From the IMG/VR virus record IMGVR_UViG_3300042564_000375, positions 1-23,372 of that record: DNA of 23,372 nt. The stretch is one strand, 5' to 3'. Within the stretch, counting starts at the first letter, position 1; each line of letters opens with the position of its first letter. The position numbers were made by a program, and so were the translations under genes. The notes beneath the pieces were generated by a model. That model searched no databases. It was given only the letters and a program-made list of their open reading frames with translations, and had not been told where the DNA came from. Of the stretch, positions 1-23,372 are shown in pieces. Source of the stretch: a virus.

Positions 1-3000
1 ATTGGTCTTGTTGGACACTTTACTACAACACAACTTCAGCACACTGGTGTTGTGCGTGACCACGATGATGGAACATGGAAGTTCTTTTCTAATGTAATAC
101 CAAATCCAACTACAACAATAGTATTTGATGCGAATACAATCTATGATAAGATTAAAGTTGGTGGTATCGATACACCATATGCGAATGTAAATGGTACAGA
201 CATACTGGCATATTCAACATCAGCATACTCAACTGTCAACACATCGATAACGAATACAAATTCATACATTACATCTAATGTAGCAACACTTCGTGGTGAG
301 ATTACTGCTAATGTTGCCACAGTAAACGGCTCAATTGCATCTAACGTAGCAACTCTACGTGGAGAAATCACAGCGAATGCGGCATCTGCAAATGCGGTAA
401 TCAACAGCAATATATCTTCTAACGTTGCCACATTAAACGGTTCGATTAGTTCTAATGTAGCAACACTTCGTTCTGAGATTACTGCCAATGCCGTATCAGC
501 CAACTCGGTAATTAATTCGACAGTTGCATCTAATATTTCATCCGTATTTGCACAAGCGAATGCGGCTTATGCACATGCTAATTCAGCATATGCGGCGGCA
601 AACACTGGCGGTGGCGGCACATCACAGGCAGTTTACGACCAAGCGAATGCGGCTTATGCGACTGCTAATGCTTCTTTTGCTAAAGCAAACACATTACTGA
701 CTAGCAATAACAGCGCATCATTCTCATCTCTTACTGTTGCTAACACAGCATTTAGTAACAACACAACTATCACAAGTTGGGTTTATTCAGGACTTAGCAA
801 ATCTGTATCAGCAGAAGAATCAGGTCCTAGCGGAGTATTCTTTAGTCCTGATGGCGTAAATATGTATATCGCCGGTACATCCGGTGATGACGTAAACCAA
901 TATACGCTTTCAACTCCTTGGAATGTTTCAACCGCATCTTATGTACGTGTGTTCTCTGTGACATCACAAGATACTGCACCGGTGGATATTTTCTTTAAAC
1001 CAGATGGTTTAACGATGTTTGTGCTTGGTAGTACAAACGATACTGTTTTCCAATACACATTGACAACTGCATGGGATCTTTCAACAGCTTCATACGCAAA
1101 TAAATCATTTGGTGTCACAACACAAGACGCAACACCAAATGGTTTATGGTTTAAATCAGATGGTTTAATCATGTATATGGTTGGTACAACAACCGATACT
1201 GTTTACCAGTACACACTTGGTACTGCATGGGATGTTTCAACTGCGTCATATGCAAATAAGTCTTTTAATGTATCAGCATCAGAAACATCACCAACTCAAG
1301 TGAATCTGAGTGCTGATGGTACGAAGATGTGGATTGTTGGCTCCACTTCTGATTATATTTGGGAATACTCTCTTGTCACTCCATGGGACATTTCATCAGC
1401 TTCAGCCGCTTTAGAAATTAAAAATTTATATATTGGATTCCAAGAGACTGCGGCTACTGGTTTGTTTATTGACTCCACAGAGGCAAATCGTGTTTATATT
1501 GTTGGTACTACTTATGATACTGTTTATCAATACAACACAGTAACTAACTCATTAATTATTAACAACGATAAGTTGTTTATTAATGGTCAACTAACAGCTA
1601 ACGGAAACTTTATTGCACACGAGGATGCTTTTATTGACGGGGCATTCATTGTTCGTAGTGGTACAACACTTTCAACAACATCTATTGGTGGCACTTTAAC
1701 TGCCACATCCACACTCTCGTTGACTGGTACAACCACTTCCACAACTACATTGGGCACTTCTGCTACAACAGGCACAACAACAATTGGTGGTACAACACAA
1801 ACTGGTTCGATTGTTATTTCACCAACAACTGGTGTTCAAAATACATTCATACACACTGGTGCAACAACATCTGGTACAACAAAGACTCTGTATCTTGGAA
1901 CTGGTGGTGTAGCAGGTTCATTTGCAAACATTCTAATTGGTGCAAACACTTCTGGTGCAAACGGTAACACAACACTTTTTGGACCAAACGTAACTGTTTC
2001 TGCCGCTAATACTGCACAAACATCTTTCAGAGTAATTGGTTCTACTGCCGCAACATCTACTGGCACTGGCACAATGACTGTTGCTGGTGGTGTTGGTATC
2101 ACAGGTAACGTTTACTCATCTGGTGTATATGAGAGTGTCGTAAGTACAACAACTCGTTTGTTTGACTCTGCAAACTTGGTGATGAACTCACTGATTACTT
2201 CCAATGCGGCATCAGCTAACTCAGTAATCAATACCAATATTTCAGCTAATGTTGCTACATTAAGAGGTGAAATCTCCGCCAATGCGGCATCGGCTAACTC
2301 AGTCATTAATACCAACATCTCTGCAAATGTGGCGACACTCAGAGGTGAGATTACTGCCAACGCTACGTCTGCTAACTCGGTAATTAATACCAATATCTCA
2401 GCTAACGTTGCCACACTTCGTGGAGAGATTACTGCGAATGCTGTTTCTGCCAATTCTGTTATCAATACAAACATCTCTGCAAATGTGGCGACACTCAGAG
2501 GTGAGATAACCGCTAATGCGGCATCGGCTAACTCTGTTATTAATACAAACATATCAGCTAATGTGGCCACACTTCGTGGTGAAATCTCATCGAATGTAGC
2601 CGTAGTAAATGGTTCAATTGCATCTAACGTAGCTACCCTACGTGGTGAGATTACTACTAATAACACAACACAGACTGCGTTCACACAAGCCGCATTCAAC
2701 AGAGCAAACTCTGGACTCACATCTGCTGTAACATCACTCACAGCAAACTCAAACACAAGAATTACACAATCTGCAACGACAGGTGTGGTGACGTTTGACC
2801 TTGCTACGATTGGTACAATTACTCCGGGAACATACACATATCCATCTATTCAAGTTGATGCATATGGTAGAACAACAACGATTTCGTCACAAACACCAGT
2901 TACAACGTTAACTTCAAATTCTATTTCTAGAATCACACAGTCTACAACATCTGGTGCGGTTGCAATTGACCTTGCAACATCTGGTGTGTCTGCTGGTACA

Positions 3001-3681
3001 TACGGTTCTGCAACATTAATTCCAACAATCACAGTTGATACTTACGGTAGAGTTACTTCTGCTTCAAACAACTCGATCTCAACTACAATTAATCTTGTTG
3101 CAAACACTGGCTCCGGTACAGTATCTGGTGGTGGTACATTAGCGGTTAACGGAACAAATTCGATTGCCACATCAGTTTCTTCTGGAACATATACGATTAC
3201 TAACAACGGTATTCTATCGTTCAACACAAGAACTGGTGCAGTAACACTCACTTCTTCCGACGTTACGACTGCACTTGGATATACTCCAATAAACAAAGCA
3301 GGTGACACAATATCTGGTAGTTTTACTGGCATCACAAACCTTGGTGCAAACACAGTAACACATACACATAGCGATAGAACAACTAGAACATTTGTTACAG
3401 CATCGACTGCACAAGTTGCTATTGACAATTTTTCTTCTACATCATATCGTTCTGCAAAATATTATGTACAGATGACTTCTGGTTCTTCATATCATGTCAT
3501 CGAACTCAGTCTTGTACACAACGGCACAACAGTATATCTCTCACAATACGGTGAAATATTCTCAACGTCATCTCTAGGAACATTTGATGCAACAATCACA
3601 GGTTCTACACTCAGTTTATTCTTAACGGCAACTAACTCTGTCACAACGGTTAAGATGATACGAGATGTTATAAATATCTAA
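1..3681 (+). CDS. Giant modular virion structural / tail-fibre-like protein, 5' truncated by window edge
   Basis: The reading frame is open from base 1, so the GTG at 52 is only the first possible start inside the window and the true start lies upstream; 1226 codons are visible. Residues 1-60 (HTGVVRDHDDGTWKFF...) resemble a module I recall from structural proteins of aquatic T4-like phages. Next come 11-residue repeats (about 92-175), an Ala/Asn-rich QANAAYA stretch (about 183-235), five SPDG-type propeller-like repeats (about 268-513), a Ser/Thr/Gly-rich beta region, and five 26-residue repeats (735-864). After those is a fibre-like region with the common phage motif NTRTGAVTLTSSDV, and a compact C-terminal module (about 1145-1226). 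There are no membrane segments. The alternation of coiled-coil-like and beta modules, and the adjacent fibre genes, indicate an extended virion appendage; whether it is a tail fibre, baseplate or whisker protein is unresolved. Structural role likely; exact role unknown. Confidence 0.85.
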   Translation: MGLVGHFTTTQLQHTGVVRDHDDGTWKFFSNVIPNPTTTIVFDANTIYDKIKVGGIDTPYANVNGTDILAYSTSAYSTVNTSITNTNSYITSNVATLRGEITANVATVNGSIASNVATLRGEITANAASANAVINSNISSNVATLNGSISSNVATLRSEITANAVSANSVINSTVASNISSVFAQANAAYAHANSAYAAANTGGGGTSQAVYDQANAAYATANASFAKANTLLTSNNSASFSSLTVANTAFSNNTTITSWVYSGLSKSVSAEESGPSGVFFSPDGVNMYIAGTSGDDVNQYTLSTPWNVSTASYVRVFSVTSQDTAPVDIFFKPDGLTMFVLGSTNDTVFQYTLTTAWDLSTASYANKSFGVTTQDATPNGLWFKSDGLIMYMVGTTTDTVYQYTLGTAWDVSTASYANKSFNVSASETSPTQVNLSADGTKMWIVGSTSDYIWEYSLVTPWDISSASAALEIKNLYIGFQETAATGLFIDSTEANRVYIVGTTYDTVYQYNTVTNSLIINNDKLFINGQLTANGNFIAHEDAFIDGAFIVRSGTTLSTTSIGGTLTATSTLSLTGTTTSTTTLGTSATTGTTTIGGTTQTGSIVISPTTGVQNTFIHTGATTSGTTKTLYLGTGGVAGSFANILIGANTSGANGNTTLFGPNVTVSAANTAQTSFRVIGSTAATSTGTGTMTVAGGVGITGNVYSSGVYESVVSTTTRLFDSANLVMNSLITSNAASANSVINTNISANVATLRGEISANAASANSVINTNISANVATLRGEITANATSANSVINTNISANVATLRGEITANAVSANSVINTNISANVATLRGEITANAASANSVINTNISANVATLRGEISSNVAVVNGSIASNVATLRGEITTNNTTQTAFTQAAFNRANSGLTSAVTSLTANSNTRITQSATTGVVTFDLATIGTITPGTYTYPSIQVDAYGRTTTISSQTPVTTLTSNSISRITQSTTSGAVAIDLATSGVSAGTYGSATLIPTITVDTYGRVTSASNNSISTTINLVANTGSGTVSGGGTLAVNGTNSIATSVSSGTYTITNNGILSFNTRTGAVTLTSSDVTTALGYTPINKAGDTISGSFTGITNLGANTVTHTHSDRTTRTFVTASTAQVAIDNFSSTSYRSAKYYVQMTSGSSYHVIELSLVHNGTTVYLSQYGEIFSTSSLGTFDATITGSTLSLFLTATNSVTTVKMIRDVINI
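274..525 (+). repeat. 33-base (11-residue) coding repeats, hendecad type
   Basis: Units such as SNVATLRGEIT and ANVATVNGSIA start at 274, 307, 340 and 373 with an exact 33-base period, then continue in degenerate form (NISSNVATLN, SANSVIN). An 11-residue period with regularly placed V/L/I fits a right-handed hendecad coiled coil, as in trimeric phage fibres. The copies differ at many synonymous third positions, so the protein repeat is conserved more than the DNA. Confidence 0.75.
805..1538 (+). repeat. Five tandem propeller-like repeats of 51-54 residues
   Basis: Copies are anchored by FFSPDG/FFKPDG/WFKSDG/NLSADG/FIDSTE at about 832, 985, 1141, 1297 and 1459. Each continues with a 'MYxxGxxxDxVxQYTLxTPWDxSTAS' pattern. 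An SPDG turn, a hydrophobic strand, then GxxxDxVxQY is typical of YVTN/NHL-like beta-propeller blades. Five copies are visible; the last is degenerate and could close the ring or be a partial blade. A propeller here would form a globular binding or spacer domain within the fibre (inference). Confidence 0.7.
2203..2592 (+). repeat. Five exact-period 78-base (26-residue) coding repeats
   Basis: Copies start at 2203, 2281, 2359, 2437 and 2515. Each encodes approximately N-A-x-S-A-N-S-V-I-N-T-N-I-S-A-N-V-A-T-L followed by RGEI(T/S)A. The period is exactly 78 bases throughout. Protein copies are nearly identical (position 3 varies A/A/T/V/A) while the DNA differs at many third positions. The block ends in two 11-residue units (SNVAVVNGSIA, SNVATLRGEIT) matching the block at 274-525, so the 26-mer is built from the same coiled-coil-like elements. 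Confidence 0.85.
3669..3676 (+). promoter_or_regulatory. T4-type late promoter (TATAAATA)
   Basis: An exact match to the T4 late promoter -10 element TATAAATA overlaps the last codons of the upstream gene and lies 37 bases before the TTG start of the first collagen-like fibre gene. In T4 this element is read by the gp55 sigma factor with gp33 and the gp45 clamp. The position implies that the fibre genes can be transcribed independently of the upstream gene. Confidence 0.7.
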
Positions 3682-3698
3682 TTAACAAAACAATAACT

Positions 3699-3704
3699 GA
3701 GGGG
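3699..3704 (+). promoter_or_regulatory. Strong Shine-Dalgarno (GAGGGG) supporting a TTG start
   Basis: GAGGGG lies 9 bases upstream of TTG at 3714. It supports this non-ATG start, as does the resemblance of the resulting N-terminus ([18 protein letters not shown]) to that of the downstream paralog, which starts with ATG ([18 protein letters not shown]). Confidence 0.7.
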
Positions 3705-3713
3705 AAGTGAACC

Positions 3714-6700
3714 TTGGCAACGTCATCAAAGTTTGTAGTAAAGAACGGCTTAACAGCCGGCTCTACAGACGTAATAAATTCTTCTGGTCAATGGATCGGA
3801 CCTAATTCTGGATTGATTGGACCTCAGGGACCAATCGGTCCAATCGGACCTATTGGGCCAATCGGTGCAACAGGACCACAAGGACCTATTGGACCCATTG
3901 GTCCTATTGGTCCAATCGGTGCCACTGGACCTCAGGGTCCTATCGGACCTATTGGGCCAATCGGTGCAACAGGACCACAGGGACCAATTGGTCCAATCGG
4001 ACCTATTGGGCCTATTGGACCTCAGGGACCTATTGGTCCTATCGGACCTATCGGACCAACTGGACCACAGGGACCAATTGGTCCAATCGGACCTATTGGC
4101 AGTCAAGGTATAACAGGACCAACAGGACCACAGGGACCAATTGGACCTATTGGACCTATCGGCGTGGGATATGATGGCGTCACATCAACAACATCAGCCA
4201 CACCTTCAACTGGTGGAACTATTGTTCTCACTACAAATAAACAAGGTGCATTTGCCACCGGCACTAGAGTTCGTGCAATTAATACCACTTCAAATTTATT
4301 TGAGGGTACAGTAACCATTTCTAGTGGTACAAACTTTTCTATTGCATCCGACTTTTCCATTGGTTCAACACTCGCATCTTCTTGGACTATCGTAGCCGCT
4401 GGACACAGAGGTTCTACAGGACCAACAGGACCACAAGGACCAATCGGACCTATTGGACCTATTGGGCCTATCGGACCAACAGGACCACAAGGACCTATCG
4501 GGCCTATCGGACCTATTGGGCCTATCGGACCAACTGGACCTCAGGGACCAATCGGACCTATCGGACCTATTGGACCAATAGGGCCTATCGGACCGAGAGG
4601 TGCAACTGGTCCACAAGGACCTATCGGACCTATTGGCCCTATTGGTCCTATTGGACCAACTGGACCACAGGGACCTATCGGGCCTATCGGACCTATTGGT
4701 CCAATTGGGCCACAGGGACCTATTGGACCTATTGGCCCTATCGGACCTATTGGCCCTATCGGACCTATTGGTGTGCGAGGCGGTTCAACATGGACACCAG
4801 TTATGTCTGGTGGTGTTGTACAAGATGCAAGCGATTCATCAAACTTTTATAAAGCATCGGGAAGTAATCCAGGTTGGGACGGCCAGGTTTATTCGTTGCA
4901 AGGATACCCAACAGCATATTGTTCATTTAAAGCAAGTTCCACTGGAAACTACATTATGATGGGTTTGAATACAGATCCAACCAATGATGCAAGCTATGCT
5001 TCAATTAATTTTTCTTGGTATCCACAAGCCGGTGGCGGTTTAGAAATTTATGAAGGTACAACTAATGTAGGCAATTTTGGCACATACACAACATCTTCTA
5101 TAATGTCAATTACATATGATGGTTCTGTTGTAAGATACTATCTTGATGGTGTATTAAAACGTTCTGTTAGTGTTTCAGGTCAAGTACTTCACTTAGATTC
5201 ATCATTCTATTTCACAGGGGGAAACACAACAGGTTTAAATAGTGTGGTGTTTGGACCAATGGGTGGATTAGGACCAACGGGACCACAGGGACCTATTGGA
5301 CCTATTGGACCAATCGGACCTATTGGGCCACAAGGACCTATTGGACCCATTGGGCCAATCGGACCAATTGGTAATACTGGACCACAAGGACCTATTGGAC
5401 CCATTGGGCCAATCGGACCTATTGGGCCAGCAAGTTTTGCCGCAACATCTGTAAACGCCTCAACATCGACTGGCATTCAGACAAGCTATTCAACAACAAT
5501 TAACACAACAACACCTGCCACAGGAACTTACGGTATTAATTTTTCTGGAGGTGGTACCGCAGACTACGCACAAGGTATTACTTGGGCATGGTCTTCTTCG
5601 GGTTCTCAAGCGGGCATCTATGTTCAGTCATCTGGTTCATACGGCACTAAGATGTACTTTGCAACGACAGACTCGTTTGCAACTGGTTCAAAAACTGCAA
5701 TGGTTATTGACCATGGCGGCGTAATAACAACCACACGAAACTATCTTCAAGCCGCTAGTTCACTACGTGCTCCAATCTTCTATGATTCGGATAACACAAG
5801 TTACTACGTAGACCCAACCAGCACAACTTCACTAAGAACAGTTGGCTCTTGGCGTTCAGATTCATCGACTTGGGATGGTGATTTTTCAGGAAAAATTCAA
5901 TATCATTCTAATCACTGGTATATTCAAGCTGCCGATTTATTAATTTATAGAAACAGTGGAGGATCAAATGTATTCACTGTAAATCAAAGTGGTTCAGCAG
6001 TTGCATCCGCAGACATGCGAGCACCGTTCTTTTATGATTCGGATAACACCGCATATTATGGCAATTTTGCAGGTGCATCAAATATAAATTCAATGCAGAT
6101 GGCTGGTACTCTTTCATTGTTTGCTGGTTCATATGAAGGATCCATACTTTTTGGTACAGAGCCAACATGGCGTTGTGGTATTAGACAACATGATGATGCT
6201 GATGCAGAGTTAAGAATTTGGGCTAAAAACGCAAATGGTATGATCTTTCTGGCAACGGGTTACGATGGTGAACCAGGAGCGATTGCTAGACCTACAAATG
6301 GCATAGCTATACAAAATAATAATGTGGGTATTGGAAACTTCAGTTCAAGTGATCCATCATACGATTTACACGTAGCCGATGGTGGTATAGGATATGCAAC
6401 AGCATCTTGGCGTGCTCCAATCTTTTATGATTCTGATGACACCGCATATTACTTAAACCCCAACTCTTTGTCATATATATCGTCTATTCAGATAGTTGGG
6501 TATAATACCGCCTCGTCCGCTTTAATGTTGAATTGGCCAACGTCCGGTTATATTGGTGTTTATGGTTCTGTTGTCAACTCAGCAAAACTTTTAAACTTCC
6601 GTGGGACTGGTGGTGATACTTATCGAGTTTCAACTGCACAGATGGGTGGTGCGGCTTATATAAACGGTGATGCCACATCTGGAAACGAAAGTGCCGCAGT

Positions 6701-8723
6701 AATTATTGCTCCAGGTGGTGGTCGTTATGGTACAACCGCATCAACTGTTTCAGGTGCAATCAAGATTACAATTCCTGAACCAGTTACAGATGTTATGTGT
6801 ACAATGACAATTCGGGTTTACACATATGATGGAGCATCTTTTGAAATCACTTGTGGTGGTTATCCCTATGGTACGGGTGGAGCGTCTGGTTTTGTAAATG
6901 CTTTTGCATACATGAACTCACGTGGACGTGGAGCACTTAATGTGCGCTTCGGAAATGATGGATCAAATGCTTGTGTGTGGATTGGTGAAACAGGCACCTC
7001 TTGGAATTATCCGCAAGTTGCGGTAATTGATTTCACTACTGGTTATTACGGACGTGATCCAAAACATTATTCAGATGGTTGGGTGGTTTCTTTTGTAGGT
7101 TCTTTTAATACTGTATTTAACACAATAACAGTTTATCCACACGCAAATTCAAGTGCTAATGGTGGAAATGTGTATGCACCCATATATTATGATTCTGATG
7201 ACACTGCATATTACGTAAACCCCGCCAGCACATCAAACTTAAATGCCGTTAACTTTAATGGCGTTTTGGCATGGTCTAACGGTACGTACGCGCTAGGCTC
7301 ACCTAGCTACGGTTTTAGATTTAACGACACCGCAAGCACAATCAACGCATTTATTATTGCTAATAGTGGGGACACAACTTCTCACGCATCTTCACGTGCT
7401 CCGATTTTTTACGACAGTAACAATACTGGTTATTATTTGGATCCAGCATCAACTTCAGTATTAAACCAGACCAATATTGGTTATCCATATGTTGGCAACG
7501 TCATTAATATGTCGTTGCAGTCGGGTTCAATCGCAACATCTTCGTTTGTTGGTATTGAATTTCATGTACCAGGTAATAGAGATTATTATATTGGTAAATT
7601 TGCCGGTGCATGGACACAACCATTGGACATACACTTTTATACGGGCATAAGGATACAGGCACACCAAAGTTATGATTATGGTACTTCAATATGGAATCTT
7701 TCATCAGGTAATATTCAAGCAAGTTTTGGCCAAGGTGGTGATAACGTATATCTTTATAGAACAACGTATGCGCCAGCTATATATGACTACAACGACACTG
7801 CTTATTACATAGACCCTAACTCAACCAGTCGCATTAGAAAAACTAATTTAATAGCATCGGGTTCTGCTTGGGATGACGGCTTAAACTTATATTCTTCTGA
7901 TGCAACTAATAGATGGAATCTTTTAGTAGATGAAGGTGATTCAGATTCATTCCGTTTAGCCTATAATAATTCTGAGGCACTAAGGGTTAACACTTCCAGA
8001 AATGTAACAATAAATGTTGATATACGTTCACCAATTTTCTACGACAACAACGACACTTCGTATTACGTGGACGCTGCCAGCACAAGCGTATTAAATGCCG
8101 TCAACACATGGGGTGAAATTGGTCCTCGCCGCAATGATAACGGCAGTCTTTTACGTTCTTACAACACTTCTGCTGGCAGCCCATTGCAATTCTATCTCGA
8201 CCACAGTTTAGGTGACGTAAACATCGGCAACAGCCGTGGTATTGTAAATTGCGGCGGCACTTACTGGGTTATAGCGAACTCGGTTCGGTCACCTATCTTC
8301 TACGACAGTAACAACACCGCTTATTATGCAGATTTTGCAAGCACTGGTGATTCTATTAGAGCCGCTGGTAACATTACAGCATATTACTCCGATATGAGAC
8401 TGAAGACTCATCTAGGTAAAATTGAAAATGCTTTAGAGAAAGTCAATAAACTTGAAGGCTTTTATTATGAAGCAAATGAAGTTGCACAGAAACTAGGATA
8501 TAAACCAAAACGTGAAGTTGGTGTTTCAGCGCAAGATGTACAAGAAGTGTTACCTGAAATTGTGGCAGATGCACCAATCAATAGTAATTACTTAACAATT
8601 GATTATGAAAGACTTACACCATTGTTGATTGAAGCTATCAAAGAACAAAACAAAGAAGTCGTAGACCTTCGTGCTAGAGTAGCTATGCTCGAATCGCTTA
8701 TTTCCAAATTAATAGATGTATAA
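3714..8723 (+). CDS. Giant collagen-like tail fibre with C-terminal S74 intramolecular chaperone
   Basis: 1669 residues from a TTG start backed by a strong Shine-Dalgarno. Domains in order: an N-terminal cassette (1-35, KNGLTAGST...INSSGQW), collagen-like (Gly-X-Y) tract 1 (36-150), an 83-residue module also found in the next gene (about 151-232), tract 2 (233-356), a jelly-roll/lectin-like region (about 357-513, with [11 protein letters not shown] and [14 protein letters not shown], recalling LamG/concanavalin folds), and tract 3 (514-572). Then come beta-rich modules punctuated by eight FYDSxNTxYY repeats (685-1545), and an S74 peptidase/chaperone domain from Ser1559 to the end. Ser1559 and Lys1564 in SDMRLK match the Ser-Lys dyad of this family, so the last 111 residues are probably released after trimer folding. 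The C-terminus carries a coiled-coil-like helix. By family knowledge and context this is a distal host-recognition fibre; the receptor is unknown. Confidence 0.9.
3819..4163 (+). repeat. Collagen-like GPI tract 1 of first fibre
   Basis: Encodes uninterrupted Gly-X-Y triplets dominated by GPI, with GPQ, GAT and GPT interspersed roughly every 4-6 triplets. At DNA level it is a 9-base microsatellite (ggacctatt and synonymous forms) containing perfect palindromes, for example 3981-3994 and 4071-4084. Confidence 0.95.
4161..4409 (+). repeat. 83-codon module duplicated at 9079-9327
   Basis: Encodes a module beginning with [12 protein letters not shown] and including [21 protein letters not shown] and LASSWTIV. 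The same module, exactly 249 bases long and with only scattered substitutions, occurs at 9079-9327 in the paralogous fibre. In both it separates collagen tracts 1 and 2. I recall similar modules in fibres of other aquatic phages; the function is unknown. Confidence 0.85.
4410..4781 (+). repeat. Collagen-like GPI tract 2 of first fibre
   Basis: Gly-X-Y triplets from GSTGPTGPQ to GPIGVRG, almost all GPI with GPT/GPQ/GAT interruptions and one GPR. It links the 83-residue module to the lectin-like region. Confidence 0.95.
5253..5429 (+). repeat. Collagen-like GPI tract 3 of first fibre
   Basis: A shorter Gly-X-Y run ([12 protein letters not shown] then GPI triplets) between the lectin-like region and the repeat-rich distal region. 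Confidence 0.95.
5766..8350 (+). repeat. Eight dispersed 'R(A/S)PIFYDSxNTxYYxDP' repeats
   Basis: About 24-residue motifs start at 5766, 6018, 6411, 7173, 7395, 7767, 8025 and 8286 (residues 685, 769, 900, 1154, 1228, 1352, 1438 and 1525). The core is [10 protein letters not shown] followed by xDP(A/N)ST. Spacings range from 222 to 762 bases because different beta-rich inserts sit between them. The motif appears to mark module boundaries along the fibre shaft. I recall it in fibres of other aquatic phages. Confidence 0.85.
8388..8720 (+). other. S74 intramolecular chaperone/auto-peptidase domain (within fibre 1)
   Basis: Begins at Ser1559 in YSDMRLK and runs to the C-terminus (111 residues), with [16 protein letters not shown] and the helix [16 protein letters not shown]. 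These are the conserved blocks of Peptidase_S74, the chaperone of phage endosialidases, L-shaped tail fibres and eukaryotic MYRF. The family cleaves N-terminal to the Ser by a Ser-Lys dyad; both residues are present (Ser1559, Lys1564). Confidence 0.85.
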
Positions 8724-8730
8724 GTAGTAG

Positions 8731-11700
8731 ATGGCAAATCCAAATAATTTTACAATAAAGAATGGTCTGACTGTTGGTTCAACAGCAGTCATCAACTCAT
8801 CTGGCGTTTGGACAGGCAGTCCAACTAACTTGTCTGGTCCAACAGGACCAACAGGACCTCAAGGTCCAATCGGACCTATCGGGCCAATTGGACCTATTGG
8901 ACCAATCGGTGCTACTGGACCAACAGGACCTCAGGGTCCAATCGGGCCTATCGGACCAATCGGACCTACAGGACCACAGGGACCAATCGGACCTATTGGA
9001 CCAACAGGACCTCAGGGACCTATTGGACCTATTGGTCCCATTGGACCTATCGGACCACAAGGACCAATCGGGCCAATCGGTGTCGGTTATGATGGCGTTA
9101 CATCAACTACTTCTGTAACACCTGCTTCTATTGGAACAATCGTTCTCACTACAAACAAGCAAGGTGCTTTTGCTACAGGCACCAGAATTCGTGCAGTCAA
9201 CACAGCCGCAAATTATTTTGAAGGTGTTGTCACAATCACATCTGGTACAAACTTCTCTATTGCGGCAGACTTCAACGTTGGTACAACACTCGCATCATCT
9301 TGGACAATCGTGTCAGCCGGTCATAGAGGTTCTACTGGACCACAAGGACCAATTGGACCTATTGGGCCTATCGGACCTATCGGACCACAAGGACCTATCG
9401 GGCCTATCGGACCAATTGGACCTATCGGACCTCAGGGACCTATTGGGCCTATCGGGCCAATCGGACCTATCGGTGCTACTGGACCTCAGGGACCAATCGG
9501 ACCTATTGGACCTATTGGACCAAGAGGTGCAACTGGACCACAAGGACCAATCGGACCCATTGGACCAATTGGTAACCAAGGACCTATCGGGCCAATTGGA
9601 CCTATCGGCGCAACTGGACCACAAGGACCCATCGGACCTATTGGACCAATTGGTAACCAAGGACCTATTGGACCCATTGGGCCTATCGGACCAATCGGGC
9701 CGACAGGACCACAAGGACCAATTGGACCTATCGGACCTATTGGTAACCAAGGACCTATTGGACCCATTGGGCCTATCGGACCTATTGGACCAAGAGGTGC
9801 CACAGGTCCACAAGGACCTATCGGACCTATTGGACCAATCGGACCAATCGGCAACACAGGACCACAAGGACCAATTGGACCTATCGGACCCATTGGACCT
9901 ATCGGGCCAATTGGAGCAGTTGCACCAAACTTCACTTCTGCAATTTCCAGCAACCCATTAAACGCAAGTAGCCCCGCTTCACTCAATTCAATTGGTTATG
10001 TAAGTTCTAACATACCAACATCATACGGTATTGGTGGATCAGTAGGCTCACAAACTGACGGTGGATTATATGTAGCAGGTTACAGCACAGACTGGTACCA
10101 TGAAATATATGGCGACTTTAGAACTGGTGGTATTGCTGTAAGAGGTAAATATAGTGGTACATGGCAAGCGTGGAGAAATATTCCCACTATTACTATTAGT
10201 GATACAGCACCTTCAATTTTTACTCCTGGTGATTTCTGGTGGGAATCAGACACAGGTAAACTGAAAATACGATACTATGATGGAACCAGTTCGCAATGGG
10301 TTGATGCTTTCCCAATTCCAGATTTTACACTTTACTTTTCAAAAGCAGGTGGCACAATCACTGGACCAGTTACCGCAAACAGCACACTTACAGTAACAGG
10401 CACGACAAGTGTAGGCTCATTAAGAATTGAGGGATATGGTCAAGTTATCAATTCATCTGGAGCATGGACAGGTCCGAACAGCGGGCTGATTGGACCACAG
10501 GGTCCTATCGGACCTATTGGACCTATTGGACCTATCGGACCAATTGGCAACCAAGGACCAGGTGGTCCTGCCGGACCAATTGGACCTATCGGACCAATTG
10601 GCAACCAAGGACCAGGTGGTCCTGCCGGACCAATTGGACCTATCGGACCAATTGGGCCTATTGGACCTATTGGACCTAGGGGGCCAACAGGACCACAGGG
10701 TCCTATCGGACCTATCGGTCCTATTGGACCCATTGGACCTATTGGCGCTTCATTCTCAACCTCAAATCAAGGTAACTTCGAATTTGCGGCTTCCGATAAT
10801 AGTTCTACATCTTATTCAGTAGCCGCAATAGAACTTAGAGAATCTAATTTTGGTGGATCAGGTTCGTATCTTCCTCCACGTCTAGGGTTTCATTGGGGTG
10901 GCGTTGTTGCATCGCAGATTGGTGTTGCATCTAATGGTAGGATTGAAGTGCTTAATAATCCAGGTACAAGTTATGAAACACTGATAGGTTCGATTTTGTA
11001 TGGAAATGATTCTATTCGTGCTCCAATTTTCTATGATACTAATAACACTGGTTATTACTTAGACCCACATTCCAGTTCTTTGGTGAGTACACTACGTGCT
11101 GATTCCTATTTGTACGTGGGTAACGGCTCTCAGATGACGATTAACTACGATCAGATTTGGCGCTCCGATGGCGGTCAACTACATTTGCAATACAGTGCGG
11201 CCGGTAACATTAATATATGTAATGGTGGTGGTTACGCATATGCTGTAACTTCATTTCGTGCTCCGATTTTTTATGATTCTAATGATACAGGATATTATTT
11301 AAATCCAAATAGTACGTCTTATGTATATTTGATGTCGTCAGCAACTGGCTATCAATACACAGCATATAACTCAGGAAGAAACCGAATTTGGAGTTTTGCA
11401 AATTCTGATGGTTACGGAATGGCTTATTTCCAAGGCTCAGGTGGTTATAATGGCACTACCGACATGATTGGTATGCACTTTGGTACAGCAAGTGTGGCAG
11501 GTTGTCAATTTACGTTTGTGTCATCTGGAGCATTTATTGCTTCAAATAACATCACTGCTTATTCAGATTTAAGACTGAAAGAAAACATTCAAGTTATTCC
11601 AAATGCTCTTGAAAAAGTTAAACAGATTCGTGGTGTAACTTATACCAGAAATGACACTGAGGATAAAGACACCAAATATGCTGGTGTGATTGCTCAAGAA

Positions 11701-11865
11701 GTAATGAAAGTTTTACCAGAAGTTATTATGGGTTCAGAGGAAACCCAATATTCAGTTGCATACGGAAACATGGTTGGTCTACTCATCGAAGCCATCAAAG
11801 AACAACAAGAGCAGATTGATTCATTAAAGTCTGAAATACAATCACTTAAAGAATTAAGAAATTAA
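8731..11865 (+). CDS. Second collagen-like tail fibre with S74 chaperone (paralog of preceding gene)
   Basis: 1044 residues; ATG lies 7 bases after the previous stop, so translation is probably coupled. Domains: N-terminal cassette (1-35), collagen-like tract 1 (36-117), the shared 83-residue module (about 117-199), tract 2 (200-395, the longest), a beta region (about 396-560) with [20 protein letters not shown] and [20 protein letters not shown], an internal copy of the N-terminal cassette ([16 protein letters not shown]), and tract 3 (588-672). The distal part has two FYDSxNTxYY repeats (763 and 843) and an S74 domain from Ser945. The dyad Ser945/Lys950 in SDLRLK is intact, so about 100 residues should be cleaved after folding. 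It shares the N-terminal architecture of the preceding gene but has different distal inserts, suggesting two fibres with a common attachment point and different receptor-binding surfaces (inference). Confidence 0.9.
8836..9081 (+). repeat. Collagen-like GPI tract 1 of second fibre
   Basis: Gly-X-Y triplets (GPTGPTGPQ then GPI runs) directly after the N-terminal cassette, ending at GPIGVGYDG where the shared module begins. Confidence 0.95.
9079..9327 (+). repeat. Second copy of the 83-codon fibre module
   Basis: Same length (249 bases) and position between collagen tracts 1 and 2 as the copy at 4161-4409, with conservative substitutions such as [18 protein letters not shown] versus [18 protein letters not shown]. 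Confidence 0.85.
9328..9915 (+). repeat. Collagen-like GPI tract 2 of second fibre
   Basis: The longest Gly-X-Y run in the window, 196 residues. Blocks of GPI are separated by GPQ, GAT, GPR and GNQ triplets. The GNQ triplets recur as a [13 protein letters not shown] cassette, showing internal block duplication. Confidence 0.95.
10492..10746 (+). repeat. Collagen-like GPI tract 3 of second fibre
   Basis: Gly-X-Y run with two nearly identical 63-base cassettes encoding [18 protein letters not shown] in tandem (about 10543-10668), followed by GPRGPTGPQ and further GPI triplets. Confidence 0.95.
11017..11325 (+). repeat. Two FYDSxNTxYY repeats of second fibre
   Basis: Copies at 11017 ([17 protein letters not shown]) and 11257 ([17 protein letters not shown]) match the eight copies in the preceding fibre gene. 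Confidence 0.85.
11563..11862 (+). other. S74 intramolecular chaperone/auto-peptidase domain (within fibre 2)
   Basis: Begins at Ser945 in [11 protein letters not shown], with [16 protein letters not shown] and [12 protein letters not shown] blocks and a C-terminal coiled coil ([16 protein letters not shown]). Ser945 and Lys950 form the expected dyad. It is diverged from the copy in the preceding fibre, so the two are old paralogs and not a recent duplication. Confidence 0.85.
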
Positions 11866-11867
11866 TA

Positions 11868-12917
11868 ATGGCTTTTATTTTTCCAACTTCACCAACAACA
11901 GGAGCGCAATTCGTTGCACCAACAGGTTACATCTATCTGTATGATGCAGGACCATCATGGACAACAAAAGGTGATACACAAACAACAAACCCATTTACAA
12001 ACTCTTTTAGGTATAGAACAATATACACAAGAGGATATGTTTCAGCTGGATATAAAAGTAGTTCACCTTGGAGAAACGTAAACAAAACACAGCACTCAAC
12101 CGATGTGACTACTAATCTTGGAGACATGGTTGACTATAATGCTTCTTATATTGGCGGCGGCTTTAGTGATTATTATCATTATGTTTATGGAATGTCTGGT
12201 ACTGTAAATGGTTCTTCAACACACACATCATCTGTTAATATGTCAACAGATTCAGGAAGAACTCACAATTCTATATGGAACACAAAAACAAGTAGAGGTG
12301 ACTGTGAAGCATTAATGAACTCAACATTGACTGTGGCTTATATAACTGGCGGTGCTTCTTCAGCAACAGATAAACACAACTATGTAACAGAAACAATGTA
12401 TAATGCAGGTTCTGTAGGAGCCAATCCTGCAACATCTGGTGGTACAGCTGGTGGTGTAGCTTCGCTGTTTGGACAGTTTAGGGGATGGATTGCAGTTAAC
12501 AGCACCGCCGCTTACATAGAATGGGCTACAGAAACATGGACTTCTGGTACATGGAGTTCGGGATCAGACGGACAACCTAAAGGATTATCAACTAAAATGG
12601 GTTATGGTTATTGTGCAACAGGTTCTTACGGCGGTTCTGCAACATATAACAAATGGAATGATTTTGTTCCAGGTACAACCGTTATGACAACAGTAGCCAG
12701 ACCTGATACATGCGGTGAAGAAAATCACCAGATTGGACAAAATCACGGTTATAGTTTAGGTTCATACAACGGTAATCAAACAAACAATACACAAAAAATA
12801 AATTATCTAACTGATACTTCAACAGCTATGGGCTCAGACACGCAACCAAAAGGACATGATGGAATGAGTTCGGGATGTTGCGGCACAGCCTCAGCATTCT
12901 TATTGGGTGGTGTATAA
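11868..12917 (+). CDS. Repeat-rich virion protein, probable fibre accessory/adhesin, copy 1
   Basis: 349 residues, starting 3 bases after the stop of the second fibre and overlapping the next gene by one base (TAATG). Rich in Tyr, Thr, Ser, Gly and Asn; no signal peptide or membrane segment. The N-terminus (MAFIFPTSPTTG) is followed by loosely repeated Tyr/Gly-rich segments (YTRGYVSAGYKSSSPW, HSTDVTTNLGDMVDYNASY, DKHNYVTETMYNAG, IEWATETWTSGTW), suggesting propeller- or kelch-like blades. The C-terminus has a conserved QPKGHDGMSS motif, then GCCG. It is clearly homologous to the next gene along its whole length. Position after S74 fibres recalls T4 gene 38 (adhesin/assembly) downstream of gene 37, but there is no sequence resemblance to gp38. 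A structural or receptor-binding role is inferred from context. Confidence 0.8.
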   Translation: MAFIFPTSPTTGAQFVAPTGYIYLYDAGPSWTTKGDTQTTNPFTNSFRYRTIYTRGYVSAGYKSSSPWRNVNKTQHSTDVTTNLGDMVDYNASYIGGGFSDYYHYVYGMSGTVNGSSTHTSSVNMSTDSGRTHNSIWNTKTSRGDCEALMNSTLTVAYITGGASSATDKHNYVTETMYNAGSVGANPATSGGTAGGVASLFGQFRGWIAVNSTAAYIEWATETWTSGTWSSGSDGQPKGLSTKMGYGYCATGSYGGSATYNKWNDFVPGTTVMTTVARPDTCGEENHQIGQNHGYSLGSYNGNQTNNTQKINYLTDTSTAMGSDTQPKGHDGMSSGCCGTASAFLLGGV

Positions 12918-13945
12918 TGGCTTTTGATTTCCCTTCTTCACCATCAGTTGGTAACACTTATGTGTCAGATAATGGTGTACTTTACATATATGATTCTAAT
13001 AGTTCATGGACTGTTTACGGTGACACCCAAACATCGAATCCATTCTCAGCAAATCCATTTAAATACAGAACAATATATTACAAAGGGTATGTGGTAGGTG
13101 GTTATAAAGATACAAGCCCATGGAAGAACACCAATAAAACTATACATGCAACAGATACGACAACAAATTTAGGTGATTCGATAGATAGAAATGCCGCATA
13201 TGTTGATGGAAGTTATAATGATTATTATCAATACATATATGCAACCTCAGAATCGTGGCCTGGAACAGGAACATATACTTCGTCATACAATATGGTTACA
13301 GAATCGAGTAGAACATACGATTCTGCTCGGGATACGAAACAATCTATGGATGGTTATGGTGATGCCGGTGTAATAATAAATTCAAATCTCACTTTGGCTT
13401 GGATATTAGGAACAGCAACAAACATAGACAAACATAATTTGGTAACAGAAGTGATGTATGCAACAGGTCAAGGTGGTTCAGCCGGCACTCCAGGTGATTT
13501 TGTTTGTACATGGTATGGACAATATTACGGATGGGTTAAACAGTCATATTCGGGAAGTCGTAATCACAAGATTGAATTTGCCACAGAAACATGGAGTTCG
13601 GCTGGACTAACAGTTGGTACTGACGGCTGGGGTAAAGCATTGATAACAAAAGAAGGTTATGCTTACGTTAAAAACGGTGGTAATATAACTGCAAGTGCAT
13701 ATAAAATAAATGATACAACTGGTTCAAATATTAGAACTGATTTAAGTTTTAACAATTCTGGTGAAGAAAATTATGAAACAGGACAAAATTGGGGTTATTG
13801 TTTAGGTGAATATAATGGCGCACAAAACAACAACACATATAAAGTGACACATGGTACGGATACATATACTGTGCTAGGGTCAACAGCACAACCAAAAGGG
13901 CATGATGGAATGAGTTCTGCCGCAATGGCATCAGCATCAGTTTGA
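12917..13945 (+). CDS. Repeat-rich virion protein, probable fibre accessory/adhesin, copy 2 (paralog)
   Basis: 342 residues from ATG at 12917, which overlaps the upstream stop (TAATG); the frame extends back to 12875, but the N-terminus MAFDFPSSPSVGNTYV aligns with that of the preceding protein, fixing this start. Shared blocks are GDTQTSNPF, KYRTIYYKGYVVGGYKDTSPW, ATDTTTNLGDSIDRNAAY, DKHNLVTEVMYATG, SGEENYETGQNWGYCLGEYN and the C-terminal QPKGHDGMSS. The loops between differ strongly, as expected for a receptor-binding pair that diverged after tandem duplication. The QPKGHDGMSS end is the best conserved segment, so it may attach both proteins to a common partner (inference). The function has not been assigned from sequence. 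Confidence 0.8.
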   Translation: MAFDFPSSPSVGNTYVSDNGVLYIYDSNSSWTVYGDTQTSNPFSANPFKYRTIYYKGYVVGGYKDTSPWKNTNKTIHATDTTTNLGDSIDRNAAYVDGSYNDYYQYIYATSESWPGTGTYTSSYNMVTESSRTYDSARDTKQSMDGYGDAGVIINSNLTLAWILGTATNIDKHNLVTEVMYATGQGGSAGTPGDFVCTWYGQYYGWVKQSYSGSRNHKIEFATETWSSAGLTVGTDGWGKALITKEGYAYVKNGGNITASAYKINDTTGSNIRTDLSFNNSGEENYETGQNWGYCLGEYNGAQNNNTYKVTHGTDTYTVLGSTAQPKGHDGMSSAAMASASV

Positions 13946-13955
13946 GGATAAACAC

Positions 13956-14507
13956 ATGAGATATTTTTTAGCAAATTTTAAGAGAAATATTCCACAAGGA
14001 ATTTCACAAGTAACATCAATGAGTGGTTTCCAAATATATAGTGTGAGTGATGAAATGTTGGAAACTAATCCTTTTGACGGCGTAACACACGAAGAAATAC
14101 CAGAAATTGAGGGTACGGTTGCTTGGAAATTTTATGGTGAAGTTAGAGGATATAGGTCTGCATATTCCGATGTTGAAGGCTTGGAGCCAGATGCAGATCA
14201 ACTTGCACAAGGTAAAAGAAAAACAAAAGTTTACCACACACCAGAAACAGAAGCCGCAACGGTTAGTTTATTAAAGCGTGTGTTCAGGTTGAATGTTCAA
14301 GAAATATTTGATGCAAGAGATAGCAGAGATGGTGAACAAGAAATTTTAAATGCAATTGAATCTTGCACGACAGTTAGAGAAATTGCGTATAAAAAGGAAG
14401 AATTATTGGGTATAGAAATGACCAGAACACAGTTGAGAGAATTGTTTATGTGGGATGAAACTACAGATTCAAGAAAAGGTAAGATGCATTTTATTTTAGG
14501 ATTTTAA
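13956..14507 (+). CDS. Hypothetical phage protein (183 aa)
   Basis: Starts with ATG at 13956 behind GAGG that overlaps the TGA stop of the previous gene. I do not recognise a family. The N-terminal half is beta/loop-like (MRYFLANFKRNIPQG...), with a TVAWKFYGEVRGYRSAYSDVE stretch around residues 50-70. The C-terminal half is charged and helical (RRVFRLNVQEIFDARD-like, AYKKEELLGIEMTRTQLRELF). No membrane or signal segment. A 1-base gap to the next gene implies co-translation. The position just after the fibre/adhesin cluster makes a fibre-assembly or attachment role possible but unproven. Confidence 0.75.
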   Translation: MRYFLANFKRNIPQGISQVTSMSGFQIYSVSDEMLETNPFDGVTHEEIPEIEGTVAWKFYGEVRGYRSAYSDVEGLEPDADQLAQGKRKTKVYHTPETEAATVSLLKRVFRLNVQEIFDARDSRDGEQEILNAIESCTTVREIAYKKEELLGIEMTRTQLRELFMWDETTDSRKGKMHFILGF

Positions 14508-14508
14508 T

Positions 14509-15222
14509 ATGGAAAATAATCAGATTTATGAAATTGTTGAAAATTATGGCTCATGGGCAATGTCAGATTTTCAGTCAAGATACTTTGTTGTAAACTCACA
14601 AGTAACAAATTATAGGAGAGTTAGACAGGCATTATTGGAAATAGAAACAAGACTGGCCGCAAAAAGACAAATCGAAAGAAACGTTTGGAAAACTAACACT
14701 CAGATTAAAATACTTAATCGAGATATTGAAAATGAAATTGATGAATTAAAGAAAGAATTATTATTCATCGAGTTAGATCAATTCAATTATGATCTGAATG
14801 TTTATGAGAGAAAATATAAAGTATGCATGGAAGAGTTGGACAATTTTGCTAAAATAATTAAAGATATTGTTCCAACAGTTGAAGATTTGAAAAGCTATGA
14901 GAAGCACGATGAAGTTGAAGAACGCAATTATTGGGTCACCAGAATGGCCAAACAAGCCGCAATGGATTTAATGTCTCAAGGTAGAATCGGACAAGGTAAT
15001 TTAGATTCTATTGCAATGATGCCACTTCACGACCAAGAAGAAACCATTAAGGCCGCATTGAAATACAATACGGTTTTAAATAGAGGTATTGGTGTGTTGG
15101 AAAAGAAAGCACTCGAAGAACTAGAAATGTCCCAAAATAAACCTGGTGACATGAATTATATTGATGATGTAGTTAAACAACAACTTAAAATTGAAAATAA
15201 AAATCAAGGTGAAAATATTTAG
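14509..15222 (+). CDS. Hypothetical coiled-coil phage protein (237 aa)
   Basis: Follows the previous stop by one base. Strongly charged and helical: residues about 40-115 (RRVRQALLEIETRLAAKRQ ... LNRDIENEIDELKKELLF) look like a long coiled coil. A second helical region (about 140-220) contains NYWVTRMAKQAAMDLMSQGR and a MPLHDQEETIKAAL segment. No enzyme motif or membrane segment is visible. Its end overlaps the start of the next gene. Unknown family; a scaffold, chaperone or adaptor is conceivable from the coiled coil and location. Confidence 0.75.
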   Translation: MENNQIYEIVENYGSWAMSDFQSRYFVVNSQVTNYRRVRQALLEIETRLAAKRQIERNVWKTNTQIKILNRDIENEIDELKKELLFIELDQFNYDLNVYERKYKVCMEELDNFAKIIKDIVPTVEDLKSYEKHDEVEERNYWVTRMAKQAAMDLMSQGRIGQGNLDSIAMMPLHDQEETIKAALKYNTVLNRGIGVLEKKALEELEMSQNKPGDMNYIDDVVKQQLKIENKNQGENI

Positions 15223-16837
15223 TATACCCCTCAATCCCAAGCTGAATGAGGAACAGTTCAACGAATTCTTAGAGTTTTGTAAAACGTATAAAGATTACAT
15301 ATACGACATATACTTTACTTGCAGGATTGCACCGTTTCTTCAGGACGCTATGGGTGATATCTTCATACAAACAGAAGATAATTTATTTGCCATTCAGACC
15401 GCACTTCATGTTCAAAGAGAAACTGGTATTCCAGTATCTGCAACTTTTAATAACATTGAAGTGCGGCCAGACCAAAAGAACCTGGACATTTGGATTAAAA
15501 ATTTCAGGCCATTGTACGAGTCTGGAATCAAAACCTGCACCCTACCACATACACATTGGATGAAAACTGGTCAAATTAAGTCAGAATTTCCAGACTTGTT
15601 TGTAAAGAATACCATTCTTCGGAATGTAAGTGAAGCCAGAGATGTTGCAAATTTGGCAGAGGCTGGTTTTGATTACGTAAACCTAGACCGAGATTTGATG
15701 AGAGATCAAGTAAGACTTGGTGAAATTAAAAAAGTAAAAGAAAAATACAATATAAAAATTTCACTTCTTGCTAATGAAGGTTGTTTAGGTGGTTGTCCAG
15801 TAATGGATGAACACTTTCAGTTCAACAACACAAGAACTGGACCACAATATTTCAATGACCCAATTAGTAGGGTCAGTTGTCCACAATGGGACACACACGA
15901 CAAAGCAATTGCATTAAAAACGGCAAACTTTCCACCTTGGAGAGAAGACTGGATTGAATTGTTACAGTACGTAGACGTAATCAAAATGCATGGTCGGGAA
16001 AGCACCGACAGAATGTTTGAGACTATGAATATCATCAAACGTTTTGTAAATAACGATGAGGTTTTATTTGATACATTTGACGACTATTTGAAAGAAACAG
16101 GTCTTGAAAATAAGCCGATTGATATCTGGCGCAATAAGATAAAAACATGTAAGTTTGATTGTTGGGATTGTAACTACTGTGATAAGGTTTGGCACGCCAA
16201 AGGCAATACAAACAACAAAAAAGTTGAAGCTGTAGCAAACATATTAGTAGATTCGGTAAATCTTAAATTGAACCGAACAGTAGAAGGTATAACTGCAAAC
16301 CGAACCAGACAATTATTGAATCAATTAGGTAAAATATCAACGTCATATCTTGAAATTGGTGTTTTAAATGGTGGCACTTTCTGTAGTACTTTGGATGGAA
16401 ATTCACTCAAAGCATATGCAGTAGACCATTGGAAGAATGAAACACAAGCATCAAACGGAACAACAAACATAAAAACGTCAAAACAAACATTCATAGATAA
16501 TGTTAGACAGTTTAAAAATGATAATACCGTTAGACTCTTTGACAGTCATTTTTTACAGGTCGATAAAAAACAAATAGATTACATTGATATGTTTTTCTAT
16601 GACGCCGAACACTCACATGAGATGACAAGTGCCGCAGTTAGGTATTTCTCAGATAAATTTAGAGATGAATCCATATTGATTTTTGATGATGCAAACTTTG
16701 ACGGAGTAGTTTCTGGAGCAAAAGAAGGTATCAAAGAAGCAGGGTTAGAAGTAATTTATGAGAAGCTAATTCTAAATGAAATGGAAGATCCAGACCAATG
16801 GTGGAATGGACTGTATATTGTAATTATTAGGAAATAA
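15209..16837 (+). CDS. U32-peptidase-like Fe-S domain fused to a class I SAM methyltransferase
   Basis: 542 residues from GTG at 15209 (MKIFSIPLNPKL), overlapping the previous gene by 14 bases; an in-frame TTG at 15191 is the alternative start. Residues 1-330 look like a TIM-barrel of the U32 peptidase/UbiU-UbiV/RlhA group: LDRDLMRD, then ISLLANEGCLGGCPVMDEH matching the family's 'NxxCLxxCPxR' signature. Cysteines are at 192, 196, 224 and a 314/318/321/324 cluster (CKFDCWDCNYC), enough to hold an Fe-S cluster. Residues about 375-542 form a Methyltransf_24-like domain: YLEIGVLNGGTFC (motif I, Glu382), YAVDHWKNE, then MFFYDAEHSHEMT and ILIFDDANFDG. In bacteria, Fe-S U32 proteins act in hydroxylation of RNA or ubiquinone precursors. 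A combined modification of a tRNA, lipid or sugar substrate is inferred; no substrate is visible. Confidence 0.8.
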   Translation: MKIFSIPLNPKLNEEQFNEFLEFCKTYKDYIYDIYFTCRIAPFLQDAMGDIFIQTEDNLFAIQTALHVQRETGIPVSATFNNIEVRPDQKNLDIWIKNFRPLYESGIKTCTLPHTHWMKTGQIKSEFPDLFVKNTILRNVSEARDVANLAEAGFDYVNLDRDLMRDQVRLGEIKKVKEKYNIKISLLANEGCLGGCPVMDEHFQFNNTRTGPQYFNDPISRVSCPQWDTHDKAIALKTANFPPWREDWIELLQYVDVIKMHGRESTDRMFETMNIIKRFVNNDEVLFDTFDDYLKETGLENKPIDIWRNKIKTCKFDCWDCNYCDKVWHAKGNTNNKKVEAVANILVDSVNLKLNRTVEGITANRTRQLLNQLGKISTSYLEIGVLNGGTFCSTLDGNSLKAYAVDHWKNETQASNGTTNIKTSKQTFIDNVRQFKNDNTVRLFDSHFLQVDKKQIDYIDMFFYDAEHSHEMTSAAVRYFSDKFRDESILIFDDANFDGVVSGAKEGIKEAGLEVIYEKLILNEMEDPDQWWNGLYIVIIRK

Positions 16838-16838
16838 A

Positions 16839-17876
16839 ATGTTTTTATTGAAAGGTTTAGAATATTTGTGGATGCTGGTATTCATTATGATTACCGCAGG
16901 TATTGCAAAAGAACAAAATCTTTTTGCTAGTGCGTTTGCATATATTCAAGATACTGTTAAAAGCAATCGTATAATGGTTGCATTGGTTTCAGCAATTGGT
17001 GGAATTTTACCAATCGAGGGTCGGGTTACAGTCAGTGCTGGTGTATTAGACACGATGTGTTCAAATCATTCACACAATCACGGTAGAGAAAAAATGGGTA
17101 TCGTGGACTACCTTGGCAATCACCATTATTATCTTTGGAGTCCATTAGAAAAGACGGTCATTTTACCAATTGCCGCATTTGGTTTAACTTATGCCGCATG
17201 GATGTCAATGGTTTGGCCACTTCTCGCAGTATCACTTGCATTCATTGCAGGTTATATTTTCTTCACAGTTAAAGAAGAAGATATACATATCGACCGTACA
17301 GGTGACTTTAAAATTTCAGCAGTGCTTCGGAACGTTTTACCTTTCTTTACCGCAATAGGTGTCTACATTTATATGGGTGGAAAAGACAATGTTTTTGAAA
17401 TCTTTGGATTGCTTGCATTATATTATTGTTTGATTACCCAAACCTGGGATTACAAAAAGATTTTTAACTATATTAACTGGCAGGTTGTTCTTACTGTTGC
17501 AGTTGCTATTATTCTAGGCAACTATTTCAAATCACAAGAAGCTATGTTCAAAGCATGGTTGACAGGTTCGGTTATTGATCCAACAACTCTTGTAGGCATG
17601 GCAACCATTAGTGCAATCGGTTTTATTGCCAGTTTTCTGATGGGTAGTAGCGGAAAATACATAGCATTTGCTGTATTAACCGCACAGGTTTTTGGAGTAG
17701 AATATTTCTTATGGTTCTTTGCTGTTGATTATGTTGGATATCTAATAAGTCCAACACACAAATGTGTTGCCGTTGGAAATAGATACTTTGGAACTCCATT
17801 GGCTACATACTATAAAGCATTAGGAACTTGGGGTGTATCAATGCTTTTAGTTGCTGGTCTGTTTACTTTCATATAA
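16839..17876 (+). CDS. Polytopic membrane protein, DUF401-like permease
   Basis: 345 residues with about nine or ten hydrophobic helices, for example LEYLWMLVFIMITAGIA near the start, VILPIAAFGLTYAAW, VVLTVAVAIILGNYF and MLLVAGLFTFI at the end. GGILPIEGRVTVSAGVLDTM resembles the 'LPMPGGxxxSAP' signature of DUF401, and the later DYLGNHHYYLWSPLEKTVILP matches the family's 'NYWFRHxWEYxWPLYP' segment; DYVGYLISPTHKCVAVGNRYF matches the C-terminal 'GxLLSPxHxCLVxT' region. DUF401 proteins belong to the ion-transporter-like permeases with no settled substrate. A His-rich loop (HSHNHGREK ... GNHHYY) lies between the second and third helices and could bind metal. One base separates it from the preceding gene, so the two probably work together. 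Very unusual between structural genes. Confidence 0.75.
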   Translation: MFLLKGLEYLWMLVFIMITAGIAKEQNLFASAFAYIQDTVKSNRIMVALVSAIGGILPIEGRVTVSAGVLDTMCSNHSHNHGREKMGIVDYLGNHHYYLWSPLEKTVILPIAAFGLTYAAWMSMVWPLLAVSLAFIAGYIFFTVKEEDIHIDRTGDFKISAVLRNVLPFFTAIGVYIYMGGKDNVFEIFGLLALYYCLITQTWDYKKIFNYINWQVVLTVAVAIILGNYFKSQEAMFKAWLTGSVIDPTTLVGMATISAIGFIASFLMGSSGKYIAFAVLTAQVFGVEYFLWFFAVDYVGYLISPTHKCVAVGNRYFGTPLATYYKALGTWGVSMLLVAGLFTFI

Positions 17877-17879
17877 ATA
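17872..17879 (+). promoter_or_regulatory. T4-type late promoter (TATAAATA)
   Basis: An exact TATAAATA overlaps the stop of the permease gene and lies 18 bases before the ATG at 17898. It marks the restart of late transcription downstream of the metabolic-looking pair. Confidence 0.7.
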
Positions 17880-17897
17880 CACAATGACGGAAAAATA

Positions 17898-18191
17898 ATG
17901 TCAATTAACTATAATTATTCAATAAACACAGTAAAGAAAATTAATGAAAATGGATTTGAAAATGCTGTTGTTCAAGTCTATTGGTCATTAGTAGGTACAA
18001 ATGAATCTGGTCAAACCAGTAGAGTGCATGGAACCTCTACTTTTTCTACCAATGAATTAAATTCAAATGAAGATTTTATACCATTCGACCAAGTGTCTGA
18101 TGAAACTATTGTTTCTTGGATACAAAATTCCGTCTCGGAAGAACAAGATACACACATGAAAAATCTAATACAACAAGAAATCGGTGTATAA
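17898..18191 (+). CDS. Small late protein, paralog of next gene (97 aa)
   Basis: Sits directly behind a perfect late promoter. Contains AVVQVYWSLVGTNESGQTSRV and FIPFDQVSDETIVSWIQNSV, which align with AVVQTYWQKIGTDENGN and FIPFEDLTEEDVLDWIKTVV in the following gene, so the two arose by duplication. I recall this fold from small proteins of aquatic T4-like phages near the neck genes (possibly the group named DUF7936; not certain). No membrane or enzyme motif. Strong late promoters suggest an abundant late product, so a minor virion or assembly protein is plausible. Confidence 0.75.
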   Translation: MSINYNYSINTVKKINENGFENAVVQVYWSLVGTNESGQTSRVHGTSTFSTNELNSNEDFIPFDQVSDETIVSWIQNSVSEEQDTHMKNLIQQEIGV

Positions 18192-18229
18192 TCATTCACC
18201 ATAACCTGCCCACATTTTAGGAGAAAATA

Positions 18230-18616
18230 ATGGCAATTACTTACACATGGAAAATTACCGGTCTAAAGACCAAAGACGTATCAGACGACAAACCAGCGGC
18301 TGTTGTACAAACATACTGGCAAAAGATTGGTACAGATGAGAACGGAAACGAAGGAACATTCTCTGGTGCAACACCGTTTACGGTTGACCCAACAGATGAG
18401 TCTGGTCCATTCATTCCCTTTGAAGATTTGACGGAAGAAGATGTACTAGACTGGATCAAAACAGTCGTTGTCGGTGGCTATGCAGATCATGTTAACGGGC
18501 AGATTGCAAAACAGATTGAAGACAAGATCAGTCCAGTGGTGGAGAATCGTTTACCATGGGCGCCAGTTACGGCAAACACTCCAGCCCCTGGCATGAGTGC
18601 TAATACAGCTGGATAA
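18230..18616 (+). CDS. Small late protein, second paralog (128 aa)
   Basis: Preceded by AGGAGA 5 bases before the ATG. Starts MAITYTWKITGLKTKDV, then AVVQTYWQKIGTDENGNEG, FSGATPFTVD, FIPFEDLTEEDVLDWIKTVV and a polar Pro-rich tail (APVTANTPAPGMSANTAG) absent from the shorter paralog upstream. The first half looks like a beta-sandwich with alternating strands and the second like a helix. Function unknown; likely late virion-related. Confidence 0.75.
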   Translation: MAITYTWKITGLKTKDVSDDKPAAVVQTYWQKIGTDENGNEGTFSGATPFTVDPTDESGPFIPFEDLTEEDVLDWIKTVVVGGYADHVNGQIAKQIEDKISPVVENRLPWAPVTANTPAPGMSANTAG

Positions 18617-18619
18617 ATA
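18612..18619 (+). promoter_or_regulatory. Probable T4-type late promoter (GATAAATA)
   Basis: GATAAATA has one mismatch to the consensus at the first base. It overlaps the end of the previous gene and lies 32 bases before ATG 18652, matching the placement of the exact copies at 3669 and 17872. Confidence 0.55.
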
Positions 18620-18651
18620 TACAGTTACACAACATTTTATTAGGAAAAATT

Positions 18652-18843
18652 ATGAACGAACAAAAAGTAACCCTTGAATTGACTATTTCCCAACTCAACA
18701 CAATCCTTGGTGGTCTAGCAAAGCTACCAATTGAAGTGGGTATTGATGCATTTCAAGCAGTGCAACAACAAGCACAAGCACAATTGGGTCAACCAAGTTC
18801 AAACACACCACCAGGTCCATTGTCCAGCAAAGTAATTAACTGA
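18652..18843 (+). CDS. Small hypothetical phage protein (63 aa)
   Basis: Has a good Shine-Dalgarno (AGGAAA, about 6 bases upstream) and its own probable late promoter. Sequence begins MNEQKVTLELTISQLNTILG, then LAKLPIEVGIDAFQAVQQQA and a Gln/Pro-rich tail. The pattern of a beta strand, a helix starting 'sxxQLNTILxxLxKLP', and a Gln-rich helix recurs in small proteins of cyanophages and other T4-like phages, as far as I recall. No function is known to me. Confidence 0.7.
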   Translation: MNEQKVTLELTISQLNTILGGLAKLPIEVGIDAFQAVQQQAQAQLGQPSSNTPPGPLSSKVIN

Positions 18844-18849
18844 TTTATA

Positions 18850-18876
18850 TAAGGTAATTGGGCAATAAATACCTTA
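18850..18876 (+). other. 7-base inverted repeat enclosing a late promoter
   Basis: TAAGGTA (18850-18856) and TACCTTA (18870-18876) are perfect complements around a 13-base loop that contains most of the AATAAATA element. There is no following T-run, so it is not a typical intrinsic terminator. It might be a weak RNA hairpin or a chance repeat. Confidence 0.35.
18864..18871 (+). promoter_or_regulatory. Probable T4-type late promoter (AATAAATA)
   Basis: One mismatch from TATAAATA, 23 bases before the ATG of gene 13 and followed by a strong AAGGAG ribosome-binding site at 18881-18886. Likely drives the 13-17 neck/terminase operon. Confidence 0.55.
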
Positions 18877-18894
18877 CAATAAGGAGAAATATTA

Positions 18895-19671
18895 ATGCCT
18901 TCGGTTACCAATAGACAATCATTTAAAGAATACTGCCTTCGTAGACTCGGTTTTCCAACCATCGAAATCAACCTTGATGACGATCAAATAGAAGACCGAA
19001 TCGATGATGCGTTCCAGTACTGGCAAGACTACCATTTTGATGCACTTCAAAAGGTATACTACATCAAGCAATTAGACGCAACAGATATCTCCAATCGGTA
19101 TATCAATATGTCACCGAGTGTGACAAGAGATGCTGGTAATAATGCTGTAACGATTGTTGGTGTCACCCGTGTCTTTCCGATTTCAGACTCGATTAACACA
19201 AACAATATGTTTGACCTACGTTATCAACTCCGTCTGAATGAATTGTATGACTTTACTTCTGCATCTTATGTTAACTATACGTTGACGATGCAACACCTAC
19301 GTTCACTAGAGATAATGTTCACTGGTGAAGTTCCAATTCGCTATCAACGACACATGAACAAACTCTTTTGTGATTGGGGTTGGGGTTCAGCCGTCAAAGC
19401 AGGTGATGTGGTGATTGCCGAATCATATGCAATGATTGACTCTGCTCAGTATGCATCAGTCTGGAATGACCGTTGGCTCAAAGAATATGCCACAGCACTC
19501 ATTAAGAAAAATTGGGGTACCAATCTTAAAAAGTTTGCTGGTGTCCAACTCCCTGGTGGTGTTGTTCTAAATGGTCAAGTAATTTTTGATGAAGCAACGG
19601 AAGAAATTAAAGCGTTGGAAGAAGAAATGTCCAGCAAGTACGAATTACCAGTTGACTTCTATCTGAACTAA
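18895..19671 (+). CDS. gp13: Neck protein gp13 (head completion)
   Basis: 258 residues behind AAGGAG with 8-base spacing. The N-terminus NRQSFKEYCLRRLGFPTIEI followed by LDDDQIEDRIDDAFQYWQDY is the hallmark of the gp13 family of aquatic T4-like phages. In T4, gp13 and gp14 form the neck that seals the filled head and makes the tail docking site. T4 gp13 is about 309 residues, so this is a compact member. LEIMFTGEVPIRYQRHMNKL and AQYASVWNDRWLKEYATALI are further conserved-looking blocks. The stop overlaps the next start (TAATG), coupling production of the two neck partners. Confidence 0.88.
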   Translation: MPSVTNRQSFKEYCLRRLGFPTIEINLDDDQIEDRIDDAFQYWQDYHFDALQKVYYIKQLDATDISNRYINMSPSVTRDAGNNAVTIVGVTRVFPISDSINTNNMFDLRYQLRLNELYDFTSASYVNYTLTMQHLRSLEIMFTGEVPIRYQRHMNKLFCDWGWGSAVKAGDVVIAESYAMIDSAQYASVWNDRWLKEYATALIKKNWGTNLKKFAGVQLPGGVVLNGQVIFDEATEEIKALEEEMSSKYELPVDFYLN

Positions 19672-20546
19672 TGGCAACAAATCTTTATTTCAATAACTTT
19701 GGTAGTAGTCCAGAGCAAAGGCTCATGGAAGACTTGATGATTGAAACCATTAAAATTAATGGTGTCGATTGCTATTACATTCCAAACATCAATGAGGCTG
19801 CCAGAGATTTGATCTATGGTGAAGACCCACTCAAGAAGTTTACTGCCGCATATCCACTAGAACTCTATATCACTAATGTAGATGGCTATGAAGGTGAAAG
19901 AGAGTTCTTCTCTAAATTTGGTTTAGAAATTCGCAACAACATGTCTGTGATTGTTTCTAAACGTTCTTTCTCACGTTGGGTTCCACAAGATAGATACGTC
20001 AGACCAAACGAAGGTGATCTCATTTACATTCCATTTCTCTCACAAAGAGGTGAGATATATGAAATCAAATATGTAAATTACACAGACGCATTTTATGTTA
20101 TGGGTAACAAGTATCCATATTTCTACAAACTAGAACTTGAGAAATTCAAATACTCACAAGAAACAATTGATGTTGGTATTCCAAACATCGATGAGATTGT
20201 TTACGAGAACGCATACAACATCACACTCACAATGAATACTGCTACTGGCAATGGTAACTTTATTCGTGGTGAATCTGTACACAACACATCAAACTCTGCT
20301 TATGGTACAGTCACAAGTTGGGATAGACCAACTGGTATATTGAAAGTTACAGATTTGTATGGTGACTTTGCAAACAATACACTCGTTCGTGGTAACACAA
20401 GTAATGCATCTTACACAACTTCTCAGACACCTGATGAGTTAATTGATCCGCAAGAACGTGAAATCTATGACAACAAAGTCATTCAAACAGAAGCGGATGA
20501 AATTATTGATTTCTCAGAATCAAATCCTTTTGGTAGCATAACATGA
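19671..20546 (+). CDS. gp14: Neck protein gp14 (head completion)
   Basis: 291 residues, starting in the stop of gp13 and ending in an ATGA overlap with gp15. N-terminal MATNLYFNNFGSSPEQRLME, then IKINGVDCYYIPN, RDLIYGEDPLKKF and EFFSKFGLEIRNNMSVIVSK are typical of T4 gp14. It joins gp13 in the neck between portal and tail. Residues 197-248 hold a small beta module (FIRGESVHN ... YGTVTSW ... GILKVTDLYGDF ... NASY) that also occurs in the next gene; it looks like an inserted surface domain. The acidic C-terminus (TEADEIIDFSESNPFG) is likely a binding tail. Confidence 0.9.
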   Translation: MATNLYFNNFGSSPEQRLMEDLMIETIKINGVDCYYIPNINEAARDLIYGEDPLKKFTAAYPLELYITNVDGYEGEREFFSKFGLEIRNNMSVIVSKRSFSRWVPQDRYVRPNEGDLIYIPFLSQRGEIYEIKYVNYTDAFYVMGNKYPYFYKLELEKFKYSQETIDVGIPNIDEIVYENAYNITLTMNTATGNGNFIRGESVHNTSNSAYGTVTSWDRPTGILKVTDLYGDFANNTLVRGNTSNASYTTSQTPDELIDPQEREIYDNKVIQTEADEIIDFSESNPFGSIT

Positions 20547-21544
20547 CAGCAACAAATTATTCTTACCATCGCACGATTAGAAAGATGGTTGTTGCGTTCG
20601 GCAACATCTTTAATGAAATTAATTTGGTGCGTTATGATTCAAACGGCTACGAAAAGGAACATTTTCTTGTTCCAATCGTGTATGGTGGAAAAGAGAAGTA
20701 TGTTTCTCGTATAGAAGGTGATCCAAACCTCGACAAGAAAACACAGATAACATTACCAATCATGTCTTTCGTAATGGAAAACATGAAGTATGATGCAGCC
20801 AGAAAATTAAATACGAACTTTAAGACAACTGTTCCATCCAGTACAACCGCATTATCGGTTTACAATCCAGTCCCATTTGATTTTGAATTTACTCTGTATG
20901 CATATGTTCGCAACATTGAAGATGGCGCACAACTTATGGAGAAGATTCTTCCATACTTTACACCAGATTATACGATCTCTGTGAATCTGATACCAGAACT
21001 TGGACTTGTTAAACAACTACCAATCATTCTTAATGACGTTTCAAATGAAGTTGATTATGAAGGCGACTACAATACAAACATCCGTTCTATCATTTGGACT
21101 CTTAACTTTACTGTAAAAGGTTATTTGTATGGACCTGTTTCACAACCAAAAATTATTAGAAGTTCAATTACAAACATTATTAATGAACCTTCATTACATG
21201 AGCATAATGTTACTGGTACTATGGCAACAGGTGGGTTAGGCAACTACCAATTTGGTGAAGATGTGTATCAAGGTTACTCTTATGATACAGCAACAGCAAC
21301 AGCTAAGGTTGTATCTTGGAACTCTACCTCAAAATTATTAGAACTCACTGATGTATTTGGACATTTAACTAGCGGTAAAAAAGTAATTGGTGTGACTACA
21401 AACGCAACATGGTCAGCAAACAGTTTCAATCTAACATCAAATTCTTCAGTTAAGATTACTGTTGCACCGAACCCATCAAATGTTGTGATGCCAAATAATT
21501 ATACATATACTATCACAACACAAGAATATCCTAATATAACTTAA
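20543..21544 (+). CDS. gp15: Tail sheath stabilizer/completion protein gp15
   Basis: 333 residues; ATGA overlap with gp14. SYHRTIRKMVVAFGNIFNEI, FLVPIVYGGKEKYVSRI and TQITLPIMSFVMENMKYDA, followed by DFEFTLYAYVRNIEDGAQLM and LPYFTPDYTISVN, are gp15 signatures. In T4, gp15 caps the tail tube and sheath and binds the neck. T4 gp15 is about 272 residues; here the extra length is a C-terminal module (about 237-290) resembling the insertion in gp14, followed by a Ser/Asn-rich tail. Order 13-14-15-16-17 is as in T4. Confidence 0.9.
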   Translation: MTATNYSYHRTIRKMVVAFGNIFNEINLVRYDSNGYEKEHFLVPIVYGGKEKYVSRIEGDPNLDKKTQITLPIMSFVMENMKYDAARKLNTNFKTTVPSSTTALSVYNPVPFDFEFTLYAYVRNIEDGAQLMEKILPYFTPDYTISVNLIPELGLVKQLPIILNDVSNEVDYEGDYNTNIRSIIWTLNFTVKGYLYGPVSQPKIIRSSITNIINEPSLHEHNVTGTMATGGLGNYQFGEDVYQGYSYDTATATAKVVSWNSTSKLLELTDVFGHLTSGKKVIGVTTNATWSANSFNLTSNSSVKITVAPNPSNVVMPNNYTYTITTQEYPNIT

Positions 21545-21546
21545 TT

Positions 21547-21981
21547 ATGTCAAAGTTTGAAAAAAACATGTCTGAAATCTTTGATGTGGATGTCAAGATT
21601 GAACAACCAGTACAAGAAATTTTACCTGCTGTAGTTGAGGAGAGAACCAAGTTTGGTACTCCTGCTCGGCTTGAAGATGACCTTGACCAAGACTATGAAG
21701 AATCTCGCAAGACAATTAAAGAACTGGTAAACAAGGGTAACCAAGCCATCGACCATCTTCTTGCCATTGCATCTGAGTCTGAACACCCACGTGCATTTGA
21801 AGTTGTAGCCACACTCATTAAGAATACAGCAGACGCAAACGAAAAACTTATGACGATGCAAAAAGCGGTACGTGATATGAAGAACATCAAACAAAAGAGT
21901 GATGTTACTGTTGACAAGGCAATTTTTATTGGTTCGACATCTGAACTATCTAAATTAATTAAAGCGCAGAATGGCAGTTAA
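21547..21981 (+). CDS. gp16: Small terminase subunit gp16
   Basis: 144 residues, slightly shorter than T4 gp16 (164). It begins 2 bases after gp15 and overlaps the large terminase gene by 11 bases. The predicted central coiled coil (TIKELVNKGNQAIDHLLAIA ... FEVVATLIKNTADANEKLMT) matches the oligomerising core of the family, which forms rings that recognise the concatemer and stimulate the gp17 ATPase. Position directly before gp17 makes the assignment firm although sequence identity in this family is low. Confidence 0.85.
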   Translation: MSKFEKNMSEIFDVDVKIEQPVQEILPAVVEERTKFGTPARLEDDLDQDYEESRKTIKELVNKGNQAIDHLLAIASESEHPRAFEVVATLIKNTADANEKLMTMQKAVRDMKNIKQKSDVTVDKAIFIGSTSELSKLIKAQNGS

Positions 21982-23372
21982 TAATAAAGATTCGTATCGT
22001 GATAATCCACTTCTCAAGAAAGCCGGCGTTGAACACGCATACACACAAGAAGAAGTCGATGAGTATATAAGATGTTCTAAAGACCCGGTATATTTTGCTG
22101 AAAGATATATCAAGATCGTCAACGTTGACCGTGGTTTAATGCCATTTGAGATGTGGGACTTCCAAAAGGAAATGATTCGCACATATCACGAACATAGATT
22201 CTCAATTACAAAATGTCCCCGTCAGGTTGGTAAAACCACAACCTCTGTTGCTTATCTACTTTGGGTAACATTGTTCTCATCAGACCAAAACATCGCAGTT
22301 CTTGCCAACAAAGGCTCACTCGCACGTGACATTCTTGCCAAGTACCAACTTGCATATGAAAACTTACCTATGTGGCTACAGCAAGGTGTTATCACATGGA
22401 ACAAAGGTAACGTTGAACTAGAGAACGGCTCAAAAATTATTGCCGCTTCAACTTCAAGTTCAGCAGTTCGTGGTGGAGCATTTAACATTGTATTCTTGGA
22501 CGAGTTTGCGTTCGTTCCAGCCAACATTGCCAATGAGTTCTTTAACTCTGTTTACCCTGTTATCTCATCTGGTAAAACAACCAAGATTATTATTGTGTCA
22601 ACACCTAACGGAATGAATCTATTCTACAAACTCTGGATGGATGCTATCGGTAAGAAGAACGGCTATCAAACATTCGAGATTCACTGGTCTATGGTCCCTG
22701 GTCGTGATGAAAAATGGAAAGAAGAAACTATTAAGAACACTTCTGAAGAACAGTTCAGACAAGAGTTTGAATGTGAATTTTTGGGTTCTACCAACACACT
22801 TATCTCTGGTTCCAAGTTGGCTCAGTTGGTATACAAAGAGCCGATTGCCAAACATGAGTTGTTGCATCTGTATGAATATCCAATCAAAGGTGATGATGAA
22901 CGTACAGCAGACCACATCTATGCAATTACTGTTGACCCTGCTGAGGGTAGAAACATGGATGCGTCATCGTTCTCGGTGTTTGATGTATCTGCGGTACCAT
23001 ACCGACAAGTTGCAAAGTACAATTCATCTTCCATATCTCCAGTTCTATTCCCAACAGTGATCTATAACACAGCTAAACTGTTTAACGATGCGTATGTTTT
23101 GGTTGAGATAAATAATACACCACAAATTGCTGACACTTTACACCAAGACCTTGAATATGAGAACGTGGTGAAGATTGAAACTGGTAACAAAAAAGCACAA
23201 GCGATGGGTACTGGTTTCGGTAGAGGTATTCAACTGGGTATCAAGATGTCTCCCCAGGTTAAACGAATCGGATGTTCAAATCTGAAGACTTTAATAGAAA
23301 ATGACAAACTAATTATCAACGATTTTGATACTATCTCCCAACTTACAACGTTCGTTTCAAGTATGAACAGTT
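21971..23372 (+). CDS. gp17: Large terminase subunit gp17 (ATPase/nuclease), 3' truncated
   Basis: Starts at ATG 21971 inside the end of gp16 and runs open to the window end (467 codons seen; T4 gp17 is 610). ATPase domain: Walker A CPRQVGKTT (residues 82-90, Lys88), Walker B IVFLDEFAF (Asp177, catalytic Glu178) and the coupling motif STPNG (210-214). Nuclease domain (RNase H fold): ITVDPAEG with Asp322 and VEINN with Glu379. Their 57-residue separation equals that of T4 Asp401 and Glu458; the third acid (T4 Asp542, in the 'DDLVM' motif) would fall just past the window. It packages DNA through the portal and cuts headful concatemers. Confidence 0.95.
   Translation, partial: MAVNNKDSYRDNPLLKKAGVEHAYTQEEVDEYIRCSKDPVYFAERYIKIVNVDRGLMPFEMWDFQKEMIRTYHEHRFSITKCPRQVGKTTTSVAYLLWVTLFSSDQNIAVLANKGSLARDILAKYQLAYENLPMWLQQGVITWNKGNVELENGSKIIAASTSSSAVRGGAFNIVFLDEFAFVPANIANEFFNSVYPVISSGKTTKIIIVSTPNGMNLFYKLWMDAIGKKNGYQTFEIHWSMVPGRDEKWKEETIKNTSEEQFRQEFECEFLGSTNTLISGSKLAQLVYKEPIAKHELLHLYEYPIKGDDERTADHIYAITVDPAEGRNMDASSFSVFDVSAVPYRQVAKYNSSSISPVLFPTVIYNTAKLFNDAYVLVEINNTPQIADTLHQDLEYENVVKIETGNKKAQAMGTGFGRGIQLGIKMSPQVKRIGCSNLKTLIENDKLIINDFDTISQLTTFVSSMNS

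Follow-up and report, generated by a model that had tools for sequence, protein, structure and literature searches.

A candidate hydroxylase/O-methyltransferase fusion protein of T4-like phages, encoded beside fibre-type genes

Introduction

A single open reading frame in a 23,372-nucleotide stretch of viral DNA (IMG/VR record IMGVR_UViG_3300042564_000375, hereafter the window) appears to join a U32-type Fe–S domain to a SAM-dependent methyltransferase. The question raised by this locus is what reaction such a protein would catalyse for a phage, and on which substrate. The U32 oxidases have been recognised as a class only recently, and neither a settled mechanism nor more than a few substrates are known for them. 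A first-pass annotation of the window, made from the sequence alone, had proposed a two-step hydroxylation/methylation enzyme, and this proposal was followed up here by computational analysis.

Results

The fusion gene and its distribution

The fusion frame was read from the GTG at position 15209, which was preferred to an alternative TTG start at 15191 because homolog conservation begins at the motif FSxP. The motifs NEGCLGGCP, YLEIG and FYDAEHSHEM were all found in the translated protein. The 542-residue frame and the seven cysteines listed by the first-pass annotation were confirmed at exactly the same positions (192, 196, 224, 314, 318, 321 and 324), and the cysteines were 100% conserved in 63 aligned homologous sequences. 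A set of 163 loci was fetched, in which a contig was at times represented by several overlapping records; 161 open frames contained both halves, while the first half alone was met at one contig end only, under two locus ids. Since all complete-enough frames are fused and the lone first half is a contig end, the fusion is no artefact. The same two-domain order was recovered in cyanophages and in environmental T4-like phages.

Table 1. Features of the fusion gene and of its surroundings in the window
Feature	Position	Strand	Remarks
Two tandem related PHROG 1417 genes	11868..13945	+	Occupy the position of the repeat-rich T4-GC351 protein; the collagen-like fibres lie upstream
Conserved partner, 183 aa, PHROG 1604	13956..14507	+	Position equivalent to T4-GC352
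Conserved upstream partner, 237 aa, PHROG 1409	14509..15222	+	Position equivalent to T4-GC353; 14-nt overlap with the fusion gene
U32-like/Methyltransf_24 fusion gene	15209..16837	+	542 aa; PHROG 1458, T4-GC354
U32-like TIM-barrel half (predicted), residues 2-328	15212..16192	+	C192, C196, C224 within the barrel; C314-x3-C318-x2-C321-x2-C324 at the barrel end
Class I SAM O-methyltransferase half (predicted), residues 360-542	16286..16834	+	SAM motif E382-x-G384-x3-G388; putative metal/base residues D465, H468, D493, D494
Integral membrane protein, DUF401-like, PHROG 14035	16839..17876	+	Homolog in 65 of 88 loci, in most cases as the next gene downstream

The fusion is carried by hundreds of T4-like phages. 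Full-length homologs at about 40-45% identity, annotated as hypothetical, were present in 123 phage records, all of them cyanophages, and two scans of IMG/VR with different queries yielded matches that were confirmed in 456 and at least 584 cases, respectively. In the PHROGs comparison the protein was assigned as a whole to PHROG 1458, a family of unknown function, and its homolog in annotated cyanophage isolates is T4-GC354. The first-pass annotation knew of no described phage system of such architecture; this holds in that no function is on record, while the family itself is already catalogued. In the literature searched, to which subscription journals did not belong, no description of a phage U32 protein was found. 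Plasmids were searched as well and yielded no homolog. A match to psbA was obtained twice in each of four cyanophages and in none of 22 environmental records (up to 200 kb); as these 22 records, several of which are fragments, lack such a match, the hosts of fusion-bearing phages are suggested to extend beyond cyanobacteria.

In the Prochlorococcus phage P-SSM3 (locus L261, 3001-4688) the match to the homolog is split in two and no CDS is annotated for it; the gene looks broken in this record. UbiV- and TrhP-like matches in phage records were discarded, since most of these records are short contigs that lack annotation or are clearly of bacterial origin. A 269-residue 'Peptidase' of Escherichia phage OLB35 (BFVD A0A3G3MCS7) is structurally similar to the U32 half and possibly represents another phage U32 family.

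The first half belongs to a divergent U32 clade

Peptidase_U32 (PF01136) was not matched above the gathering score in the fusion protein or in any of 42 homologs, and when the U32 half was compared directly, by sequence, with Pfam, NCBIfam and the PDB, no matches were obtained. Single-sequence profile comparison with the E. coli U32 proteins was weak. AlphaFold predicted a confident barrel (mean pLDDT of 86 for the whole protein and 83 for the half alone) with less confident cysteine regions. In a search of the PDB by predicted fold, the isolated half retrieved the U32 structure 5D88 first (E 7.4e-7), followed by aldolases at 4e-6 and then by other barrels. The structure comparison suggested in the first-pass annotation, for which the lack of a U32 fold would have been contrary evidence, thus returned a predicted U32-type TIM barrel, with a modest margin of 5D88 over other barrels. 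As this margin was modest, evidence was sought at the sequence level.

Cellular relatives were sampled in Chloroflexota and Thermoplasmatota. A profile search of Chloroflexota revealed standalone relatives with E-values down to 1e-32, in which all seven cysteines align, and two more distant relatives from the same phylum exceeded the Pfam U32 cut-off (57.7 and 31.1 bits). In Thermoplasmatota, no convincing homolog was found beyond that of the starting MAG contig, where the gene is truncated by the contig end. In profile comparisons, the phage half matched the cellular seven-cysteine clade at 99.8% (E 7e-28), and this clade matched the TrhP/RlhA/UbiU-type U32 proteins at 98.9% (E 1e-17). The direct comparison of the phage half with canonical U32 reached only 43% (E 2.5e-4), in register. 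The controls, for which the sequence was reversed or four other TIM-barrel proteins were taken, all stayed below 2%. A joint profile of clade and phage sequences retrieved 5D88 from the PDB at E 9.7e-7 and no other significant match. By way of the cellular clade, C192 aligns with C170 of TrhP. Homology of the first half to U32 is well supported by these profile comparisons.

U32 proteins display the cysteine motif CX6CX15CX3/4C (PMC6747719; PMC11574389). This motif is absent from the phage half, where CX3CX27C and CX3CX2CX2C are found instead, invariant in the 63 sequences. A glutamate is essential in TrhP and RlhA (PMC6599085); the column aligned with TrhP E162 holds Ser or Ala, with an invariant E190 nearby. 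Because of the missing Pfam match, the different cysteine spacing and the lack of a Glu162 equivalent, the first half is, as judged from sequence, a member of a divergent seven-cysteine U32 clade and not a canonical U32 protein. The U32-like half of the first-pass annotation is thus retained as a U32-type barrel, on the basis of the fold, the profile chain and the joint profile, in this divergent form. The seven-cysteine clade, with its standalone bacterial members, is hereby defined.

We know of no experimentally tested member of this clade, which counts for a reading in which the U32-like half would use Fe–S chemistry for another reaction, be it a reduction, a rearrangement or a different oxidation, while the methyltransferase would act on the product or on something else. 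A cysteine layout unlike that of the U32 oxidases (PMC6747719) and the lost TrhP-essential Glu point in the same direction. That the half is homologous to TrhP and RlhA, and that its first barrel cysteine aligns in register with theirs, argues against it, as do the DAHP synthase and O-methyltransferase genes that adjoin the cellular relatives, and such a different reaction is considered somewhat unlikely.

Genes surrounding the cellular relatives

An O-methyltransferase of another family (PF00891) adjoins three of the six closest cellular homologs (two identified by Pfam, the third by clustering). DAHP synthase likewise adjoins three cellular relatives, again two by Pfam and one by clustering (L191, L197/L255 and L232); both counts are low, and some of the loci are related to one another. 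DAHP synthase is the first enzyme of the shikimate pathway, which leads to prephenate. In hydroxylation by U32 proteins, prephenate is reported to supply the oxygen (PMC11574389). Both neighbourhoods count for the hydroxylase/O-methyltransferase reading. The cellular relatives also adjoin several unrelated gene sets, including FabF-, FabG- and acyl-CoA-ligase-like genes, which counts against it.

Among the Chloroflexota relatives, three loci with an adjoining O-methyltransferase gene (L193, 4739-7014; L194, 4307-6676; L229) have TAT-signal reductive-dehalogenase-like genes nearby. The FabF-, FabG- and acyl-CoA-ligase-like genes recur beside a more distant seven-cysteine subgroup (L233-L246), hinting at acyl or polyketide substrates for that subgroup.

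The second half resembles metal-dependent O-methyltransferases

The assignment of the second half to Methyltransf_24 (PF13578) was borne out by Pfam: it was the sole match in the fusion protein, scoring 39.2 bits where the cut-off is 26.3, and was obtained with 42/42 homologs. The SAM motif residues E382, G384, G388 and D406 are invariant in the 42 homologs, as are D465, D493, D494, A495 and N496, and H468 is present in 41 of them. As the putative catalytic residues are kept throughout, both halves are probably active.

The best match of this half in a PDB sequence search was TrmR (E 0.0012), whose D133, D159 and N160 align with D465, D493 and D494, and whose Lys136 aligns with H468. We take D133, D159 and N160 to be the metal-binding residues of TrmR. 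They are in line with the metal site described for the COMT family (PMC6543040). The Asp-Asp-Asn metal site and catalytic Lys of TrmR/COMT enzymes (PF01596) were not found in the phage protein, which has Asp465, His468, Asp493 and Asp494 instead. The spacing of D465, H468 and D494, all near-invariant, is that of D275, H278 and D304 in MycE (Asp-x2-His, with Asp at +29), the site of MycE-type Mg-dependent sugar O-methyltransferases (PMC9275233). A PDB sequence search gave no significant full-length match to MycE. Because this metal/His constellation is kept, metal-dependent O-methylation is the most likely chemistry of the second half, and a sugar or diol would be a more likely substrate than a wobble uridine, the constellation being of the MycE type and not the Asp/Lys/Asp/Asn of TrmR.

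The match to TrmR, together with the two-step logic shared with TrhP1/TrhP2 and TrmR (PMC6599085), would fit a modifier of tRNA or rRNA, a TrhP and a TrmR in one chain making a 5-methoxypyrimidine-like base to tune translation during infection. Such an RNA modifier is held to be improbable: K136 and N160 of TrmR are replaced by H468 and D494 of a MycE-like site, TrmR came only 19th by fold among many methyltransferases, and the gene is linked to fibre-module genes and not to tRNA genes.

The fusion gene travels with fibre-type genes

The placement within a phage virion gene cluster, as annotated initially, was supported. The window is a T4-like structural region, in which the cassette around the fusion gene (Table 1) is followed by head-tail adaptor, head closure, tail sheath stabilizer and terminase genes. 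Across 88 loci, the partners PHROG 1604, PHROG 1417 and PHROG 1409 were present in 81, 77 and 71 loci, respectively, usually upstream. The order of T4-GC351, 352, 353 and 354 is constant in cyanophages, also where identity between the fusion proteins has fallen to 44%. Linkage is looser in S-ShM2, where the fusion gene lies several kb from T4-GC353. The conserved gene order with a fibre-type and two small proteins suggests, by position, that the fusion serves a fibre or receptor module. A transporter-like protein, such as the DUF401-like PHROG 14035 product, is unusual for a phage. The neighbouring genes were also examined for a clue to the substrate and did not pin it down.

Two long collagen-like fibre genes lie upstream (3714-11865), each with a Peptidase_S74 endosialidase-type chaperone domain at its end. 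A second tandem duplication, of two PHROG 7802 genes, is located at 17898-18616, just upstream of the neck genes.

The U32 family owes its name to collagenase-type proteases. Together with the collagen-like fibre genes of the window, this name would agree with a protease or collagenase that trims the fibres. Of 59 loci whose upstream sequence was long enough, only 24 had a collagen-like frame, a co-occurrence that gives no support to collagen processing, and the candidate function was rejected. The seven invariant cysteines and the characterisation of U32 proteins as Fe–S hydroxylation factors (PMC11574389) also make it very improbable.

Discussion

The fusion protein is tentatively proposed to be a bifunctional hydroxylase/O-methyltransferase of T4-like phages, probably serving the tail-fibre/receptor module. 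The seven invariant cysteines would probably hold Fe–S clusters, of which one may lie near C192/C196/C224 and another within the CX3CX2CX2C motif. The U32-like barrel may then install a hydroxyl group without O2, probably with prephenate as the oxygen donor as in known U32 oxidases, and Mg-dependent O-methylation of a hydroxyl would follow at the Asp/His/Asp-Asp site of the second half, in the simplest case of the group that the barrel has introduced. Sequential action on one substrate is inferred from the fusion itself and from the TrhP/TrmR and TrhO-TrmR precedents. The substrate would most likely belong to the tail-fibre/receptor module, as a sugar on a fibre adhesin or as a host surface or lipid-linked molecule, because the gene is accompanied by those of a fibre-type protein and of two small proteins and, in non-cyanophages, also by that of a membrane protein. 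Of the first-pass proposal, the pairing of a hydroxylase with a methyltransferase stands as plausible, given the U32 homology, the MycE-like site and the precedents; the Fe–S clusters, the hydroxylation and the substrate keep their conditional status.

A broader claim, of a new phage enzyme class in which a two-cluster U32 oxidase would hydroxylate, and a fused O-methyltransferase then methylate, a phage-fibre or host-receptor component, and which T4-like phages would carry across marine and fresh waters, is regarded as unlikely at present. If it is true, virion or host surface molecules could receive methoxy groups by a route that needs no O2. The fusion points to an undescribed modification made by phages, and a single-chain U32/methyltransferase protein present in hundreds of them offers a compact, testable system for U32 chemistry.

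Comparison with known systems

An established pairing is found in Bacillus subtilis, where trhP1, trhP2 and trmR lie in one operon and U32 hydroxylation is followed by O-methylation to give 5-methoxyuridine; three species have a fusion of TrmR with a different hydroxylase, TrhO (PMC6599085). Both share with the phage protein the pairing of a hydroxylase with an O-methyltransferase. They differ in that the proteins are separate or the fused hydroxylase is of the rhodanese type, and in that the methyltransferase is COMT-like with a Lys/Asn site.

The phage half resembles TrhP, RlhA, UbiU/UbiV and Mk0906 (5D88) in its predicted TIM barrel and is homologous to them by profile, the first barrel cysteine falling in register; their CX6CX15CX3/4C contrasts with its CX3C...C and CX3CX2CX2C. 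It further departs from U32 oxidases by the lack of a Glu162 equivalent and of a Pfam match, and by the fused methyltransferase. The MycE/TylE-type Mg-dependent sugar O-methyltransferases have an identical spacing of Asp-x2-His and Asp(+29), but full-length similarity to MycE was not significant in the PDB search. Finally, PHROG 1458/T4-GC354 of cyanophages is the same family as the window protein, so far annotated as hypothetical only; this widespread family now gains a hypothesis for its function.

Follow-up and report, generated by a model that had tools for sequence, protein, structure and literature searches.

A compact, virus-rich form of the DUF401 transporter family in a T4-like phage and its relatives

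Introduction

The window analyzed here, a 23,372-base virus record of a T4-like phage from an environmental metagenome, encodes on its plus strand (positions 16839-17876) a transporter of the DUF401 family in a compact viral form of 345 aa, in one intact frame that starts with ATG. What is new is that this compact form of the family is widespread, under selection and virus-rich, whereas a compact phage form was already known at the level of database names. Many-helix secondary transporters are regarded as uncommon among lytic phages. A literature search returned no transport report for any DUF401 protein, and under the names DUF401 and PF04165 we found no discussion in the portions of text available, where the mention of DUF401 concerns intergenic distances. 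On balance, we consider it probable that the product is an elevator-type secondary transporter that would carry a small organic anion across the inner membrane of the infected cell, encoded by a gene of an accessory cassette.

The gene and its family

The stop codon of the upstream gene ends at 16837, two bases 5' of the DUF401 start codon, and the open frame comprises 350 codons; a longer N-terminus is therefore impossible, and the start was not mis-called. The protein scores 35.9 bits against Pfam DUF401 (PF04165; cut-off 24, E=7.4e-9), with a match that covers model positions 63-387 of 393, and is contained in PHROG 14035 (E=2.9e-76), a family of "unknown function". Four further viral relatives reach 34.6-44.6 bits in Pfam DUF401, L025 reaches 40.9, and six of six large carrier contigs exceed the cut-off. 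The TIGR00529 equivalog does not include the window protein, which at 50.7 bits is far under the NCBI cut-off of 378.4. The dN/dS ratio of the window gene is 0.049 against L003 and 0.053 against L005, the two pairs of seven in which it could be computed, the other five being saturated. The Pfam and PHROG 14035 matches and a dN/dS of about 0.05 indicate that the frame is not a chance ORF; nor is it decaying, and purifying selection on it is strong. An earlier note, made from the letters alone, had read the gene as a DUF401-like permease in a phage, a reading that would fall if there were no match to DUF401 or an ion transporter, or fewer than six helices. This reading holds: the family cut-off is passed, the fold match extends over the whole length, and the hydropathy profile shows some nine to ten hydrophobic stretches, as had been estimated.

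The family profile matched 317 ORFs in the 318 loci examined, of which 292 are full length and 208 distinct, the last including two proteins from metagenome-assembled genomes (MAGs) and three from cultured phages. All but two of these 208 proteins are 330-379 aa long (one has 320-329 aa and one 400). Relative to the Pfam model, the clade is shorter by about 60 residues at the N-terminus, as the matches of the relatives start at model positions 57-63; coverage of the whole model including the N-terminus was not found, and 207 of the 208 proteins are under 380 aa. Judged by sequence, the viral proteins are best described as a shortened clade of DUF401 rather than as typical members.

Predicted fold and conserved sites

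The AlphaFold model, based on a 49-row alignment, has a mean pLDDT of 87.3 and a pTM of 0.83, and contains 17 helical segments, in which we see about eight helices that span the membrane and two hairpins of the re-entrant kind. In a Foldseek search against the PDB, the top 21 rows all belong to the ion-transporter (IT) superfamily (MleN, NaDC, LaINDY, TRAP, ArsB, NaS1 and INDY), with MleN as the best row (E 1.2e-4). VIA comparison gave Z 23.7 for NaDC1 (rmsd 4.0, 335 aligned), 22.9 for Pho90, 22.8 for LaINDY (rmsd 3.9, 343 of the 345 residues aligned), 20.2 for MleN and 14.5 for ArsB, and the first glutamate-transporter row appears at Z 4.1. The predicted model would thus share the two-hairpin, broken-helix fold of the IT superfamily over most of the chain. 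A sequence-profile search against the PDB found nothing.

Conserved motifs lie at four helix breaks of the model. PIEGRVTVSAG (residues 58-68; 17010..17042, plus strand) would form the first hairpin tip, with PIEGR between helices 43-56 and 62-71, and P58, G61 and R62 are invariant in 208 of 208 proteins. The segment NHHYYLWSPLEK (residues 94-105; 17118..17153, plus strand) falls at a helix break, where HHYYLWSPLEK stands between helices 81-97 and 105-114; H95, H96, Y98, W100, S101, P102, E104 and K105 are invariant (208/208). MGSSGK (residues 268-273; 17640..17657, plus strand) is placed at the second hairpin tip, between helices 251-268 and 271-285, with G269 and S270 invariant in all 208; K273 is kept in 206 proteins and replaced by R in two. 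The second broken helix contains LISPTHKCVAVGNRYF (residues 302-317; 17742..17789, plus strand), with SPTHKC between helices 287-302 and 308-317 and with P305, H307, C309, G313, Y316 and F317 invariant (208/208). The three segments quoted in the earlier note are those at residues 58-68, 94-105 and 302-317, and all of them are conserved in the viral clade. In most of the 208 proteins, the two tips read P-I-[EP]-G-R and G-S-[SD]-[GA]-K. Two classical DUF401 proteins were used for comparison, that of L131 and a copy on a Cetobacterium plasmid, which adjoins a Tn3 transposase and was translated by eye. With the viral form they have in common an LPxPG motif, SPxHxC and a His preceding the first broken helix, so that the third segment is plain in them too; GR and HHYYxWSPxEK, found in the viral form, occur in neither.

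We infer from the model that the four breaks represent two hairpins and two broken helices arranged round one site. The position of the invariant residues at predicted helix breaks and hairpin tips argues for a transporter, in which the two tips and the two broken helices would form a single substrate site that crosses the membrane in an elevator-type movement. YL[WI]SP is repeated in both broken helices, which suits the inverted-repeat plan of such transporters; a profile comparison of one half of the protein against the other gave no significant match.

The best whole-length fold matches are members of the DASS/SLC13 group (LaINDY, VcINDY, NaDC1 and NaS1), with which the phage protein shares about 8-11% sequence identity. 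The aligned ranges begin at residue 77 of NaDC1 and residue 90 of LaINDY, and the phage protein therefore has no counterpart of their N-terminal part, roughly the first 76-90 residues. According to PMC7553777, Ser-Asn-Thr motifs bind carboxylates in DASS carriers, and in the exchanger LaINDY Arg159 and His392 replace the Na+ sites of VcINDY. The two Ser-Asn-Thr motifs of the DASS transport domain are absent from the phage protein, and the basic residue at each phage hairpin tip recalls the Na+-surrogate residues described there for LaINDY. By this analogy with LaINDY, a basic residue at each tip and the lack of Ser-Asn-Thr motifs make a sodium-independent mode of the phage clade possible. Similarly, the large membrane subunit of TRAP transporters (SiaQM and relatives) shares the IT fold (VIA Z 11.8-13.3). 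In contrast to TRAP, which has a binding protein, none was seen with the phage DUF401, and a small membrane protein, found upstream of DUF401 in 8 of 94 loci, is absent from the window.

The cargo would be a small organic anion, such as a di- or tricarboxylate or similar. The fold alone, however, does not fix an organic anion, because transporters of arsenite, of sulfate and of Na+/malate-lactate are also among the IT-fold matches. An ion mover or an efflux protein, acting in Na+/H+ or malate-lactate antiport or on arsenite or another toxic anion and holding the pH, sodium or stress state of the cell until lysis, is a possible if unlikely alternative. It would agree with the leading place of MleN and the listing of ArsB, and the basic residues at both hairpin tips would be compatible with sodium-independent exchange; but carboxylate, sulfate and phosphate carriers stand higher in VIA (Z 20.1 to 23.7), and the annotated neighbor families include no arsenic or pH gene.

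Genomic context

Downstream of DUF401 lies the gene of a head-tail adaptor, along with matches to the T4 neck protein (E=7.9e-34) and to gp15, the T4 tail sheath stabiliser (E=4.9e-60). These genes bear out the phage setting assumed in the earlier note. Directly 3' of DUF401, two tandem DUF7936 genes were observed at 17898-18616, of which L003 has one. The upstream side holds two very long ORFs (3714-11865), with hundreds of GPIGPIGP collagen-like repeats, which are probably tail fibres. The cassette then comprises four ORFs of 349, 356, 183 and 237 aa with no function assigned (11868..15222, plus strand), a gene that fuses a U32-like N-terminal fold to an O-methyltransferase (phrog_1458; 15191..16837, plus strand, 548 aa, TTG start), and DUF401 itself. 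Six cassette proteins of L003, the four ORFs among them, are 92-99% identical to those of the window, as is gp13 (98%), whereas gp14, gp15 and gp16 are 68-76% identical; in L402-L404, by contrast, gp13-gp15 are 93% identical to the window and other genes occupy the cassette slot. These contrasts in identity indicate that the slot between fibre and neck genes is exchanged between related phages. Read by eye, the slot of L402 (1368-8324) holds sulfotransferase-, nucleotidyltransferase- and sugar-nucleotide epimerase-like genes, perhaps a glycan-modification alternative.

Gain and loss of the gene are also apparent from 80 gp15-anchored loci, 25 of which have at least 5 kb before gp13: DUF401 and the U32-like gene occur together in 3 of these, neither occurs in 22, and one alone in none. 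DUF401 thus corresponds to an auxiliary metabolic gene in the sense of a host-type metabolic gene in true phage genomes that not all relatives need (present in 3/25, absent from 22/25). We therefore regard its role as probably that of an auxiliary metabolic gene in an accessory cassette, often directly behind the U32-like/O-methyltransferase gene, and not that of a virion part. In the phage S-CAM4, DUF401 lies in a different neighborhood, near a transaldolase gene, a known kind of auxiliary metabolic gene. A candidate link to a late promoter was rejected: the window contains two copies of TATAAATA, close to the chance expectation of 1.79, so that the copy at the DUF401 stop codon is meaningless.

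It is doubtful, in our view, that the gene encodes a membrane protein with a transporter fold that serves superinfection block, lysis aid or another phage purpose instead of transport. In its favor, a location amid virion genes points to late expression, the usual N-terminal scaffold is incomplete, which also counts against the transporter reading in general, and neither classical protein has the virus-specific GR and HHYYxWSPxEK. Yet the core retains its two halves, conserved positions are concentrated at the predicted substrate site, and the S-CAM4 copy stands in another neighborhood.

The C-terminal part of the fusion protein matches Pfam Methyltransf_24 and, in VIA, TomG (Z 16.1) and TrmR (Z 15.2), and its best profile match among PDB sequences is YrrM/TrmR (E=0.015). 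The N-terminal part resembles the U32 protein Mk0906, with a Foldseek E of 2.5e-6 and a Z of 14.9 across 224 residues. The model has a mean pLDDT of 80.3 overall and is weaker in the N-terminal part, where several blocks lie at 53-66; many Cys residues of the protein are invariant. The fusion looks like a hydroxylase joined to a methylase of the COMT/TrmR type. U32 proteins such as TrhP have a role in prephenate-dependent RNA hydroxylation (PMC6599085). A TrhP-like role of the fusion protein (P0002) is disfavored, since the essential TrhP residues E162, C170 and C177 (PMC6599085) are spaced unlike the invariant E196, C198 and C202.

DUF401 follows the fusion gene in 64 of 80 fusion-gene loci, is missing from 4 despite at least 4.5 kb of downstream sequence, and the remaining 12 are too short; gp13 comes directly after the fusion gene in six of these 12 and in L350. 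In 43 of these 64 loci, the DUF401 ORF overlaps the stop of the upstream gene or starts no more than 11 bases beyond it, a count that includes mechanically assigned ORF starts and some near-duplicate contigs. Relatives of the fusion gene occur in 123 phage records, all cyanophages. The two genes are often linked but not a strict pair, because 123 phage records carry the U32-like gene and 9 DUF401, and 60 of 94 distinct loci, some of them short, have DUF401 but lack the U32-like gene within about 7 kb. Over the range tried, the match to the U32-like/O-methyltransferase gene in L329 and L376 is interrupted by a stop in frame.

Other neighbors recur within about 7 kb of DUF401 in the 94 distinct loci: a 2OG-Fe(II) oxygenase of one family in 40, the U32-like gene in 34, and a tryptophan halogenase in 18 (L025:5568-7094, PF04820, E=5.7e-96, and 17 others). 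In addition, phrog_7084 is a neighbor in 28 loci, and a signal-peptide-like outer-membrane beta-barrel protein (PF13505) lies directly 3' of DUF401 in 27 (L020:11038-11628 and 26 others); no plasmid relative was found for this outer-membrane protein (P0003). Among the 80 gp15-anchored loci, the oxygenase is found in two, both with DUF401, which occurs in ten. T4-like phages of water often carry 2OG-Fe(II) oxygenase genes anyway, and the link of 2-oxoglutarate to DUF401 is therefore weak.

Directly 5' of DUF401, 8 of the 94 loci (L096, L105, L107, L108, L110, L116, L117 and L129) encode a protein of 116 aa with about three hydrophobic stretches, which might take the place of the absent N-terminal helices. 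A more speculative proposal, which we hold to be improbable, would make DUF401 the aquatic phages' own minimal elevator transporter, stripped of its N-terminal scaffold helices and feeding a carboxylate to phage-borne modification enzymes, namely the U32-like/O-methyltransferase fusion and often 2-oxoglutarate-dependent oxygenases. In the subgroup of eight loci, the 116-aa protein may then provide the scaffold in the form of a subunit of its own, comparable to the small one of TRAP transporters.

Distribution and origin

A protein-query scan of IMG/VR returned 50 viral loci, and an alignment-query scan at least 575 relatives (599 stretches listed). The earlier note had considered such permeases rare, which does not apply to this virus group with its 575 or more viral stretches, although a match was found in only 9 of 50,697 named phage records, each from a Synechococcus phage at 32-35% identity. 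The same compact form is carried by Synechococcus phage metaG-MbCM1 ("hypothetical protein Glov_0511", 345 aa, 34.8% identical) and, as a viral-protein structure search revealed, by Ralstonia phage RP12 ("DUF401 family protein", 346 aa, 34% identical); both are known by database name, the literature search returned no study of either, and their hosts and phage groups differ from those of the window. Photosystem reaction-centre genes are confined to the cyanophage subgroup, in 2 of 13 large carrier contigs, and the host of the window's group is therefore probably not a cyanobacterium.

The His-rich loop, in which the earlier note had suspected a phage-specific metal site, varies within the clade. 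HSHNHG (residues 77-82; 17067..17084, plus strand) is not conserved, the loop has no His in 156 of the 208 proteins and its length varies, and the proposed site was rejected; the invariant His residues of the clade are H95, H96 and H307. That the protein is a phage-specific metal transporter with the metal bound by this loop is accordingly very improbable, even though HSHNHG is present in the window protein and H95, H96, H307 and C309 could bind a metal; the top fold rows, moreover, are anion, TRAP and antiporter proteins and not metal carriers.

A plasmid search gave no match to the window protein, and plasmid carriage of the compact form was rejected on this ground. Among 84,980 species scanned, two short-form loci were found, each in a bacterial MAG and adjoining an MFS transporter gene, and 282 and 286 genomes from the two MAG phyla contained no other short form and one classical DUF401. 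In a tree of 54 rows, the viral proteins form one large clade with the two MAG proteins inside or adjoining: L055 groups among viral proteins (support 91/97), and L056 lacks a resolved position, on a long branch. Classical DUF401 proteins fall far outside the viral clade, with long-branch warnings. A host donor lineage sought by phylogeny was not found, the two MAG proteins being the only cellular-looking short-form relatives, and recent host capture was rejected given these two relatives and the tree placement. In the MAG contig of L056, a JmjC-type oxygenase gene (PF08007, 8034-9428) was observed a few hundred bases 3' of the short DUF401. A functionless host gene fragment or an assembly artefact, to which these two bacterial contigs might point, is scarcely credible against the low dN/dS, the large virus-rich clade, and the fact that in many contigs the same gene is surrounded by genes of phages and that named cyanophages have it in their genomes.

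Significance

The transporter is intact, and the same shortened version occurs in hundreds of phage contigs; the phages therefore probably employ it to transport a small molecule through the membrane of infected cells. One compact transporter type thus recurs in hundreds of aquatic phage contigs, often tied to one enzyme gene, which allows a direct test of whether such phages alter the small-molecule exchange of the cells they infect. As a small variant that occurs in nature, the phage protein also lends itself to the question of how much scaffold elevator transport requires.
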